Notes under the pieces: generated by a model
Databases searched by the model: none
The model's input: the letters and a program-made list of their open reading frames with translations, nothing else
Told to the model about the DNA's origin: nothing
Position numbers and translations under genes: made by a program
From: Gammaproteobacteria bacterium
Lineage (GTDB): Bacteria; Pseudomonadota; Gammaproteobacteria; Xanthomonadales; Wenzhouxiangellaceae
NCBI GenBank assembly: GCA_021772975.1
Contig: JAJFKY010000022.1
Span: 248,001 to 312,000, forward strand
DNA length: 64,000 nucleotides
Direction of reading: 5' to 3'
Shown: positions 1 through 64,000 of the stretch, piece after piece
Position numbering within the stretch: the first letter of the stretch is position 1
How the letters are laid out: each line of letters begins with the position of its first letter

Positions 1-1602
1 CTGCGCCAGCAGTGGCCGCAACTCATTGAAGATAGCGTCTTCGTCAATATTTTCCCGGTACAGCTGATTCAACCGCTGACCGGTAAAACCGCCGCCCAGA
101 TACAGGTTGTAGCGACCGGGCGCTTTGCCGGTCAGGCCGATTTCCGAGATATACGGCCGGGCGCAACCATTGGGGCAACCGGTCATGCGCAGCACGATGG
201 CCTGATCCTGCAGATTTAATTCGGCCAGCAGCGCTTCAAAGCGATCCAGGAATTCGGGCATATAGCGTTCCGCTTCCGCCATGGCCTGGCTGCAGGTGGG
301 AAAGGCCACGCAGGCCAGGGTGTGCTGACGCAACGGACTGGGCTGATAAAAATCCTCCAGGCCATGCTGTTGCAGAATATTATCAATGCCGTGCCGTTGC
401 CCGGCTGGAATACAGGTGATCACCAGGTTCTGGTTGGGGGTCAGGATAAAACCCGTGCCGTCAATATTTTCGATCGCCCGGGCCACTTCCCGCAGCGCGG
501 TCAACGACTGTTGGGCATCGGTGTCTTTGATCCGCCCTGATGGAATCTGCAGCGTCAAATGCCATTTTCCATCATCGCCTGCCACCCAACCCGGCTGATC
601 GCCGGTGTGGGTAAAACTGAACGGCCGCTGTGGCGCCAGAGTGATCCCGCTGCGCTGCTGCACTTCATTAATGAAGGTGTCCAGACCCATGCGGTCGATG
701 GTGTATTTCAGGCGGGCCAATCTGCGCTCGCCGCGGTGACCGAAATCGCGCTGGGTGGTGACCACCGCGGCAGCGACTTCCAGCACCTGGTCCGGGGTAA
801 CAAAACCAATCACATTGGCCAGCCGCGGATACGTTTCCGGCATGGCATAGGTGACCCCCATGCCCCCGCCGACCGTGACGTTGTAGCCAATAACCTGTTC
901 GGCTTCGACGATGGCGATAAAGCCCAGATCGTGCGCCAACACATCGACGTCGTTGACCGGCGGCATGGCCAGCGCGATCTTAAATTTGCGCGGCAGGTAG
1001 GTGCTGCCATAAATCGGTTCGGCTTCCTCAGCCGCCACCACCGGCTCACCATCCAGCCAGATTTCATGATAGGCGCCGGTCCGCGGCAACAGATGCATCG
1101 ACAGCCTGTCCGCCATGCCGGTCACCTGGCGATACAGCTCGCCGCGATACGGATTGACCGCGCACATCACATTACGATTGACATCACCACAGGCCGCGAA
1201 GGTGTCCAGCATCACCTGGTCCATCTCGCCGATGACATTTTTCAGGTTCCACTTGATCACGCCATGCAGCTGAAACGCCTGGCGCGTGGTCAGCCGCAGG
1301 CTGTGGTTAGCGTAAGTCTGCGCCAGTTGATCCAGTTTCAGCCATTGCCCGGGCGTACAGATACCACCGGGCAGGCGGGTGCGCAGCATAAACTGATAAT
1401 CCGGTTCCAGTTTGCGCTTGCGACGTTGCTCGCGGACATCGCGGTCGTCCTGCTGATAACTGCCATGGAATTTAATCAGCTGGGTATCATCATCACTGAT
1501 GGCGCCGGTAACGGTATCGGCCAGACTTTGCTGCAGCGTGCCACGCAATAATCTGCTGGCGCTTTTAATCCGCTCGACATCGGATAATGCTTGCTCGCTC
1601 AT
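1..1602 (-). CDS. cysI: Sulfite reductase (NADPH) hemoprotein beta subunit, 3' end cut by window
   Basis: Assimilatory sulfite reductase hemoprotein, reducing sulfite to sulfide in the cytoplasm with electrons from CysJ. 534 residues are visible; full-length CysI is about 570, so only a few dozen C-terminal residues are missing. Both siroheme/4Fe-4S cysteine pairs are present: a CX5C (CVAFPTC) and a CX3C inside TGCPNGCARP. The sulfite/siroheme-binding region is recognisable (LPGG near residue 76, then TTRQAFQLHG). The ATG at 1602 lies 2 bases after the cysJ stop codon, so the pair is translationally coupled in the order cysJ-cysI. Identification is firm. The only oddity is the truncation by the window edge. 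Confidence 0.96.
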   Translation of the reverse strand, partial: MSEQALSDVERIKSASRLLRGTLQQSLADTVTGAISDDDTQLIKFHGSYQQDDRDVREQRRKRKLEPDYQFMLRTRLPGGICTPGQWLKLDQLAQTYANHSLRLTTRQAFQLHGVIKWNLKNVIGEMDQVMLDTFAACGDVNRNVMCAVNPYRGELYRQVTGMADRLSMHLLPRTGAYHEIWLDGEPVVAAEEAEPIYGSTYLPRKFKIALAMPPVNDVDVLAHDLGFIAIVEAEQVIGYNVTVGGGMGVTYAMPETYPRLANVIGFVTPDQVLEVAAAVVTTQRDFGHRGERRLARLKYTIDRMGLDTFINEVQQRSGITLAPQRPFSFTHTGDQPGWVAGDDGKWHLTLQIPSGRIKDTDAQQSLTALREVARAIENIDGTGFILTPNQNLVITCIPAGQRHGIDNILQQHGLEDFYQPSPLRQHTLACVAFPTCSQAMAEAERYMPEFLDRFEALLAELNLQDQAIVLRMTGCPNGCARPYISEIGLTGKAPGRYNLYLGGGFTGQRLNQLYRENIDEDAIFNELRPLLAQ

Positions 1603-1604
1603 GC

Positions 1605-3464
1605 TCAGTAGACATCCTTCAGCAGACGTTTTTCACGGGTCAGATTGCGGATATATTCAGCCGCTTGCTCAGCAGACTTGCCGCCGTGCCGGGCAACAAT
1701 CCGGTGCAAGGCGGCATCGACATCTTTGGCCATATATCTGGCATCACCACAGAGATAAAAATAAGCACCGTTTTCCAGCCAGTCATACAGGGCTTTGCCC
1801 TGCTCCAGCAGCCGGTGCTGGACATAGATTTTCTGCTGCTGATCACGCGAGAAGGCCAGATCAAGCCGCTGTAATTGGTTGTTTTTCAGCGCCCGCATCC
1901 ACTCCAGTTGATACAAAAACTGAGATTTAAAATGCTGGGCGCCGAAAAACAGCCAGTTGCGCCCGCTCGCCTGGGTGGCGGCGCGGTGCTGTACAAATGC
2001 CCGGAACGGCGCAATACCGGTGCCGGGCCCGACCATGATGATGTCGCGGCTGGTATCTTCCGGCAGACGAAAACGTGGATTGCGGTCGATAAAAATCGGC
2101 ACGCTGTGTTGTTCCCGGGCATCCAGATTGGCCAGATAATTTGAAGCCGCGCCCCAGTGCGCATGGCCGTGTGCGCTGTAGGCCACCCGTGCCAGGGTGG
2201 TATGCACTTCGTCCTCGGTGACCGCCTGACTGGAGGCAATCGAATACATTCTGGGGGTCAATGGCCGCAATTGATTGACCAGGGCTTCGGCTGACCAGTC
2301 AGCCGGCCAGCGCCGCAACACGTCAACCACCTGGTGGGTCGCGAATAAATCGGATAATTTCTGGCGCTGATCATCCGCCAACAGGTCTTCGATAGCCTGC
2401 CGGTCACCGCTCGAGATCACCCGTTCGGCATGTGCCCGCAGCAATGGCCGCGACAACAGGGTTAACTCACGCTGGCCGGATAGCCAGTCCACCAGCAGGT
2501 GCTCCGCATTGTCGGCCGAGACTGGTTGCGCGCCGTTTAAGCCGGTGGCGGCGAGCACATCATTGACAACAGGCTCAGGATTGGATGCCCACACACCCAG
2601 TGCATCGCCGGGTTCATAGCGCAGACCCGAATCCGCCAGATCCAGTTCGATATGCCGGATATCCTTATCCGCTCCGGCGGCGGTGATCGGCTGATTGGTC
2701 AGCAGCTCCGCTGGGTAAGGGTTGTTGCGGACGTAGCTTGAGGGGGGGTTATCTGGCCGCAGCGGGGTGACATTGCTATCGGCCGCAGCGGGCTGATCAT
2801 CGACCAGACGCTGCTTCAGTTTAGGCTGCAAATCTTCCCACCAGGGCTGCGCCACCGCGTCGATATCCAGATCCGCCAGTGCACACTCAGTCAGCCGTTG
2901 ACCACCTAACTCCGCCAGCCTTGCATCGATACGCTGACCGGTCACGCAAAAATCCGGATAACTGGAATCACCCAGCGCCAGCACCGCATAACTCAAGTGA
3001 TTTAACCTGGGCGCTTTTTTAGCGTTAAGCTGCTCGATAAAATCGATCGCGTCGTCAGGTGGGTCGCCATCGCCGTGGGTGCTGACAATCAGCAACAGGT
3101 TGTGCTCGTCCTGCAACTGCCGGACCTTGAAGTCCAGCATGTTACTTAACTGTACGCTGATCCCGGCCGCTTGCAGTTGTTGCGCATATTGCTCCGCCAG
3201 GGCCTGACCATTACCGGTCTGGCTGCCGTATAAAATGGTTAACCGCCGTGCCGGGCTGGTAAGCGGTGGAATATCAGCCTGGGGGGAAATCGGCACATCG
3301 AGCTGTACCTCACCAGTCAGATCCAAAGCATGCGCCCGCCCGACGGCATACCCCGCCAGCCAGTGCAGCGAGCGTGCATCCAGCGTGTCGGTCAATTGCT
3401 GCAACTGGAGGGTTTGCTCTTCACTGAGCGGCGCAAGTTGCATAATCCTGGCATTGGCTGACAT
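1605..3464 (-). CDS. cysJ: Sulfite reductase (NADPH) flavoprotein alpha subunit
   Basis: Diflavin reductase that passes electrons from NADPH through FAD and FMN to CysI. An N-terminal leader of about 50 residues is followed by a flavodoxin domain (FMN loops YGSQTGNGQ, STHGDGDPP and LGDSSYPDF), a linker, a ferredoxin-reductase FAD domain (RMYSIASS) and an NADPH domain (GPGTGIAPFR, CGDARYMAKDV), ending in the usual aromatic ...DVY. The chosen ATG at 3464 gives 619 residues starting MSANARIM and has a purine-rich GGGAAA upstream. An in-frame start 13 codons earlier has no family support. It ends 2 bases before cysI. Function is very secure from domain order and linkage. Confidence 0.95.
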   Translation of the reverse strand: MSANARIMQLAPLSEEQTLQLQQLTDTLDARSLHWLAGYAVGRAHALDLTGEVQLDVPISPQADIPPLTSPARRLTILYGSQTGNGQALAEQYAQQLQAAGISVQLSNMLDFKVRQLQDEHNLLLIVSTHGDGDPPDDAIDFIEQLNAKKAPRLNHLSYAVLALGDSSYPDFCVTGQRIDARLAELGGQRLTECALADLDIDAVAQPWWEDLQPKLKQRLVDDQPAAADSNVTPLRPDNPPSSYVRNNPYPAELLTNQPITAAGADKDIRHIELDLADSGLRYEPGDALGVWASNPEPVVNDVLAATGLNGAQPVSADNAEHLLVDWLSGQRELTLLSRPLLRAHAERVISSGDRQAIEDLLADDQRQKLSDLFATHQVVDVLRRWPADWSAEALVNQLRPLTPRMYSIASSQAVTEDEVHTTLARVAYSAHGHAHWGAASNYLANLDAREQHSVPIFIDRNPRFRLPEDTSRDIIMVGPGTGIAPFRAFVQHRAATQASGRNWLFFGAQHFKSQFLYQLEWMRALKNNQLQRLDLAFSRDQQQKIYVQHRLLEQGKALYDWLENGAYFYLCGDARYMAKDVDAALHRIVARHGGKSAEQAAEYIRNLTREKRLLKDVY

Positions 3465-3671
3465 ATTTATTTCCCGATTCTTTGCGGTAACCGATGCCAA
3501 CATCCTATGGGTCGGATCGATACGACGGAAACAACTATCCTGAATGCAGTTATAGCGGGAGGTTATGTCATCAGAGCATCAGCTGCAGCGCGAAGACGCG
3601 CCGCGCTGCTATTTGTATTCGGTCTGATGAGAGGTACGGGCTTTCCGAGCCTGGCCCGGATGACTGTAAGA

Positions 3672-3685
3672 GCCCGCTAGCGGGC
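3672..3685. repeat. 14-bp perfect palindrome in the traB-cysJ gap
   Basis: The perfect palindrome GCCCGCTAGCGGGC lies in the 273-base gap between the TraB-like gene and cysJ. A second inverted repeat with 7-bp arms (3586-3592 and 3602-3608) lies nearer to cysJ. Neither is followed by a T-run on the minus strand, so they could be weak terminators of the upstream gene or leader structures for cysJ. A 14-bp palindrome is expected a few times by chance in 64 kb, so the weight is small. No gene was found in the rest of this gap. Confidence 0.3.
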
Positions 3686-3737
3686 GACCTGACTCAGACT
3701 CAAGCGGACTCCCGCTGTTAGCTTTGCTACCAGCTGA

Positions 3738-4622
3738 TTATTCAGTCAGGTCCCAGGCCTGAAGCCAGGTAATCGTGGCAGGCACCAGCTCAAATTCGGC
3801 CATCAGGCGCCTGCCCATATCCGGCATATGCGCGGCGCCATAGAAAATCGCAAGCCGTTGTTTGCCACTATCGATTTCACCGCTTAATACCTGCAGGGCT
3901 TTTTTATTGCGCTCGGTTAACAAGGTGGAACCATCACCTTTCGACAGCACTGCTTCCAGCTGTTCCATGTTGATGAATTCACGCGCCATCACCTGCTTGA
4001 GCGCCTGCTCGCGGTTGGCTGCAAACAGCGCGCGAAAAATATCCAGATCACTATCCGAAGGTGGACTTTGCAGGCTTTGCTGCAGGCCGGCCCGCCACAT
4101 CCTGGCAAAGGTTTTGAACATCGATTCACCGCGCGCCTGCATACTGGCCTGGAATTCGCTGGTGGTCATATCCGCATGCACCAGGTTGTCGCTGCCGTAA
4201 TCAATCTGTTCCAATTGAAAGCTCAGATCCAGCACGTTCTTCATCCAGCCCTGGAACATCGACAACATGTTAAAGCCCGCTTCGCCGGTGCCGGGCAGAT
4301 TTTCACTGCTGGAAGTGACCAGTTCAAATAACACCGCGTCATAGTCACGAAAACGATTATTCAACTGCTGGTAATAATCTTTATCGGCGATATGCACCGC
4401 CCCGATCAGATCAACATAATGCCCCGCGGGTTTACCCGAGGCCGGCAGATAACGGACCACCGCCACCTCCAGGGCCCGCGGCTGATCAGCGCCGTCATGC
4501 ACGATCCGTATGAATCCGGGTTCCTGTGTGGTCAGCGGTTCCGGCTGCGCGGATACTCCGCCCGCCAGCAGCAGGCTGGCTGACAGCACGATCGACCATA
4601 TCGATGGATGCTTTACTGACAT
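3738..4622 (-). CDS. TraB/GumN (Tiki-like) family exported protein
   Basis: A 294-residue protein with a clear signal peptide (hydrophobic stretch about residues 10-26, ending SAQ). The rest carries the TraB/GumN family hallmarks: an early G-x-x-H motif in LIGAVHIAD, a conserved acidic strand DAVLFELV, and a second C-terminal G-x-x-H in YGAAHMPDMG. The superfamily is related to Tiki metalloproteases, and the two GxxH histidines plus the acidic residue are the presumed metal site. The substrate is unknown. It is transcribed toward cysJ with a 273-base gap, so co-transcription is uncertain. The ATG at 4622 is the natural start for the signal peptide. Confidence 0.8.
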   Translation of the reverse strand: MSVKHPSIWSIVLSASLLLAGGVSAQPEPLTTQEPGFIRIVHDGADQPRALEVAVVRYLPASGKPAGHYVDLIGAVHIADKDYYQQLNNRFRDYDAVLFELVTSSSENLPGTGEAGFNMLSMFQGWMKNVLDLSFQLEQIDYGSDNLVHADMTTSEFQASMQARGESMFKTFARMWRAGLQQSLQSPPSDSDLDIFRALFAANREQALKQVMAREFINMEQLEAVLSKGDGSTLLTERNKKALQVLSGEIDSGKQRLAIFYGAAHMPDMGRRLMAEFELVPATITWLQAWDLTE

Positions 4623-4708
4623 GCTTGGATGGGCGCTTTATACGTGATCAAACAGCCTTATTGTATGTCACCTGCGGCCACTTGATGCAATAGCCCGCTG
4701 CCCGCACA

Positions 4709-5461
4709 ATGCCGCTTTACTTATCGGTCGACAGTATGCCCAGCTCACCGCCAACCCTGTCCATTTCCGCGCACTGGCCACAGGTATGCGCCATCAGCTT
4801 TGATCTGGACGACACGCTGTGGCCGATCGAGCCGGTGATCGAAAAAGCTGAAATACAACTGTGGGAGTGGCTGCATCGGCATTATCCTAAAATTACCGCG
4901 CGACATGATGTTCTCAGCCTGCGCCGGCACCGGGTGGAAATCGCAGCCGCCTTTCCGGAGCTGATCCACAGTGTCTCCGGCCTGCGGCTGCAGGCACTGC
5001 GCAACTTAATGACCGAGTTTGATTATGCCGCTGATCAGCGGCAGGCTACCGAGCTGGCGGAACCGGGCTGGCAGCTGTTCTACGCTGCCCGGCATCAGAT
5101 TGACTGGTTCAGCGATGCCCAACCGGCGCTGCGGCGTCTCAAGGCACATTATCCGATTGCCGCGGCCACCAACGGCAATGCCGATCTGGCCAAGCTGGGG
5201 GTGGCCGACTGGTTCAGCGCCAGAATCAGCGCCAATGATGTGGGCCATGCCAAGCCTGATGCCCCGCTGTGGGATGCGTTGTGTGATGCCTTGAACCTGG
5301 CGCCTGAGCAGATTCTACATATCGGTGATCATCCTGAGCAGGATATTCTGGGCGCGATGCGGCATGGTTTGCCGGCCATCTGGTTGAACCGCCAACAAGC
5401 TGACTGGCCGAATAAGCAAGCCTGTGTAAGCATTGCTTCACTGAATCAACTGATGCCATGA
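4709..5461 (+). CDS. HAD superfamily phosphatase, YigB-like
   Basis: Haloacid-dehalogenase-type phosphohydrolase of 250 residues. All four HAD motifs are visible: SFDLDDTLW (nucleophile and acid/base Asp), ATNGN (Thr/Ser), HAKPDAP (Lys), and HIGDHPEQDILGA (Mg-binding Asp pair). The overall layout resembles Escherichia coli YigB, an FMN hydrolase that provides riboflavin-pathway phosphatase activity; substrate assignment by resemblance is tentative. An alternative ATG at 4736 (241 residues) would start closer to motif I. Neither start has a convincing Shine-Dalgarno sequence. It is divergent from the TraB-like gene across an 86-base gap. Confidence 0.85.
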   Translation: MPLYLSVDSMPSSPPTLSISAHWPQVCAISFDLDDTLWPIEPVIEKAEIQLWEWLHRHYPKITARHDVLSLRRHRVEIAAAFPELIHSVSGLRLQALRNLMTEFDYAADQRQATELAEPGWQLFYAARHQIDWFSDAQPALRRLKAHYPIAAATNGNADLAKLGVADWFSARISANDVGHAKPDAPLWDALCDALNLAPEQILHIGDHPEQDILGAMRHGLPAIWLNRQQADWPNKQACVSIASLNQLMP

Positions 5462-5572
5462 GACCTTCACTGACGAGCCTTACAGGGTTAGCAGCTATAC
5501 CCGTCACCTGCACTCTCACAGCCTGCTGACAGATTGGCATATAATCCTGGCTTCTTTTCACGGCCTTCTCGC

Positions 5573-6940
5573 ATGAGCAAAAAAGCATCTCCGATCCCGA
5601 TTCATCTGGTCAGCAATACCAAACAGGCGGGTAAAATTGCGCGGCAATTAGGCAAATCAGCCGAACGCTGGATACACAATAATGATTTCTCAGGTGAGGC
5701 CTACAGCTATTGTTTAATTCCGGATGATAAGGGTGAACTGCTGGCGGTGCTAGCCGGCATGAACCCAGCGTCCCCGTTGCAGGCATTGGCGGCGCTGCCG
5801 CGGAGCCTGCCGGCTGGCCACTACGCACTGCAGGGCGAGTTCGAAGATCACTGGCGCAGTCAGGCCTATCTGGGCTGGGAACTCGCCGCTTATCAGTTTG
5901 ATCGTTACAACGGCGATGATAAGCAAAACAGCCGCGCTACTCTGCAGCACGCGGACGGGCAAAGCGCCCATATTGATTTGCAGACCGACGCTACCCGCCT
6001 GGTGCGCGATCTGATCAACACCCCGACCGAAGATATGGGCCCGGACCAACTACAGGAAGAAACCGCACGCATCGGCAGACAATACCGCGCGAAGTTTGCC
6101 GTGATCGAGGGTGAAGAACTCGAACAGGGCTTTCCGGCCATTCATGCGGTCGGCCGCGCCAGCCATCGCGCACCCCGTTTGCTGCGTTTAAGCTGGGGTA
6201 AAAAAACCAATCCCGGCGTTGCTGTGATCGGCAAGGGCGTGTGTTTTGATACCGGCGGCCTGAATCTGAAAGGCGGCAGCGGCATGCGCAATATGAAAAA
6301 GGACATGGGTGGCGCGGCGCATGCCCTGGGTTTGGCCCAGCTGGTGATGGCCAGCAAACTGCCGGTGCGTATGGAACTGTACATAGCAGCGGTGGAGAAT
6401 GCCGTCAGCGCCAATGCTTACCGCCCCGGTGACGTGGTCAGCACACGCCAGGGCATCAATGTGGAAATCGGCAACACGGACGCCGAAGGCCGGGTCATTC
6501 TGGCGGATGCGTTGACTCTGGCCTGCGAACACCAGCCCGAGTTGATGATCGACTTCGCCACCCTTACCGGCGCCGCGCGGGTGGCCCTGGGCCCGGACCT
6601 GCCCGCGCTGTTCAGCAATGATCAGCAACTGCGCCAGGAGCTGCACGTATGTGGTGATGAAGTCGAAGACCCGATGTGGCCGCTGCCGCTTTATCAACCG
6701 TATATGCGTCTGCTGAAAAGTGATATCGCTCATCTCAGCAACAACGCCAGCAGTGCCTTTGGCGGCTGTATAACCGCTGCGTTATTCCTGCAGCAATTCA
6801 CCAATAATGATATCCCCTGGTGCCATCTGGACACTTATGGCTGGAATGAAGGCTCACGGCCCGGCCGACCCGCCGGCGGAGAAGCTATGGGCTTGCGCGC
6901 CGCTTTTCGGCTATTGCAGAATCGTTACGCCGCCAGCTAG
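5573..6940 (+). CDS. Leucyl aminopeptidase family M17 peptidase
   Basis: Cytosolic two-metal aminopeptidase of 455 residues removing N-terminal residues from peptides. The C-terminal catalytic domain has the M17 signature NTDAEGRVILADAL (around residue 300), a metal-binding Lys/Asp region in IGKGVCFDTGG, KDMGGAAH, and DFATLTGAARVALG. The N-terminal domain is short and divergent from PepA, as in the smaller M17 branch. ATG 5573 (MSKKASPI) is preferred over an in-frame TTG at 5534. It stands alone, 111 bases after the HAD gene, and is followed by a GC-rich hairpin. Confidence 0.92.
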   Translation: MSKKASPIPIHLVSNTKQAGKIARQLGKSAERWIHNNDFSGEAYSYCLIPDDKGELLAVLAGMNPASPLQALAALPRSLPAGHYALQGEFEDHWRSQAYLGWELAAYQFDRYNGDDKQNSRATLQHADGQSAHIDLQTDATRLVRDLINTPTEDMGPDQLQEETARIGRQYRAKFAVIEGEELEQGFPAIHAVGRASHRAPRLLRLSWGKKTNPGVAVIGKGVCFDTGGLNLKGGSGMRNMKKDMGGAAHALGLAQLVMASKLPVRMELYIAAVENAVSANAYRPGDVVSTRQGINVEIGNTDAEGRVILADALTLACEHQPELMIDFATLTGAARVALGPDLPALFSNDQQLRQELHVCGDEVEDPMWPLPLYQPYMRLLKSDIAHLSNNASSAFGGCITAALFLQQFTNNDIPWCHLDTYGWNEGSRPGRPAGGEAMGLRAAFRLLQNRYAAS

Positions 6941-6947
6941 AGGCGAT

Positions 6948-6971
6948 GCCCGGCCGGCGCCAGAGCCGGGC
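6948..6971 (+). terminator. Stem-loop just after the M17 peptidase gene
   Basis: Arms GCCCGGC (6948-6954) and GCCGGGC (6965-6971) form a perfect 7-bp GC stem with a 10-nt loop, starting 8 bases after the stop codon. There is no U-tract, so it would be a non-canonical terminator or an mRNA 3'-end stabiliser. Confidence 0.4.
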
Positions 6972-7051
6972 AAGCGCTAAACCAGACTGAATCAGGGCCG
7001 CCATTGGAAAGGCCTGAACACAGATTCTGGAATATGCACGGCAAAACGCTA

Positions 7052-7079
7052 TTGACAATCATTCGCATTTAGTTATTAT
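7052..7079 (+). promoter_or_regulatory. Sigma-70 promoter of bfd with an overlapping Fur box
   Basis: A consensus -35 TTGACA (7052-7057) and a -10 TATTAT (7074-7079) are separated by 16 bases. A 19-base Fur-box-like sequence covers 7054-7072; read on the minus strand it matches 12 of 19 positions of the Escherichia coli Fur consensus, including the central AAT/ATT core. It occupies almost the whole promoter, so Fe-Fur binding would block RNA polymerase, as expected for bfd, which is needed when iron is scarce. The predicted transcription start, about 7 bases after the -10, falls on the ATG at 7086. Confidence 0.7.
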
Positions 7080-7085
7080 GTGTGC

Positions 7086-7307
7086 ATGTATGTTTGTATC
7101 TGCAACGCCGTTACCGAACGTCAAATCCGCGCTTTGGCGGAGCAAGGTATCTGCACCGTGGATGAGATGAGCCGGATCAACGGCTGCGCTTCCACCTGCG
7201 GCAGCTGCATTCAGGACGCCGAACAGATTCTCAACTCGGCCCAGCCGGGCCGCGCCAAACTGAACTTTGGCATCTCCATCGTCAATGGTTTGAAACAAGC
7301 CGTATAG
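7086..7307 (+). CDS. bfd: Bacterioferritin-associated ferredoxin
   Basis: A 73-residue [2Fe-2S] protein that docks on bacterioferritin and reduces its core to release iron. The cluster ligands match Bfd: C4 and C6 in MYVCICNAVT, then C38 and C41 in CASTCGSC. Bfd proteins almost always start MYVC, which fixes the ATG at 7086; a GTG two codons earlier is unlikely. The promoter (7052-7079) ends only 6 bases before this ATG, leaving no room for a ribosome-binding site. bfr follows 150 bases downstream on the same strand, the partner it should serve. Confidence 0.95.
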   Translation: MYVCICNAVTERQIRALAEQGICTVDEMSRINGCASTCGSCIQDAEQILNSAQPGRAKLNFGISIVNGLKQAV

Positions 7308-7457
7308 ATCACGTCCAAAGCTATTTCTAAGCCCTTCAGGCAGACTTTAAACGCGCGTGGGGACGCGACTCATTACCATTCAAGAACGCGTTTCATTCAA
7401 ACTTGGATCACTCCGCCCGCGTATCCTTGCAGCTAGACATTTAATCTGGAATTGACC

Positions 7458-7925
7458 ATGCAAGGTGATAAAAAGGTAATCGATTTTCTGAATCAGGCCT
7501 TACGTAACGAACTGACCGCCATCAATCAGTATTTTCTGCATTCGCGTATTTATAAAGACTGGGGTCTGGAGCGTCTGGCCGAGAAAGAATACGAAGAATC
7601 CATTGATGAGATGAAGCATGCTGATGAATTAACCCAGCGTATTTTGTTTCTGGAGGGCCTGCCTAATCTGCAGGATCTGGGCCGTCTGCGGATTGGTGAA
7701 AGCCCACGGGAAATGCTCGAAGCGGATCTGGAGCTGGAGATGGACGCATTGCCTTTATTGCGCGAAGGCATTGTCTATTGCGAATCCTGCGAAGACTTTA
7801 TCAGCCGCGATCTGCTGCAGCATATTCTGGACTCTGAAGAAGAACACGTCGATTGGCTCGAGACCCAACTAAGCCTGATTAAACGGATCGGAGAGCAGAA
7901 CTATCTGCAATCCCAGTTGCATTAG
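7458..7925 (+). CDS. bfr: Bacterioferritin
   Basis: A 155-residue subunit of the 24-mer heme-containing iron-storage shell. Numbering follows the E. coli protein: ferroxidase ligands E18, E51, H54, E94, E127 and H130, Y25, and heme-ligand M52 (E51-M52-x-H54) are all present. It should therefore be a catalytically active heme-binding subunit, not the ferroxidase-dead partner found in two-subunit Bfr species. ATG 7458 gives the canonical start; an in-frame TTG lies two codons upstream. The 150-base gap after bfd holds a small hairpin (7354-7367) but no clear second promoter that I can defend. Confidence 0.96.
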
Positions 7926-7981
7926 CCGGTTAATCAAATAGCGGTTCCAGCCTCGCTTTAACCGCTGACGGCCGGCTTTTT
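7925..7981 (+). terminator. Rho-independent terminator after bfr
   Basis: Nested complementary arms (outer GCCGG 7925-7929 with CCGGC 7972-7976; inner AGCGGTT 7940-7946 with AACCGCT 7960-7966) are followed directly by TTTTT (7977-7981). It lies between the convergent bfr and ECF42 genes and is oriented to end bfd-bfr transcription. Confidence 0.6.
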
Positions 7982-8024
7982 CCCGTTCCTGTACCCGGTG
8001 TGGGAACGCATGAAAAATTCGAGT

Positions 8025-9296
8025 CTAGCTCTCGGTGGCCAATTGACGGATCAGGAACCGCTTGACCGCGGCATTGCTGCTGAGCTGCATCGCCTGCCGC
8101 AGATGATACTGCTGACTCTCCGCGCAACCCAGTTGCCCGGCAACCATTGCCCGGGTGACGTGATAGGGATAATAAGCCTCCAGCCCGCTGCTCTGGCCCA
8201 GTTCATCCAGCGCCCGCCGTGCGCTGTGCGCACCCTCCACATGCAATAGTGCGACTGCTCGGTTAACCGCGATCACCGCGCTGTTTTCCAGCCTCTGCAG
8301 CAACTCATAGCATTCCAGAATTTTATTCCAGTCGGTCGCGGCGTAATCGGGCGCCAGGGTATGGCAGGCACTGATCTCGGCTTCCAGATGGTATTTACTC
8401 AACTCGACGCCCGCTGCCGACAGGCCTAAGTGCCGGACCCCCTGATGAATCAGAACCTGGTCCCACGCGCCGCGATCCTGTTCAGCCAGCAGAATCAGAT
8501 CACCTTCACCGTCCACCCGGGTCGCCAGCCGCGCCGATTGCAGATAAATCAAAGCCAGCAAAGCATGTACCCGTGGGGTGGCCATGCGTGCATGTTCCAG
8601 CAGGCACTGAGCCAGCCGCAGAGCTTCAAAACATAACTCCTGCCGAATCAGTTGATCGCCCTGCGAAGCACCGTAACCTTCATTGAACATCAGATAAATA
8701 ACCTGCAGCACTGAATCCAGCCGGGCCGGCAATTCATCCGCCGCCGGTAGTTCCAGCTCAATCCGCAGCGCGCGTATCTGCCGCTTGGCACGCACCAGCC
8801 GTTGCGCCATGGCTGTCTGTTTCGCCAGAAAAGCCCGCGCGATTTCCGCCACGCTGAAACCCCCGACTGCTTTTAAAGTCAGAGCCACCCGGCTGGCGGC
8901 CGGCAGGTCAGGATGACAGCAGGCAAATACCATCTGCAGCTGATCATCGCTGAATGCTCCGTCGAGCGGCGACGGCGAATCATCAATCAGGCCTTCCAGA
9001 TGCTGGATAACCTGCCGCCGTTTATCAGTCCAGCTTGAATGCCGGCGGATGACATCAATGGCCCGGTTCCTGGCCACCTGGGTCAGCCAGGCGGCAGGGT
9101 TTTTCGGGACACCGGCATACGGCCAGGTTTTCAGCGCTTTCAGCATCGCATCCTGAATCACATCTTCAATCAGATTCAGGTGCTCAAAGCCCAGCACCCG
9201 GATCAGGCTGGCGGTGATCCGTCCGGAACGGTGCCGGAACAGATGATCCACCAGACCGGACAGGTCCGCTGCAGAGTTGCCGCCGGGATCATGCAT
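8025..9296 (-). CDS. ECF42-type RNA polymerase sigma factor with C-terminal TPR-like extension
   Basis: A 423-residue sigma factor, twice the usual ECF length. Region 2 is near the N-terminus (HLNLIEDVIQDAMLKAL, NPAAWLTQVARNRAID), region 4 follows at about residues 115-175 (LPAASRVALTLK, FSVAEIARAFL, a helix-turn-helix), and the remaining 240 or so residues form a helical, repeat-like extension containing the family signature YLMFNEGYGAS. This architecture and the adjacent YCII protein define the ECF42 group, which lacks a classical anti-sigma factor; the extension is thought to control activity. It lies 88 bases downstream of the YCII gene, in one operon driven by the ECF-type promoter at 9800-9826. 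The regulon is unknown. Confidence 0.88.
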   Translation of the reverse strand: MHDPGGNSAADLSGLVDHLFRHRSGRITASLIRVLGFEHLNLIEDVIQDAMLKALKTWPYAGVPKNPAAWLTQVARNRAIDVIRRHSSWTDKRRQVIQHLEGLIDDSPSPLDGAFSDDQLQMVFACCHPDLPAASRVALTLKAVGGFSVAEIARAFLAKQTAMAQRLVRAKRQIRALRIELELPAADELPARLDSVLQVIYLMFNEGYGASQGDQLIRQELCFEALRLAQCLLEHARMATPRVHALLALIYLQSARLATRVDGEGDLILLAEQDRGAWDQVLIHQGVRHLGLSAAGVELSKYHLEAEISACHTLAPDYAATDWNKILECYELLQRLENSAVIAVNRAVALLHVEGAHSARRALDELGQSSGLEAYYPYHVTRAMVAGQLGCAESQQYHLRQAMQLSSNAAVKRFLIRQLATES

Positions 9297-9384
9297 GCTG
9301 TGTCAGGTCGGGAGCAGAGGCCATCAGAATGATTTTAAGCCTGACCTGCAATGACACCCGGGTTTTGCCGCAGCAGCTCGCGGC

Positions 9385-9741
9385 CTAGTCATGCATGGCA
9401 TCAATTTCGCGTACTTCGATGCGGCCACCATACTTCAGATGCGGACATTCCCGGCTGATATTGACGGCGGCAGGGTAGTCGTCCGCTTCCAGCATGAAAT
9501 AACCACCCAATACTTCCTTGGCCTCACTGTATGGTCCGTCGACCACCTGTACCCGGCCGTCCTGAGTGCTGAGGTGCCGGCCGCCTTCATCTTTGAGCTT
9601 CTGGCCACCCAGAAATAGCTTGCGGGCGATCAAATCTTCGCGCCAGGCTGAGTATTCGGCGATCACGCTTTGCATTTCCTCCGCGGAATAACCGCTGAAA
9701 TCGGTCGGTTTGTCGTGCAGCAATAACAAAAATTGAGCCAT
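9385..9741 (-). CDS. YCII/DGPF-domain protein, partner of the ECF42 sigma factor
   Basis: A 118-residue single-domain protein: MAQFLLLLHDKP opening, VVDGPYSEAKEVLGGYFML core containing the DGP(F/Y) signature, and an ECPHLKYGGRIEVREI end. It is typical of the YCII-related proteins encoded beside ECF42 sigma factors. Their biochemical role is unsettled; a YCII relative acts as a dehalogenase or lyase, but that should not be assumed here. ATG 9741 is supported by GAGGA about 9 bases upstream, so a longer reading to 9789 is rejected. Gene order is YCII then sigma, with the shared promoter upstream. Confidence 0.88.
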   Translation of the reverse strand: MAQFLLLLHDKPTDFSGYSAEEMQSVIAEYSAWREDLIARKLFLGGQKLKDEGGRHLSTQDGRVQVVDGPYSEAKEVLGGYFMLEADDYPAAVNISRECPHLKYGGRIEVREIDAMHD

Positions 9742-9799
9742 GATGATGATCCTCGTTAAGTGAGTGTTGCGGTCGGATAGTGACCCCAATCACACTGTA

Positions 9800-9826
9800 G
9801 ACGAAACAGTATTACCAGATTCGACA
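9800..9826 (-). promoter_or_regulatory. Putative ECF42-dependent promoter of the YCII-sigma operon
   Basis: On the minus strand a -35 element TGTCGA (plus-strand 9821-9826) is followed after exactly 17 bases by CGTC (9800-9803). From what I recall of characterised ECF42 regulons, target promoters carry TGTCGA at -35 and CGA/TC at -10, so this fits closely. Transcription would start near 9793, about 50 bases before the YCII ATG. It implies an autoregulated operon. Confidence 0.65.
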
Positions 9827-9928
9827 AACCCCGGTACTATCGGATCGCACCTGGCCGGCCAGCTGGCTTGAGAAAAGCCCTGGCGACAACCACTTGATAG
9901 CTATTGAATTCGCCAGCATCATACCCGT

Positions 9929-10480
9929 ATGTACAGTCACGCCAGCACACCGGTTAAATTTGAACGCGATTGCGCGGTGGTGATGATTCCATCCGGGGAA
10001 GAAGTCACCATGCCAGCCGGCGCCATCGGCTATATCACTCAATCACTGGGGGGTAGTTTTACGGTATTTGTTGATGGCAACCTGTTCCGGGTGTCAGGCC
10101 AGGACGGCGATGCCATCGGCAAGGATATCCAGCCCCCGCCGACGCTGCCGGAAGGCGCCACCAAAGACGATCTTGAATCGCTGATCTGGCACCAGCTGGG
10201 AACCTGTTTCGATCCGGAAATTCCAGTCAGCATTGTCGAACTGGGTCTGATTTACCGCTGTGAACTGCAACCCCCTGACGCGGATGGACATGAGGTTGAG
10301 GTGGAAATGACCCTGACCGCGCCCGGCTGCGGCATGGGCGATATTCTGGTGGCGGATGTGCGCGATAAACTGGAGATGATCCCCACCATCAAGCGCGCCC
10401 ATGTCGAGCTGACCTTTGAACCACCCTGGAACATTCAGATGATGAGTGAAACGGCCAAACTTGAAACCGGGATGCTGTAA
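9929..10480 (+). CDS. sufT: SufT family Fe-S cluster assembly protein (DUF59/MIP18)
   Basis: A 183-residue protein with an N-terminal beta-rich segment (residues 1-70) and a DUF59 domain: FDPEIPVSIVELGLIYR, then MTLTAPGCGMGDILVADV with the conserved family cysteine, then VELTFEPPWN. The two-part layout matches stand-alone SufT, a maturation factor for Fe-S proteins. It is not within a suf operon here but sits near the bfd/bfr iron genes. It is divergent from the YCII operon over about 190 bases. ATG 9929 has no obvious Shine-Dalgarno sequence, so the start is less certain than the function. Confidence 0.85.
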   Translation: MYSHASTPVKFERDCAVVMIPSGEEVTMPAGAIGYITQSLGGSFTVFVDGNLFRVSGQDGDAIGKDIQPPPTLPEGATKDDLESLIWHQLGTCFDPEIPVSIVELGLIYRCELQPPDADGHEVEVEMTLTAPGCGMGDILVADVRDKLEMIPTIKRAHVELTFEPPWNIQMMSETAKLETGML

Positions 10481-10548
10481 CCACCCACTCAGGCTGTATC
10501 TGGACTGCCCGGATGGTAGAATCCGGCGGGAATAATACAGGACCCAGC

Positions 10549-10977
10549 ATGCTTTGGATCAAAGCCTTACATCTTATCGCCGTCATTTCCTGGCTGGCGG
10601 AATTACTTTATCTGCCCCGCCTGTTTGTGAATTGGACGGAAGTCTCCGATCAGGCTACCCGGCAACGCCTGGTGCTGATGATGCAGCGGCTGCAAAAACT
10701 GGGCCACGTGGCCATGACGCTGGCCCTGCTGTTTGGCGGCTGGCTGCTGATCAGCTGGATAGGCGCCGTGGACGGTTATTTTGGCCAGGGCTGGTTACAC
10801 GTTAAACTGCTGCTGGTCGCCGGACTGATCAGCTATCAGATTTACTGTGGCAGGATCACGCGCGGACTGGCCGCCGGCCGCAATCGTCGCTCGGCAGGCT
10901 GGTATCGCTGGTTTAACGAAGCCCCCGCCGTGCTGATGATTGGAATTGTCCTGCTGGTAGTGGTTAAACCGTTTTAA
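10549..10977 (+). CDS. hemJ: HemJ-like protoporphyrinogen IX oxidase (CopD-related membrane protein)
   Basis: A 142-residue membrane protein with about four hydrophobic helices. It carries the HemJ signature: KALHLIAVISW followed by LYLPRLFV in helix 1, a conserved HVKLLL segment, and FNEAPAVLMI in the last helix. HemJ oxidises protoporphyrinogen IX to protoporphyrin IX in heme synthesis, and the conserved His in helix 1 and Lys in HVK are characteristic. ATG 10549 has AGGA upstream (ACAGGACCC), giving a start right before helix 1. It follows sufT by 68 bases and precedes a multiheme cytochrome, a heme-related context. Confidence 0.85.
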   Translation: MLWIKALHLIAVISWLAELLYLPRLFVNWTEVSDQATRQRLVLMMQRLQKLGHVAMTLALLFGGWLLISWIGAVDGYFGQGWLHVKLLLVAGLISYQIYCGRITRGLAAGRNRRSAGWYRWFNEAPAVLMIGIVLLVVVKPF

Positions 10978-11020
10978 ACAATATAACGAAATTATCAACA
11001 GCTTTGGTCAAGAGCTTTTC

Positions 11021-11034
11021 AGGAGAGTAGTTTG
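11021..11034 (+). promoter_or_regulatory. Shine-Dalgarno that fixes a TTG start for the multiheme cytochrome
   Basis: AGGAGAG at 11021-11027 sits 4 bases before TTG 11032-11034. The reading frame then gives MRKYIRSRLL, a typical signal-peptide n-region, and no ATG in this frame gives a better start. Confidence 0.6.
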
Positions 11035-12768
11035 CGGAAATATATTCGAAGCCGTTTATTGCCGGTAAGCCTATTGTGCGCCGCCGTTCTGCCGTGGAGC
11101 GCACAAGCGGATATCAGCGGTTTGGTACTGAATAATAACGGTCTGGCTGGAGTCGAGGGCGCGATGGTGCGTGTTCAGAACGATCTGACCTCGCCGGTAG
11201 CCATTACGGCGGCGGATGGCAGTTTTACTCTGCCGGTCAACCCGGCCGCCAGTGTCGTCATCACCGCCAGCGTTGTCTATGATGCCAACGCCGCGGAGAA
11301 CTTCCCTATTGAGCAGCAAACCGCCGTCAATGGTGATACCGGTGTGCTGTTTCTGCTGCAGCCGCTACCTGCTGATAACCCTGCCTATCAACCACCTCAG
11401 CCCGAGTTCAGCTGTCAGGTCTGTCACGATGAACAAGTCACGCAATGGCAACAGAGCAACCATGCCGAAGCCGCCACCAATGTCTGGGTGCGCGATTTGT
11501 TCTCCGGTGACGGCACCCCCGGCGGCGGTGCGGGTTTTGTCTTCACCGAGACCCATGATCCGGGCGAAACCGGATTCTGCGCCACCTGCCACACACCGCT
11601 GGCCGATGTGTTTGATCCGGGCAATGTGATGCTCAATGAGGTCACGCAACCCGGCGCACTGGCCGGAGTGCAGTGTCTTGCCTGCCATCAGATTGATGAA
11701 GTTAACGAGAATGTCTCGGCACTCGCCCATCTGGGCAACAGCTCCTATCGCTTCCCGGACGAAGCGCCGACCGAGCTGTTTGTGTGGGGTCCGCTGCCGG
11801 ATGCCGGTTTTGCCATCATGAATGCCATGCACGCGCCGATTTTTACCGAATCGCGCTTCTGCGCCAGCTGCCATGAATATAACAACCCTTTCACCGGCGC
11901 GCCCGGTCAGAATACTTACACGGAATGGACCAACTCGCCATTTGCGGTACCCGGCCCGGACTTTGCCGGCTGTCAGGATTGTCATATGCCGGAAGCCGAC
12001 GCACCCGGCCCGATCAGCAATATCGGCGGACAACCGATCCGGCCGGCTGAGCAGCGGCACAATCACGAGTTTGTCGGCACCACGCCACAAATGCTGGCCG
12101 ATAATCTTGACCTGACGCTGACCGCGGTAGCTGTTGATGATGAACTGGTGGTCACCGCCAGCGTCACCAATATGGCCGGGCATAATTTCCCGACCGGTGT
12201 CTCGATTCGCAATGCCCTGCTGCATGTCAGCGCTGAGTCCAATGGCACTCCGCTGGTCCAGACTGCCGGCCCGACCATATTTGAATTCGCCGACGACGAT
12301 GTGCCGGGTACACAGCCGGGTGATCTGGGCGGCCAGCCCGGCAAAGGTTTCGCGCGCGTATTACAGGGCCAGATTAACGATCAGGGTCCGGTGGTTTCAC
12401 CGGTGCTGTTCATTGACGCCCAGAGCGTGCTGCTGGACACCCGCATTCCCAGCGGGGCCACGGATGTCAGCGAAATCCGGTTCGACTTAAGCAGTGTTCC
12501 GCAAAACTCCGAAGTTGAGGTCAACGCGGAGCTTCGCTGGCGGCGCGCCTGGCGGGCTTTGGCGGTGACCAAAAACTGGACCACCAGCGCTCACGATGAC
12601 GGCCCGGTGGAAATACTGGCCGCCAATCAGCAATTGACCCTGATTGCCGGAACCGGCCTGCTGCTGGGACCGGTGGCAGTACCCGCACTGGGCAGCTGGG
12701 CGGTGCTGGTATTGTTTGTGCTGATGTTACTGGTGGGTGCTCTGCGGCACAGCATAATCATTAAGTAG
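11032..12768 (+). CDS. Exported five-heme c-type cytochrome with a regulatory-like Ig fold and IPTL-CTERM-like tail
   Basis: A 578-residue protein, not recognised as a named cytochrome. In order: signal peptide (about 1-26); a carboxypeptidase-regulatory-like beta domain (28-110; ISGLVLNNNGLAGVEGAMV is the usual repeat opening); five CXXCH heme motifs at about 128, 183, 215, 277 and 314; a beta-rich domain (about 350-530) with HNFPTGVSIRN, as in tetraheme cytochrome c554-type proteins; then a C-terminal tail VPALGSWAVLVLFVLMLL ending in basic residues. The tail resembles IPTLxxWG-CTERM sorting signals, known from exosortase H systems, which would anchor it in the envelope. It uses a TTG start. 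It may accept or donate electrons in the periplasm or at the outer surface. Confidence 0.75.
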   Translation: MRKYIRSRLLPVSLLCAAVLPWSAQADISGLVLNNNGLAGVEGAMVRVQNDLTSPVAITAADGSFTLPVNPAASVVITASVVYDANAAENFPIEQQTAVNGDTGVLFLLQPLPADNPAYQPPQPEFSCQVCHDEQVTQWQQSNHAEAATNVWVRDLFSGDGTPGGGAGFVFTETHDPGETGFCATCHTPLADVFDPGNVMLNEVTQPGALAGVQCLACHQIDEVNENVSALAHLGNSSYRFPDEAPTELFVWGPLPDAGFAIMNAMHAPIFTESRFCASCHEYNNPFTGAPGQNTYTEWTNSPFAVPGPDFAGCQDCHMPEADAPGPISNIGGQPIRPAEQRHNHEFVGTTPQMLADNLDLTLTAVAVDDELVVTASVTNMAGHNFPTGVSIRNALLHVSAESNGTPLVQTAGPTIFEFADDDVPGTQPGDLGGQPGKGFARVLQGQINDQGPVVSPVLFIDAQSVLLDTRIPSGATDVSEIRFDLSSVPQNSEVEVNAELRWRRAWRALAVTKNWTTSAHDDGPVEILAANQQLTLIAGTGLLLGPVAVPALGSWAVLVLFVLMLLVGALRHSIIIK

Positions 12769-12859
12769 GTCGACTTAGGCGCAGCCGTAAACCGACCAAG
12801 GATGGTGAAAATGCGGCTTACGAACCCGCGGTTCCAAGCCTGCCTGCTGCTCTAAAGTC

Positions 12860-12879
12860 AGCCTGGTATATGCCAGGCT
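12860..12879. terminator. Stem-loop between convergent cytochrome and cysQ genes
   Basis: AGCCTGG (12860-12866) and CCAGGCT (12873-12879) form a perfect 7-bp stem with a 6-nt loop, 9 bases beyond the cysQ stop and about 90 beyond the cytochrome stop. It is positioned to serve both convergent transcripts but lacks a strong T-run on either strand. Confidence 0.4.
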
Positions 12880-12888
12880 ATGTACGGC

Positions 12889-13713
12889 TTAAATCGCCGG
12901 CCACTTTTGCGCCGGATCGGCGACCACCAGAAACTCCGGATTCAAAATCGATTCCTTGTGGTTATAGCTGAGCGGCTCGCCGCCGGCCACCAGCACCTGA
13001 CCACCGGCCTGCTCGACCACACACTGGGCCGCGGCGGTATCCCATTCCGAGGTCGGACCCAGGCGCGGATACAAATCAGCATTGCCTTCCGCCACATGAC
13101 AGAATTTCAAGGAACTGCCGCAGGCCAGGCGCTGATGTGGCGGCAGCTGATCCAGATACTGCTGCAGCGCTGCATTCACATGCGAGCGGCTGGCGACCAC
13201 CACCGGTTTGACGGGCGCGGGGCGGCGGGTCTGAATCGCGGCCGAACCGAGTTGCTCGAGGGTATCGATAGCCCGGCCTAAGTCCTTCAGCTCGGCGCGT
13301 CTTGCTCCGAAGCCTTCGGCCGCAAACCAGACTTTGCTCAGCACTGGCGCCAGTACCACTGACAATACCGGACGATGATCATCTATCAACGCGATATTAA
13401 CCGTGAACTCGCCGTTGCGCTTGATAAACTCCTTGGTGCCATCCAAGGGATCCACCAGCCAGTAGCGCTGCCACTGCTGACGGGTGGCCCAGTCAATATC
13501 GGCGGACTCCTCCGACAGCACCGGCCAATCCGGAGTCAGTTTTCGCAGCCCATCAACGATGCTGTGATGACTGGCCAGATCAGCTTGAGTCAGAGGACTG
13601 CTGTCATCCTTATGCTGCACCGCGAAGTCCGATTCATAGACCTGCAGAATAGCGCGCGCCGCCTGCCGGGAAATATCGATAACCGGCACCAGCAAGTGAG
13701 TAAGATCAGGCAT
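12889..13713 (-). CDS. cysQ: 3'(2'),5'-bisphosphate nucleotidase
   Basis: Inositol-monophosphatase-fold enzyme of 274 residues that hydrolyses PAP (and PAPS), by-products of sulfate assimilation, to AMP. Metal-site motifs are present: SEES near residue 65, DPLDGTKEF near 86, and a downstream SEWDTAAAQ. KEF after DPLDGT and the GSSLKFC stretch are typical of CysQ. ATG 13713 has a strong AGGAG 8 bases upstream; a 33-codon N-terminal extension is therefore rejected. Its start overlaps the end of nudE by 8 bases. It is the last gene of the operon that begins with gspG. Confidence 0.92.
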   Translation of the reverse strand: MPDLTHLLVPVIDISRQAARAILQVYESDFAVQHKDDSSPLTQADLASHHSIVDGLRKLTPDWPVLSEESADIDWATRQQWQRYWLVDPLDGTKEFIKRNGEFTVNIALIDDHRPVLSVVLAPVLSKVWFAAEGFGARRAELKDLGRAIDTLEQLGSAAIQTRRPAPVKPVVVASRSHVNAALQQYLDQLPPHQRLACGSSLKFCHVAEGNADLYPRLGPTSEWDTAAAQCVVEQAGGQVLVAGGEPLSYNHKESILNPEFLVVADPAQKWPAI

Positions 13714-14260
13714 GTTGCAACTCCTTTTGCAAATAATCACGCACCAGATACAAAGCCGCCAGACTGCGTCCTTCGCTGCAGTCCTCACGCTGACTGAGTG
13801 CGTAGAGGTCATCCAGTGACCACGGTATCACTTCAATCGGTTCCGGTTCATCGCCTTCCAGCCGCTGCGCATACAGATCGCGGGCCAGCACCACATGCGT
13901 GCGATGCGCCATGTAGCCGGGTGCCAGTGTCAGGCTGGTGATTTCAGTCAATGAACGCGCTCCATAACCGGTTTCTTCCATTAGCTCGCGGTTCGCGCCA
14001 GCCAGTATCGTTTCATCTTTTTCCAATCGTCCCTTGGGCAGCGCCAGCTCGTAGCGATGCGTGCCGCAGGCGTATTCGCGGATCAACAGCACCTGGCCAT
14101 CTGCCCGGATGGCGACAATCAGCACCGCGCCAACCGCTCTCCCCAGCAGACGCTCGTAGCGGCGTTCCACGCCGTTGGAAAAGCGTAAATCAAGCTGTTC
14201 CACCTTGAACAGCTGGCTGTCAGCTACCTGGCGGTGGAGTATTTCGGGTAATTTTGGCAT
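13706..14260 (-). CDS. nudE: ADP compounds hydrolase NudE (Nudix)
   Basis: A 184-residue Nudix hydrolase, acting on ADP-ribose, Ap3A, NADH and similar ADP compounds. The complete Nudix box is seen as GRLEKDE...RELMEETGYG (about residues 76-98), preceded by YELALPKG and followed by LAPGYMAHRTHVVLARDL, which distinguish NudE from other Nudix groups. Its ATG overlaps the stop of the upstream gene by one base (TGATG), and its end overlaps cysQ by 8 bases. nudE next to cysQ is a common gammaproteobacterial pair, both dealing with toxic nucleotide by-products. Confidence 0.92.
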   Translation of the reverse strand: MPKLPEILHRQVADSQLFKVEQLDLRFSNGVERRYERLLGRAVGAVLIVAIRADGQVLLIREYACGTHRYELALPKGRLEKDETILAGANRELMEETGYGARSLTEITSLTLAPGYMAHRTHVVLARDLYAQRLEGDEPEPIEVIPWSLDDLYALSQREDCSEGRSLAALYLVRDYLQKELQHA

Positions 14261-15045
14261 CAGGTGTTTTTCAGTTCAGTCAGAATTTTTTGGTGCAGCT
14301 CGGCATTGGCGGCAGCCAGCACCGAACGGGTCCGCAGATTGATCGGCTGTCCGTCCAGATCGGTAAATATCCCGCCTGCTTCCTGCACCAGCACACTGAG
14401 GGCGGCAATATCCAGAATATTCACATCCGATTCAAGCACCGCATCCAATTGCCCGGCTGCCAGGCGATGATAATGATAGTAATCGCCATAGCCGCGGATT
14501 CGGTTGCATTGACTCAGCAGTCTGCCATAGGCAGGCCAGGCAACCGGATCTTTCGCGAGCGTGGCCAGATTGCCGGAAGATAACCGGCAATCGCGCAGTT
14601 CGGTGACCGTACTGGTGTGGATGGATTGATCATTCAACCATGCGCCCTGATCGACGGCTGCCCAGGCCAACTCGTTCAGCGCCGGCGCATGTGACACCCC
14701 CAGTAGCAGCTGCTGGTGCTGTCGCAAGGCAATCTGAATGGACCAGAAAGGCAAACCGGCCAGCCAGCTTTTGGTGCCATCAATGGGGTCCAGCAACCAC
14801 AGGTAGTCGCTATCGACCGCGTCATCACGGCCATATTCCTCACCCCAGATCGCATGTCCTGGAAAAGCCTTGCCGAGCTGTTCGCGCAATACCAGCTCGG
14901 CTTCGCGATCAGCGGCGGTCACCGGGCTGTCGTCCGATTTGCGTTCCACCGTGGTCACGCCGGGTGTATGCCGGGCGATGGCACGGCCTGCATCCAGCGC
15001 AGCCTGTCTGGCCACCTGCAGCAAGCTGGTGATGGATGCACTCAT
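14260..15045 (-). CDS. Inositol-monophosphatase-family histidinol-phosphatase-like enzyme
   Basis: A 261-residue IMPase-fold phosphatase. Metal ligands appear in WGEEYG, LLDPIDGTKSW (near 86) and VNILDIAALSVLVQEAGG. The FWSIQIAL segment after the DPIDGT motif and the substrate-loop sequence RGYGDYYHY resemble HisN-type histidinol-phosphatases more than SuhB, so hydrolysis of histidinol phosphate is the best guess, at moderate confidence. ATG 15045 overlaps the gspN stop (TGATG); a TTG one codon upstream is less likely. It is the first of three non-secretion genes trailing the gsp operon, and a second IMPase-fold gene (cysQ) lies just beyond nudE. Confidence 0.75.
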   Translation of the reverse strand: MSASITSLLQVARQAALDAGRAIARHTPGVTTVERKSDDSPVTAADREAELVLREQLGKAFPGHAIWGEEYGRDDAVDSDYLWLLDPIDGTKSWLAGLPFWSIQIALRQHQQLLLGVSHAPALNELAWAAVDQGAWLNDQSIHTSTVTELRDCRLSSGNLATLAKDPVAWPAYGRLLSQCNRIRGYGDYYHYHRLAAGQLDAVLESDVNILDIAALSVLVQEAGGIFTDLDGQPINLRTRSVLAAANAELHQKILTELKNT

Positions 15046-15776
15046 CAATACTGCCCGGACAGTCTCAGGGTACTGCTGCCATCCGGGTTCAGCTGACCCA
15101 GCAGCGCGAGCTGACGGCGCAACTCATCGCGTCCGAAACCGGCGCGCAAATTCAGTTCCAGAGCATAATGATCGGCCGCCAGGATGCCCTTCCCGGTCAG
15201 CAGCACGTCCCCGGAGTTGTTGTTGGTCAGATTGATCGCTGTCTCCTGTTGTTGCGGTTGCGCGGCAATATCCACCTGGCCCAGATCCAGCGCCACGCCG
15301 CCGGATAATCTTGCCTGATGCCAGATGATATGCCCGGTCAGATTTAAGCGCTGATTCTGGACCGCCCGCACCTCACTTAGATTAAACACCAGTTCGCCTT
15401 CCAGTCTTACTGCCTGCATAACCGGCGGCAATTGAGCAGCCTGCCACTGACCGGCCAGCTGGCGGAATACCACCTGATTCTGGTTACCCAGCAAGGTCGA
15501 CAGACTGATGGTGGAGCGGACTTCATTGAGCCCATCGCCCAGCCGGAATTTTACCGCATCCGGAAACTGATAGCGCCAGCTGAGCTGACCGCGTGGTTGG
15601 TCATACCAGGTCACCAGCGCCGCCTGACCGGACCACCACTGGCCGCTGATGCCGTCGATCCGCAAAGCCGGCGGCAAGCGTTCCGCCCGAATCAGCAGCT
15701 TGGCGGGCAAAGCCGCCGCCAGCATCAGCAATAGCAGCACCAGGCCCAGCAGACTGAAGGCAAGCTTTTTAAACAT
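15045..15776 (-). CDS. gspN: Type II secretion system protein N
   Basis: A 243-residue inner-membrane protein with one N-terminal membrane segment (LAFSLLGLVLLLLMLAAALP) and a large beta-rich periplasmic part. It shows the GspN-typical early motif ISGQWWSGQA followed by LSWRYQF, and a C-terminal NPDGSSTLRLSGQY. GspN is an accessory component of the type II secretion inner-membrane platform. ATG 15776 puts the membrane segment at the very N-terminus. There is a 107-base gap after gspM, the largest inside this operon, and a 1-base overlap with the next gene. Confidence 0.85.
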   Translation of the reverse strand: MFKKLAFSLLGLVLLLLMLAAALPAKLLIRAERLPPALRIDGISGQWWSGQAALVTWYDQPRGQLSWRYQFPDAVKFRLGDGLNEVRSTISLSTLLGNQNQVVFRQLAGQWQAAQLPPVMQAVRLEGELVFNLSEVRAVQNQRLNLTGHIIWHQARLSGGVALDLGQVDIAAQPQQQETAINLTNNNSGDVLLTGKGILAADHYALELNLRAGFGRDELRRQLALLGQLNPDGSSTLRLSGQY

Positions 15777-15883
15777 ACCTGTTCCGTTCAATGGTTGTCC
15801 CGCTGACCCTCGACCGCTCACCATACTGAACACTGCCGGCCAAAGAATCCGCGGCAGATAGCAAGCCAGGGATGGCCGGAGAC

Positions 15884-16351
15884 TTAACCGGCACTGATTT
15901 CCAAACGAACATTAACCAGGCCGCTATCGTCGGCCCGGCTGGCATTGAGCTGCGAGGCAAACACTGAATATTGATTGGCGACCTGCACCAGCCAGCCAGC
16001 CAGTTGATCAAAAGAGGCTTCCCGCAGCCAGATCCGCACCTGCCCCTGATCACCGGGCTCAATTCGCTCGATTGCGGCGGCCATGCCGGCAGCCCGGAGG
16101 GTTTCATCCGCCAGCCGCAATAATGATTTGCCGGCTGGCAGGCCATTGCTGCTGGTGCCTTGATTAATGACCTGGGGACGTATCTGCTGCAGCCACAATG
16201 CGGTGGACTGCTGCTCAGCCAGTTGCTGACGCAGTGCCGCGCGTGACTGCTGTAATGGTTGCCACACAAAAGCCCACAGCAGCATCACCGCGACGGCTAT
16301 CGCCCCATACAGCAGCACCTTACGCTGACGTTGATTATTCGTTGCCGCCAT
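15884..16351 (-). CDS. gspM: Type II secretion system protein M
   Basis: A 155-residue bitopic inner-membrane protein: short basic cytoplasmic tail, membrane helix (about residues 13-30), a heptad-like stretch (RAALRQQLAEQQSTALWLQ), and a ferredoxin-like periplasmic domain ending SGLVNVRLEI. GspM stabilises GspL and links the assembly platform to the pseudopilus. Assignment relies on topology, size and position directly after gspL, with which it overlaps by one base (TGATG). Confidence 0.87.
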   Translation of the reverse strand: MAATNNQRQRKVLLYGAIAVAVMLLWAFVWQPLQQSRAALRQQLAEQQSTALWLQQIRPQVINQGTSSNGLPAGKSLLRLADETLRAAGMAAAIERIEPGDQGQVRIWLREASFDQLAGWLVQVANQYSVFASQLNASRADDSGLVNVRLEISAG

Positions 16352-17538
16352 CAGCTGCCGCCACCATTGATGACGATCTGGGCACGCGCGCTGTCGCCAC
16401 TGCGCACCGCGCTATCCAGCTGCGCGGGTAGGCCCTGCGCCTGCAAGGCCTTTTCCAGCTCATCCAGTTCGGCGATGGAATTGGCGGCTACATCCAGCCG
16501 TAGGCCACTGCGATCATAATTGACGCTGTGCAGTATCACGCCCTGCTGAGCTGACAACACCGGGGCACTGCTGCCCAGTAAACGCAGCAGCGCGTCATTG
16601 CTGGCGGGGTTAATATCCGCCATGGCGCGCTCCGCCTGCACCCGTGGGTTGACCACATTACTGATCGCCGGGAAGGTTTCACGGAAGACACTCTGGACCT
16701 GCTGCTGATAGCGCGTCACCGACCTTTTCAGCAGCCACCAGTCCGTCACCGCATACGCCATGCCCATGATCACCACCGCCACCGCCAGACTGGCTGCGAT
16801 GCGCCAGCCACGCACGGAACTCTGACCGGCCGCCGCGGCATATTGGTCCTGCAGAATATTCAGCGCGGTCTGCTCGGCGCGTTGCGCTAAGGCCACGAAT
16901 GGATCGGCATTCAGATGGGTGCGCAGCACGCCGGGCCAGGTCAAGGTCGGCCGATCACGGCCGTACCACACCAGGGTGGCATTATCCGCCGCCTCGGATA
17001 CCTGGCTGTCGAGTAAAAACTCCAGTTCTTCAGCGACCAGCAGCAAAAAGTCATTGGCGCTGCTCACCAGATAGTCGTCACCCAGTTCCACCACCTGCAG
17101 CTGATCGCTGCCGGCCGGCTGGCAGCAGGCATCCGGCAGTGCCCGGATGACTCTGATATCCAATCCGGCCAGTTGTTTTAACAGGCTTTCCAGCACATAA
17201 CGGTCTATGGCAACAGCGGTAATGCGGCCATCAGCGGCAGGCTGTCCGTGCGCTACGTGCAACTGCTCAATGTCGCCGGCAACATGCTCTTCCAGCGCAA
17301 ACGGTATCGCCTGGCGCAACTGCGCGCGGCGCATCGCCGGTAACAGCAATTGCCGGGCATGCAGCCAATTGGCGGGAATCAGCAGTAATGCGCTGTTGCT
17401 GGCCGGTGGCCGTGCTCCGCAACTGCTGGAAATGCCGGACTGACCTTTGCGATCCAGTTCCACCCATTGCCACTCAACCACCCCGTCAGCGCAGGCGATA
17501 TCACTGGAAGCAGGACGTAGAACAAGGTTAACGGACAT
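16351..17538 (-). CDS. gspL: Type II secretion system protein L
   Basis: A 395-residue inner-membrane protein with an actin-like cytoplasmic domain (residues 1-250; LLIPANWLHARQLLLPAM is the usual GspL strand-helix), one membrane helix (about 255-275) and a ferredoxin-like periplasmic domain ending in GLPAQLDSAVRS...AQIVINGG. GspL docks the secretion ATPase GspE to the membrane. gspE is not in this window, so the partner must lie elsewhere. The start follows the gspK stop by 11 bases without a strong ribosome site, suggesting translational coupling. Confidence 0.9.
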   Translation of the reverse strand: MSVNLVLRPASSDIACADGVVEWQWVELDRKGQSGISSSCGARPPASNSALLLIPANWLHARQLLLPAMRRAQLRQAIPFALEEHVAGDIEQLHVAHGQPAADGRITAVAIDRYVLESLLKQLAGLDIRVIRALPDACCQPAGSDQLQVVELGDDYLVSSANDFLLLVAEELEFLLDSQVSEAADNATLVWYGRDRPTLTWPGVLRTHLNADPFVALAQRAEQTALNILQDQYAAAAGQSSVRGWRIAASLAVAVVIMGMAYAVTDWWLLKRSVTRYQQQVQSVFRETFPAISNVVNPRVQAERAMADINPASNDALLRLLGSSAPVLSAQQGVILHSVNYDRSGLRLDVAANSIAELDELEKALQAQGLPAQLDSAVRSGDSARAQIVINGGGS

Positions 17539-17549
17539 ACAGGATGAGC

Positions 17550-18506
17550 CTATGGCGTTGCGAAACTGCGGTAATGCACATCATAACTGTTGCCGGTCCG
17601 TTCCAGCAAAGCATAATAACGCTGTGGTTTGTCATTCAACAGTACATCGGCACGCGCCAGAAAAAAATCGCTGCGTACGCTCAGCAGCGGACGCAGTTTA
17701 TTGTGGGCGGCGGGCGCCAGATTCGGCAGGGCCTGCCGAAAAAACTCATCCAGGCTGGTGAAACGTGCCCGCCCCTGTTGGTGCAGCACAGCGGCCAGCT
17801 GTGAATCGATGCTGGCGTCAATCGATTGCAGCACCGGTATCGATGCCAGATTGACGTTAATCTGGCGGCCTTTGTTTTGACTCACCGGGAAGACCGCCAT
17901 ATGCGCTGTCAGCTGCTGATAAACCTCCGCGGTAATACCTGCCACCAGGCGCAGTTCGGTAATATGACGAAAGGCCTGATTGGCCGTCAGATAACCGGGG
18001 TTGCCCTGCCGGTAGTACTCATCTTCGGCACCCTGCGGGCGGGCTCTTGAATCAGCATCCTGCCAGTCCACTAACGCATCCGCGATGCTGACCGGCAAGT
18101 CCAGCGCCGCCAGCAGCCGCTGGCATTGCTCATAGGCCAACTCGTCCCGTAAACCGGTATCGTTGTCGAGCAGACTGTTGACATTGAAATGGCCATCCAG
18201 GCTCTGCATGCTGCCGGTCACCAGCCCGCCGGGCACCGGCAGACCCGGCAAAGGATCAGCCCACGGTGAACCGGAGTAATCGTAGTCGTTCTCGTGCTTG
18301 TTATCCTCGCGCAACAGGCGGCCCGCCAGGGTTTCCAGACCGGCCGACAGCTCATTGCCGCGCACGCCCAGCAGAATTGTTTCGGTGCGCGCCAAATCCA
18401 GCGCCAGACGCTCACTGATGCTCAGCGCCACGACACTGGCAATAGCGGTGATCAGTAACACAATCAACATGGCCGCGCCGCGTTGCCGGTGACCAGCAGA
18501 CAGCAT
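17550..18506 (-). CDS. gspK: Type II secretion minor pseudopilin K
   Basis: A 318-residue minor pseudopilin that caps the pseudopilus tip with GspI and GspJ. The prepilin leader is short and basic, with the cleavage glycine in HRQRG before AAMLIVLLITAIA; as is normal for GspK, the mature protein lacks Glu at position 5. The large globular domain (GHFNVNSLLDN, ALVDWQDADSR, YRQGNPGYLTANQ) matches the family, including the calcium-site region. Start ATG 18506 overlaps the gspJ stop (TGATG); a GTG one codon earlier is possible. Confidence 0.92.
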   Translation of the reverse strand: MLSAGHRQRGAAMLIVLLITAIASVVALSISERLALDLARTETILLGVRGNELSAGLETLAGRLLREDNKHENDYDYSGSPWADPLPGLPVPGGLVTGSMQSLDGHFNVNSLLDNDTGLRDELAYEQCQRLLAALDLPVSIADALVDWQDADSRARPQGAEDEYYRQGNPGYLTANQAFRHITELRLVAGITAEVYQQLTAHMAVFPVSQNKGRQINVNLASIPVLQSIDASIDSQLAAVLHQQGRARFTSLDEFFRQALPNLAPAAHNKLRPLLSVRSDFFLARADVLLNDKPQRYYALLERTGNSYDVHYRSFATP

Positions 18507-19144
18507 CACTGCTCCGCTGCCAGGGTTAAAAATACCCGCCGGATACGGCGCCCATCCGCCAGCTCGATGGTGACCTCAATGGCGCGCGGCAAATCACTGT
18601 TTGCGGCATTGTTCGAGTTGGAACTGACCAGCCATTCATCCCGCCATTCGCGGCCGCTGTCCTGATAACGCAGCTGCAGCAAGTTAACGTTGTCCAGCAG
18701 CACGCTGCTGACCGCCGGAGGCTGCGCGGAATGATCCACATGCAGCCAGTGCTCGCGCAACAATTGCTGGTCCAGCAGCCGGTATTGAAAACGCTGCAGC
18801 ACGCTGCGCCGCTGCCCCAGCGGATTGCCCCAACCGGTTTTGGTGCCACGCAGCAAGCCGGACTGACCCAACACAGCCGGCTGGCGCAGGCCGTCAACGC
18901 GTGCGCCGCGATTCAGCAACTGACTGATATCGCGCTCCAGATTGTGGTTGGTTAACTGCAGTTGCCGCAGCAATTCAGCCGTGCTCAACTGTGCATCACG
19001 GGCCTGGACCAGACTGTTGATGGCGGCAAACGCGCCGGCTGTCACCAGTGAAAAAATGGCCACCGCCAGAACCAGTTCCAGCAGTGTGAAACCGCCTGCC
19101 GATGCTTTCCGCGGCTTCAGGCATGACCTGTTCGAACAGGTCAT
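18506..19144 (-). CDS. gspJ: Type II secretion minor pseudopilin J
   Basis: A 212-residue minor pseudopilin. An 18-residue leader ends in GG, followed by FTLLELVLAVAIFS, a standard prepilin peptidase site with mature F1 and E5. The globular part is beta-rich (LQRFQYRLLDQQLLREHW, RRIRRVFLTLA). It overlaps gspI by 4 bases (ATGA) and gspK by a few. The first eight codons lie inside a 24-bp perfect DNA palindrome (19122-19145), so in the mRNA the start codon would sit within a hairpin, an unusual arrangement. Confidence 0.92.
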   Translation of the reverse strand: MTCSNRSCLKPRKASAGGFTLLELVLAVAIFSLVTAGAFAAINSLVQARDAQLSTAELLRQLQLTNHNLERDISQLLNRGARVDGLRQPAVLGQSGLLRGTKTGWGNPLGQRRSVLQRFQYRLLDQQLLREHWLHVDHSAQPPAVSSVLLDNVNLLQLRYQDSGREWRDEWLVSSNSNNAANSDLPRAIEVTIELADGRRIRRVFLTLAAEQ

Positions 19145-19145
19145 G
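19122..19145. repeat. 24-bp perfect palindrome over the gspI stop / gspJ start
   Basis: The half-site CATGACCTGTTC (19122-19133) is followed immediately by its exact reverse complement GAACAGGTCATG (19134-19145). Chance expectation for a 24-bp perfect palindrome in 64 kb is well under 0.01. It includes the gspJ ATG (19144-19142), the gspI stop and the first codons of gspJ. As RNA it could form a 10-bp stem closed by a UCGA loop, masking the start codon; as DNA it could be a dyad operator. Confidence 0.75.
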
Positions 19146-19560
19146 GGCGGCCGATAAAACCGGTATGACTGAGCACTGCCTGTTCCCGCTGCTGGCTGGC
19201 GCCAGCAGCGCTGGTGGCAAGATATACCGTAACATCCACCCGCCGGATACTGGGCTCCGATGACTGGCTGATTTCTGCCTGCCAGCGCCAGTTAAGACCG
19301 GCCATGTTTTCCCTGCCGGAGCGGGTACCCGGCAGCGGAAACCCCTCGTTCAGACGCAATTCCGCCAGCGCGTTATCAGCTACCCACAACGCCAGCGTGC
19401 GCTGTTGCAGATCATTGTAACGGGCCGGCGCTGAACCGCCGGTGCGGCTGAGCGCCAACAAGGCGATACTGACGATCGCCAGCGCAATGACCACTTCCAG
19501 CAGGCTGAAACCCGGTACCCGCCCGGAGCGTGCGGCGGTGTTGATAAGCTTAGCCCGCAT
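19141..19560 (-). CDS. gspI: Type II secretion minor pseudopilin I
   Basis: A 139-residue minor pseudopilin. The leader ends at PG before FSLLEVVIALAIVSIALLAL (mature F1, E5), followed by the GspI-typical ALWVADNALAELRL and a WRWQAEISQS strand. It initiates pseudopilus assembly with GspJ and GspK. The 5' end overlaps gspH by 11 bases and the 3' end overlaps gspJ by 4. Confidence 0.92.
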   Translation of the reverse strand: MRAKLINTAARSGRVPGFSLLEVVIALAIVSIALLALSRTGGSAPARYNDLQQRTLALWVADNALAELRLNEGFPLPGTRSGRENMAGLNWRWQAEISQSSEPSIRRVDVTVYLATSAAGASQQREQAVLSHTGFIGRP

Positions 19561-20074
19561 CGCGGCGGCGCAGCTGACCCGTGAATTCGCCTTCCAGCGT
19601 GGCGGGCGGTTGACCGGGGCGGCGCAGATTCAGCACAAACGGCGTCAACTCGCCGGACGCAAAGCAGACGATCTGAGGACGCAGTGTATCCAATGGCGCC
19701 TGCTGGCCCTGCAGCAGCAGGCTGACCTGCAATTGATCCGCCCAGACATGCGGCGCGAAGGCCGGTTCATTTCCGACCGAACGCCACAGCTCCTGTTCGT
19801 CATCATCGGATAGAACATTGTCTCCCGGACCATCGGGCATACGAAAATCGTAACCCTGGGGGTTGATACGGATTCCCAGCGGGCGGCCTTCCAGCACGGC
19901 GCGCTGGCACCAGTGACCGGCCAGGCCCGCCAGCCGCTCCAGCTGCGCATCCGGGTCGGCACGATCATCCCCGCCCAGACTGAAAACCACTACGCCGGTC
20001 ATAATCCCGGTGATCAACACCACCACCAGCACTTCCAGCAGGGTATATCCTGATATCGGAGCGGCTCGCTGCAT
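19550..20074 (-). CDS. gspH: Type II secretion minor pseudopilin H
   Basis: A 174-residue minor pseudopilin with a short leader (MQRAAPISG) and mature start YTLLEVLVVVLITGIM: Tyr replaces the usual Phe at position 1 but Glu5 is kept. The middle segment LGIRINPQGYDFRM is the GspH signature. It is positioned between gspG (12 bases upstream) and gspI (11-base overlap), the standard order. Confidence 0.9.
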   Translation of the reverse strand: MQRAAPISGYTLLEVLVVVLITGIMTGVVVFSLGGDDRADPDAQLERLAGLAGHWCQRAVLEGRPLGIRINPQGYDFRMPDGPGDNVLSDDDEQELWRSVGNEPAFAPHVWADQLQVSLLLQGQQAPLDTLRPQIVCFASGELTPFVLNLRRPGQPPATLEGEFTGQLRRRDAG

Positions 20075-20086
20075 GCGCTGGTAAAT

Positions 20087-20521
20087 TTACTGCGTCCAGT
20101 TGCCGATATCGCTGTTGATGCCTTCGCCGTTAAGCGCTCCGTCGGCACCCAGCGACCAGACATCCAGTTCCCCGTGCACGCCCGGATTCAGATATTGATA
20201 ATCGTTGCCCCATGGGTCCTTGGGTAATCGATCCAGATAACCACCGGCTTTCCAGTTAACCGCTTCGGGCTGACCGCCCGGGCGTTGCACCAGGGCCTGC
20301 AGGCCCTGGTTGGTGCTCGGATAGTGATGATTATCGAGGCGGTACAGATTGAGCGCGGTGATCATTGCCTGTACATCCGCGCGGGCTTTGGTGACCTTGG
20401 CACGATCGGGCTGATCCATCACCCGTGGCACCACCACGGCCGCCAGAATACCCAGAATGACGACCACCACCAGCACTTCAACCAGGGTAAAACCACTTGC
20501 TCCGTTACGTCTTGCTTGCAT
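20087..20521 (-). CDS. gspG: Type II secretion major pseudopilin G
   Basis: A 144-residue major pseudopilin, the main subunit of the secretion piston. Prepilin site SG before FTLVEVLVVVVILGILAAVVVPRVM, then the conserved helix and loop (TALNLYRLDNHHYPST, QGLQALV) and the calcium-binding C-terminal part (DPWGNDYQYLNPG, DVWSLGADG). ATG 20521 gives the expected 10-residue leader; a 37-codon extension upstream is not plausible. It is the first gene of the block, divergent from bioA over about 160 bases, so gspC, D, E and F are not directly upstream as in the classical operon. Confidence 0.95.
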   Translation of the reverse strand: MQARRNGASGFTLVEVLVVVVILGILAAVVVPRVMDQPDRAKVTKARADVQAMITALNLYRLDNHHYPSTNQGLQALVQRPGGQPEAVNWKAGGYLDRLPKDPWGNDYQYLNPGVHGELDVWSLGADGALNGEGINSDIGNWTQ

Positions 20522-20679
20522 TTTGCTCTCGTGTTCAGCGGCTGAGCGGGGTTGCTCAGACAGATATTTCCCATCGACCCGCCAGTCAGCACTTGCCTGC
20601 CGTCGACGGCTATGTAAACCTGCGGCAATCATACCAATACCAACCAGACCACACTAGGCGACGTAGTTTTGATTCAATC

Positions 20680-22041
20680 ATGTTTGTAAACTCCGACAAC
20701 GAAAATAATTCCTGGGTCGAGCGTGACCTGCGGCATCTATGGCATCCCTGCACGCAAATGCAGGATCACGAGTGGTTACCGCTGGTACCGATCAAAAGAG
20801 GCCGCGGGGTGTGGCTGGAAGATTATTCCGGACAGCGTTACCTGGATGCCATCAGTTCCTGGTGGGTCAATTTGTTCGGACACTGCCATCCGCATATCAA
20901 TGCCGCGCTGAAACAACAGCTGGAACAGTTGGAGCACGTACTGCTGGCCGGCTTTACCCACGCTCCGGCCACCCGCCTGGCGGAGCAGCTGGTAGCCATC
21001 ACCCCAGCCGGTCTGGACCGCGTATTTCTGGCCGATAACGGCTCCGCGGCGGTGGAAGTATCGCTGAAAATGAGCTTCCAATACTGGCGCAATCAGGGTC
21101 GTTCCCGCACTAAGTTCGTGACCCTGGCCAACAGCTACCATGGCGAAACACTGGGCGCGCTGGCGGTTGGTGATGTGGGACTGTACCGTGATATGTATTC
21201 ACCTTTGCTGCTGCAGCCACTGGTTGCCCCCAGTCCGGACTGTTTTGCCCGCGAAGCCGGGGAAAGCTGGGAAAGCTTCAGCCGCCGGCAATTTGCCGCC
21301 ATGGAGCAGTTGCTGAATGAGCATGCCGCGGACATCTGTGCGGTCATCGTTGAGCCGCTGGTGCAGTGCGCCGGTGGAATGCGCATGTATCATCCGGTTT
21401 ATCTGCAACTGCTGCGCGCGTTATGCGACCGTCTGGATATTCATCTGATCGCCGATGAAATCGCAGTCGGTTTTGGCCGCACCGGCACCTTATTTGCCTG
21501 CGAGCAGGCCGATATCAGCCCGGATTTCATGTGTCTTTCGAAGGGCCTGACAGGAGGTTATCTACCCCTTTCCGCGGTCCTGGTGCCGGATAAAATCTAT
21601 CAGGCCTTCTATGCTGATTACGCCAGTATGAAAGGTTTTCTGCATTCCCACAGCTATACCGGCAATCCGCTGGCCTGCACCGCTGCACTGGCCACCATGG
21701 AGCTGTTCGCGGGCTCTGATGTGCTGGCCCGCAACCGCCAAATCGCGGAGCTGATCAGCACTCGAATCCAGGATCTTGAAGCGCACCCCAATGTTGGCGA
21801 GATTCGCCAGACCGGCATGATTACCGCCATCGAAATGGTTCAGGAAAAAACCGGCAAGCAGCCTTTTCCCTGGCAGGAAAGACGCGGTCTGCGTGTCTAT
21901 CAGTACGCCCTGCGGCATGAAGTGTTATTACGCCCACTGGGCAATGTGGTGTATTTCATGCCCCCCTATGTGATCACCGACGAGCAAATCGATTTAATGA
22001 CCCGGGTAGCGCGGGAGGGCATCCTGAGAGCAGTTGCATAA
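20680..22041 (+). CDS. bioA: Adenosylmethionine-8-amino-7-oxononanoate aminotransferase
   Basis: A 453-residue PLP enzyme converting KAPA to DAPA in biotin synthesis, using S-adenosylmethionine as amino donor. The N-terminal HLWHPCTQM and SSWWVNLFGHCHP segments are diagnostic of BioA, as are FLADNGSAAVEVSLKM and SYHGETLGA. The PLP lysine is K288 in CLSKGLTGG. ATG 20680 is chosen because the family begins shortly before HLWHP; the longer upstream frame would run back across the gspG promoter. The stop overlaps the rsmE ATG (TAATG), so the two are co-translated. No other bio gene is present. Confidence 0.95.
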   Translation: MFVNSDNENNSWVERDLRHLWHPCTQMQDHEWLPLVPIKRGRGVWLEDYSGQRYLDAISSWWVNLFGHCHPHINAALKQQLEQLEHVLLAGFTHAPATRLAEQLVAITPAGLDRVFLADNGSAAVEVSLKMSFQYWRNQGRSRTKFVTLANSYHGETLGALAVGDVGLYRDMYSPLLLQPLVAPSPDCFAREAGESWESFSRRQFAAMEQLLNEHAADICAVIVEPLVQCAGGMRMYHPVYLQLLRALCDRLDIHLIADEIAVGFGRTGTLFACEQADISPDFMCLSKGLTGGYLPLSAVLVPDKIYQAFYADYASMKGFLHSHSYTGNPLACTAALATMELFAGSDVLARNRQIAELISTRIQDLEAHPNVGEIRQTGMITAIEMVQEKTGKQPFPWQERRGLRVYQYALRHEVLLRPLGNVVYFMPPYVITDEQIDLMTRVAREGILRAVA

Positions 22042-22775
22042 TGCGACTGCGGCGCTGCTATACCCCACAGCAACTGCATGCACCTGCCCGGCTGGAACTG
22101 GACCCGCGCAGCCATCACCATCTGGTCAACGTGCTCAGGATGCGAGCCGGCGATGCGGTGATATTGTTCAACGGCGACGGTCATGATTACCACGGCACGC
22201 TGCTGGAGGCTTCCCGCCGGCAGGCCAGCGTGGAGATTAGCCGGCAGAGCGCCAATAACCGCGAATGCGCCTGCAGAATAACCCTTATGCAGGGTCTGGC
22301 CAAGGGTGAGCGTATGGACTGGGTCATGCAAAAAGCCACCGAACTGGGGGTGCACGCGATTCAGCCATTGATCACTGAGCGCAGCAGCGTGCAGTTAAGC
22401 GGCGCACGGCTGGACAAACGCCTGGCACACTGGCAGGCAGTGGTGATCAGCGCCTGTGAGCAGTCCGGCCGGGCCCGCGTGCCAGCGGTGCTGGAACCGG
22501 TCAGTCTGAAGACCCTGCGGGACAGCGCCAACGGCGTGGTGTTGCACCCGGGCGATTATCCTCGGCTGCCGCAGGTTGTCGAAGCTCCAAACGGGCTGGA
22601 TCTGGCCATCGGGCCGGAAGGCGGATTCAGTACGGCTGAAGTGACCCGCCTGCGGCAGGTGGGCTTTGTGGCCGCCAGTCTGGGAGAGCGTATTCTGCGG
22701 ACTGAAACCGCGGCGCTGGCGGCACTGGCGCTATTGACGCTGGGTGACCTGCGAGAAGGTCTTGCCGCCGGATAA
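22041..22775 (+). CDS. rsmE: 16S rRNA m3U1498 methyltransferase
   Basis: A 244-residue SPOUT methyltransferase that methylates N3 of U1498 in 16S rRNA. An N-terminal PUA-like domain (HHHLVNVLRMRAGDAV...FNGDGHDY) is followed by the knotted SAM-binding domain with KGERMDWVMQKATELGV, CEQSGRARVP, IGPEGGFS and LGERILRTETAALAAL, all RsmE hallmarks. It overlaps bioA by one base. It ends 48 bases before the convergent chpC. Confidence 0.95.
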   Translation: MRLRRCYTPQQLHAPARLELDPRSHHHLVNVLRMRAGDAVILFNGDGHDYHGTLLEASRRQASVEISRQSANNRECACRITLMQGLAKGERMDWVMQKATELGVHAIQPLITERSSVQLSGARLDKRLAHWQAVVISACEQSGRARVPAVLEPVSLKTLRDSANGVVLHPGDYPRLPQVVEAPNGLDLAIGPEGGFSTAEVTRLRQVGFVAASLGERILRTETAALAALALLTLGDLREGLAAG

Positions 22776-22823
22776 AATTCCGCTCACGGGCCGGACATTT
22801 TCAGCGTCAGACGACAGCGGTTT

Positions 22824-23321
22824 TTACATCAATCCGGCGACACCCGGCAGCGCGCCATAGCAGGCATGCGCCACCAGTTGCGCCATCCGTTCCAGGTCCG
22901 GCACCATCACCTGCTGTCCGTCGAGCAGCAGCTCATCAAGCACGGCTATATGGCCTTCAGCCAGACGCGTATGGCTCGCCGGCAAATCTTCCATAACCTC
23001 TGGTGTTACCCGCGCCAGCCTGGGGAATCCCTGCGCGAGAATACCAAAATACGGCATGCGCTTGGGTGACTCCAATGCCTTGACCACAGCTATACGGGCA
23101 TTGCGCAGTTGCTCATAGTCAACCAGATGCAGCAGTTGACTCCAGGACGCCAGCGGGACCTGCCAGCCCTGCCAGATGAAGGAACCCAGAATCCAGTTGG
23201 GTGCATCCTTGATCGGACCCGGCTCGACGAAACTGATCATGGTTGCCACCGCGGTGTTGGGCAACAGTAACTGGGCGTTGGTGGTCGGAATGATAATACT
23301 GCTGATGGTCTGCTCGGTCAT
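22824..23321 (-). CDS. chpC: CheW-like protein ChpC of the Pil-Chp chemosensory system
   Basis: A 165-residue CheW-domain adaptor (IIIPTTNAQLLLPNTAVATMI, WILGSFIWQGWQVPLASW, RIAVVKAL) of the type expected at the end of the Pil-Chp operon. CheW-type proteins couple receptors to the histidine kinase. It overlaps the chpA stop by 4 bases (ATGA), so it is translated with ChpA. In Pseudomonas aeruginosa chpB (a methylesterase) separates chpA and chpC; here chpB is absent. Confidence 0.85.
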   Translation of the reverse strand: MTEQTISSIIIPTTNAQLLLPNTAVATMISFVEPGPIKDAPNWILGSFIWQGWQVPLASWSQLLHLVDYEQLRNARIAVVKALESPKRMPYFGILAQGFPRLARVTPEVMEDLPASHTRLAEGHIAVLDELLLDGQQVMVPDLERMAQLVAHACYGALPGVAGLM

Positions 23322-26300
23322 GCGTTATCGTCCTGGTCAGCATCCTGGTTGGGCGAACTGTCCAATAACAGATCGACCTGGCGCAACAGCTCTTTTTCCT
23401 GATAGGGCTTGCCCAGGAAGTGGTTGGCGCCGACATCCTGAGCGGTTTGCTGGTGCTTTTCGCCGCTGCGTGAGGAGATGATGATGATCGGTATATGCCG
23501 CAGGCGTGCATCGCTGCGCACGTAACGGCTCAACTCGAAACCGTCCATGCGGGGCATTTCTATATCCAGCAGGATCAAATCCGGGACCCGGTCGCTCATC
23601 ACTTCCAGTGCATCGATGCCATCGCGTGCGGTCATCACCTCCAGTTGGTGCTGTTCCAGTACCCGCGAAGTGACCTTGCGCACGGTGATGGAATCATCCA
23701 CCACCAGCACCAGCGGCTGACGGCGAACTTCCTGCTGCTGCTGCTCGGCCAGACTTGGCAGAGTCACATCAGTGGCTGTGCTGCGGCGGATCAGTGGACC
23801 CATGTCGAGGATCAGAATAACCTGACCTTCACCGGATATCGCGCCAGCCAGAATGCCGGGTATGCTGGTCAATTGCGGCCCCAGTGGTTTAATCACCAGT
23901 TCCTGATGGCGGCGCAACTCCGGAATACGGATCGCGGCGCGCTGCCCGCCCGCTTCCAGCACCACAATCGATATCATCCCTTTGGGCACTGGCGCACGAT
24001 TGAAGCCCAGCATGGTTTCCAGTTCCAGCAACGGATTGTCAGCACCCGCATAACTCAGGTGTCCCTGCTCAAAACAGCGCAGATACTCTTCCGATGGCAG
24101 CTTGGTCACGCCCAGTACATTACCGACCGGAATCGCGAACTGCCGATCATCAAGATCGACCATCACGGCCTGCATCACGGTCAGCGTCATCGGGATACGG
24201 ATAATGAATTCGGTGCCCTGGCCCGGTTCAGAATTAAGTTCCAGGCTACCGCCAATCTGGCGCACGGTACTGCGTACCACGTCCATACCGACACCGCGGC
24301 CAGCCAGTTCACTGACACCATCAGCGGTGCTGAAGCCGGGTATAAAAATCAACTGCCGGACTTCGTGTTCAGACAGCTCAGCCTCAGCGCTGATCAGTTC
24401 GCGCTCTACCGCATGCTGCAGAATGCGCTGACTATCCAGGCCCCGGCCATCATCGCGCAACTGAATCACCAGTTCGGTGGCTTCGCGGAATACCCGGATA
24501 TTAATCAGACCTTCGACCGGCTTACCGGCTTTGCGTCGTTGGCCGGCCGGCTCGATGCCATGCGCTACGGCGTTGCGCAGCATATGCTCCAATGGGGCGT
24601 TGATCTGCTCCAGCATATTGCGATCCAACTGGCCGTCTTCGGCAATAAACAACTCCAGGTTGGCGGGTTTGCCGCTTTCCTGAGCAGCCCGGCGGACCAC
24701 CTGACGTAAACGCGGAGCCAGGGTGCCGAAAGACACCATTCGGGTTTGCAGCAGGCCATCCTGCAACTCGGTGTTAACCCGGGACTGCTGGACCAGAATG
24801 GCTTCCGACTGACGGGTACCATGCTCCAGTGATTCCTGCAGGTTGAGCAGGTCGTTGACACTTTCAGCCAGTGCCCGTGAAAGCTGTTGAATGGTTGAAT
24901 ATCTATCCAGCTCGAGCGGATCAAACTCAGCATCCTGTTCGGCTTCGTATTGATGCCGCGACAAAATCTGTGCTTCGGTTTCCAGTTCCAGCTTGCGCAA
25001 CTGATCGCGCAACCGGCTGACGGTCTGCTCCACTTCGTTAACGCCGCCACGCATACCGCTGATTTCCTGCGCCAGGCGGGCTCGGAAAATACTGACTTCA
25101 CCAGCCACATTGGTCAGATGATCGATCACCTGGGCGTTAACCCTCAGGGTTTCACGGACCGCACTGTCCGACTCACCGGCTGGCGCGGCCTGTGGGAAAT
25201 GATCGGGTTGTGCTGGAGCATCTTGTACGTCGTAGCTATCGGCACTGTCGGCCAGGTCAGCCAGTTCAGGTTGTTGGGTTTGTGGCAGAGGCTGGCGCTG
25301 GGCGGCGGCCGCCAGCATGTCGTGCAAATCATCAAAACCACCCTGCAGCAACCGCAGGTGACGCATATCAGTGTTTTCCGGAGCAGATAATTCCAGCACG
25401 GTTTCCAGCTCATGGCTTAATTCACCGACCGGATCCAGGCCAGCCATGCGTGCGCCGCCTTTCAGTGTATGCAGGCAGCGGCGTATTTCCGCGGCCACCT
25501 GGAAATCGCCTTGCCGCATCCAGCGCTGCATACATTCATCCACCCGCAACATCACTTCGCTGGATTCCTCCAGGAAGACATCCACCAGGCTTTCATCCAA
25601 AGCCGTGTAATCAATCGGGATGGTGGGCCGGACCATGCCTGGATAATCATCATCGTCCCTATCGGCGGCATCTTCATCGGGCGGGACATGTCCGGGCCGA
25701 TCAGCGGCATTCGGCTCGCTGCCGGGCATTGCGCTATCCGCTGTATGTGCGGACTCGGTCTCACTGTAGTGATCCGCTTCGACCTGCTCCTCAGCAGCGG
25801 CCTGCTCATCACTGTCGGTCTGATCATCCCCAGCCTGCCCGTCGTCGGGTTGCTCGGACTGGGACGAGTCCGTCGGTACTGCGTCGGGCGAAGCCTGGTC
25901 AGACTCGGCCAGCGCAAATGGATCGGCCAGGCTGGCGGTCAGATTGATGGCGTCGCCAACGCGCTCCTGATCATCCAGCTGCAACATGAAGCTGTCGGTA
26001 TCATCCTGATTCTGCTGCAACAATACGTCGCTGACCTGCTGGTTCAGGCGGTGAATATCAGCCGTATCCAATTCTGCCTGGGCACCCTGTTCATCCAGCA
26101 GACTCAGGCGCTGCTGCAATAACTCATGCACGGCCGCCAGCAGTCGCATCCCGATCACATCCGGGGCACGCTCCAGATCACGCAATTCGGTCAGATACTG
26201 CTCCACTTTCTGGACTGCACCGGGTTCGTCACCCAGCGGCGCCAATGACAGCGTTCCAGCCAGCGTATGCAAGGCCCGGATCAGTTCGGCATCGGGAATT

Positions 26301-29300
26301 GGAGCCCAGCTTTGACGGGCATAGATATCCAGATAGTCGCTCAGGGTCTGCGCGTGTCTGTACAGCTCTTCGCGAATAAGTGCCAATAACTGAGGATCAA
26401 CTGCCTTCTCATCATCAGCTGCTGTAACTGCGAGCTCAGAATCCACCAGGTCATCGGCATCGGCGAGCGGTTCCGGGCCGAGTAGTTCAGCTGACGCAAC
26501 CGTGTCGGCTGGAATGTCCTGCTCAATGACCTCGTCGGTCTCGTTCCGCAAGGCTATGCTGCAGCTGGCCAATAAGTCCTGCTCGGCTGGATTGGTTGCA
26601 TCCAAGCCCTGCTGCAGCCATTGGCGCTGCTGCTGCAGGGCCGGTATTGCCTGCGTCAGAATCTGACTGGCTTCCGGCGGTTGTGCCTGGCTATCAATAA
26701 TCGCGTTGAGGAAAAATTCCAGGGCTTTGCCGAGTTCACCCACATGACCAGCGTCAACCATCCGGGCACTGCCCTTAATGGTATGAAAGGCCCGCCGAAT
26801 CCGGCTCAGCGTTTCACCAGGCTGCGGATTGGCCAGATAAAGCGGAATGCTGGCTGCCAGTGTTTCCAGCATGTCATCAAACTCAACCAGGAAAATACTG
26901 CGTAATTCAGCATCTGTCTGCCACGGCCGTGACTGGTCTGGAGCGGGTTGAGCGGGTTCATCTGCCTGAGCCGCCGCCAAATCAGCATGCTGCTCGTCCG
27001 GGCTATCGACTGCAGGCTGATCAATGCTATCGGTTATCGCCTGGGGCTGATCATCCGCGCCGCTGCCGCTGTCTGCCAGTTCTGTCTGCACGGATTGATC
27101 GATATCAACATCGTCATCACTCGACTCAGAATCGCTGCTGGAATCGGCTTCCGCGCCAGTCTCAACAGTCGTTTCGAATTCCGCCGCGCGGTGCTCGTCG
27201 CCGTGGTCAACAGCAGCCTGTTGTACGTCGTCCTCGGGTATCTGCTGATCGGCATCGATTTCGATCGATGCTTCGCTGTCAGGCTGTTCCCCGCCCGGTT
27301 CAGCTTCGGCGATTAAATCGCTCTCGGCGCTATCCGATGACTCCCCGTCAACCGCCACTGTGTCTGCGTTATCCGCCGCCTCGGTGGCATCGGCCTCATT
27401 GTCCGTGTCCTGGCCGCTGTCAGGCAGCGCTTGAGTCTGAGCTTCCGAGTGGCTTTCGATCTCAAACTCTGGGTCGGGTTGCCCGGCATCGAAATCCAGC
27501 GGTGAATCAGCGCCTTCAGCGGTTGACTCGGACTGCTCGAAAACAGTTTCTTCCGCCGAACCTTCAGTTGCATCGGCGGAAACTTGCTCCGGCTGGGGCT
27601 GCGGTTGCCGCTCGCCTGCAGCGGGCAAGTCCTCAGCTTCATCGTCTGCGCTCTGCCCCGCTTGGATAATGCCTTCAAGCTGCTGGGCATAGTCGTGCGC
27701 GGCCTGCTCCAGATGATGATTGGCTTCGCCGTCACGCAAGGTAATCAGGAAGCGTTCCAGGGCTGCCAGCATGGCGGCAAAGGCAGCCAGATGATCGGCC
27801 TCATCCGCTTGTTCCGCCTGCAACCCCATACTGCGCAGATAACTCACGCCAACCCGCAGATCGGTCGCATTGGCTGCCCGGTTGGCCATGTCCAGAGCGC
27901 CCGCGGCTTCATTCAACAGCCGCTCGGGCATCTTGGTGGAAGAATCGCTGTCCTTGCTGCGCAACAGCGTATCCATGGTCTGCTGGGCCAGATCCAGATT
28001 ATTGATAGCCAGATTAAGCACCTGATAAGTGCCTGCATTCAGGCCCGCCGGTAGCGCGTCTTCCACGCTCAAACTGGAACTGGCCAACTGCGCTTCGACA
28101 TCCAGCAGCAACCCCGCCAGATCCAGCAGTTCCGACTCCGGCATGATCCGCTGTTGGCTGACATGACTGTCAATCATCCCGGCGATATCACCAAGCCGGC
28201 TGGCCAGGGCCGGTTGGCTCAACATCAACAGACTGCTGGAGAGCCGCTGCAGATCATTGCTGAGCGCCTGGTGATGACTTTCCAGCACGTCGATATCAGC
28301 GTCTTTCGACTGATGCTGGAGGTGGTCAATGCGATCCTTGATGGATTGCAGCTCTTCCAGCACAGCCACTGCCACACTGCTTTCCAGATCACGGTTGCGG
28401 CCTTTCAGACTCTGCCGGGCCGCATTGAGAATATCCTTGTCAACCAACTGATGCAGATCATAGTGATCTTTCAGTGTATCCAGATCAGGATGCTCCTGAT
28501 CGCAACTGGCGGCAAAATATAATAATGCCCGACTCAGGCTGTCCGCGGTTTCCTCCTGCTCGCCCTCAGTATCAGAGTGCATCTGTTGGCCCAGATAGAC
28601 ATCCACCCGCGCCAGCAACCTGGGCAGATTAACGTCCGGGCTGCGGCAGCCATCCGCAACCGCCTGCATCACCATCGCGGTAAGCAGCCAGATACGCTGC
28701 TGCTCGGTATGTTCAGCGTGCGCCTGATAGAGTTGCCGTGCGGCCTTGGCCAACGCCTTACTGGAACCTTTGATGACTTTCTTTTTACCAGCCTCTTCAG
28801 CTTTTAACCAATCGCGCAGCGCCCGTTGCCAGTGCTTGCGCAATTCACTCAGAGTGGGGCGCTGCTGATCTTCCGGCCAGTCAACGGAAGGTAGCGGACG
28901 ATCCAGTTCGGGAAAAAATAACTTGCCTTCGTGCAGCAACGATTCGCCTCGTCTGGCACGCAGGTCATTGATCAGTGACACCAGCACCATGGCCTGATCA
29001 TGGCCACACAGGTTCACATGATCGAGATAGTCCCGCAGGTTGACCACCCCTTCCAGCAGCCTGCTGAGTGATTCGGTCGAATCAGGGTCATGCTCAGCCG
29101 TATAACGGGTGGCCTGCCACAACTCAGCAGCCAGAGTGGCGGCGCCATCGGCACGCACCAGCCGCAGACTGTTCCGCAGGTTGTTTAATCCGACCGCGGC
29201 CGCCGTATAACCCTGATGCGGGTCTTCCTCCGCGGCCTGCAGGGAGTGAGCGATATCATCCAGCAACTCCGTCAGGTATTTTTTTACCCAGCCAAGATGT

Positions 29301-29317
29301 GCCTTACCGGCGATCAT
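23318..29317 (-). CDS. chpA: Chemosensory hybrid histidine kinase ChpA/PilL
   Basis: A 1999-residue CheA-like hybrid kinase controlling type IV pilus activity. Order: helical N-terminal phosphotransfer-like region (1-560) without an obvious HTxxG; a strongly acidic, low-complexity linker (about 565-805); Hpt with HTIKGSARM (about 843); Hpt-like HTLAGTLSL (about 1016); a second acidic linker (about 1125-1235); Hpt HTLKGGARM (about 1283); dimerisation helices; ATPase with N-box LEHMLRNAVAHGIEP (about 1583), DDGRGLD and GRGVGMDVV; CheW domain (about 1705-1840); receiver (1865-1985) with phospho-Asp in LLDIEMP (about 1920). P. aeruginosa ChpA carries more phosphotransfer domains. ATG 29317 is preferred to a GTG two codons earlier. 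Confidence 0.93.
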   Translation of the reverse strand: MIAGKAHLGWVKKYLTELLDDIAHSLQAAEEDPHQGYTAAAVGLNNLRNSLRLVRADGAATLAAELWQATRYTAEHDPDSTESLSRLLEGVVNLRDYLDHVNLCGHDQAMVLVSLINDLRARRGESLLHEGKLFFPELDRPLPSVDWPEDQQRPTLSELRKHWQRALRDWLKAEEAGKKKVIKGSSKALAKAARQLYQAHAEHTEQQRIWLLTAMVMQAVADGCRSPDVNLPRLLARVDVYLGQQMHSDTEGEQEETADSLSRALLYFAASCDQEHPDLDTLKDHYDLHQLVDKDILNAARQSLKGRNRDLESSVAVAVLEELQSIKDRIDHLQHQSKDADIDVLESHHQALSNDLQRLSSSLLMLSQPALASRLGDIAGMIDSHVSQQRIMPESELLDLAGLLLDVEAQLASSSLSVEDALPAGLNAGTYQVLNLAINNLDLAQQTMDTLLRSKDSDSSTKMPERLLNEAAGALDMANRAANATDLRVGVSYLRSMGLQAEQADEADHLAAFAAMLAALERFLITLRDGEANHHLEQAAHDYAQQLEGIIQAGQSADDEAEDLPAAGERQPQPQPEQVSADATEGSAEETVFEQSESTAEGADSPLDFDAGQPDPEFEIESHSEAQTQALPDSGQDTDNEADATEAADNADTVAVDGESSDSAESDLIAEAEPGGEQPDSEASIEIDADQQIPEDDVQQAAVDHGDEHRAAEFETTVETGAEADSSSDSESSDDDVDIDQSVQTELADSGSGADDQPQAITDSIDQPAVDSPDEQHADLAAAQADEPAQPAPDQSRPWQTDAELRSIFLVEFDDMLETLAASIPLYLANPQPGETLSRIRRAFHTIKGSARMVDAGHVGELGKALEFFLNAIIDSQAQPPEASQILTQAIPALQQQRQWLQQGLDATNPAEQDLLASCSIALRNETDEVIEQDIPADTVASAELLGPEPLADADDLVDSELAVTAADDEKAVDPQLLALIREELYRHAQTLSDYLDIYARQSWAPIPDAELIRALHTLAGTLSLAPLGDEPGAVQKVEQYLTELRDLERAPDVIGMRLLAAVHELLQQRLSLLDEQGAQAELDTADIHRLNQQVSDVLLQQNQDDTDSFMLQLDDQERVGDAINLTASLADPFALAESDQASPDAVPTDSSQSEQPDDGQAGDDQTDSDEQAAAEEQVEADHYSETESAHTADSAMPGSEPNAADRPGHVPPDEDAADRDDDDYPGMVRPTIPIDYTALDESLVDVFLEESSEVMLRVDECMQRWMRQGDFQVAAEIRRCLHTLKGGARMAGLDPVGELSHELETVLELSAPENTDMRHLRLLQGGFDDLHDMLAAAAQRQPLPQTQQPELADLADSADSYDVQDAPAQPDHFPQAAPAGESDSAVRETLRVNAQVIDHLTNVAGEVSIFRARLAQEISGMRGGVNEVEQTVSRLRDQLRKLELETEAQILSRHQYEAEQDAEFDPLELDRYSTIQQLSRALAESVNDLLNLQESLEHGTRQSEAILVQQSRVNTELQDGLLQTRMVSFGTLAPRLRQVVRRAAQESGKPANLELFIAEDGQLDRNMLEQINAPLEHMLRNAVAHGIEPAGQRRKAGKPVEGLINIRVFREATELVIQLRDDGRGLDSQRILQHAVERELISAEAELSEHEVRQLIFIPGFSTADGVSELAGRGVGMDVVRSTVRQIGGSLELNSEPGQGTEFIIRIPMTLTVMQAVMVDLDDRQFAIPVGNVLGVTKLPSEEYLRCFEQGHLSYAGADNPLLELETMLGFNRAPVPKGMISIVVLEAGGQRAAIRIPELRRHQELVIKPLGPQLTSIPGILAGAISGEGQVILILDMGPLIRRSTATDVTLPSLAEQQQQEVRRQPLVLVVDDSITVRKVTSRVLEQHQLEVMTARDGIDALEVMSDRVPDLILLDIEMPRMDGFELSRYVRSDARLRHIPIIIISSRSGEKHQQTAQDVGANHFLGKPYQEKELLRQVDLLLDSSPNQDADQDDNA

Positions 29318-29354
29318 GTTCACATGCAGCGCTCGTTAAACCCGCTTCGCTGAA

Positions 29355-31424
29355 TCAGTCCGGTGACGTATCGTGATCAGCGGCAATCCGATGATCTTCG
29401 TCGTCCGGTAACTTGAAGTCGGACACACTGTCGCTGAGACTGCGTACCAGCTCCGCCAGCTGCTGGACTGATTCGGCGGTTTCATTGGTACCACTGCGGG
29501 TCTGCTCGGAGATATCCCGGATGGTGGTCATGGTACGCGCCACCCGGGAGGCCGTTTCAGCATGATCCTGAGACTGTCTGGAGATTCCGGCAATCAGTTC
29601 CGCCAATTGCTTGGATACTGACTCAATCGAACTCAGTGCGGTGCCCGCGTCTTCGGCTGTGCGTGCGCCACGCACCACCTGGCTGGTGGTGGTTTCCATC
29701 GAATTGACGGCCTCGTTGGTATCGTTCTGAATACCCTGCACCAGACTTTCAATCCTGCGGGTCGCGTTGGTGGCGCGTTCCGCGAGCCGTTGCACTTCGT
29801 CAGCCACCACCGCGAAACCACGGCCGGCGCCACCGGCGGAAGCCGCCTGAATCGCGGCGTTGAGCGCCAGCATGTTGGTCTGCTCGGAAATGCCGTTGAT
29901 CAACTCTACGATGTCACCGATTTCCTGGGATGATTCACCCAGCCGCTTGATGCGCTTGGAGGTTTCCTGAATCTGCGCGCGGATGGCATCCATACCTTCA
30001 ATGGTCTCACGCACCCGCGAGGCACCATCACTGGCCGTCCCGACCGCGTGGCTGGCAACTTCGGCGGACTCACCGGATTGCCGGGCCATGTCGCCGAACG
30101 AGTTATTCATGGTGTTGATAATATCGGTGGCGCTGCTAATCTGATTGGACTGATATTCGCTGGCTTCGGCGAGCTGAGTGGTAGTCGCCCGGGTTTCCTG
30201 GGCCTGTGCGGATACCTGGCGGGCGGTCTGGTTAATCCCGACCACCAGATTACGCAACTGCTCAACAGCGTAGTTGACCGAGTCCGCGATCGCGCCGGTA
30301 ATATCCTCGGTGACAGTGGCGTTGAAAGACAGGTCACCTTCCGCCAGCGAACTCATTTCATCGAGCAGACGCAGAATGGCTTCCTGGTTTCTTTGATTGG
30401 TTTCGGCAGCACGCTGCGAACGCTGACGGGCACTGGTCAACGCCAGCAAACCGATCAGAAAGAACAGCACCAGCGTCATCGCACCCAGCCCCAGACCGAC
30501 CTGAACCGATGGCCACAGGCGGGCTGTATTCAGATTACGGTAACTTTCGGATAACGCGGCGGCCATGGCACTCAGATCACCACTGTCGACAAACACGTCG
30601 TCAGCGGCCAATCTTACGTCGGATAACTGGACCGAAGAAGCCAGAATATTGTCAATTTCAGCCGCTGCTTCGTTAAAGCGGCTTTGCACATCATCCAGAA
30701 TGGTACGCGCGGCCGGGTTACGCACCGGGGTAATGCCCAACTGGGTATTGCCGTCAATCAGGCCGTTGACTACCTGCGAGAACAGGGTTGAATCGCGGTT
30801 CAGATTATCCGCGGCGGTGACCGCAGCCTGGCCACCCTGCAGAATTTCACCGACATGGCGCAGCATTCGATCGGCCAGCACCAGCTGACGGCTGGCGATG
30901 TAAATCTGACCGGCCGGGGCACCTGCCTCGGTCAGTATTCGGGTTGCCTGGTCAGTGCGCGCCTGCAGCACCGGAATACTACGGCTGAAAATGGCTGCGC
31001 TGTCCGCCAGATCCTGAACCAGCGTTTCACGTTGACTGACGTCAGTGGCGTTGGCGCTGATGGTCGCCCACAGTATCTCAATCTCGGCCAGTTGCTCATT
31101 GACCACTGCTGGCGAGGGCGGTAAGTCGGTTTCAGGATTGCCATTGCGCAATAATTCAAGGTTATTACTGATCTGATCACGTTCGGCGCGCAGATTGGTG
31201 AAGGCGTCGAAATTGCCTACTGCCGCTTCACCGGCCGATTTAGCCAACTGCTGAGCCAGTACCCGCACGTCGGTAGTCAGAGCAATATATTCCTGCTGGT
31301 GGCTGTTTTGCCTGTTGAGCAGGAAAAAGTTATACGCCACAACTACCAGCATGACTATTGCGAGAATGAACAAAATAACCTGTATCGGTCCAAATCCTGT
31401 TCGGGTTGTTTGAGCTGCCGCCAT
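29355..31424 (-). CDS. pilJ: Twitching motility methyl-accepting chemotaxis protein PilJ
   Basis: A 689-residue receptor of the Pil-Chp system. Membrane helix 1 (about 13-33), a periplasmic domain of about 280 residues containing two similar PilJ-type helical modules (the paired arrangement with [10 protein letters not shown] and [10 protein letters not shown]), membrane helix 2 (about 309-332), HAMP-like region, then the MCP signalling tip with [17 protein letters not shown] and [12 protein letters not shown]. It has a good ribosome site (AGGA 7 bases before ATG 31424). The family senses pilus retraction state or PilA. It lies 37 bases upstream of chpA. Confidence 0.93.
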
Positions 31425-31529
31425 CGTCTTATCCTGTTGAAAATCTTTCTAGCACGTTGATTCTGGCTACGTTGTTACGTCCCTGTAAGGGTAACCATAT
31501 TTCCCAATTTTCTGTGCGTGGCCAATCCA

Positions 31530-32084
31530 TCAGGCCGCACCGTCCAGAAACTCTTCCTGTTTACTCAAACGGCTCACGCTGAACACCCCCCAGGTTCGTT
31601 CTTCCAGGTGAAACTCACGTTCAATAAATGCTGCTATGCCCTGCCAGCGTTCCGCCAGAGGTTCATCCCCATTGTCCGGCGATGATTGATTCTGAGGAAA
31701 ATGCCGTTGCCCGAAAACCTCATCCACCAGCAGCGCCATCGGACGATTCTGCAGGCTGGTGAGCAAAAAACGGCTGCTGGAGCCCAATGGTGAGCGCTGT
31801 CCATAAATGTAGCCGCCCAGATCAATAATAGTGGTCAGGTTGCCGCGCACATTAGCCAGTCCGAGCAGCCATGGCTTGGCGCCGGGTACCGGCGTGATAT
31901 CACTGGGAGAGATGATTTCTTCAATCTCTTTGATATGGCTGGTCAACAGATGCTCATTGAGCCGGTAGACGACGCCATCCCAATAGTCGCCATCACTGCC
32001 GGCCTGTGCCTGCGGGCGATGTTCAAGACATTGCTGCTCAAAGGCCAGCAAGCGGTCAAACACCGATTTTTTTGTTTCTCCCAT
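31530..32084 (-). CDS. pilI: CheW-like adaptor PilI
   Basis: A 184-residue CheW-domain protein. YRLNEHLLTSHIKEIEEII, PWLLGLANVRGNLTTIIDLGG and MALLVDEVFGQR form the standard CheW fold and match PilI in size and in the N-terminal extension of about 40 residues. It couples PilJ to ChpA. It lies 105 bases upstream of pilJ and 74 bases downstream of pilG. There is no clear Shine-Dalgarno sequence before ATG 32084. In P. aeruginosa pilH sits between pilG and pilI, but no second response regulator is encoded here. Confidence 0.9.
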   Translation of the reverse strand: MGETKKSVFDRLLAFEQQCLEHRPQAQAGSDGDYWDGVVYRLNEHLLTSHIKEIEEIISPSDITPVPGAKPWLLGLANVRGNLTTIIDLGGYIYGQRSPLGSSSRFLLTSLQNRPMALLVDEVFGQRHFPQNQSSPDNGDEPLAERWQGIAAFIEREFHLEERTWGVFSVSRLSKQEEFLDGAA

Positions 32085-32158
32085 TTTACTATTTCAATAA
32101 GAATCGTTGCTGGTTATGGTTGTGCTGGTTGTCCTGATTGTTGATATTAAGCTACCTG

Positions 32159-32530
32159 CTAAGCTGGTAAATGCCGGCGCAGACTGTCGAGTAACTCATC
32201 CTTGGTAAACGGTTTGGTCAGATAATAATCTGAGCCAACCACTCGTCCGCGCGCCCGGTCAAACAAACCGTCTTTGCTGGTCAGCATAATCACCGGGGTG
32301 TGTGCGAAATCCGGATTATTTTTAATAATCGCACAGGTTTGATAGCCATCCAGACGTGGCATCATAATATCCACAAAAATCAGCTTGGGACGATGCTCTG
32401 CAATTAATGACAATGCCTGAAAGCCATCTTCGGCAGTCAGCACGGCGAGACCTTCCCCACTGAGCATACTTTCAGCGGAACGGCGGATAGTCTGGCTGTC
32501 ATCTATAATTAAAACTTTATGATTATCCAT
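32159..32530 (-). CDS. pilG: Response regulator PilG
   Basis: A 123-residue single-domain receiver. DD pair in IIDDSQTIRRSAE, phospho-Asp in FVDIMMPRLDGYQTC, then Thr in MLTSKDG and Lys in LTKPFTKDELL. The DIMMPRLDGYQTCAIIKNN stretch and KDGLFDRARGRVVGSDYYLTKPF are very close to P. aeruginosa PilG and distinguish it from PilH. It is the output regulator of the Pil-Chp pathway. As the first gene of the operon it is divergent from gshB over about 157 bases, the same arrangement as in Pseudomonas. Confidence 0.92.
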   Translation of the reverse strand: MDNHKVLIIDDSQTIRRSAESMLSGEGLAVLTAEDGFQALSLIAEHRPKLIFVDIMMPRLDGYQTCAIIKNNPDFAHTPVIMLTSKDGLFDRARGRVVGSDYYLTKPFTKDELLDSLRRHLPA

Positions 32531-32687
32531 AACCTGTTATTTCTCAGTTTGGCCCGAGCCGGGCAACTGCAGCGACGGTTAGTTTAGCGTTAAAATGCTT
32601 TAATTGCGAGCACTTATACCATGAAACTTCAAGTAAAATCCAACCATCGGACGCTGGTCCGGCCTACCATCGCAGGAGCATGATCCC

Positions 32688-33635
32688 ATGTACAAAATGC
32701 TGGTAATAATGGATTCACCCTCCACCATCAAACCCTACAAGGATACGACCGTGGCCATGCTGCTGGAAGCACAGGCACGTGACTATCAATGCATGATTGC
32801 TGCTGCCGATAACCTCTGGTTGGACAATGCCGATGCGCTGGTAGCGGCCCATGGTATCAAAGTTCGCGATCAGAATGAGGACTGGTACCAACTGGGCGAT
32901 CAACAGCAAATGGCGTTGACGGATTTCGATGTGGTGCTGATGCGCAAGGATCCGCCGTTTAACATGCAGTATATTTACGCCACCTATATTTTGGAGCTGG
33001 CTGAACATCAGGGTGTGCTGGTGGTCAACAAACCACAGGCGTTGCGCGATGCTAATGAGAAACTGTCAGCGCTATGGTTTCCGGACTGGATTCCGGCTAC
33101 GCTGGTCAGCGGTCAGGCGGAACGACTGCGCGAATTTGTGCACCGACACCAGCGCAGTGTGCTTAAACCGCTGGACGGCATGGGCGGCAGTTCAATTTTT
33201 ATGACCAGCCCCGGCGATCCCAATTTGAATGTGATTATTGAAACCCTGACCGAGGAAGGCCAGCAAGTTATTATGGCTCAGCAATACCTGGAAGCTATCA
33301 AGCAGGGTGATCTGAGGGTCTTGCTGATAGCCGGAAAACCGGTGCCTTACATGCTGGCCAGATTACCCAGCGGAAGCGATTTTCGCGGCAATCTGGCGCG
33401 CGGCGGACGCGGTGAACCACGTGAACTGGGTGCGATCGAGCATCAGCTTGCCGAGGCCGTCGGTCCGGAATTGGTACGCCGCGGTATTTTATTTGCCGGG
33501 CTTGATATTATTGGCGACCGGTTAACTGAAGTGAATGTCACCAGCCCAACCTGTGTGCGCGAACTTGACCGGGCATTTGGAATCAATATCTGTGCGGATT
33601 TATTTGACGCCATCGAGCAACAACTTACTGCATGA
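32688..33635 (+). CDS. gshB: Glutathione synthetase
   Basis: A 315-residue ATP-grasp ligase adding glycine to gamma-glutamylcysteine. N-terminal VIMDSPSTIKPYKDTTVAML, MRKDPPFNMQYIYATY, PLDGMGGSSIF (ATP-grasp glycine loop), GDLRVLLIAGKPVP and LDIIGDRLTEVNVTSPT (metal and ATP contacts) match bacterial GshB throughout. AGGAG lies 9 bases before ATG 32688. The stop overlaps the downstream tonB-like start by 4 bases. Confidence 0.96.
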   Translation: MYKMLVIMDSPSTIKPYKDTTVAMLLEAQARDYQCMIAAADNLWLDNADALVAAHGIKVRDQNEDWYQLGDQQQMALTDFDVVLMRKDPPFNMQYIYATYILELAEHQGVLVVNKPQALRDANEKLSALWFPDWIPATLVSGQAERLREFVHRHQRSVLKPLDGMGGSSIFMTSPGDPNLNVIIETLTEEGQQVIMAQQYLEAIKQGDLRVLLIAGKPVPYMLARLPSGSDFRGNLARGGRGEPRELGAIEHQLAEAVGPELVRRGILFAGLDIIGDRLTEVNVTSPTCVRELDRAFGINICADLFDAIEQQLTA

Positions 33636-34435
33636 GTGCCACAGCTTCTGATTTAGCCATTATTCGGCATGGCGGCAGCCAGCCCAGTATTACCGTCAGC
33701 CCATTTCTGCTCACGGTCATGCTGGCGGCGGGCCTGCATGCCGGATTACTGCTGCTGCATTTCAAAATCCCCGAACGTCCCGTGTTGGAACCCAGCCTGG
33801 ATATCATGCTGGTCGCAGCCCCTCAGGAGACCACCCCGCGGCAGGAAACCCTGGTCGAGGAATGGCAACCTGATATCCCTGCTGTGCGCGAGGTGGAACC
33901 CGAGCCGCAGCCGGTCACCACTATCGCCCCCCAGCCTCGTCAGGTAACCCGGCTGGTCCAGCCGGAACCCAGCGAGGCCAGCGTTGCACCCGAACCTGCG
34001 CCAGCCTTGTCAGCTGCCGCCCTGCGCCGTGCCAGCCTGGATGCGATGCGTGGTTTGCCGGAACTCAGGCTGGCGCCTGAGACCATTCGTCGCAAATACG
34101 TATCAGCCAACACCCAGGAATGGAAATACGTCAGCTATATGCGTGCCTGGACTGATAAGGTCGAGCGGGTTGGCAATATGAATTACCCTGAAAAGGCCCG
34201 CCGCGATGGCCTGCTTGGAACGCTGATCGTGTCGGTTGGAGTAATGGCTGACGGCAGCCTGGAGTCGGTTGAAATACTGCGCTCGTCCGGGTTCGAAATA
34301 CTCGATCAGGCCGCGATCAGGATTGTTGAATTATCCGCGCCATATGCCGCGTTACCCGAAGAAATTATTCAGGAAACCGATATTCTGTATATCACCCGCA
34401 CCTGGCGTTTTACCCCCGACCAGGGACTGCTATAA
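33632..34435 (+). CDS. TonB-family energy transducer (TonB3-like)
   Basis: A 267-residue protein with a cytoplasmic N-tail of about 25 residues, one membrane helix (about 27-45), a Pro/Glu-rich periplasmic spacer (about 50-130), then a TonB C-terminal domain (about 175-267; NYPEKARRDGLLGTLIVSVGV, VEILRSSGFEILDQAAIRIV, ITRTWRFTP). The position directly after gshB and beside pilG matches P. aeruginosa tonB3, which is required for twitching motility; that is the most likely role rather than iron uptake, but this is inference from synteny. It overlaps gshB by 4 bases (ATGA). Confidence 0.88.
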   Translation: MSATASDLAIIRHGGSQPSITVSPFLLTVMLAAGLHAGLLLLHFKIPERPVLEPSLDIMLVAAPQETTPRQETLVEEWQPDIPAVREVEPEPQPVTTIAPQPRQVTRLVQPEPSEASVAPEPAPALSAAALRRASLDAMRGLPELRLAPETIRRKYVSANTQEWKYVSYMRAWTDKVERVGNMNYPEKARRDGLLGTLIVSVGVMADGSLESVEILRSSGFEILDQAAIRIVELSAPYAALPEEIIQETDILYITRTWRFTPDQGLL

Positions 34436-34472
34436 GCCCGCTGTCGGCGGTCCGCCAAAACCCGAATGGTGT

Positions 34473-35225
34473 TTAAACCAGTTGCTGTTGCTCTTCCAGC
34501 TCGGCCTGCAGCATCTGCAATGCGCGATCCAGGCTGTGCTGGTTTTCACCAAACAGCACAATAACGCCTCTGCTTGCGTTACTCAGCAAAATTCGGGTCG
34601 CACCGGTCTGGGCGTAAGTTGCGTCTTCACTCAACTGCGCGTCCGGTATATACAAGACGCTGACGGTATCTGCGCCGAAATCCATCACCAGATGTATTCC
34701 ATTGCCATGTGGTGTGCCGCAATTACGGCTGTAGACAATGGCCTCCATCAGGCTGGGATCAGCCGTCAGCTGCAGGATCGCGAGAATCCGGGCGTTGCCG
34801 GCTGTCTGCATCGGGCTCTGCCGGGCCATTAACTCCGTAGCAGCGCCGTCATATTGCCAATGCTCGACCACAAAATCCTGCAGAGTCGGTTCTTCACTGT
34901 TCAGGAATAAGACCGTTGCGGCCAGACCCGCGCCCATCGCCAGACCTGCCGCCATGGCAGGCAACCAGCCAACAAAGCGGCGTTCGCCGGCAGCATTATC
35001 AGCAAATATTTCACTGCCGGCGGCGCCGGTAATTTGAGCGGTAAGCTGCTGGGGCCAATCGGCTGGTGGCTGAACTTCTAGCGCCTGACGCAGGGAGGTT
35101 TCCAGCTGATCCGACCGCCGTGCCAGATCGGCACAGCGGAAATCTTCCGCCTGTGCCGCCATAAAGGCCTGGCTGCGATCATAGGGATCAATCATCAACT
35201 GTCGTTTGAACTCACGGTAGTTCAT
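34473..35225 (-). CDS. DUF3379-like membrane-anchored protein, copy 2 (probable anti-sigma partner)
   Basis: A 250-residue protein, paralogous to the gene immediately upstream. MNYREFKRQLMIDPYDRS opens both copies. A cytoplasmic helical domain with a conserved Cys31 is followed by one membrane helix (about 86-108) and a periplasmic domain with the shared motif RNCGTPHGNGIH (C169, H178) and a V-x-x-x-Y-x-PD strand. No classical zinc-binding anti-sigma motif is present. Proteins of this kind usually follow an ECF sigma gene and are thought to control it. ATG 35225 is chosen by alignment with the paralogue; the 10-codon upstream extension is not conserved. Confidence 0.75.
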   Translation of the reverse strand: MNYREFKRQLMIDPYDRSQAFMAAQAEDFRCADLARRSDQLETSLRQALEVQPPADWPQQLTAQITGAAGSEIFADNAAGERRFVGWLPAMAAGLAMGAGLAATVLFLNSEEPTLQDFVVEHWQYDGAATELMARQSPMQTAGNARILAILQLTADPSLMEAIVYSRNCGTPHGNGIHLVMDFGADTVSVLYIPDAQLSEDATYAQTGATRILLSNASRGVIVLFGENQHSLDRALQMLQAELEEQQQLV

Positions 35226-35515
35226 TGCAATTGTCATTTCTTGTCTCGCAATCAACCAAGCTCAGGAACCCTTACCTGATACCCAGTCCATGGTTTTCGT
35301 TAAAGCAAAACTCCAATCAGCGCAGCAACCCCAATGCCGCTTTAGTAGTATATCTGAATCCATCCGCTATCAGAAGCGAACGGCTTCGTGCTGGCGGATA
35401 ACTGATAACTGAGGATTCCCGGCTCGCAGTTGAGCCTGGCATATAAAGAACCTTTCGCATGGCAGGGCTCAGCTGAAACAGCTGCGACCTGCCCCGCAGG
35501 CGAGGCCGTGTCCGC
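35226..35515. other. 290-base gap between the two DUF3379-like paralogues
   Basis: No gene is seen. The stretch holds a small hairpin (GGCTC 35421-35425 with GAGCC 35432-35436) and a short direct repeat of GATAACT just before it. It may carry a separate promoter or terminator for the second copy, which would let the two paralogues be expressed differently. Confidence 0.35.
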
Positions 35516-36244
35516 TCAGGTTTCTATGTGTTCTTTCAGGTTTGCCCGAATCATGGCCAGACCCGAAGTCAGGCCATGCTGGTCTGCGCCAATCAAAGCG
35601 ACTGAGCCGTGCTGCAATTGGGCAAACAGCACATTATTGCTGTCAACCTGCATCCGCTCGTTCTGATCAACAGTCGTGTCAGGCATATAGATGGCCGTGA
35701 CCGGACCGTTGGCAGTATTAATCACCATATGTATGCCGTTGCCATTGGGTGTGCCACAGTTACGTGCATAGGCAATGCTGTTAACCAAATCCTGACCTGC
35801 TTCCAGACTCAGCCCCGCCAGTACCAGCCGGACCACATCGCCCTGCATGGGTTTTTGGGCCGCCAGTTGCAAGGTTATGTCGCCATCCTTGGACCAGTGA
35901 CTGGCCAGATGCTGTGCTACGCTTTGCTCGTCGGCTGTTTGATTCAAGACAAACACAGCGGTGGTCAAACCAACCCCCATAAGTAATCCGGCAGCCATAG
36001 CCGGTAGCCATTTCAGCGCAGGCTGAGCCGGGCCCGACGATGACTGCTTGCGCTGGGCTATAGCCAGCTCAAGCAGATCTTCCGGCACGGCCACGCCGAG
36101 GGCATTCTGCAACGCGGATTCGAACTTGTCTGACGCCGCCGCCGCCGCAGCGCAATCCGGGTCAGTCCGGACAGCTTCTTTAAAAGCCAGACTGCGAGCA
36201 TAAGGGTCAACCATCAACTGACGTTTAAACTCAAGGTAATTCAT
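35516..36244 (-). CDS. DUF3379-like membrane-anchored protein, copy 1 (probable anti-sigma partner)
   Basis: A 242-residue paralogue of the next gene downstream: same opening (MNYLEFKRQLMVDPYARS), Cys31, a membrane helix (about 79-101, sharing LPAMAAGL), and periplasmic RNCGTPNGNGIH (C163, H172) followed by VTAIYMPD. Its start lies inside the sigma gene, overlapping it by 14 bases, so it is translationally coupled to the ECF factor, as is usual for anti-sigma factors. Direct regulation of the sigma factor is inferred from this and from topology, not demonstrated. What the periplasmic domain senses is unknown; the invariant Cys and His suggest redox or metal. Confidence 0.78.
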   Translation of the reverse strand: MNYLEFKRQLMVDPYARSLAFKEAVRTDPDCAAAAAASDKFESALQNALGVAVPEDLLELAIAQRKQSSSGPAQPALKWLPAMAAGLLMGVGLTTAVFVLNQTADEQSVAQHLASHWSKDGDITLQLAAQKPMQGDVVRLVLAGLSLEAGQDLVNSIAYARNCGTPNGNGIHMVINTANGPVTAIYMPDTTVDQNERMQVDSNNVLFAQLQHGSVALIGADQHGLTSGLAMIRANLKEHIET

Positions 36245-36761
36245 GTACTTTATCGTCTCTCATTACATCATCGACCAGGGCGTCTTTCAGTTTTTCCCGG
36301 GCACGAAAAAGTTGTGTCATCACCGCACTGCGCGAAACCCCCAACTGCTCCGAAATCTCTTTGCAACTGTAGCCTCCTATGACCTGCAGCAACAGCGGCT
36401 CGCGATACTTTCTGGGCAACTTGGCGACCGCCTCACGCAAAATTCCCAGTTCGGAATCTGTTTCCGGCAACATGTTGGTCTCATCGACCACCACCACATC
36501 ATCAACATCAACCAGCGGTGGAACCTTGCGCTCGAATGTGCGGGCATACTCACGTCTGATAATCGTGAACAACCAGCCTTTGGCCGCTTTTTCATCTTTC
36601 AGGCTGTCCAGTGCCCGCCAGGCCCGCAGGAAAGTTTCCTGCACCAGGTCCTTAGCCAGCGTCTGGTTGCCGCACATCCAAACGGCATAACGGAACAAAT
36701 CCGTCGAGTATGCAGTTGCTAAAGCATCAAAGCGCAGTTTTTTGTCGTCTGTTTTAGTCAT
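36231..36761 (-). CDS. ECF-type RNA polymerase sigma factor
   Basis: A 176-residue two-domain sigma factor: region 2 (LFRYAVWMCGNQTLAKDLVQETFLRAWRAL, residues about 24-53) and region 4 (LPRKYREPLLLQ, then helix-turn-helix GYSCKEISEQLGVSRSAVMTQL). The inter-domain linker is acidic and long (VDVDDVVVVDETNM). It is the first gene of a three-gene unit with two DUF3379-like proteins. An 11-of-12 inverted repeat flanks its divergent promoter region with the patatin gene. The regulon is unknown. Confidence 0.9.
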   Translation of the reverse strand: MTKTDDKKLRFDALATAYSTDLFRYAVWMCGNQTLAKDLVQETFLRAWRALDSLKDEKAAKGWLFTIIRREYARTFERKVPPLVDVDDVVVVDETNMLPETDSELGILREAVAKLPRKYREPLLLQVIGGYSCKEISEQLGVSRSAVMTQLFRAREKLKDALVDDVMRDDKVHELP

Positions 36762-36766
36762 GACCG

Positions 36767-36859
36767 GTAAACCAGCAAAGTGATTGCGTCCAATTTAATT
36801 TTTTCTTCACCTCAAGTAGAGCTATTATAGGCATAGTATTACTCCACTTGCCGGTTTAC
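36767..36859. promoter_or_regulatory. Inverted repeat in the divergent sigma/patatin promoter region
   Basis: GTAAACCAGCAA (36767-36778, plus strand) and GTAAACCGGCAA (36859-36848, minus strand) are 12-base arms with a single mismatch, about 70 bases apart. Each faces inward from one of the divergent genes. They may be -35-type or operator elements shared by the ECF gene and the patatin gene. No regulator has been matched to them. Confidence 0.4.
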
Positions 36860-36871
36860 ATTCCATCCTCA

Positions 36872-38050
36872 ATGAACCCAGCCAAGCCTGAAAGTTCTGC
36901 CTCGCCGCTGATCGCCCTGAACTTGCCAGGGGGCGGTGCGCGGGGCGCTTATCAGGTAGGGGTTTTGCAGGCAATCCAGGAATTTAATTTCGCCGCAACC
37001 GGCCAGCCACACCGCAATCCATTTCCCATCATCACCGGAACCTCAGCCGGTGCGATCAATGCCAGCGTGCTGGCAAGTCACGGCCAGTCGCTGGCGGATG
37101 GAGTAGAACAGCTTAAGCATTTTTGGTGCCAGATGCAGAGCGAGCATATTTTCCGCACCGATCTGGGCACGGTTTTCAGCTATGCGGTGCGCTGGTTCTG
37201 CTCCATGTATCTGGGTTTTTTTGGCTTTTCACCACCGCGCTCACTGCTAGACAATGCACCGTTGGCTGATCTGCTGGCTACCCAGTTAGACACCAATGGC
37301 ATCCGTGCAGCCATCGCATCCGGAGCGCTGCACGCCATCGCGGTGACCGCTTCCGGCTACACCCGCTCAGGCTCCGCCTGTTTCTTTCAGGGCCACCCTG
37401 ACATTCAGACCTGGCATGTTAACCGGCATGAAGGTGTACGCACCGCCCTCGGGGTCGAACACCTGATGGCCTCCAGTGCGCTGCCATTGATTTTTCCGGC
37501 CACCCGCATCAACAATGAATACTATGCTGACGGCGGCATGCGCCAGACCGCTCCCCTGCGGCCCGCGATTCAACTGGGAGCCGAAAAGATTCTGGTTATC
37601 AGCACCCGTGATATTCATCAGGATGACCCGGTACCGGAAGACCAGCTGCACTACCCCAGCCTGGGCGAAGTCGGCGGCGCGATGATGGATATCATCTTTC
37701 TTGATAATCTGGCCGCTGACCTGGACAGACTTGAGCGCATCAACAAAATCATCGATCGGATCAGTGCCGCTGATCGACGCGCATTGAAACTGCGCAGGAT
37801 ACAAACCCTGGCTATCATGCCCAGCGAGGACGTCCGCAAAATCGCTTATGAGCATAGCCACGAGGTTCCTGGCACTTTACGTTTTATGCTGCGCCGGTTT
37901 GGCGCTTCCGGCGACGGCAACCGGCTTCGATTGCCCAGCTACCTGCTGTTCGAACCCGGTTTCTGTCGGGCTTTAATAAAACTCGGCTATCGGGATGCCT
38001 ATAATCAACGGCAACAACTGGAAACTTTTCTGGAAATCAATAATAAATAA
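36872..38050 (+). CDS. Patatin-like phospholipase
   Basis: A 392-residue Ser-Asp dyad acyl hydrolase. Oxyanion-hole motif PGGGARGAYQ (about residues 19-28), nucleophile elbow GTSAGAIN (about 56-63), and catalytic Asp in YADGG. These are all present, so it should be active on phospholipids or neutral lipids. A hydrophobic aromatic patch (RWFCSMYLGFFGFSP) suggests membrane association. There is no signal peptide. ATG 36872 (MNPAKPES) is chosen over an upstream in-frame TTG at 36848. It is divergent from the ECF sigma unit and followed closely (23 bases) by the aminotransferase. Confidence 0.88.
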   Translation: MNPAKPESSASPLIALNLPGGGARGAYQVGVLQAIQEFNFAATGQPHRNPFPIITGTSAGAINASVLASHGQSLADGVEQLKHFWCQMQSEHIFRTDLGTVFSYAVRWFCSMYLGFFGFSPPRSLLDNAPLADLLATQLDTNGIRAAIASGALHAIAVTASGYTRSGSACFFQGHPDIQTWHVNRHEGVRTALGVEHLMASSALPLIFPATRINNEYYADGGMRQTAPLRPAIQLGAEKILVISTRDIHQDDPVPEDQLHYPSLGEVGGAMMDIIFLDNLAADLDRLERINKIIDRISAADRRALKLRRIQTLAIMPSEDVRKIAYEHSHEVPGTLRFMLRRFGASGDGNRLRLPSYLLFEPGFCRALIKLGYRDAYNQRQQLETFLEINNK

Positions 38051-38073
38051 ACTGACAAGGAGTCAGCACTATC

Positions 38074-39231
38074 ATGAGCAACACCGCCACTGGCCCCGGC
38101 AGCAAGCTGCCCGGTATCGGGATATCCATTTTCGCTTCAATGAGCCAGAAAGCCAAAGCTGCCAGTGCCTTGAACCTGGCCATTGGCTGTCCAGATTTTT
38201 CACCGCCCAAGGCATTGCAGGAGAGCCTTAAAAGTCATCTTGATCAAGGCCATAACCAGTATGCACCAATGCCGGGGCTGCTGCGTCTGCGGCAGAAAAT
38301 AGCCGCCAAAACGCTTTACTCCTATGCTGTTGAGATTGACCCTGAAACCGAGGTAACACTGACCGCGGGCGCTACCGAAGCACTGTTTGTGGCTATCACC
38401 TGCCTGATCAGGCCCGGGGATGAAGTCATTATCTTTGACCCGGCTTTCGACTGCTACGCGCCACCCACCCAATTGGCCGGCGGCATACCGGTGCATCTGC
38501 CGCTGAGTCCGCCGGACTATAAACCTGACTGGTCAGCGCTGCGTGCCGCCTTGACGCCACGCACCCGCCTGATCATTCTGAATACGCCGCATAACCCCTG
38601 CGGCAGTTTAATGGACACCCAGGATTTCGCGCAGTTGGAAGCTATTGTCGAGGGTACTGACATCTATCTGATCTGTGACGAAGTTTATGAGCACATCGTG
38701 TTTGACGGCCATCGGCATCTGAGCATGCTGCAGTATCCGGCCCTGCGCCAGCGCGCCTTTGTGATGTCCTCGTTTGGCAAGACTTATCATGCCACCGGCT
38801 GGAAGATGGGCTACTGCGTCGCGCCACCCGAGTTAACCCGGCAAGTCAGACTGATTCATCAGTTCGTGACATTCTGCGTTTCGACACCGGTACAGCACGC
38901 CATTGCCGACCAGCTCGACGATCACCGGCACTGCGATGAACTACCGGCATTCTATCAACGCAAGCGCGATCATTTCCGCCAGGCGCTGAAGGGTTCACGC
39001 TTTAATATCCTGCCCTGCCACGGCAGTTACTTTCAGCTGCTGGACTACAGCGCTATCAGTGATGCGCCCGATACCGAGTTCGCCGATCAATTGATCACCC
39101 GGCATGGGCTTGCGGCAATCCCGGTGTCGGCTTTTTATGCCGATGGCACCGACCACAAAGTCCTGCGCTTTTGTTTCGCCAAAGGCGACGAGACCCTGAG
39201 CAGAGCCGGAGAAATATTGTGCGCGATCTGA
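38074..39231 (+). CDS. PLP-dependent methionine/glutamine aminotransferase (YbdL-like)
   Basis: A 385-residue fold-type I aminotransferase. LNLAIGCPDFSPP at the N-terminus, NQYAPMPGLLRLRQKIA, TAGATEALFVA, NTPHNPCG, CDEVYEHIVFDG, PLP lysine K236 in SSFGKTYHATGWKMGY, and a C-terminal RFCFAK carrying the carboxylate-binding Arg. This pattern is close to E. coli YbdL, which uses methionine. The following gene is an omega-amidase, and together the two form the glutaminase II or methionine-salvage route: transaminate with glutamine, then hydrolyse the 2-oxoglutaramate. AGGAG lies before the ATG. Confidence 0.87.
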   Translation: MSNTATGPGSKLPGIGISIFASMSQKAKAASALNLAIGCPDFSPPKALQESLKSHLDQGHNQYAPMPGLLRLRQKIAAKTLYSYAVEIDPETEVTLTAGATEALFVAITCLIRPGDEVIIFDPAFDCYAPPTQLAGGIPVHLPLSPPDYKPDWSALRAALTPRTRLIILNTPHNPCGSLMDTQDFAQLEAIVEGTDIYLICDEVYEHIVFDGHRHLSMLQYPALRQRAFVMSSFGKTYHATGWKMGYCVAPPELTRQVRLIHQFVTFCVSTPVQHAIADQLDDHRHCDELPAFYQRKRDHFRQALKGSRFNILPCHGSYFQLLDYSAISDAPDTEFADQLITRHGLAAIPVSAFYADGTDHKVLRFCFAKGDETLSRAGEILCAI

Positions 39232-40013
39232 ACATAGCCTTACTGCAGTGCCCACTGCAATGGCATGCGCCGGCCGTGAACCGAACATACTTCAGCGCCA
39301 GACTGGCCGAAGTCGAGCAGGCTGATCTGATTATTTTGCCGGAAATGTTTACCACCGGCTTCACTATGGACGCCGCCGAGCAGGCTGAGCCCGTGGACGG
39401 CGCCAGCCTGGAATGGCTGCGGACGGTTGCCGCTGACCGGCAGGCTGTGGTTACCGGTTCAGTCGCCGTTAAAACCGACGCCGGTTGCTGCAACCGGCTT
39501 TACTGGGTCCGCCCGGACGGCAGTTTTGCACATTACGATAAACGCCACCTGTTCGCCCTGGCGGGTGAGCACCAGGCCTATCTGGCCGGGCGCGAACGGT
39601 TGATAGTTGAATTGCATGGCTGGCGAATCTGCCCGCAGATCTGCTATGACCTGCGTTTTCCAGTCTGGAGCCGTAACCGCAATGATTATGATCTGCTGCT
39701 GTACGTGGCCAACTGGCCGGACAAACGCCGCCAGCACTGGATTAAATTGTTGCAGGCCCGCGCGATCGAAAACCAAAGCTGGTGTGTCGGGGTCAACCGC
39801 ATCGGCAGCGATGCTAACGGCGTCCATTATGCTGGTGACAGCCTGGTCTGTGATCCGCTCGGTGAAGTGGTTGCCGATGCCGGCGATAAGGAACAACTCA
39901 TCCAGCTGAGCCTGTCTGCCGTTCAACTCGTACAGGTTCGCAGCCAGCTCCCGTTTCTGCGGGATGCAGATGATTTTCAACTGCGGGAACCGGACCAGCC
40001 GGAGCGGGCATGA
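39219..40013 (+). CDS. Omega-amidase, nitrilase superfamily (YafV-like)
   Basis: A 264-residue carbon-nitrogen hydrolase. The catalytic triad is complete: E42 (LPEMFTTGF), K108 (HYDKRHLF), C142 (QICYDLRFPVW). MFTTGF and the YDKRHLF segment are typical of 2-oxoglutaramate/2-oxosuccinamate omega-amidases. The likely start is GTG 39219, overlapping the aminotransferase by 13 bases, with GGAG 7 bases upstream (39208-39211); a longer frame from 39171 would add an arginine-rich segment unlike the family. Tight overlap supports a shared pathway with the aminotransferase. Confidence 0.87.
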   Translation: MRDLNIALLQCPLQWHAPAVNRTYFSARLAEVEQADLIILPEMFTTGFTMDAAEQAEPVDGASLEWLRTVAADRQAVVTGSVAVKTDAGCCNRLYWVRPDGSFAHYDKRHLFALAGEHQAYLAGRERLIVELHGWRICPQICYDLRFPVWSRNRNDYDLLLYVANWPDKRRQHWIKLLQARAIENQSWCVGVNRIGSDANGVHYAGDSLVCDPLGEVVADAGDKEQLIQLSLSAVQLVQVRSQLPFLRDADDFQLREPDQPERA

Positions 40014-40069
40014 TCATTGTGTACCCAATGACGGCTGCCGCCGCAGGCTAACGTATTTCACCAAACCCG

Positions 40070-41929
40070 TTATTCAGCAGCAGGCTGATTCACAATCTCG
40101 TCAATGGTGGATTGCGCCAGAGGATGATAACCGGCACGAGCCAGCGCATAGGTTTTTTGGGCAAACTCAGCGCCTGTCTCGGATTTCATCAGCTGTTCGT
40201 ATAGGGGAACAATCAGTTTGCGCCGTCCAATTTTGATCAGATACTGCTCTAGCCTTGCATAGGCGGGCTGATAATCATTTTGAATCGCCAGCTTTAACCA
40301 GCTGTGGGCAATTTCGTTATTGCCGGTCCGGGTTAAGTCAAACGCTTTGTCCAGGGCTGCCATACGCTGCGCCCCGATGTTTATCGGCAGATTATTCAGA
40401 AAATACAGCCATTCCTGCGTACTCCACTTTGTGCTGTCAAGTTGATCCAGTCCGCTGTTACCCGCCAGCCATTGCTGGCGGAAGGCATCAATCGGCTCGA
40501 AGGCATCGGAGCCTGGCACCGGATGATCCGCCGGCAAACCTTCTCCTTCAATCCACATCCTGACCGGATGAATACCGATCACACCAGGGTTTGGTTCCAG
40601 CAGGTGGGTGCGTAGATCGATTAAAAAACCCATCGTATTAATACTCTGAAACTGATGCCGCTGAAAATAGCCCTGTAGCCATGCATCAAAGCGTTCACGG
40701 CCAAACTGCTGCTCCAGCCAGGTCAGAAACCAGCGGCCTTTCTCATAGGCCACATCGGAAAAACCATCGTCTGGATCACGCCCATCCAGCTCAATCGCCA
40801 GGCGGGTGTCGGCAGATGATTCGGTCGTTCTGATTTCCTCCAGCAGGCTCTGATAGCCCAGCACCGCTTCCATGTTGGCGCGGCGCTTACCATAAATATC
40901 TTCCACAATCCGGCCTTCCAGATAAGTGGTAAAACCCTCATTCAGCCACAAATCAGCCCAGGTCGCATTGGTGACCAGATTACCGGACCACGAATGCGCC
41001 AGCTCATGCGCGATCAAAGACACCAGGCTTTTATCACCGGCTATCACCGTCGGGGTGATAAACGACAGGCGCGGGTTTTCCATACCGCCAAACGGGAAGC
41101 TGGGCGGCAGAATCAGAAGATCATAGCGACCCCATTGATAAGGGCCGAAGCGCTTCTCGGTGGCATCCATCATGGCCTCGGTATCATCGAACTCTCTGGC
41201 CGCGGCGGCCAGCACTGAGGGTTCCGCATACACGCCGGTGCGCTCGCTCATCGGCTGAAAGCGCAACTCACCTACCGCCAGCGCCATCAGGTAAGAGGGA
41301 ATCGCCTGGGGCATGCGGAACTGATAATCACCGTCCTGGTCATCAGGATCGTTTTCCGCGCTCATCACCGCCTTCAAACCCTGCGCTGTGCGGATTTTGG
41401 CCGCATAGGTAAACCTGACCTGCGGGGTATCCTGTAACGGCACCCAACTGCGTGCATGGATCGCCTGGGACTGACTGAACAAAAACGGATATTGTTTACC
41501 AGCGGTCTGGACCGGGTTCAGCCATTGCAGACCGGATGCCTGCGGCTGGGTTGAATAACGCACCCGCACCTGGCTGGCGGTGGCGGGCAGTTCAACCGTT
41601 AACGGTGCCCCCAGGCCTTGCTGTGGTTCTCCCAGCCAATATTGCGTCTTGACCCAATCATGCTCAGTGCGGACCTCAGCCGAATGGATCAGCAGATCGC
41701 GAGTATCCAGCACCAGTTGTTGCGCGTCTGGCTGGTTTCGCACCAACCTCAGGGTGACGCTTCCGGTTAATGCCTGGCTGTCAAAATCCACCTCCAGATC
41801 AAGCATCAGATGATCAATTACGACCTGATCAGGTTGACTGAAACTATGCGGGTCGGGCTGAAAATCCGCGTTGGCCACAGCGGTAACAAGCAACATCCCA
41901 AGCGCTGACAAGATGACTCGAATACGCAT
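40070..41929 (-). CDS. M1 family zinc aminopeptidase, leukotriene-A4-hydrolase-like, exported
   Basis: A 619-residue gluzincin. Signal peptide (about 1-22, ending ANA), N-terminal beta-sandwich, catalytic domain with exopeptidase motif FGGMENP, zinc motif HELAHSW (about residues 304-310) and second Glu in WLNEGFTTYLEG, then a helical C-terminal domain, the layout of leukotriene A4 hydrolase and cold-active ColAP enzymes. All catalytic residues are intact. ATG 41929 is used so that the signal peptide starts correctly; an 8-codon upstream extension is not supported. It lies 139 bases downstream of the VOC gene and is probably transcribed separately. Confidence 0.92.
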   Translation of the reverse strand: MRIRVILSALGMLLVTAVANADFQPDPHSFSQPDQVVIDHLMLDLEVDFDSQALTGSVTLRLVRNQPDAQQLVLDTRDLLIHSAEVRTEHDWVKTQYWLGEPQQGLGAPLTVELPATASQVRVRYSTQPQASGLQWLNPVQTAGKQYPFLFSQSQAIHARSWVPLQDTPQVRFTYAAKIRTAQGLKAVMSAENDPDDQDGDYQFRMPQAIPSYLMALAVGELRFQPMSERTGVYAEPSVLAAAAREFDDTEAMMDATEKRFGPYQWGRYDLLILPPSFPFGGMENPRLSFITPTVIAGDKSLVSLIAHELAHSWSGNLVTNATWADLWLNEGFTTYLEGRIVEDIYGKRRANMEAVLGYQSLLEEIRTTESSADTRLAIELDGRDPDDGFSDVAYEKGRWFLTWLEQQFGRERFDAWLQGYFQRHQFQSINTMGFLIDLRTHLLEPNPGVIGIHPVRMWIEGEGLPADHPVPGSDAFEPIDAFRQQWLAGNSGLDQLDSTKWSTQEWLYFLNNLPINIGAQRMAALDKAFDLTRTGNNEIAHSWLKLAIQNDYQPAYARLEQYLIKIGRRKLIVPLYEQLMKSETGAEFAQKTYALARAGYHPLAQSTIDEIVNQPAAE

Positions 41930-42068
41930 AATTGAATCCCGATGGTTTGGCAAAGCAGGCTATTCTAGGCTATGCCCGGCAGATAATCACAACTGTCTGG
42001 CCCGGCGGTGGTGCGGCATGGCGGATATGTCCGCTGCCGCCAGCCGGTGCTGTAACGCTTGTTCAGGT

Positions 42069-42425
42069 TCAGGCCGGCAACCTGGACTGAAAACTCATCG
42101 GCATGCCATTGGGCGCGTGCAGATAATAAATCCTTTCGCCATGCGCATCGGTTGGACCGTCGGGTTTCAGGCCGTTGCGACGGGCCTGTTCAGCCCATGC
42201 ATCGGCATCATCAACAACGAGCTGCAGCATGGTCATCGCCGGCATCCGCTCACTCTCCGGCCACAGCTCAATCCAGCTGTCGCCAGCAGGAAATACCGCA
42301 CCCATAAAATCTTCACCGCTGCTGCCCATATCGGTAGCCGGCAGCCCCAGGCCATCACCCAGAAATGTCGCGAAATTTTTGCTGTCGTTGCCTACCAGAC
42401 AAAACCTGATTCCCAGTACCTGCAT
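42069..42425 (-). CDS. VOC (glyoxalase/bleomycin-resistance fold) family protein
   Basis: A 118-residue protein with the paired beta-alpha-beta-beta-beta fold expected of vicinal-oxygen-chelate proteins (IRFCLVGNDSKNFATFLGDGLGLP, then MLQLVVDDADAWAEQARRNG and a Y-x-x-x-PNGMPMSF end). Metal ligands cannot be assigned with confidence; the usual N-terminal His is absent, so it may bind rather than transform a ligand. It sits 20 bases after uppP. Function is unknown. Confidence 0.7.
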   Translation of the reverse strand: MQVLGIRFCLVGNDSKNFATFLGDGLGLPATDMGSSGEDFMGAVFPAGDSWIELWPESERMPAMTMLQLVVDDADAWAEQARRNGLKPDGPTDAHGERIYYLHAPNGMPMSFQSRLPA

Positions 42426-42445
42426 ACGTTATGAACCTCCGGGTT

Positions 42446-43234
42446 CTAAAAACAAAAAATCAATACCAGCCCAAGCATCAAGCGGTATAGCACAAACGGC
42501 AACATGCCGATGCTTTCCACCAGCCGCATAAATACACTGATGGTCGCAAAAGCAATCACCGCGGTCACCACGGTCGCAATGATCAGCAATCCAGCCGAAT
42601 AATCAGCACCAGCCTCCGCACTCAGCAGTTTGAGCAGGCTGTAAGCTCCGGCCGCCGTCAGTACCGGTACCGATAATAGGAACGCGAACCGCGCCGCCGC
42701 TTTGCGTTCCAGCCCCAATGCCAGACCCGCGGTCATGGTCACCCCGCTGCGTGAGGTACCCGGGATTAACGCCAGCACCTGCGCCAGACCAATCATGACT
42801 GCCTGTGGCAGGCGAAGATCGGACATGATCCGACAGCGCTTGCCGAACCAATCGGCCAGTCCCAGCAGTAAACCGAACACAATCGTGGTGGCGGCAATCA
42901 CCGGAATACCGCGGGTATTGGCGTCTATCCAATCGGCCAGCAGAAAACCGATCAGCAGTACCGGCAGGCTGGCGATGATGATGTGTTTACCCAGGCGGGC
43001 CGCAGCATGGTCTTTGCTGTGCAGCATTCCGGCCACGATATCGATCAGTTCCTGTCGCAGATAAATCACAATCGCCAGTAAAGTGCCCAGATGCACGGCT
43101 GCGTCAAACGCAATGCCCTGATCCCGCCAGCCGGCCATCTGACTGAGCAGCGCCAGATGGCCGGAGCTGGAAATCGGCAGAAATTCGGTCAAGCCCTGCA
43201 CAATGGCAAGCATAATCGCCTGGAATAATGTCAT
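42446..43234 (-). CDS. uppP: Undecaprenyl-diphosphatase UppP/BacA
   Basis: A 262-residue polytopic membrane phosphatase that recycles undecaprenyl pyrophosphate for cell-wall synthesis and confers bacitracin tolerance. Family motifs are present: QGLTEFLPISSSGHL (residues 14-28, catalytic Glu and Ser region) and PGTSRSGVTMTAGL (about 170) with the catalytic Arg, plus the repeated inverted topology. It follows the cupin gene by 24 bases. Confidence 0.95.
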   Translation of the reverse strand: MTLFQAIMLAIVQGLTEFLPISSSGHLALLSQMAGWRDQGIAFDAAVHLGTLLAIVIYLRQELIDIVAGMLHSKDHAAARLGKHIIIASLPVLLIGFLLADWIDANTRGIPVIAATTIVFGLLLGLADWFGKRCRIMSDLRLPQAVMIGLAQVLALIPGTSRSGVTMTAGLALGLERKAAARFAFLLSVPVLTAAGAYSLLKLLSAEAGADYSAGLLIIATVVTAVIAFATISVFMRLVESIGMLPFVLYRLMLGLVLIFCF

Positions 43235-43258
43235 ATCGCGAATATTTCCGCTTCGGCC

Positions 43259-43564
43259 TCAGCTGCCGGACGGCGCCGCACATTCAATAAAGTCATAAGG
43301 TCCGTGTTGAATCAGCAGATAACTGGCGACCTGCCGGCCGGGATTTTGCAGCGCATGTGCCTCGCCGGCGGTGAAAGATGCTTTTTGTCCGGTGCGCAGT
43401 GTTTGCTCACGCCGTGCGCTTAATACCCGGAGTTCACCAGCCAGGCAAAAAATACTTTCCCGAATCTGACTGTGATAGTGCCAGGTCAATTGCTCACCGG
43501 CGCCCATTGAGATCTGTACCACCCGGACATCGTCCGTCCGGACTAACTCCTCACGTTCGAACAT
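43259..43564 (-). CDS. Small cupin-domain protein
   Basis: A 101-residue single-domain cupin. Motif 1 is seen as LTWHYHSQIRESIFCLAGEL (His, His, Glu ligands) and motif 2 as AGEAHALQNPG (His). A metal-binding jelly-roll is therefore likely, but the substrate is unknown. Its start overlaps the PEBP gene by 14 bases and it ends 24 bases before uppP. Confidence 0.75.
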   Translation of the reverse strand: MFEREELVRTDDVRVVQISMGAGEQLTWHYHSQIRESIFCLAGELRVLSARREQTLRTGQKASFTAGEAHALQNPGRQVASYLLIQHGPYDFIECAAPSGS

Positions 43565-44177
43565 GCGGATTCAAGCTGTATTTGCCGATGATGTCCGCAT
43601 GGCCAAGGCTATGCGCCTGAATGGCCTGCAGGGCATCACGACCGTCAAACACCGCCGGTAGACTCAGACTGGCCACAGCCAGTGCGTGCACAGTAAAGTG
43701 ATAATGATGCAAACGCTCGTCATTCCAGGGCGGACAGGGGCCATCGTAGCCAAAGTACTGCCCAGCCATCGGACCGCCGGCCATAAAACTGGTGTAATCA
43801 TTTAGCCCTTGACGGCTGCCCGGCGGGCCGGGGGGATTTTTTTTACCGCCTGACGTTACCCCGTTACTGCAACTGCCCTGGGCCAGTTCATGGATGCCGG
43901 GATCGATATCAATCATCACCCAATGGTAAAAATCGACACGCGGTAAATTGAAATCGATAAATACATTTTCCTGATTGACGTTGTCGGCTACGGATGGAAC
44001 GTCCGGATCCACGCATAGCAGTGCATACGAGCGGGTACCCTCGGGCGCCCCGGACCAGCGCAAGTGGGGGTTGAGATTGCTGGACAGGGTCATGTGCTCG
44101 CTGGCGTGTTGTTGGCCGAATGCAAATTTTGGATCAATCAGCTGTCCAGTATGAATATCATTGGAATCCAATCTCAT
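43551..44177 (-). CDS. YbhB/YbcL family PEBP (Raf-kinase-inhibitor-like) protein
   Basis: A 208-residue phosphatidylethanolamine-binding-protein fold. Signatures: LRWSGAPEGTRSYALLCVDPDVP, FYHWVMIDID, YFGYDGPCPPWNDERLHHYHFTVHAL, with conserved Asp, His and the GxGYxGPxPP-like ligand pocket. No signal peptide is seen. The role of bacterial members is unclear. It overlaps the upstream sorbosone-dehydrogenase-like gene by 4 bases (ATGA) and the cupin by 14, so the three are co-translated. Confidence 0.85.
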   Translation of the reverse strand: MRLDSNDIHTGQLIDPKFAFGQQHASEHMTLSSNLNPHLRWSGAPEGTRSYALLCVDPDVPSVADNVNQENVFIDFNLPRVDFYHWVMIDIDPGIHELAQGSCSNGVTSGGKKNPPGPPGSRQGLNDYTSFMAGGPMAGQYFGYDGPCPPWNDERLHHYHFTVHALAVASLSLPAVFDGRDALQAIQAHSLGHADIIGKYSLNPHVRT

Positions 44178-45343
44178 GGCGCGGCTGCCTCACCACGATC
44201 AGCTGATGCATAGGTGATCCGGTAGATCACGCCAGCCTGATCATCAGAGACCAGCATGGAACCATCCGGCATCACCAGCAGGTCCACCGGGCGGCCCCAG
44301 CTTTGCTCACCCTGCAGCCAGCCAGTGGCAAATGGCGCGTAGCCGGTGACCTGTCGATTGGCGTCAAGCGTTACCTGGGTGATCCGATAGCCGACTTTGC
44401 TACTGCGATTCCAGGAGCCATGCTCGGAGATCAATATCTGGTTGTGGTAACTGTCGGGGAATTGTTCGCCGGTGTAAAACGTCATGCCCAATGGCGCAAC
44501 ATGCGCACCGAGTTTTTGCGCTGGTTCGGTGAATTCACGACAGGCCCGCTGATCGCCAAATTCCGGATCAGCGACATTGCCGCCATGACAAAACGGGAAG
44601 CCGAAATGCATACCGGAGCGCGGCGCATGATTCAATTCGCAGGCGGGAATATCATCGCCCAGCAGATCGCGGCCGTTATCGGTAAACCACAACTCCTGGC
44701 TGAGCGGATCCCAGTCAAAGCCCACACTGTTGCGGACCCCTAGGGCAAAATCCTCCAGCCCGCTGCCATCGGCATTCATCCGCTTGATACTCGCATAGCC
44801 TTCTTCATTGCAGACATTGCAGGGCGCGCCTACCGGCACGTATAGTTTGCCATCAGGTCCGAAGGCGATAAATTTCCAACCATGATGCTTGTCAGAGGGA
44901 AAATCATCGCGCACCGTGTGTGGCTCCGGAGGATCGGCCAGATTCCGCTCGATATCGTCGTAGCGCAATACCCTGCTGATAGCCGCCACGTACAGGCTGC
45001 CATCCCGGAACGCCAGGCCGGAAGGCATGTCCAGATTCTGATCAATGGTATAGACCTTGTCGGCAACGTAGTCCTGGTCTTCATCGGTAACGGCATAAAC
45101 CCGGCCGGCACTGCGCGTACCGACAAAAATCGTACCGTTTTCACCGCGCGCCAGCTGCCGCGCATTATCCACATTATCGGCAAATACAGAGATCTTGAAA
45201 CCATCCGGCAACTGGATCTGGTGCAGCGGCAGTTCCCTGGCCCAGCCACCGTCAGCCAGCGACAATAACCAGATCAGCGTGACAACGAATCCTCCGCTCA
45301 ACCTTGGCAGACGGACAGGACGGTATTTAGCAAGCATCATCAT
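44174..45343 (-). CDS. Exported PQQ-type sugar/sorbosone dehydrogenase-like beta-propeller
   Basis: A 389-residue secreted six-bladed propeller. An N-terminal hydrophobic segment (about 17-32) serves as signal peptide. Motifs are of the sorbosone/soluble glucose dehydrogenase family: LPDGFKISVFADNVDNARQL, GTRSAGRVYAV, SDKHHGWKFIAFGPDGKLY, GAPCNVC (likely disulfide), ISEHGSWNRS, GRPVDLLVMPDGSMLVSDD. Whether it binds PQQ is not proven. Three consecutive ATG codons lie at 45343, 45340 and 45337, so the exact start is uncertain by two residues. It is the first gene of the run PEBP, cupin, uppP, VOC. Confidence 0.82.
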   Translation of the reverse strand: MMMLAKYRPVRLPRLSGGFVVTLIWLLSLADGGWARELPLHQIQLPDGFKISVFADNVDNARQLARGENGTIFVGTRSAGRVYAVTDEDQDYVADKVYTIDQNLDMPSGLAFRDGSLYVAAISRVLRYDDIERNLADPPEPHTVRDDFPSDKHHGWKFIAFGPDGKLYVPVGAPCNVCNEEGYASIKRMNADGSGLEDFALGVRNSVGFDWDPLSQELWFTDNGRDLLGDDIPACELNHAPRSGMHFGFPFCHGGNVADPEFGDQRACREFTEPAQKLGAHVAPLGMTFYTGEQFPDSYHNQILISEHGSWNRSSKVGYRITQVTLDANRQVTGYAPFATGWLQGEQSWGRPVDLLVMPDGSMLVSDDQAGVIYRITYASADRGEAAAP

Positions 45344-45437
45344 GAACACTCATCAGCAAAATATTGTTGTCAGTTTAAACCCGCCGCCAGCGTTATGCAT
45401 CCAACCCACTGATACAACACCTGCTAGGAGTCAAAAA

Positions 45438-46181
45438 ATGATAGAACGTAAACTTTTAATGGCCGCCGGCCTGCTGCTCAGCAGCGCGGTCATGGCGGAT
45501 GTCAGCGACGAGCGCCGATTTGATTTCAACCTGGGCGCAGGTGACAGCTTCAGCATTGAGAACGTCAATGGCGATCTGGATATTCAGGTAGGCAATACCG
45601 CCTCGGTGGTTGCCAGGCTGCGCGCCAGTTCACAGGATTTACTGGATAAAATCGAAATCAAGGTCGACGAATCCAGCAACCGGGTGGTGATTGATACCGA
45701 ATTGCCCAAGCGGATGCGGCGCGGCCATGCCTCCGTCGATTATATGGTGACCCTGCCGGCTGGAGTTGAGCTGGATCGTGCTTCTACCGTCAACGGTGAC
45801 GTGGACATCACTGATATCGAAGGTGACATCAGAGCCAATACCGTCAACGGTGATGTGGATGCCAATAACCTTAACGGCGATATCGATCTGCAAACCGTCA
45901 ATGGCGGCATCAAAGCCAATTTCCTGGCGCTGGGCGGCAGTGATGACATCAAAATGGAAACCGTCAATGGCAGCATTGTCGTTGACCTGCCGGTCGATGC
46001 GGACGTCACGGTCGAAGCTGAAAACCTAAATGGCGGTCTGAGCGTGGATGATCTGACGATCGTCAAGCAGAGCAAAAAACGCTGGGGCCCGGGTAAATCG
46101 GTGGAAGCCACCAGTGGCAATGGCAGTGCCAGCCTGACCGCGGATAGCGTAAACGGCAGCATCAAGATTCGCCGCGGCTGA
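45438..46181 (+). CDS. Exported DUF4097-type beta-repeat protein
   Basis: A 247-residue secreted protein (signal peptide 1-20, ending VMA) built from short beta-strand repeats. VNGD/VNGS/LNGD motifs recur about eight times at intervals of roughly 10-25 residues (VNGDLDI, VNGDVDI, VNGDVDA, LNGDIDL, VNGGIKA, VNGSIVV, LNGGLSV, VNGSIKI), the pattern of DUF4097 putative adhesins, which fold as a beta-solenoid. TAGGAG lies 7 bases before ATG 45438; upstream in-frame extension is rejected. The function is not established for the family. It is divergent from the dehydrogenase over about 95 bases. Confidence 0.82.
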   Translation: MIERKLLMAAGLLLSSAVMADVSDERRFDFNLGAGDSFSIENVNGDLDIQVGNTASVVARLRASSQDLLDKIEIKVDESSNRVVIDTELPKRMRRGHASVDYMVTLPAGVELDRASTVNGDVDITDIEGDIRANTVNGDVDANNLNGDIDLQTVNGGIKANFLALGGSDDIKMETVNGSIVVDLPVDADVTVEAENLNGGLSVDDLTIVKQSKKRWGPGKSVEATSGNGSASLTADSVNGSIKIRRG

Positions 46182-46415
46182 TTAATTCAATACTGCTTGA
46201 TTTGAATCCTGGCTACCAGGCTCGGCCGGCGCCCTGCACCGGCTGAGATATCCAGGCCCGGTAAAAACAACCCCTGATAAAAACAATCTGTAAGCGTCCG
46301 CTTGCGGGCGCCCACTTCAAATCGCCCCGTCAGATCACCCTGGTGAGATCATTCTCGATCCGCAAAAACCTGTGTAAGCGGTGATTCCGTTGTTTTTATT
46401 ATCCGCTCAGGCCAG
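46182..46415. other. 234-base convergent gap
   Basis: No gene is seen. Two small inverted repeats are present: GCGTCCGC-TT-GCGGGCGC (one G-T pair, around 46295) and TCACC-CT-GGTGA (around 46340). They are plausible 3'-end structures for the DUF4097 or Kef transcripts. No strong T-run follows either on its expected strand. Confidence 0.3.
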
Positions 46416-48194
46416 TCAGGTACGCGCTTCTTCATCACTGGCAAATAACTCCGCCAGCTCGCGCTGAGACTGTCTGGCCATCTCGATGCGTTTATTCAGA
46501 TCGTCAATATGCTCGATCGACGCCTGCAGCAGGTCTTCATCATGTTGCCGGAACAAGCGTACCGTATTAGCGGCGGCTGATTCGGTCAGACCGACTTCAC
46601 TCAGGGTCGCCTTCGCGACCTCCAGACTGGAGGCATACATCTCACGGGTAACCATTTCACAACCCAGTTTCATCAGGCAACTGGCATGCTCGCGGTTACG
46701 CGCACGGGCGAAAATCTTCAGATGCGGGAAGCTGGCACGCACCATTTTTGCCAGTTGCATACTGATCTGCACATCTTCCAGCGCCAGGATTAACAATTTG
46801 GCTTCGTCCGCACCCGCGGCACGCAGCAACTCCAGCCGCGAGACGTCGCCGTAATACACTTCATTACCAAAGCTTTTCACCAGCTCCACCTGGGTGGGAT
46901 CACTGTCCAGGGCAATGTAGCGGATGCCGCGAATACCCAGAATCCGGCCTACGATCTGACCAAAGCGGCCAAACCCGGCGATAATGACCTGGGGGCGATG
47001 ATGCTCAAAAGTGTCATAGCTGCGGCTTTCCGGTTTGTTCAGGCGCGGCGCTATAAAGCGGTCAAACAACCACAGCAATAATGGTGTGGCCGCCATCGAA
47101 AGTGACACCACCAGCACCAGCAGCTGACTTTGCGCCACCGGGATCACGGCCTGACTGCTCATCTCAGCCAGCAGTAAAAAAGCAAACTCGCCACCCTGAC
47201 ATAACACCAGCGCCATGGTCAGTGCGCCCGCGTGATTGAGTTGATTAAACCGGCCCAGGACATACAGCACCCCGGCTTTGATGCTGATCAATGCCACCAC
47301 CAGGAACATCACCAGCAGCGGTTGCGCTGCCAGCAGACCCAGTTCGATGCTGGCACCGACAGCCACAAAAAACAGGCCCATCAATAGACCCTTAAACGGT
47401 TCTATGGCGGCTTCCAGTTCATGCCGGTATTCTGAATCCGCCAGTAAGATACCGGCCACGAATGCGCCCAGCGCCATTGACAGTTCAGCTGCGTCCATCG
47501 CCACCGCTACCGCAAACACCAGCAGCAGCGCCGCGCCACTGAACCCTTCCGGGCTCTTGGAACGGGCGACAAACTTCAGCAGTGGCCGCAACACATGCCG
47601 GGTACTCATGGCCAGCAGGATAATCAGGCCAATACCGGCCAGCGGTTTCCAGCTTAAACCCGCTGACTCCTGGCCCAGCAAGGCAATCAGCACCAGCAGC
47701 GGTATGACCGCCAGATCCTGAAACAGCAACACCGAAAAACCCTGGCGGCCATGCGGTTTGGATAACTCATTGCGTTCCGCCAGCATCTGCAGGGCAAATG
47801 CGGTTGAAGACAGCGCCAGGGTCAGACCCAGTAGCGCTGCCGGTGCGGTGGGCACGCCCAGCACGTATGCCAGAGCAAAGATCAGCAGGCCTGATAACAG
47901 CCACTGGGAAGTACCCAGCCCCACCAGTTGCCGGCGTGATTCCCATAACCGTTTAGGCTGAACTTCCAGACCGATAATAAACAGCAGCAGCACCACGCCG
48001 ATCTCTGAAAAGCCCAGCACCACGCCCGGGCTGGACATAAAATCCAGCCCCCAGGGTCCGATCAGCACTCCCGCTGACAAAAAACCCAGCACCGAGCCTA
48101 ATCCCAGACGCCGGAAAATCAGCAGGCCAAGCAGTGCCGCAGCCAGGAAAACCACGGCATCCAGCAGAAAAATATGCGTATTGATGTGTTCCAC
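46416..48194 (-). CDS. Kef-type K+/H+ antiporter with RCK domain (CPA2)
   Basis: A 592-residue cation:proton antiporter. About 12-13 membrane helices (residues 8-385) with LGLGSVLGFLSAGVLIGPWGL, LLLFIIGLEV, LALSSTAFALQ and FQDLAVIPLL, then an RCK_N Rossmann domain starting near 401 (VIIAGFGRFGQIVGRIL, YGDVSRLELLRAAGA) and a short helical tail. The HALF-type glutathione-gated KefB/KefC and YbaL-like proteins share this layout. The start is GTG 48194 (frame VEHINTH), which places helix 1 correctly; no ATG upstream. A 226-base gap separates it from the efflux genes. Confidence 0.9.
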   Translation of the reverse strand: MEHINTHIFLLDAVVFLAAALLGLLIFRRLGLGSVLGFLSAGVLIGPWGLDFMSSPGVVLGFSEIGVVLLLFIIGLEVQPKRLWESRRQLVGLGTSQWLLSGLLIFALAYVLGVPTAPAALLGLTLALSSTAFALQMLAERNELSKPHGRQGFSVLLFQDLAVIPLLVLIALLGQESAGLSWKPLAGIGLIILLAMSTRHVLRPLLKFVARSKSPEGFSGAALLLVFAVAVAMDAAELSMALGAFVAGILLADSEYRHELEAAIEPFKGLLMGLFFVAVGASIELGLLAAQPLLVMFLVVALISIKAGVLYVLGRFNQLNHAGALTMALVLCQGGEFAFLLLAEMSSQAVIPVAQSQLLVLVVSLSMAATPLLLWLFDRFIAPRLNKPESRSYDTFEHHRPQVIIAGFGRFGQIVGRILGIRGIRYIALDSDPTQVELVKSFGNEVYYGDVSRLELLRAAGADEAKLLILALEDVQISMQLAKMVRASFPHLKIFARARNREHASCLMKLGCEMVTREMYASSLEVAKATLSEVGLTESAAANTVRLFRQHDEDLLQASIEHIDDLNKRIEMARQSQRELAELFASDEEART

Positions 48195-48420
48195 GAACCA
48201 GCCTGTATTGCTTATTGAGTTATTGGAATGAGCTTAACTAGCACAGGCCACATTCGCCTGGCCGATGACAGGCTCTGATGCTGACCTGGATGATTCTGCC
48301 CAACGATTCATGGCGTACTTATAACATGCCAGCGCCTGACAGTGCGGCCTAAATGATACCGGCCAGTCAGCCCCGTCACCGCCCGGCGACAGTGGGTAAA
48401 GACTTCCCGGGGAGTGGCTT
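48195..48420. other. 226-base gap upstream of the Kef-type gene
   Basis: No gene is seen on either strand. It should hold the Kef promoter and the end of the RND operon transcript. No convincing terminator with a T-run was found. Confidence 0.3.
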
Positions 48421-49488
48421 TCAGACCGTGGCTATCTGGACCGTCTGACCGGGCTGTAGCCGTTCGTTGCCGCGCGTAATCACTTTATCACCTGGCGTCA
48501 GTTCTCCGCGCACCCCGATATAGTACTGGTCACCGACTCCGGTGGTCACCGAAATCCGCCTGACCGTCTGGTCGGCATCCACCACGAATACCGCCGCCCC
48601 ATCACTGCGCAGCACCAGTGCATCGCGTGGCACTGCAACCACTTGCTGACTGTCGGCAATCGGCACCGCGACCCGCAGTGTTTCACCCGAAGCAAACTGC
48701 TCCGCGTCCACATCCAGCCGCAGTTCAAATACATGTGTGGCTTCATTGCCCAGCGAAACCAGTGTGCGTACCGGCCAACTACCCTGACTGCGGGTTGAAT
48801 CGACCTGCAGGTATTGTCCGGTTTTCACGTACGACATAAAAGACAGCGGCGGCCGCGCCACCACTTCCAGGTTGTTGGGATCCTTAAGGCGAATCACCAC
48901 CGTGCCCTGACTGACCCGCTCACCCAGTTGCACCAGGCGCTCTACCACCACACCATCAAATGGTGCGCGCAGCACGGTCCGGGAAAGATCGTCACGGGCC
49001 TGATCCAAACGGCTCTGAGCCACTTTCAGCTCACTGGCGGCGACCCGCTGCTCCGAGCGGGTCTGTTCCAGCAGCGTGGCTGAGGTCAATTGCTTTTCTG
49101 ACAGTTCCTGTTGGCGCTGATATTCAGATTGCAAAAAATTCAGCCGCGCCTCGGTGCGCACCACTTCGGCTTCCAACTCGGCCACCCGCAATTGCAGCGA
49201 AAGATCATCAATCCGCGCCAGCATATCGCCGGCAGCCACTTCCGAACCGACTTCCAATACTTCCAGCAGCCGGCCTTCCTGCTCCGCGGACAGGCGGGCA
49301 TCGGAACGGCTGACCACGGTACCAGACACCCAGGTGACCGGCGCCAGAGATGTTTCGACCACTTCCGCAACCTCTACCATCGCAGGTGGGCGGCCGCCTG
49401 GGCCACCACCAGGTTGCGCCTGGGCGGCTGAGACAAGCATCAGCGATAACCCGCACAGCAACGTGATTTGTATAGATAAAAGCCGCAT
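48421..49488 (-). CDS. RND efflux periplasmic adaptor (membrane fusion protein)
   Basis: A 355-residue adaptor with signal peptide (about 1-24, ending AQA), a glycine/proline-rich segment, split lipoyl domain (GRLLEVLEVGSEVAAGDMLARID and RAPFDGVVVERLVQLGERVSQG), a coiled-coil hairpin between them (about 95-160), and beta-barrel plus membrane-proximal domains. No lipobox Cys is present. Its ATG overlaps the stop of the RND gene by one base (TAATG). Adaptor genes normally come before the permease; here the order is reversed. No outer-membrane channel gene is next to it. Confidence 0.9.
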   Translation of the reverse strand: MRLLSIQITLLCGLSLMLVSAAQAQPGGGPGGRPPAMVEVAEVVETSLAPVTWVSGTVVSRSDARLSAEQEGRLLEVLEVGSEVAAGDMLARIDDLSLQLRVAELEAEVVRTEARLNFLQSEYQRQQELSEKQLTSATLLEQTRSEQRVAASELKVAQSRLDQARDDLSRTVLRAPFDGVVVERLVQLGERVSQGTVVIRLKDPNNLEVVARPPLSFMSYVKTGQYLQVDSTRSQGSWPVRTLVSLGNEATHVFELRLDVDAEQFASGETLRVAVPIADSQQVVAVPRDALVLRSDGAAVFVVDADQTVRRISVTTGVGDQYYIGVRGELTPGDKVITRGNERLQPGQTVQIATV

Positions 49489-52400
49489 TACGCGCCCTCC
49501 AGTTGTGGTTCATTGGGAGTCTGCAGGTCCGCTGCCGGCTGTTTGACAACCGTTTTTTCAGGATGTTGCTGTTCTCTGAAGCGCAATAAACTTGGGAGCA
49601 AAATAAGTGTAAACAAGGTACTGACCAACATGCCGCCGACAATCACAGCCGCCATACCGCGATACAGCTCACTGCCCGAACCGGGAATCAACAGCAATGG
49701 CAACATGCCGAATACACTGGTCATGGTGCTCATCAGAATCGGCCGCAGGCGTAAACGCACCGCGGATTCGACCGCATCACGCCGGGACATGCCCTCCTCG
49801 CGCTCACCCTCACGGGCCCGGTAAACCAGCAGTATCGCGTTATTGACCACCAGCCCCAGCAGAATCACAAAACCGATCATAGTCAGCAGATCCATCGGCT
49901 GCCCAACCAGCAAATCCGTCAACCTCAGAAAAATAACCCCGCCCACCGTGGCCATCGGAATGGTGGCAATCACCAGCAGGCTATCCACAAACGAGCGGAA
50001 CATGGCGCTGATCAATAGATACAGAATAACAATCGCCAGACCAAAACTGCTGGCCATGGTGGCCAGTGATTCAGCCAGTGCCTCCGCGGTGCCGGTATAC
50101 CCGATCCGGCCGTCGGCCGGTAATAACGCTTGAATCTGAGGCGCGACTTCGGTCTCAATGATATCCAGAGCTTCTTCCAGCGGCATGCCGGTGGGTGGGT
50201 TAACCTGCAGGGTCAACGTCCGGCGGCGGTCAATCCGGCGGATTTCAGACGGCCCGGCGGTACGCTGCAGATCGGCCAGGTCTCCAACCGTCTGAATTGA
50301 ACCGTCCGGCACCGCCAGCGGCATCGCCGCCAACTCTTCCGGGGTAGTCCATGGCTGAGCCCGCAAAATGATGTCCAGGCGCATGTCACCGTCGAAGTAA
50401 TCGCCTAAAAACGCGCCATCGCCCAGCGCGCGCACCGCGGTGGCCATCCGGCCACGGCTCCAGCCCACTTCGGCGATACGGCGATCATCGGGTATCAGGC
50501 GCAGTTCCGGCTCGGCCAGTTCCAGACCCGGCTGTGGCCGCACCACCGACCCCGGCAGCGCAGCCTGCACCGCAGCGAAACCTGCCCGCCCGGCAGCCAG
50601 CAGGCTGCCGTAATCGGCCGCCTGCAGATCAATATCAATTCGCCGGCCACCCCGGCCACCGAAGATTGCCCGGCGGCTGGCACCTCCGAAGGAATCGGGA
50701 AAACCCTGCATCACATCAGTATTTAACAGGGTCAGAACGTCCTCGACTTTGTCCGGGTCCTCGGCGCGCACGCCAATAAATGAACCGCTGCCAAAAAAGC
50801 CGATAAAGAAGTTAGCCAGCTGTGGTTCTTTGCTACCGTCCAGATAGGGTTCCAGGCGGCGATTGAGCACATTCACCAGTTCCCGCTCGGCGGTATCAAA
50901 ACCCAGCCCGGGCGGCGTGACCATAAAGCCAAAGGCAAAATTCTGCTTACCTTCCGGCAGATAGTCCGCTGGCGGTTTGAGCACCACCATCAACGCTATC
51001 GGGATCAGGGTCAAACCCAGTATCCAACCGCGCCGACGCACCGGCGTGCTGGTTATGCGCATAATAAAATCGGTGCTGGCGCGCCACCAGGAGCGATGGT
51101 TGTCGGATACCTGGGTATTGCCCAGAATTTTGGCCGCCGCCGCCGGCAATACCGTAACGGCCACCACCAGCGAGCAGACAATAGCCGCGGAAATCACTAC
51201 CGCCAGATCAGAAAACAATTGTCCGGCCTCATCGCGCAGGAACACCACCGGCATAAAGATCGCCACCGTGGTAGCCGTCGAGGCCAACAGCGCGCCCCAT
51301 ACCTGAGTGGTACCGCGATAAGCCGATTCGTTGCCGCTGCGACCTTGCTCGCGCTGCCGGAAAATATTCTCCAGCACCACAATCGCGGCATCCAGCACCA
51401 TCCCGGTCGCAAACGCCAGTCCGGCCATGGAAATAATATTCAGTGTTCGGCCGGTGCCATCCAGCACTATAAAAGCAAACATCAGACACAGCGGAATCGC
51501 CAGCGCCACGATCAGGGTCGCCGCCAGCTTACGCAAAAACCACCACAATACCCCGATAGCCAGCAAAATGCCTATCAGCATATTATTGCGAACCATATCA
51601 ATCGATTGATTGATATACACCGTGGCGTCATACACCTGGGTGATCGTCAGCCCCGCCTGCTTCAGATCATTGCTCTCCAGCTCGGCCACGGTGCTTTTGA
51701 TCTCTTCCATGATCTCCAGCACGTTGGCGCCGGACTGGGCGACGATATTCATCGCGATCGAAGGCCCGCCGTTCTGGCTGATAATAAAGCGGCGATCCTG
51801 CAGGGTGCGCTCCACGATCGCGATATCGCTCAGCCTGACCGGCCGGCCACCATCCCAGCGCAACACCAGGTTACCGAGATCAGCGACATCCAGCTTGCCG
51901 GCAAAACGCACCGTGTACTGTCTTCTGCCTACTTCGTTAAAGCCTGCCGAGATGTCCTGATTGTTACCGACTTCACCCGAAACATTGGTGATATCTATGC
52001 CCAGTGCGGCTGCTTTATAAGCATCAAAAGTGACCCGCACCTCATAGTTGCGCCCGCCAAATGCGCGCGCATTGGAAACGCCTTCAATTCGTTCAAAACG
52101 AGGCAGGATGGTCTCGTCGATATAATCCTGATAGGTGATGATCTCACGCGGATTGTCGCTGCTCGGCTTGATCGCAAACCAGGCGATGGCATCACCCCGA
52201 TTGTCCGAGCCGACCCGGATACGCGGCTCGCTCACATCCACCGGATAGGTGGGCACCTGATTCAACCGGTTGATCACTTCCACCAATGCCTGCTGCATAT
52301 CCGTGTCAATGTCGAATTCCATGTTGACGTTGCCCGAGCCCTGCCCGGCTGATGAGGTCAAACGCCGCATCCCCGGCAAGCCCCGCAGCTGGTCTTCCTG

Positions 52401-52598
52401 AGGTTCGATAATTTCAGATTCCACTTCCTGCGGCGCGGCGGCGCGCCAGCCGGTGGAAATAGAAATTTGCGGGCGCTCGACATCCGGCGCCAGCTGGATC
52501 GGCAAGCGCAGCAGACTGAGTATTCCGAAAATACCCAGCAGAATACAACCGACTGCTACCGCAACCGGATTACCCAGGGAAAGTTTGGTAAGGGTCAC
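49488..52598 (-). CDS. RND efflux permease (HAE-1/AcrB-like)
   Basis: A 1036-residue inner-membrane transporter with the duplicated 6+6 helix layout and two large periplasmic loops. N-terminal LSLLRLPIQLAPDVERPQISIST is family-typical. The proton-relay region of TM4 reads ATGMVLDAAIVVLENIF: the first of the two AcrB aspartates is kept but the second is Ala. In TM10 the AcrB lysine position reads VVNNAILLV (Asn). Energy coupling must therefore differ from AcrB, as in other divergent HAE-1 branches. The start is GTG 52598 preceded by AGGCGG. Substrate is unknown. It is transcribed first, overlapping the adaptor gene. Confidence 0.92.
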   Translation of the reverse strand: MTLTKLSLGNPVAVAVGCILLGIFGILSLLRLPIQLAPDVERPQISISTGWRAAAPQEVESEIIEPQEDQLRGLPGMRRLTSSAGQGSGNVNMEFDIDTDMQQALVEVINRLNQVPTYPVDVSEPRIRVGSDNRGDAIAWFAIKPSSDNPREIITYQDYIDETILPRFERIEGVSNARAFGGRNYEVRVTFDAYKAAALGIDITNVSGEVGNNQDISAGFNEVGRRQYTVRFAGKLDVADLGNLVLRWDGGRPVRLSDIAIVERTLQDRRFIISQNGGPSIAMNIVAQSGANVLEIMEEIKSTVAELESNDLKQAGLTITQVYDATVYINQSIDMVRNNMLIGILLAIGVLWWFLRKLAATLIVALAIPLCLMFAFIVLDGTGRTLNIISMAGLAFATGMVLDAAIVVLENIFRQREQGRSGNESAYRGTTQVWGALLASTATTVAIFMPVVFLRDEAGQLFSDLAVVISAAIVCSLVVAVTVLPAAAAKILGNTQVSDNHRSWWRASTDFIMRITSTPVRRRGWILGLTLIPIALMVVLKPPADYLPEGKQNFAFGFMVTPPGLGFDTAERELVNVLNRRLEPYLDGSKEPQLANFFIGFFGSGSFIGVRAEDPDKVEDVLTLLNTDVMQGFPDSFGGASRRAIFGGRGGRRIDIDLQAADYGSLLAAGRAGFAAVQAALPGSVVRPQPGLELAEPELRLIPDDRRIAEVGWSRGRMATAVRALGDGAFLGDYFDGDMRLDIILRAQPWTTPEELAAMPLAVPDGSIQTVGDLADLQRTAGPSEIRRIDRRRTLTLQVNPPTGMPLEEALDIIETEVAPQIQALLPADGRIGYTGTAEALAESLATMASSFGLAIVILYLLISAMFRSFVDSLLVIATIPMATVGGVIFLRLTDLLVGQPMDLLTMIGFVILLGLVVNNAILLVYRAREGEREEGMSRRDAVESAVRLRLRPILMSTMTSVFGMLPLLLIPGSGSELYRGMAAVIVGGMLVSTLFTLILLPSLLRFREQQHPEKTVVKQPAADLQTPNEPQLEGA

Positions 52599-52811
52599 AC
52601 TACCGCCTGTTTAGTTATCTAATTTGGTTAAGACCACGAATCTGTATCATTATCGCAATAAACCGGCACTTGGAGTCATTTCATACCGATAAATCGGCAA
52701 ACCGATCAGTTAGTGCGATAATCTCCCGTTAACCGGTAACATGGCGCACTTTGCTCGCAAGCATGCTCCATGTCAGACTAAACCAGAGATTTTCAACAAT
52801 AATCAATCACC
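52599..52811. promoter_or_regulatory. Divergent RND / GMC promoter region
   Basis: A 213-base gap holds promoters for both genes. It contains ATCGG-CAAA-CCGAT (52693-52706) and the near-palindrome GTTAACCGGTAAC (about 52728-52740), either of which could be an operator. No regulator gene is adjacent and no gene was seen in the gap. Confidence 0.35.
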
Positions 52812-54410
52812 ATGTACGACTATGTCATTGTAGGCGCCGGTTCGGCAGGCTGTGTGCTGGCCAATCGGCTCAGCGCCAACCCCAATAACCGGGTGTTATT
52901 ACTGGAAGCAGGCGGGCGCGACTGGAACCCGTTTATTCATATGCCGGCCGGATTGTCCCGGCTGGTCAAGCACCGGGCGGTTAACTGGAATTACAACACC
53001 ACGCCGCAAAGTGAGCTGCATGACCGTGAGCTGTACTGGCCGCGCGGCAAAGTGCTGGGTGGTTCCTCCAGTATCAATGCGATGTGTTACATCCGCGGCC
53101 AGGCCGAAGATTACGATGCCTGGGAAGCACTCGGCAATCCCGGCTGGGGTTATCATGATGTGCTGCCGTATTTTCTTAAATCCGAAGACAACAGCCGCGG
53201 TGCCAGCCATTATCATGGCGTCGGTGGACCGTTGTCGGTATCGGATCTGCGCCATACCAATAAGCTCAGCCATGCTTTTATCAACGCAGGCACTCAATTA
53301 GGTTTAGCTGCCAACCCTGATTTTAACGGCGCCCGTCAGGAAGGTTTTGGCTTCTATCAGGTCACCCAGCGCAATGGCCGGCGTTGTTCCACCGCGGTCG
53401 GTTATCTGGACCCCGTCAGAGAACGCGATAATCTGACCATTCTGGTGCGTGCCCGGGCTCGTGAACTGCTGTGGGACGGCCAGCAGCGTATCCGCGGTAT
53501 TCGCTACCGTCATCAGGGCCGTGATCACGAAGTCAGCGCGGGTGAGGTGTTGCTCAGCGGCGGCGCCATCAACAGTCCGCACCTGCTGATGCTTTCTGGT
53601 ATCGGCTCCGGTTATCAACTGCGCCAGCACGACATTCCCATCCGGCATGAATTGCCGGGCGTGGGCGCAAATTTGCAGGATCATCTGGATGTCTGTGTAC
53701 TGCAGCGCTGCACCCGGCCGATCACCTACGACCAGCCCAACGAGATTGCAATCGGGCTGAACTACTGGGTCACCCACGGTGGCGTGGGCAGTTCCAACGT
53801 GGCTGAAGCAGGCGCGTTTATCGCCAGCGAGCTATCCGAAGACGGCCGTCCGGATATTCAATTGCATTTTGTCCCGGCGCAACTGGATGATCACGGCCGC
53901 AACCGCCTGCCGGGTTACGGCTATACCATGCATGCCTGTTATTTAAGGCCGCACAGCCGCGGTGAGATTCGCCTGCAATCAGCAAATCCGGATCAGGCGC
54001 CACTGATGGACCCACGCTACCTCAGCGAACCGTTCGATATCGAAGCCATGCTGGTCGCTACCCGGACCGCCCGGGAAGTGCTGGCGGCACCGGCCTTCGA
54101 CGAGTATCGCGGACCCGAAATACTGCCTGGCCGCAAGGCCCGCAGCGATGCCGACCTGTTGACTTTCATCCGCACCAAGGCAGAAACCATTTACCATCCG
54201 GTAGGAACCTGCAAAATGGGTCAGGACAATATGGCGGTGGTCGATCACCAGTTGAAAGTGCATGGCCTGGAAGGCCTGCGGGTGATCGACGCGTCCATCA
54301 TGCCCAAACTGATCAGCGGCAATACCAATGGCCCGACTGTCATGCTGGCGGAAAAGATAGCGGATACCCTGCTCAATACGGTTACCCTGCCGCATGCGCA
54401 TGCTGCGTAG
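52812..54410 (+). CDS. GMC family FAD-dependent alcohol dehydrogenase, AlkJ-like
   Basis: A 532-residue flavoprotein. FAD motif YDYVIVGAGSAGCVLANRLS at the N-terminus, GMC signature 1 WPRGKVLGGSSSINAM, signature 2 GGAINSPHLLMLSGIG, and the catalytic His in YHPVGTCKMG (about residue 460) with the second active-site residue Asn in GNTNGPT (about 503). Similarity runs along the length of Pseudomonas AlkJ, which oxidises medium-chain alcohols during alkane degradation and feeds electrons to the respiratory chain. Choline dehydrogenase (BetA) is a second relative, but no bet genes are nearby. Its 3' end overlaps the next gene by 17 bases. Confidence 0.87.
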   Translation: MYDYVIVGAGSAGCVLANRLSANPNNRVLLLEAGGRDWNPFIHMPAGLSRLVKHRAVNWNYNTTPQSELHDRELYWPRGKVLGGSSSINAMCYIRGQAEDYDAWEALGNPGWGYHDVLPYFLKSEDNSRGASHYHGVGGPLSVSDLRHTNKLSHAFINAGTQLGLAANPDFNGARQEGFGFYQVTQRNGRRCSTAVGYLDPVRERDNLTILVRARARELLWDGQQRIRGIRYRHQGRDHEVSAGEVLLSGGAINSPHLLMLSGIGSGYQLRQHDIPIRHELPGVGANLQDHLDVCVLQRCTRPITYDQPNEIAIGLNYWVTHGGVGSSNVAEAGAFIASELSEDGRPDIQLHFVPAQLDDHGRNRLPGYGYTMHACYLRPHSRGEIRLQSANPDQAPLMDPRYLSEPFDIEAMLVATRTAREVLAAPAFDEYRGPEILPGRKARSDADLLTFIRTKAETIYHPVGTCKMGQDNMAVVDHQLKVHGLEGLRVIDASIMPKLISGNTNGPTVMLAEKIADTLLNTVTLPHAHAA

Positions 54411-54936
54411 TTTATCGTTATCACTCTGGCTGCTGACCGGCCCGTTGCTTGCGCAGGGTACGCCAGCCGCAACCAGCCATACTCCGCCGACCCGGTTTGG
54501 CTGGATTGAGCCGGTGATGATCCTGAATGATGAAGTGCAACTCAAGGCCAAGCTGGACTCCGGGGCGAAAACGTCCTCACTGGATGCCAGTGATATCGAA
54601 TACTTCGACTGGAACGGCAAGCGCTGGGTGCGCTTCACGATTACCGACCCGGTCACCGACACGCCGATTACCCTGGAGCGCCCGCGAGTGCGTGACGTGA
54701 TTATCAAACGTCACAATAGCAAGCATCAGCGCCGTCCGGTCGTGCAGCTGGAAATCTGCCTGGGCAGTTATACCCGTAAAGTTGAGATCAACCTGATTGA
54801 TCGCAGTGAATTTTTGTATCGGCTCTTGCTGGGTCGCAGCGCACTGGATAGCATTGCGCTGATCGATCCCAGCGAAACGCTGTTGACCACCCCCAGTTGT
54901 ACGGAAACAACACCCATTATCCCGATCGTGGAGTAA
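54394..54936 (+). CDS. Exported retropepsin-like protease (Asp_protease_3 / RimB-like)
   Basis: A 180-residue protein with signal peptide (about 1-20) and a retropepsin-like domain: FGWIEPVMI, then active-site motif LKAKLDSGAKTSSLDA (Asp55 in DSG), a basic RPRVRDVIIKRH region, and LLGRSALDSIALIDPS. Relatives are annotated as ATP-dependent zinc proteases, but the DSG motif points to an aspartic mechanism. Some are encoded next to RimK-type ATP-grasp ligases and are thought to process glutamate-containing chains. A second in-frame ATG lies at 54400. It starts inside the GMC gene and is followed after 7 bases by the 7-TM gene. Confidence 0.83.
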   Translation: MRMLRSLSLSLWLLTGPLLAQGTPAATSHTPPTRFGWIEPVMILNDEVQLKAKLDSGAKTSSLDASDIEYFDWNGKRWVRFTITDPVTDTPITLERPRVRDVIIKRHNSKHQRRPVVQLEICLGSYTRKVEINLIDRSEFLYRLLLGRSALDSIALIDPSETLLTTPSCTETTPIIPIVE

Positions 54937-54943
54937 AACCGTT

Positions 54944-56500
54944 ATGTCTCGAGTGCCGCATTGGCTGGTTCTGGTCCTGATTCTGCTGGTGGCAGGAATC
55001 AGCGCCACGGTTTATAAAATTTCCGCGCTGGGTTTCCCGGTCACTCCTGACCAGCTCAGTGATGCCTGGACGGTTCAAGCGCGAGTCCACATTCGGGCCA
55101 GCGGCGGACCGGTCAAAGTTAACCTGCAGTTACCCGGAAACACGCCCGGCTTCAACCGATCCAACGAAAATTTCGTGTCGCGTGAATTTGGTCTGACGGT
55201 CGAAAACGAGCGCTACGGCAGAGATGCTGAATGGGCGCGGCGGCGCGCGCGCGGCGTGCACAACCTGTATTACCGGGCCACCTGGTTCCGCGCCCAGACC
55301 GATACCCAGATAACGGTCAGACCTGATTTTCCACCGGTGCCCAGCTTACCGGAACCGTTCGCCACCGCCGCGAATACACTGGTGGAGGATGTGCGCGAGC
55401 ATTCCGCCGATATTGCCAGCTATACCGCTGAGATGTTGCGCCGTTTGAACGATAACGATCCCAGCCAGGAAATCCGTCTATTTCTGAACAGCCAGGAGTA
55501 TGGCGCTGACCACACCAGCACCGCACAACTGCTGCTGGCCGGCGCGCGTATCCCCAGCGTGCAATTGACCGGTATCCGGCTTAACAGCCTGGAGCGTAAT
55601 GCGCCGCTGGTGCGCTGGCTGGCGATTCATAATGAACAGCGCTGGCTGTATTTCGACCCCGCCTCCGGTGACCAGGCCTTGCCGGAAGACTTCCTGCTGT
55701 GGTCAATCGGCACTGACCCGCTGGCTCAAACCAGTGGTGCGGAACTGCTGGATACCCAGATCACCATCCAGCGTAACAGCCTGAGCAGCCTGGACCTGGC
55801 GATGCAGAACGCCAACGAAAAAGGTTCCCGGCTGGTTGAGTTTTCGCCGCTGGGATTGCCCCTGCACGCTCAGAATCTTTATCAGATGCTATTGATGATT
55901 CCACTGGGCGCATTGATGATCGTATTTCTGCGCAATGTGGTGGGTATGCGCAGCTTCGGCACTTTCATGCCGGTGCTGATTGCGCTGGCATTTCGGGAAA
56001 CCCGGCTGCTGGCCGGGATCATTCTGTTTCTGGTGGTGGTCGGGGTCGGGCTGCTGCTGCGCTTTTACCTGGAACGCCTGCGGCTGTTGCTGGTGCCCAG
56101 ACTGGCGGCGGTGCTGACCATTGTGGTGATTTTGCTGATCGGAGTCGGCGTGGTCAGTTACCAGTTGAACATCGAGGTCGGTTTATCCGTCGCGCTGTTC
56201 CCGATGGTGATTATCGCCATGGTGATTGAGCGGATGTCCATCAGCTGGGAAGAAAGCGGCCCGCGCAATGCTCTGATTGAAGGCGCCGGCAGCCTGGTGA
56301 TGGCGATTCTGGCTTTTCTGGTCATGGAGCAACTGCTGCTCCGCCATCTGATGCTGGTGTTCCCGGAACTGCTGCTGGTAGTGCTGGCTATCACCATCGC
56401 ATTGGGCCGCTACACCGGTTACCGGATCAGCGAGCTGGGCCGCTTCCGGCATCTGCAGCATAGCGCTGATGATGCCAACCCAGCCACGTCCAGGGATTAA
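54944..56500 (+). CDS. Inactive-transglutaminase fused to seven transmembrane helices
   Basis: A 518-residue membrane protein. An N-terminal membrane helix (about 5-25), a periplasmic transglutaminase-like domain (about 30-300) in which the cysteine protease triad is not recognisable (STAQLLLAGARIPSVQLTG occupies the core region without the catalytic Cys), then about seven helices (about 320-500; LYQMLLMIPLGALMIVFLRNVVGMRSFGTFMPVLIALAF is the family's most conserved stretch). It is known as a conserved partner of a retropepsin-like protease and an ATP-grasp ligase. The role is probably sensory or scaffolding at the membrane. It is tightly packed: 7 bases after the protease and 5 before the ligase. 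Confidence 0.85.
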   Translation: MSRVPHWLVLVLILLVAGISATVYKISALGFPVTPDQLSDAWTVQARVHIRASGGPVKVNLQLPGNTPGFNRSNENFVSREFGLTVENERYGRDAEWARRRARGVHNLYYRATWFRAQTDTQITVRPDFPPVPSLPEPFATAANTLVEDVREHSADIASYTAEMLRRLNDNDPSQEIRLFLNSQEYGADHTSTAQLLLAGARIPSVQLTGIRLNSLERNAPLVRWLAIHNEQRWLYFDPASGDQALPEDFLLWSIGTDPLAQTSGAELLDTQITIQRNSLSSLDLAMQNANEKGSRLVEFSPLGLPLHAQNLYQMLLMIPLGALMIVFLRNVVGMRSFGTFMPVLIALAFRETRLLAGIILFLVVVGVGLLLRFYLERLRLLLVPRLAAVLTIVVILLIGVGVVSYQLNIEVGLSVALFPMVIIAMVIERMSISWEESGPRNALIEGAGSLVMAILAFLVMEQLLLRHLMLVFPELLLVVLAITIALGRYTGYRISELGRFRHLQHSADDANPATSRD

Positions 56501-56505
56501 CGCCC

Positions 56506-57474
56506 ATGTCGTGGCTAGCACGTTACCAGCAACTGCGTAAACTCGGAGTACTGGGCCTGAATGCCCGCAATGGCAGCTATATCATGCGGCATAACAACCG
56601 GCGGCTGTATCCGCTGGTGGATGATAAAATTCTATGCAAGGAGCGCTTATTATCCGCCCGGATCAAGGTGCCGGTGTTAATCGGCACCATTGCCACCCAG
56701 CATGACGCCGCGCATCTGTTAAACCGTCTCCAGGACCACAATGAATTTGTGATTAAACCGGCCAATGGTTCCGGCGGCGAGGGTATTCTGGTGATCACCT
56801 CACGGCGCAATAAACGCTGGATTACCTCCGGTGGCCGAATGATTGACCTGGACACCCTGGAGCACTATGTCAGCAATATTCTGAATGGCATGTACAGTCT
56901 GGGTGGACATCCGGACCGGGCCATGATTGAAACCCTGGTGCATTTTGATCCGGTGTTCGCCAATGTGACCTCGCAGGGCGTGCCGGACATCCGTGTGATT
57001 GTGTTTCATGGCTATCCGGTTATGGCCATGACCCGGCTGCCCACCCGGCAGTCTGACGGCAAAGCCAATCTGCACCAGGGCGCGGTCGGCGCGGGCATCG
57101 ATATCAGCACCGGCCGCACCGTCAATGCGGTCCTGCAGAATGCCAATGTTGATGAGCACCCGGACACCGGCGCCAAACTGACCGGTTTCCAGATTCCTGA
57201 CTGGCAGACGCTGGTGGACCTGTCGGCCAAATGCTACGACGCCATTCCGTTAGGCTATCTGGGCGTGGATATCGTACTGGACCGCGACCTTGGTCCATTG
57301 GTGCTGGAACTCAATGCCCGCCCCGGGCTGAATATCCAGATTGCCAACGGCGCCGGGCTGAAACCCCGCCTGCGTGCTATTGAACAGCATCGCAATGCGG
57401 CTGGGAAAGCAGTGCCCGCCACAGAGCGGGTGGCCATCGCTACCGAGCTCAATCAGCACGGCTGGCAACTCTGA
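56506..57474 (+). CDS. Alpha-L-glutamate-ligase-like ATP-grasp protein (RimK-related)
   Basis: A 322-residue ATP-grasp enzyme. Conserved LGLNARNGSYI at the N-terminus, ATP-grasp elements FVIKPANGSGGEGILVI, DIRVIVFHGYPVMAMTRLPT, NLHQGAVGAGID and the metal site GPLVLELNARPGLNIQIAN. The NLHQGA-GxGxD stretch and the Glu-x-Asn pair mark the RimK-like branch that forms amide bonds with glutamate or similar amino acids. The acceptor is unknown; with the protease and the 7-TM protein upstream, a periplasm-linked glutamate-chain or osmolyte system is a reasonable inference. It is the last gene of the unit. Confidence 0.87.
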   Translation: MSWLARYQQLRKLGVLGLNARNGSYIMRHNNRRLYPLVDDKILCKERLLSARIKVPVLIGTIATQHDAAHLLNRLQDHNEFVIKPANGSGGEGILVITSRRNKRWITSGGRMIDLDTLEHYVSNILNGMYSLGGHPDRAMIETLVHFDPVFANVTSQGVPDIRVIVFHGYPVMAMTRLPTRQSDGKANLHQGAVGAGIDISTGRTVNAVLQNANVDEHPDTGAKLTGFQIPDWQTLVDLSAKCYDAIPLGYLGVDIVLDRDLGPLVLELNARPGLNIQIANGAGLKPRLRAIEQHRNAAGKAVPATERVAIATELNQHGWQL

Positions 57475-57575
57475 ACTCTCACCTCGCCAGGTGATTGCCG
57501 GACCACAATTTAATTATTCAACGGCTTGAATATGTGCCATTGACGGGCGAAGAAGATTTATCCGATATCGGCAGA

Positions 57576-57601
57576 CCGGGCCAACGCTGAGGCTGGCCCG
57601 G
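57576..57601. terminator. Stem-loop between the convergent ligase and MMPL genes
   Basis: CCGGGCCA (57576-57583) and TGGCCCGG (57594-57601) form a perfect 8-bp stem with a 10-nt loop, 24 bases past the MMPL stop codon and about 100 past the ligase stop. Strong GC pairing but no T-run on either strand. Confidence 0.45.
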
Positions 57602-57624
57602 ATGGGAAAATCAAACGACCAGGC

Positions 57625-60129
57625 TTAATCGCCTATCAGTTTCTTCGGCAGTAAAATCCGGCATAACGCTGGCAACAGCAAGATTGCCGCAATCATATTC
57701 AGCAGGAAGAAAAATGCCAGCAGCAGGCCCATATCCGCCTGGAATTTCAGTGGTGATAGCAACCAGGTGCCTACTCCCACCGCCAGCGTCACCGCGGTGA
57801 ACAGCACCGCGCGGCCGGTCAGACGCAGGGTCCGATAATAAGCCAGCTCCAGCGGCACGCCTTCTTTCAGCAGACTTTGCAGCCGGCTGAAGATATAGAT
57901 GCCATAGTCAACCCCGATGCCAACCCCCAGTGCAACCACCGGCAACGTGTTCACTTTCAGGCCAATGCCCAGAATGGCCATGACCGCGTAGGCCAGATAA
58001 GACACCAGCGCCAGCGGCAACACGATCGCCAAAGTCGCGGCAATAGAGCGGAAAGTGATCAGACACAACACAATAATGGCGCTGTACACCCACAGCAGAA
58101 TCGGGGTCTGCGCGGCTGATATAACCTCATTAACAGCTGCCATGACACCCACGTTACCGGTCGCCAGGCGAATCCTCAGACAGGAATCATCAGCCTCCTG
58201 ACAAACGTTATCCTGCAGGTTGTTGATATCCTTGCCGCCCACCGTATCAGCTGCCTCGGCATCCACTACTTCGATACTCTCGGGCAGCAGATTGTAGGCA
58301 TCGCGCAGTTCTTTAACCTCCGCCACAACCCGTTTGATGGTTTCCGCTTTGTGATCTTCGGTAAACACCAGAATCGGCATGGCGCTGCAGTCGGCGTTCA
58401 ATAAACCGGTGTTGGTTTCAATGCCGCCGATGGCCTGACGCATGATGTAGGGGTCACTGGATAAGACCCGCCAGTTGGGATTGCCCTCGTTCCAGCCGGC
58501 ATTGACGATTTTGGCCACCATTGCCAGCGTCAGCACCTTCTGCACACCTTCGATATTGCGAATCTGCCAGGCCACCTCGTCGATACGGCGCATCACTTCG
58601 TAATCTTCCGTACACGATTGCGGCGCGGTTTCCGTGATCACGCCGATCACATCGACCCCCAGCGAAAAGCGCTCGCTGATCAGGCGCGCATCCTGGTTAT
58701 AACGGGAATTTTCCCGCAACTCCGGCACGCCGGACTCGGAATCGCCGATCTGCACGTCATTGCTTTTCCAGAAAGCCAGAGCGAACAGCACTAGCGCGAT
58801 CACCAGCGCTACTTTGGCGGGGCCAGGCCTGGCCAGCGAAGCAGCCCAGCCCCAGATAGGCATGGACTTTCCGGCCCGGGCGTATGCACCTTTGCGGTAA
58901 GCTTCATCATCCGGCACCTTCATATAAGACAGCAGCACCGGCAGCAGTATCAGATTGGTCAAAATGATAATTGCCACGCCGACGCTGGCGGTAATGGCCA
59001 GTTCCTGAATGATCCGGATATCAATCAACAGGATGGTCAGAAAACCGATGGTGTCACTCAACAGCGCGATGGCACCAGGGGCTAACAGTCTGGCAAAGGC
59101 AGCCTTGGCCGCGTGCAGGCTGCTGTTGATCGGCAATGACTCAATCGCCAGACTTTCTTCCAGACACTGGGTCGGCGACTTACCGGTAAAGTATTTTTCC
59201 ACAATCCAGCCGCTGACCATCTGCACGCCATGGCTGACGCCAATCGCGAAAATCAAAAACGGCGTCAGGATGTTCATTGGATCAATCCCGAAACCCATCA
59301 GGCGCAACGCACCCAGACACCAGATTACCGCCACGATGGCGCACACCATAGGCGCCAGCGCCAGCTTCACGGAGCGCGAATAAATCCACAGCAAAACCAG
59401 CGTGATAATGATGGCAAACAAAAAGAACAGCACCACGGATTTAGCGCCTTCGGCAATATCACCGACGATTTTGGCAAACCCGATGATGTGCACACTGTGA
59501 GCTTCATTGGCAAAATCGCCACGGATCGCTTCGAGTTCCGCGGCCACGGCCTGATAGTCGATCTTCTCACCGGTGAGCGGATCTTCCTCCAGCAGATTAG
59601 CCCAGATCATAGCGCCGCTGAAATCACTGGTGACCAGTCGGCCTATCTCACCGGACTTGACGATGTTAGCGCGTACGCGCTCGAACACTTCCGGTTCCGG
59701 CCGGAAATCAGAAGGAATGACATTGCCACCCGCGAATCCGCCTTCCACCACTTCCACGAAACGGACATTGGGGGTGAAGATAGAACGTACCGTGGCCCGG
59801 TCAACACCGCTGATATACGATACCCGGTCGGTCAAAGCCTCCAGCGCGGCAAAGTAATCGGCGTCGAACATATCGCCGTCTTCTGCCATCAATGCAACCA
59901 GCATACGGTTGGCGCCGCCAAACTCCTCGTAAAACTGGAACGTCTGCATGTACTCATGTTCCAGTGGAATCTGCTTCTTGAAACCGGCATCAACGCGTAG
60001 CTGACTGGCAAAAAACAGCATCGCCAGGGTACCCAGCGCAAACAGCACCAATACCAGCGGTCTGACCCCAAAGACCAGACGTTGACCAAATTGAATAAAA
60101 CTATTGCCGGACTGGCTCGGTGCGTTCAT
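57625..60129 (-). CDS. MMPL/RND superfamily transporter
   Basis: An 834-residue transporter with about 12 helices in two repeats, each with a periplasmic loop of about 200-250 residues. Conserved features: VDAGFKKQIPLEHEYMQTF after helix 1, NILTPFLIFAIGVSHGVQMV in repeat 1 and LPVVALGVGIGVDYGIYIF in repeat 2, the latter with the Asp-Tyr pair used for proton coupling in MmpL proteins. The family exports or moves lipids and other hydrophobic molecules (hopanoids via HpnN, mycolates via MmpL3). Last of the four-gene DUF1302-DUF1329-YCF48-MMPL run, 44 bases after the propeller gene. ATG 60129. Confidence 0.9.
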   Translation of the reverse strand: MNAPSQSGNSFIQFGQRLVFGVRPLVLVLFALGTLAMLFFASQLRVDAGFKKQIPLEHEYMQTFQFYEEFGGANRMLVALMAEDGDMFDADYFAALEALTDRVSYISGVDRATVRSIFTPNVRFVEVVEGGFAGGNVIPSDFRPEPEVFERVRANIVKSGEIGRLVTSDFSGAMIWANLLEEDPLTGEKIDYQAVAAELEAIRGDFANEAHSVHIIGFAKIVGDIAEGAKSVVLFFLFAIIITLVLLWIYSRSVKLALAPMVCAIVAVIWCLGALRLMGFGIDPMNILTPFLIFAIGVSHGVQMVSGWIVEKYFTGKSPTQCLEESLAIESLPINSSLHAAKAAFARLLAPGAIALLSDTIGFLTILLIDIRIIQELAITASVGVAIIILTNLILLPVLLSYMKVPDDEAYRKGAYARAGKSMPIWGWAASLARPGPAKVALVIALVLFALAFWKSNDVQIGDSESGVPELRENSRYNQDARLISERFSLGVDVIGVITETAPQSCTEDYEVMRRIDEVAWQIRNIEGVQKVLTLAMVAKIVNAGWNEGNPNWRVLSSDPYIMRQAIGGIETNTGLLNADCSAMPILVFTEDHKAETIKRVVAEVKELRDAYNLLPESIEVVDAEAADTVGGKDINNLQDNVCQEADDSCLRIRLATGNVGVMAAVNEVISAAQTPILLWVYSAIIVLCLITFRSIAATLAIVLPLALVSYLAYAVMAILGIGLKVNTLPVVALGVGIGVDYGIYIFSRLQSLLKEGVPLELAYYRTLRLTGRAVLFTAVTLAVGVGTWLLSPLKFQADMGLLLAFFFLLNMIAAILLLPALCRILLPKKLIGD

Positions 60130-60173
60130 ACGCCTGACTCATCGATTGGGTTCAAATTAACGGGCAAAGAGTA

Positions 60174-61340
60174 TCATTCGCCGGCGGTATCGGACAGGTT
60201 TGTGATCGAGCCATTCTGCAGTGGCAGCGTGCGCACACCGGATTCACCTATCAGGATCAAGCGATCATTCGCCACCAGCAGACCATTGTAGTCATCTCCG
60301 GTATCCAGGCTGATTGAATCCAGGCTGTTGTCAGCATGCCGCATCAGTGTGCCATTAGCGCCTACCAGCCATAAATTACCGGCGCTGTCATAAGCGCCAT
60401 CAAACACGCTGGCATTGGAATCGTTAGCAATGGTTTGCCAACCGCTGGTAATGGCGCAGGACTGCAACACATTGCCGCGTAAACCAAAAGCAATCAGGCA
60501 ATCCCGCTCGCCGGCCCTTACCAGGCCAAACATGGAACCGTCGTAGGGCAACCGGAATACCTGCCAGCTCTCGCCATTATCCTGTGAGTAATAACCCCGC
60601 CCGGCTTCGGCCGCGATCACCAACCGCTGATCGTCCAGCCGCAGCAGACTGTTGAGATGATATTCAACGTCCAGATCTTCAAAGTCCGCGATGGCATCCT
60701 GATCCAAAAAATCACCATCATCTTCCTGCATATCAACGTCATCTTCGGCATCCGCATCAGCCTGAGCGGCGCCGGAATCGTCCGCTTGAACCACCAGATC
60801 GGCCATAAACGCCGGCGACCACTCCTCGCTGGCATCCGCGCTGACCATCAACAGACCATAAGCACCCACCGCCAGACCGGAACCATCTGACTTGACGGCA
60901 ATATCCATCAGCGGATCACCACCGGGCTCGGCCGACTGAACCGACCAGGTCTCGCCGTTATCGGCACTCATGATAATGGTGGTATCGTGCCCGGCAACCC
61001 ATACGTTGTCACCTCGCGCGGTCGCGGTTACCAGAGTGGTTCGGGTCGGCACCTCCAGAATCTGGCGCCAGCTTTCACCCCGGTCGTCGGAAACCAGAAT
61101 ATGACCGCGTTCACCCACCGTCAGCAGCCGTTGCTCGGCTACTTCGATAATATCCAGCAACAGCGCTTCGGCCGCCAATACCGCGGGAATGACATCCTCG
61201 CCTTCGGCCACGCTGGCTGAGTCCGCTGGCTGTTGAGCAACAGCACTGACACTGATCATCACCATCACCAGCAACCACGTTGCTGCCCGACGGGCAGCAA
61301 CACGATGATTGGATAGCAACAGAACTAACTGGCTAAGCAT
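60174..61340 (-). CDS. Exported YCF48/BNR-repeat propeller protein with acidic insert
   Basis: A 388-residue exported protein with an unusual N-terminus: about 18 residues before a basic stretch RRAAT and a hydrophobic core (WLLVMVMISVSAVAQ). The rest is a propeller with BNR/Asp-box-like repeats (SDDRGESWRQIL, SADNGETWSV, SQDNGESWQVF), as in YCF48-like photosystem II assembly factors, which bind folding membrane proteins. Residues about 184-226 form an acidic insert (AQADADAEDDVDMQEDDGD). Repeats within this protein suggest a chaperone or docking role for its cluster partners. It lies 8 bases after DUF1329. Confidence 0.8.
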   Translation of the reverse strand: MLSQLVLLLSNHRVAARRAATWLLVMVMISVSAVAQQPADSASVAEGEDVIPAVLAAEALLLDIIEVAEQRLLTVGERGHILVSDDRGESWRQILEVPTRTTLVTATARGDNVWVAGHDTTIIMSADNGETWSVQSAEPGGDPLMDIAVKSDGSGLAVGAYGLLMVSADASEEWSPAFMADLVVQADDSGAAQADADAEDDVDMQEDDGDFLDQDAIADFEDLDVEYHLNSLLRLDDQRLVIAAEAGRGYYSQDNGESWQVFRLPYDGSMFGLVRAGERDCLIAFGLRGNVLQSCAITSGWQTIANDSNASVFDGAYDSAGNLWLVGANGTLMRHADNSLDSISLDTGDDYNGLLVANDRLILIGESGVRTLPLQNGSITNLSDTAGE

Positions 61341-61348
61341 GCAGCGAA

Positions 61349-62704
61349 TCAGCGCCGGCCGCGCTTACGCAATGCTTGAGGGGTATAGTTGGCCGGTGAC
61401 AACTCCTGGTCAAAACTGTTGACGGTATCATCGTTGTCCAGACCCACCGCCAGGTAACGCCCGGACTGCAGATCATAATGAACTTCGATGGTGGTCCAGA
61501 AAGTCGGCACTTCGTAGTAATTAATAGAATGCGCTTCGGATAACCGCCAGATATCTCTGCGGCTGTCGTAGTGATCAGCGATCAGTGGTTGATAGCTGTC
61601 TTCGTCCAGATAGTAGCTGCGGCGCGCATTGATATGACGCTCGCTTTCTTTCAGATCCGCCTCAACGTGATAAACGCGATGTAACTCGTAACGCATCAGG
61701 GCCTGATCCATATGCCCTTCCAACAGCATATCTTTTGGTCTCAGGTCACCTGAATGCACTTTGTAGGAATTGTAGGGCACATACATTTCCTGCTTGCCTA
61801 CCAGCGACCAGTTATGCCGGTCGGTGGCGCCGTTAAACATGTCAGTCATGTCAGTGGTGCGCAGATTGTCCGAAGCGGTACCCGGATTGTCATAAGCAAT
61901 ATTCGGCGCCCGGCGCACCCGGCGCTGGCCCGGGTTATAAACCCATGCCTGACGGGGCTGCTCGATCTGGTTCAGGGTTTCGTGCACCAGCAGAATACTG
62001 CCGGCCAGACGTGCCGGTGTTTCTACTTCCTGGAAAAAGTACAGCAGAATATTGTCGATACTTTCTACGTTTTCGCCTTCTTTGTAGTACAGGCCCAGAA
62101 ACTCTTCCCGCAGCTTGACCAGATTATAGGAACCGCCGGTGGTAACCGCGGCCTGGGTGTTGTAGCGTGTCCCGCCGATGCCTTTGAATTTCAGCTTATG
62201 ATTCCACAGCAGTTCTTTGGCGCTTTCCGGAAACGGGAAGGGAAAACCTACTCCGGCGTTGGCTATGCCTTCGCCATCATTAATCAATTGGGCCGTCGAG
62301 CCATTGGCCTTGGTCGCGGTATACACTCTTTCCGGAAAAGCCGCGGTCCGGCGGCTGGGATACACATTCATGTAGTAGGTATCCGGATAGCGGTTGAGCA
62401 TGGCGATCTGGCCGGCCGAGAGGTTGTCAGCATATTGCTCGTAGTTGCTGGCATTAATCGTGAACAGGATTTCATCATCGGGGAATGGATCAGGGTGATG
62501 GTCACCACTGGAGTAACCCGCCACCGGTGGTGACGTGATACCGCCATCCCAGGCAGGAATGGTGCCCGCAGCGTTGCCGGCAGCCTCCGAGCCCATCGGC
62601 GTCAGATCATCGCCCAGGCGATCAACCTGATCAGGCTTAGGGCCGGCAATCGCTGTCGCCGCCATCAGACAGGCTGCGGCCAGCAGGGAATATTGATATC
62701 GCAT
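61349..62704 (-). CDS. DUF1329 exported protein
   Basis: A 451-residue protein with signal peptide (about 1-20, ending AIA). After KPDQVDRLGDDLTPMGSEAAGNAAGTIPAWDGGI, the universal DUF1329 opening, comes a long mixed region with NIAYDNPGTASDNLRTTDMTDMFNG, KQEMYVPYNSYKVHSG, and RRSYYLDEDSYQPLIADHYD. DUF1329 has a LolB/LolA-like lipid-binding fold by prediction, so it may carry a hydrophobic compound across the periplasm. The start has GGAGGAG 9 bases upstream. It lies 49 bases after the DUF1302 gene. The function is unproven, but the pairing with DUF1302 is conserved in many Pseudomonas relatives. Confidence 0.88.
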   Translation of the reverse strand: MRYQYSLLAAACLMAATAIAGPKPDQVDRLGDDLTPMGSEAAGNAAGTIPAWDGGITSPPVAGYSSGDHHPDPFPDDEILFTINASNYEQYADNLSAGQIAMLNRYPDTYYMNVYPSRRTAAFPERVYTATKANGSTAQLINDGEGIANAGVGFPFPFPESAKELLWNHKLKFKGIGGTRYNTQAAVTTGGSYNLVKLREEFLGLYYKEGENVESIDNILLYFFQEVETPARLAGSILLVHETLNQIEQPRQAWVYNPGQRRVRRAPNIAYDNPGTASDNLRTTDMTDMFNGATDRHNWSLVGKQEMYVPYNSYKVHSGDLRPKDMLLEGHMDQALMRYELHRVYHVEADLKESERHINARRSYYLDEDSYQPLIADHYDSRRDIWRLSEAHSINYYEVPTFWTTIEVHYDLQSGRYLAVGLDNDDTVNSFDQELSPANYTPQALRKRGRR

Positions 62705-62753
62705 AGGGCTTTCTCCTCCGAAAAACTGTTATAAATAACTCAGGCTATTAATA

Positions 62754-64000
62754 TTAAAATGCGTAGCTGATCGATGCCGTAACAAAGTCGCGGTCACTCA
62801 GGGTATTGAACTCTCCACCACCAAAGTTAATGGTGTAGCTTAATGTTCCTGTCCAGCTGGCAAGATAAGTCGCATTAATAGCGAAGGTTAAGGCCTTGCG
62901 CCCATCAATAAAGTTCCCGCCGGGTCCAGGCGTGGTGCCATTCACGTCATGATTAAAAGCAATCCGTGGTGCCAGATTGACCGCTCCGATAGCATTATTA
63001 TAAGTCGCGGCCAGCACTGCCCGATAACCCCAGCTGAAGGAATCCGGAAAGCCTTCCACCTGGGTCACCGGATTTCTGAAATTACCGGTGGTCTCGTCAA
63101 AACCGCCGCCGGTATTGGTACCCGGGCCATTCAGACGCAGCACGTCAGGATTCGGCATATCCCACACTTTGGTCGCGCCTACCTCAGCTACAAACGCCAG
63201 TTCATTGGCGCGCAAAAAGTTATTCGGGCCAAAAATCTGGGTAATGGTGAACTGCGCCTGAGTCACATCACGCTGGATAAAGCCCCGAATTTCCTCGCCC
63301 GGGGCGAATGAGCCCAGCTGGCTGACAAACCGGTTGGCCGGATCAGGCACGGCAACATTGAGTGGCGTCAAACCGGCAAACAGCACTTCCGCATCATCGA
63401 TCTGATAGGGCTGATCGACCCGGTAGGTGATTTCACCAGCCAGCGAGACAAAACCGCCCAGGGTGGTATTGAAGCTGGCGCCGAACAAATCAATGTTTTC
63501 AGGGTATTCAACAAAGAAAGTACCGCTGGACAGACTGCTGTTGGTCACCGCGGTGCCGCTGATCAAAGGTAAACGGCTGTTGTAATGCAGATAGAACAGA
63601 CCGAACTCGGTACCGTCATTAAAGTCTTCAGCAAAATACCGTATCGCCGCACCAAACTGGGCATCACCATCTCCAGGGGCACGATCCGGCGCGCGTGGCA
63701 ATGCGCCAAACGGAAGGCTGCCATCCGGCAAACGATCATCTCCCAGCAGACCAAAGCCAAGCATTGCAAACTCACCACCAGGCGTGGCGAAATCATTGTC
63801 ACTGAAATAAGTACCGGCCGGATCGGGATCGATCTGCTCAAACTCAAACAGATACACTGCTTCGATCGACAGGCTGTCAGTGATCGGCAGGCTGGTCCAG
63901 ACCATTTCAATCGGCAGGAAAGCATTGCGCAGTTCGGCGCCAGCCGAACGCAGTGCCGCAACATTGATCGGGTTGATCACATTAATGCCGTTCTGGATAA
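62754..64000 (-). CDS. DUF1302 outer-membrane protein, 5' end cut by window
   Basis: The last 415 or so residues of a DUF1302 protein. The frame stays open to the window edge, where it reads IQNGINVINPINVAALRSAG, a highly conserved internal motif of the family, so the N-terminal signal peptide and about 150-200 residues are missing. LRNAFLPIEMVWTSLPITDSLSIEAVYLFEFEQ and a terminal Phe (SYAF) fit an outer-membrane beta-barrel. The family is linked with DUF1329 and is thought to import or anchor hydrophobic molecules. It is the first gene of the four-gene run. A GTG at 63980 is not the true start because the frame continues upstream. Confidence 0.87.
   Translation of the reverse strand, partial: IQNGINVINPINVAALRSAGAELRNAFLPIEMVWTSLPITDSLSIEAVYLFEFEQIDPDPAGTYFSDNDFATPGGEFAMLGFGLLGDDRLPDGSLPFGALPRAPDRAPGDGDAQFGAAIRYFAEDFNDGTEFGLFYLHYNSRLPLISGTAVTNSSLSSGTFFVEYPENIDLFGASFNTTLGGFVSLAGEITYRVDQPYQIDDAEVLFAGLTPLNVAVPDPANRFVSQLGSFAPGEEIRGFIQRDVTQAQFTITQIFGPNNFLRANELAFVAEVGATKVWDMPNPDVLRLNGPGTNTGGGFDETTGNFRNPVTQVEGFPDSFSWGYRAVLAATYNNAIGAVNLAPRIAFNHDVNGTTPGPGGNFIDGRKALTFAINATYLASWTGTLSYTINFGGGEFNTLSDRDFVTASISYAF

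Follow-up and report, generated by a model that had tools for sequence, protein, structure and literature searches.

A homologue, as judged from profile matches, of the rloA-rloB-rloC operon described in Pseudomonas aeruginosa in 2025 (PMC12239564) is encoded in the window, by which we mean the whole stretch of 64,000 nucleotides analysed here. Occurrence of these genes in related genomes suggests that rloB and rloC form the core of the system, with RloA apparently optional. The GMC oxidoreductase gene that precedes the trio is probably linked to it incidentally. The features of the locus are the following.

52812-54410, + strand: gene for a GMC oxidoreductase of the choline-dehydrogenase subfamily, 532 aa; probably outside the system
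54394-54410, + strand: 17 bases shared by the GMC and rloA genes, from the open reading frame coordinates; shared also in L011
54394-54936, + strand: rloA homologue, for a probably secreted retropepsin-like aspartic peptidase, 180 aa (PF05618; DSGA at residue 55; Cys122 and Cys169)
54394-54459, + strand: probable signal peptide of the RloA homologue, residues ~1-22, recognised by eye from the translation
54944-56500, + strand: rloB homologue, 518 aa, with an N-terminal trans-membrane segment, a periplasmic inactive transglutaminase-fold domain and a 7-TM domain (PF14400 and PF14402; AlphaFold2 model)
55055-55789, + strand: periplasmic domain of RloB, residues 38-282, with a transglutaminase/cysteine-protease fold (structure match to 3isr)
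55862-56476, + strand: 7-TM region of RloB, residues 307-511 (AlphaFold2 models and conserved arginines)
56506-57474, + strand: rloC homologue, ATP-grasp amino-acid ligase-like, probably cytosolic, with a RimK-like C-terminal part, 322 aa (TIGR02291)

The three genes and their products

The homologues are adjacent and agree with the P. aeruginosa operon in order (PF05618, PF14400 with PF14402, RloC-type ATP-grasp) and in topology. A sequence-only reading of this DNA had described three genes spaced 7 and 5 bases apart, with the protease start inside the GMC gene, and the open reading frame coordinates agree: 7 bases separate rloA from rloB and 5 separate rloB from rloC, and 17 bases (54394-54410) are shared with the GMC gene. 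A promoter scan gave 5 sites against 3.3 +/- 1.5 by chance, which amounts to nothing. Since the RloA and RloB of the window fall under the NCBIfam naming cut-offs, they are referred to as homologues and not as those named proteins.

The RloA homologue matches PF05618 with 115.2 bits (cut-off 27). Its NCBIfam scores are 129.2 for RloA3 (cut-off 210), 109.6 for RloA1 (280) and 95.2 for RloA2 (250), and the RimB model of the same collection gives 70.6 bits, so that it is nearer to RloA than to RimB. The identity of this protease as RimB has been considered and rejected on these scores and on the presence of RimB together with RimK elsewhere in the genome (G000:C6). The aspartic D[ST]GA site is represented by DSGA at residue 55. 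According to PMC12239564, RloA proteins are retropepsin-like, secreted and dimeric, and two have been solved. Cys122 and Cys169 of the window protein both align to cysteines of the solved structures, 9g58 and 9g59; Lys53, Arg114 and Arg137 align to Lys/Arg residues of the two. In P. aeruginosa RloA the glutamate contacts are named as K46, R92, R114 and R137 (PMC12239564). In a mapping that ran via 9g58 and left R92 unmapped, the three basic residues of the window protein would correspond to contact residues named there.

The RloC homologue passes TIGR02291 of NCBIfam with 442.8 bits (cut-off 314.2) and, in Pfam, PF14397 with 302.9 (cut-off 31.4) and the RimK family PF08443 with 50.9 (cut-off 21); its sequence match to RimK structures is weak (E 4.5e-4). 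The best Pfam family of this protein carries the name 'sugar-transfer associated'. On reading the translations by eye a hydrophobic N-terminus is seen in the RloA homologue and none in the RloC homologue. The sequence-only reading had placed the protease outside, the ligase inside and the membrane protein between them, which is probably right.

The RloB homologue scores 153.5 bits with PF14400 and 314.2 bits with PF14402 (both cut-offs 25) and 428.2 with the NCBIfam RloB model (naming cut-off 900). It is devoid of cysteine over its whole length and therefore cannot be a cysteine transglutaminase. Within the region of residues 20-300, cysteine occurs in 0 of 40 aligned rows in one alignment (A1) and in 2 of 49 in another (A2), which bears out the earlier description of a dead transglutaminase domain. 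The full AlphaFold2 model (pLDDT 89.4, pTM 0.78) is made up of an N-terminal helix, the periplasmic domain and the 7-TM part. Searches of solved folds with full RloB gave clear matches for the periplasmic domain only, namely with 3isr_B (VIA-align Z 15.2, rmsd 3.8 over 214 residues) and 3isr_C (Foldseek E 1e-8).

Distribution of the rlo genes in related genomes

PF14402 is found in 58 of 151 genomes including that of the window, in 57 of them over the cut-off. The set of relatives considered here comprises the 56 loci of other genomes over the cut-off and L067, a distant second copy. A further set of named loci represents the best 80 of at least 566 confirmed relatives, and it overlaps partly with the former (L116, for instance, is the contig of L024). 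Several contigs end close to the rlo genes, so single absences carry little weight.

RloC adjoins RloB in all the 56 relatives' loci and in 79 of the best 80 named loci, the exception (L176) being a contig that ends inside RloB. RloA is linked in 25 of the 56 and in 46 of these best 80, being interrupted in one of the 46 (L187). A quick tree of RloB has 124 rows, 66 with rloA in the locus and 58 without; on it the presence of rloA needs 6 changes, 5 of which are forced by starred branches, against a mean of 41 on shuffling. The rows without rloA include a clade of Xanthomonadales/Lysobacteraceae-type (31 rows, support 100), a clade of Steroidobacter/Woeseiaceae/Chromatiales-type (21 rows, support 98) and a smaller group of 4 rows (L033, L039, L063 and L164). 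In two other rows (L159 and L192), and in L029 outside the tree, the absence is that of a contig end.

Among the 31 relatives' genomes that are without linked rloA and were searched whole, some of them incomplete and others not (G047 consists of a single contig, G045 of two), 28 encode one PF05618 protein and 3 gave no match (G042, a contig-end case, G082 and G126). All those 28 proteins score higher with the RimB of the window's own genome than with its RloA, and 26 of them (25 with weaker detection) have RimK beside them. Of the 34 named genomes in which rloA is not linked (from the best 80 of at least 566), 18, of unstated completeness, were searched whole. No PF05618 match was obtained in 11, including all four Steroidobacter-type genomes; the RimB type lies beside RimK in 5, and the RloA type is encoded elsewhere in 2. 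Sinimarinibacterium flocculans and Thioalkalivibrio denitrificans, both cultured, have a single PF05618 match each, of the RloA type. An RloA-type protein was thus not found in 47 of the 49 genomes searched whole (31 and 18, sets that may overlap); the search used one Pfam model, which might overlook a protease of strongly diverged sequence. No candidate for a replacement protease was seen among the neighbours of loci without rloA, a minority of which were scanned. The retention of rloB-rloC in large lineages in which no RloA was found points to the membrane protein and the ligase as the core.

The family of the window is represented by 43 genomes. Of the 20 with RloB over the cut-off, the window's own included, 19 have a linked rloA, and in the other the contig ends. 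In the 22 that lack any match to RloB, the PF05618 protein is of the RimB type with RimK next to it (20) or no such protein was matched (2). The operon is thus patchy in this family but inherited as a set. One genome (G036), which has RloC together with a fragment of RloB that does not reach the cut-off, stands outside both counts. A second fragment of 35 positions, also under the cut-off, is present in G040.

The 7-TM domain and its possible partners

The 7-TM part modelled alone has a pLDDT of 86.8. Arginines at positions 330, 373, 386, 430, 494 and 500 are basic in every aligned row (40 and 49 rows). No solved relative of this part was found with Foldseek E < 1; the VIA list is topped by NqrD/RnfA (Z 7.5) and the plant ALMT anion channels (Z 7.0), matches with Foldseek E > 1 that lie inside the stated background of the tool. 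With no significant solved relative, the role of a conduit gets no support from the fold.

Comparison with CapC/PgsC gives only a hint of a relationship at the level of sequence profiles. Among 45 cluster profiles compared with CapC, that of RloB ranks first (lowest hhalign E 0.0045, with a score of 28.9 and a best control of 21.0), with a match probability of 7.7% over 31 columns; the reverse comparison scores 22.5, barely above the best control of 22.0. Against CapC, single RloB proteins have a median of 21.6 (n=52) and other polytopic proteins 14.0 (n=44, maximum 22.2), over ~30 columns, and by median RloB is second among 24 polytopic families, one other family being higher. PF14102 (CapC/PgsC) is absent from the 17 Pfam families listed for 40 RloB proteins at E up to 10, a range in which the HMMER filters drop most matches above 0.1. 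In view of the missing Pfam match, the near-control reverse score and the length of ~30 columns, homology of the 7-TM domain to CapC/PgsC was not taken beyond this hint. No CapC structure was found in the PDB by sequence search. The neighbours of one tandem-CapC protein include no ATP-grasp or transglutaminase protein by Pfam and so provide no bridge to RloB; the sole NCBIfam match of that operon is to PgsC, below the cut-off.

In a 683-aa protein (L067) of genome G073, a 7TM_transglut domain (67.8 bits against a cut-off of 25) is fused with an ATP-grasp domain of D-Ala-D-Ala-ligase-like type (26.3 bits, just over the cut-off of 24). The same genome also has a normal rloABC (L046). The ATP-grasp half matches separate proteins of 336 aa (E 1e-16). 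No second protein spanning both halves was found in 299 genomes, with at most 3 candidates scored per genome, though each half was matched. This fusion, a single case known from its domain matches, speaks for the 7-TM part being a direct partner of an amino-acid ligase. Neither the loss of rloA nor such a fusion was found described in the available text of PMC12239564, the Fig. S2 of which may show rloA loss.

Proposed working of the operon and comparison with known systems

The sequence-only reading had called the function of such trios unclear, which is out of date, the rlo operon having been studied in P. aeruginosa, where it controls survival at low osmolarity, cell shape, biofilm and ampicillin sensitivity (PMC12239564). 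In vitro, P. aeruginosa RloA cleaves reporters that carry 8 or 10 glutamates and leaves those with 6 or fewer uncut (PMC12239564). The triple rloA deletion does not grow without salt; a further deletion of rloB or rloC fully restores growth at low salt and partly the other defects (PMC12239564). The theme of glutamate chains raised by that reading holds good, RloA being a protease of poly-glutamate with RloB and RloC in the same process, and the stress shown for P. aeruginosa is low osmolarity instead of the salt stress it had proposed (PMC12239564). Transposon insertions in PA1766-PA1768 have been recovered in a suppressor screen (PMC7314104), and disruption of an RloB homologue in Shewanella vesiculosa raises the output of vesicles (PMC12096838).

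The best model overall, about evenly balanced in our judgement, is that the trio makes, exports and trims glutamate chains. With ATP, the cytosolic RloC would build an amino acid, L-glutamate being the likeliest, into a chain or attach it to an acceptor, and the 7-TM part of RloB would carry the product across the inner membrane, with its catalytically dead transglutaminase-fold domain serving as a periplasmic peptide-binding piece. A periplasmic RloA dimer would cut the chains, as suggested for the window protein by its aligned residues; trimming is the one step with experimental support, obtained in another species, P. aeruginosa (PMC12239564). The product may affect the envelope and osmotic balance, excess uncut product being harmful at low osmolarity, if the P. 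aeruginosa genetics are so read (PMC12239564). RloB-RloC would be the core in this scheme, RloA a losable trimming partner and the GMC dehydrogenase a mere chromosomal neighbour. In view of the many genomes with rloB-rloC in which no RloA was found, a product that must be cut is not the whole story there. The weak resemblance of RloC to RimK, the name of its best Pfam family, the want of fold support for a conduit and the RloA and RloB scores below the naming cut-offs count against the model as well. A bolder and doubtful form of the proposal regards RloB-RloC as machinery of the inner membrane for the synthesis and export of alpha-linked poly-glutamate, equivalent to CapB-CapC and with a distantly CapC-like conduit, which works alone in many Gammaproteobacteria and has RloA as a losable brake. 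RloB-RloC as the core would shift where the product of rlo is to be looked for. As only one, probably secreted, RloA is encoded in the window's genome, deletion of one gene, and not of three, could address the substrate of rlo there.

Among the alternatives, RloC may add glutamate to a protein or envelope precursor with no free chain being formed, RloB docking or presenting the substrate and periplasmic RloA stripping the tags. This needs a modified substrate able to cross the membrane, and we know of none, which counts against it. A dead transglutaminase fold could plausibly bind such a substrate. RimK is known to add glutamates to RpsF and RimB to take them off, and tagged proteins are allowed for as well as free chains in PMC12239564. 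A search for genome-encoded poly-glutamate candidates in that paper, which found none, also counts against tagging, although it has no bearing on tags added post-translationally. On the whole tagging appears unlikely, if still a serious competitor of chain synthesis. Less probable again is a sensor function of RloB, in which its dead domain would respond to stress or to peptides of the envelope and thereby switch RloC, with no export. Dead enzyme folds often serve as binders, which speaks for such a role, as do the altered vesicle release, biofilm and cell shape of homologue mutants (PMC12096838, PMC12239564). A sensor alone does not explain how the loss of RloC suppresses the loss of a periplasmic poly-glutamate protease.

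It is very improbable that the GMC dehydrogenase and the trio constitute one functional module, for example of betaine or aldehyde metabolism with osmotic control. The GMC protein, which had been termed AlkJ-like, a loose label, passes the choline-dehydrogenase subfamily model of NCBIfam (666.7, cut-off 605) and stays under the BetA equivalog cut-off (554.6 against 732.1), and it scores highest among the 4 GMC matches over the cut-off in the genome. An osmoprotectant is made by choline oxidation, and the subfamily is in this sense favourable to a module, as is the 17-base overlap, which is the same in L011, the locus of the sole other sampled genome of the genus. The missed BetA cut-off argues against it, and no GMC gene was found beside rlo in the other 55 of the 56 relatives' loci or in any of the 80 named loci (the best 80 of at least 566), some contigs ending close by. 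Other lineages have in this place a gyrB-like gene (cluster c6, upstream of rloB-rloC in 11 of the 56 relatives' loci) or, in part of the best 80 named loci, other oxidoreductase-like genes, all named by eye. Conservation of the overlap in relatives, which the sequence-only reading had suggested checking, thus extends to one genus, and the link seen in its two genomes is probably incidental and fits chance attachment. The GMC gene is unlinked in most relatives, one of the two observations named there as counting against the proposal, here as regards the GMC link; the other, that every stress is survived without the cassette, conflicts with the findings in P. aeruginosa (PMC12239564).

The trio resembles rlo of P. 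aeruginosa in gene order and domain content, in the D[ST]GA protease, probably secreted here, with its Cys pair, and in the combination of a dead transglutaminase-7TM protein with an ATP-grasp protein. It differs in the preceding GMC gene, in missing the NCBIfam naming cut-offs of RloA and RloB, and in the number of proteases, P. aeruginosa having three RloA, two of them unlinked (PMC12239564), and the window's genome one that is probably secreted. With RimB-RimK, a protease and ligase of poly-alpha-L-glutamate, it shares the pairing of a protease with an ATP-grasp protein, the PF05618 family of the former and the RimK-like C-terminal part of RloC, whereas RimB is without a signal peptide (PMC12239564) and the pair has no RloB partner. 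The poly-gamma-glutamate synthase CapB-CapC/PgsB-PgsC is like it in the weak local profile similarity of RloB and CapC. That synthase consists of an amide ligase and a polytopic membrane protein, to which RloC and RloB would be analogous; its ligase is Mur-type and not ATP-grasp.

Genes flanking the rlo operon

Downstream of the rlo operon, the ORF list of the window is read as three genes on the minus strand, in the order given here.
within 57625-62704, minus strand, first of the three: multi-TM protein of RND/MMPL-like appearance, 834 aa
within 57625-62704, minus strand, after the 834-aa protein: two secreted-looking proteins, 388 aa and 451 aa

Within the window's family, 14 loci (L014, L018 and L019 among them) have genes of a single neighbour cluster, c5, located 3' of rloC on the opposite strand. 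The single c5 member scanned, that of L018, encodes a sodium:dicarboxylate symporter of family PF00375, to which glutamate carriers also belong.

TPR, TonB and ExbB-type genes have been identified near the rlo genes in two different families (scanned in L033 and L037), and the same neighbour clusters recur in L043, L054, L064 and other loci. This association in two families may represent an old shared gene order.

Unusual occurrences of the rlo genes

Contig L188, which bears the label of a Klebsiella pneumoniae MAG, encodes rloABC, and its nearest neighbour on the tree is L186, from a Gammaproteobacterium. The L188 contig is perhaps misbinned.

The distant second copy locus L067 encodes a fusion protein; the inactive transglutaminase domain is not among the matches listed for it.
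L067:5370-7418, minus strand: 683 aa, 7TM_transglut domain and D-Ala-D-Ala-ligase-like ATP-grasp domain

CapC and RimB-RimK proteins

Each of the loci L264-L268 encodes a protein roughly 1,080 aa long; that of L264 contains two CapC domains according to Pfam, and no Pfam family was found for the three large proteins following it. The window's own genome encodes a RimB-RimK pair (G000:C6:164815-165222; L001, L068), situated apart from the rlo operon.
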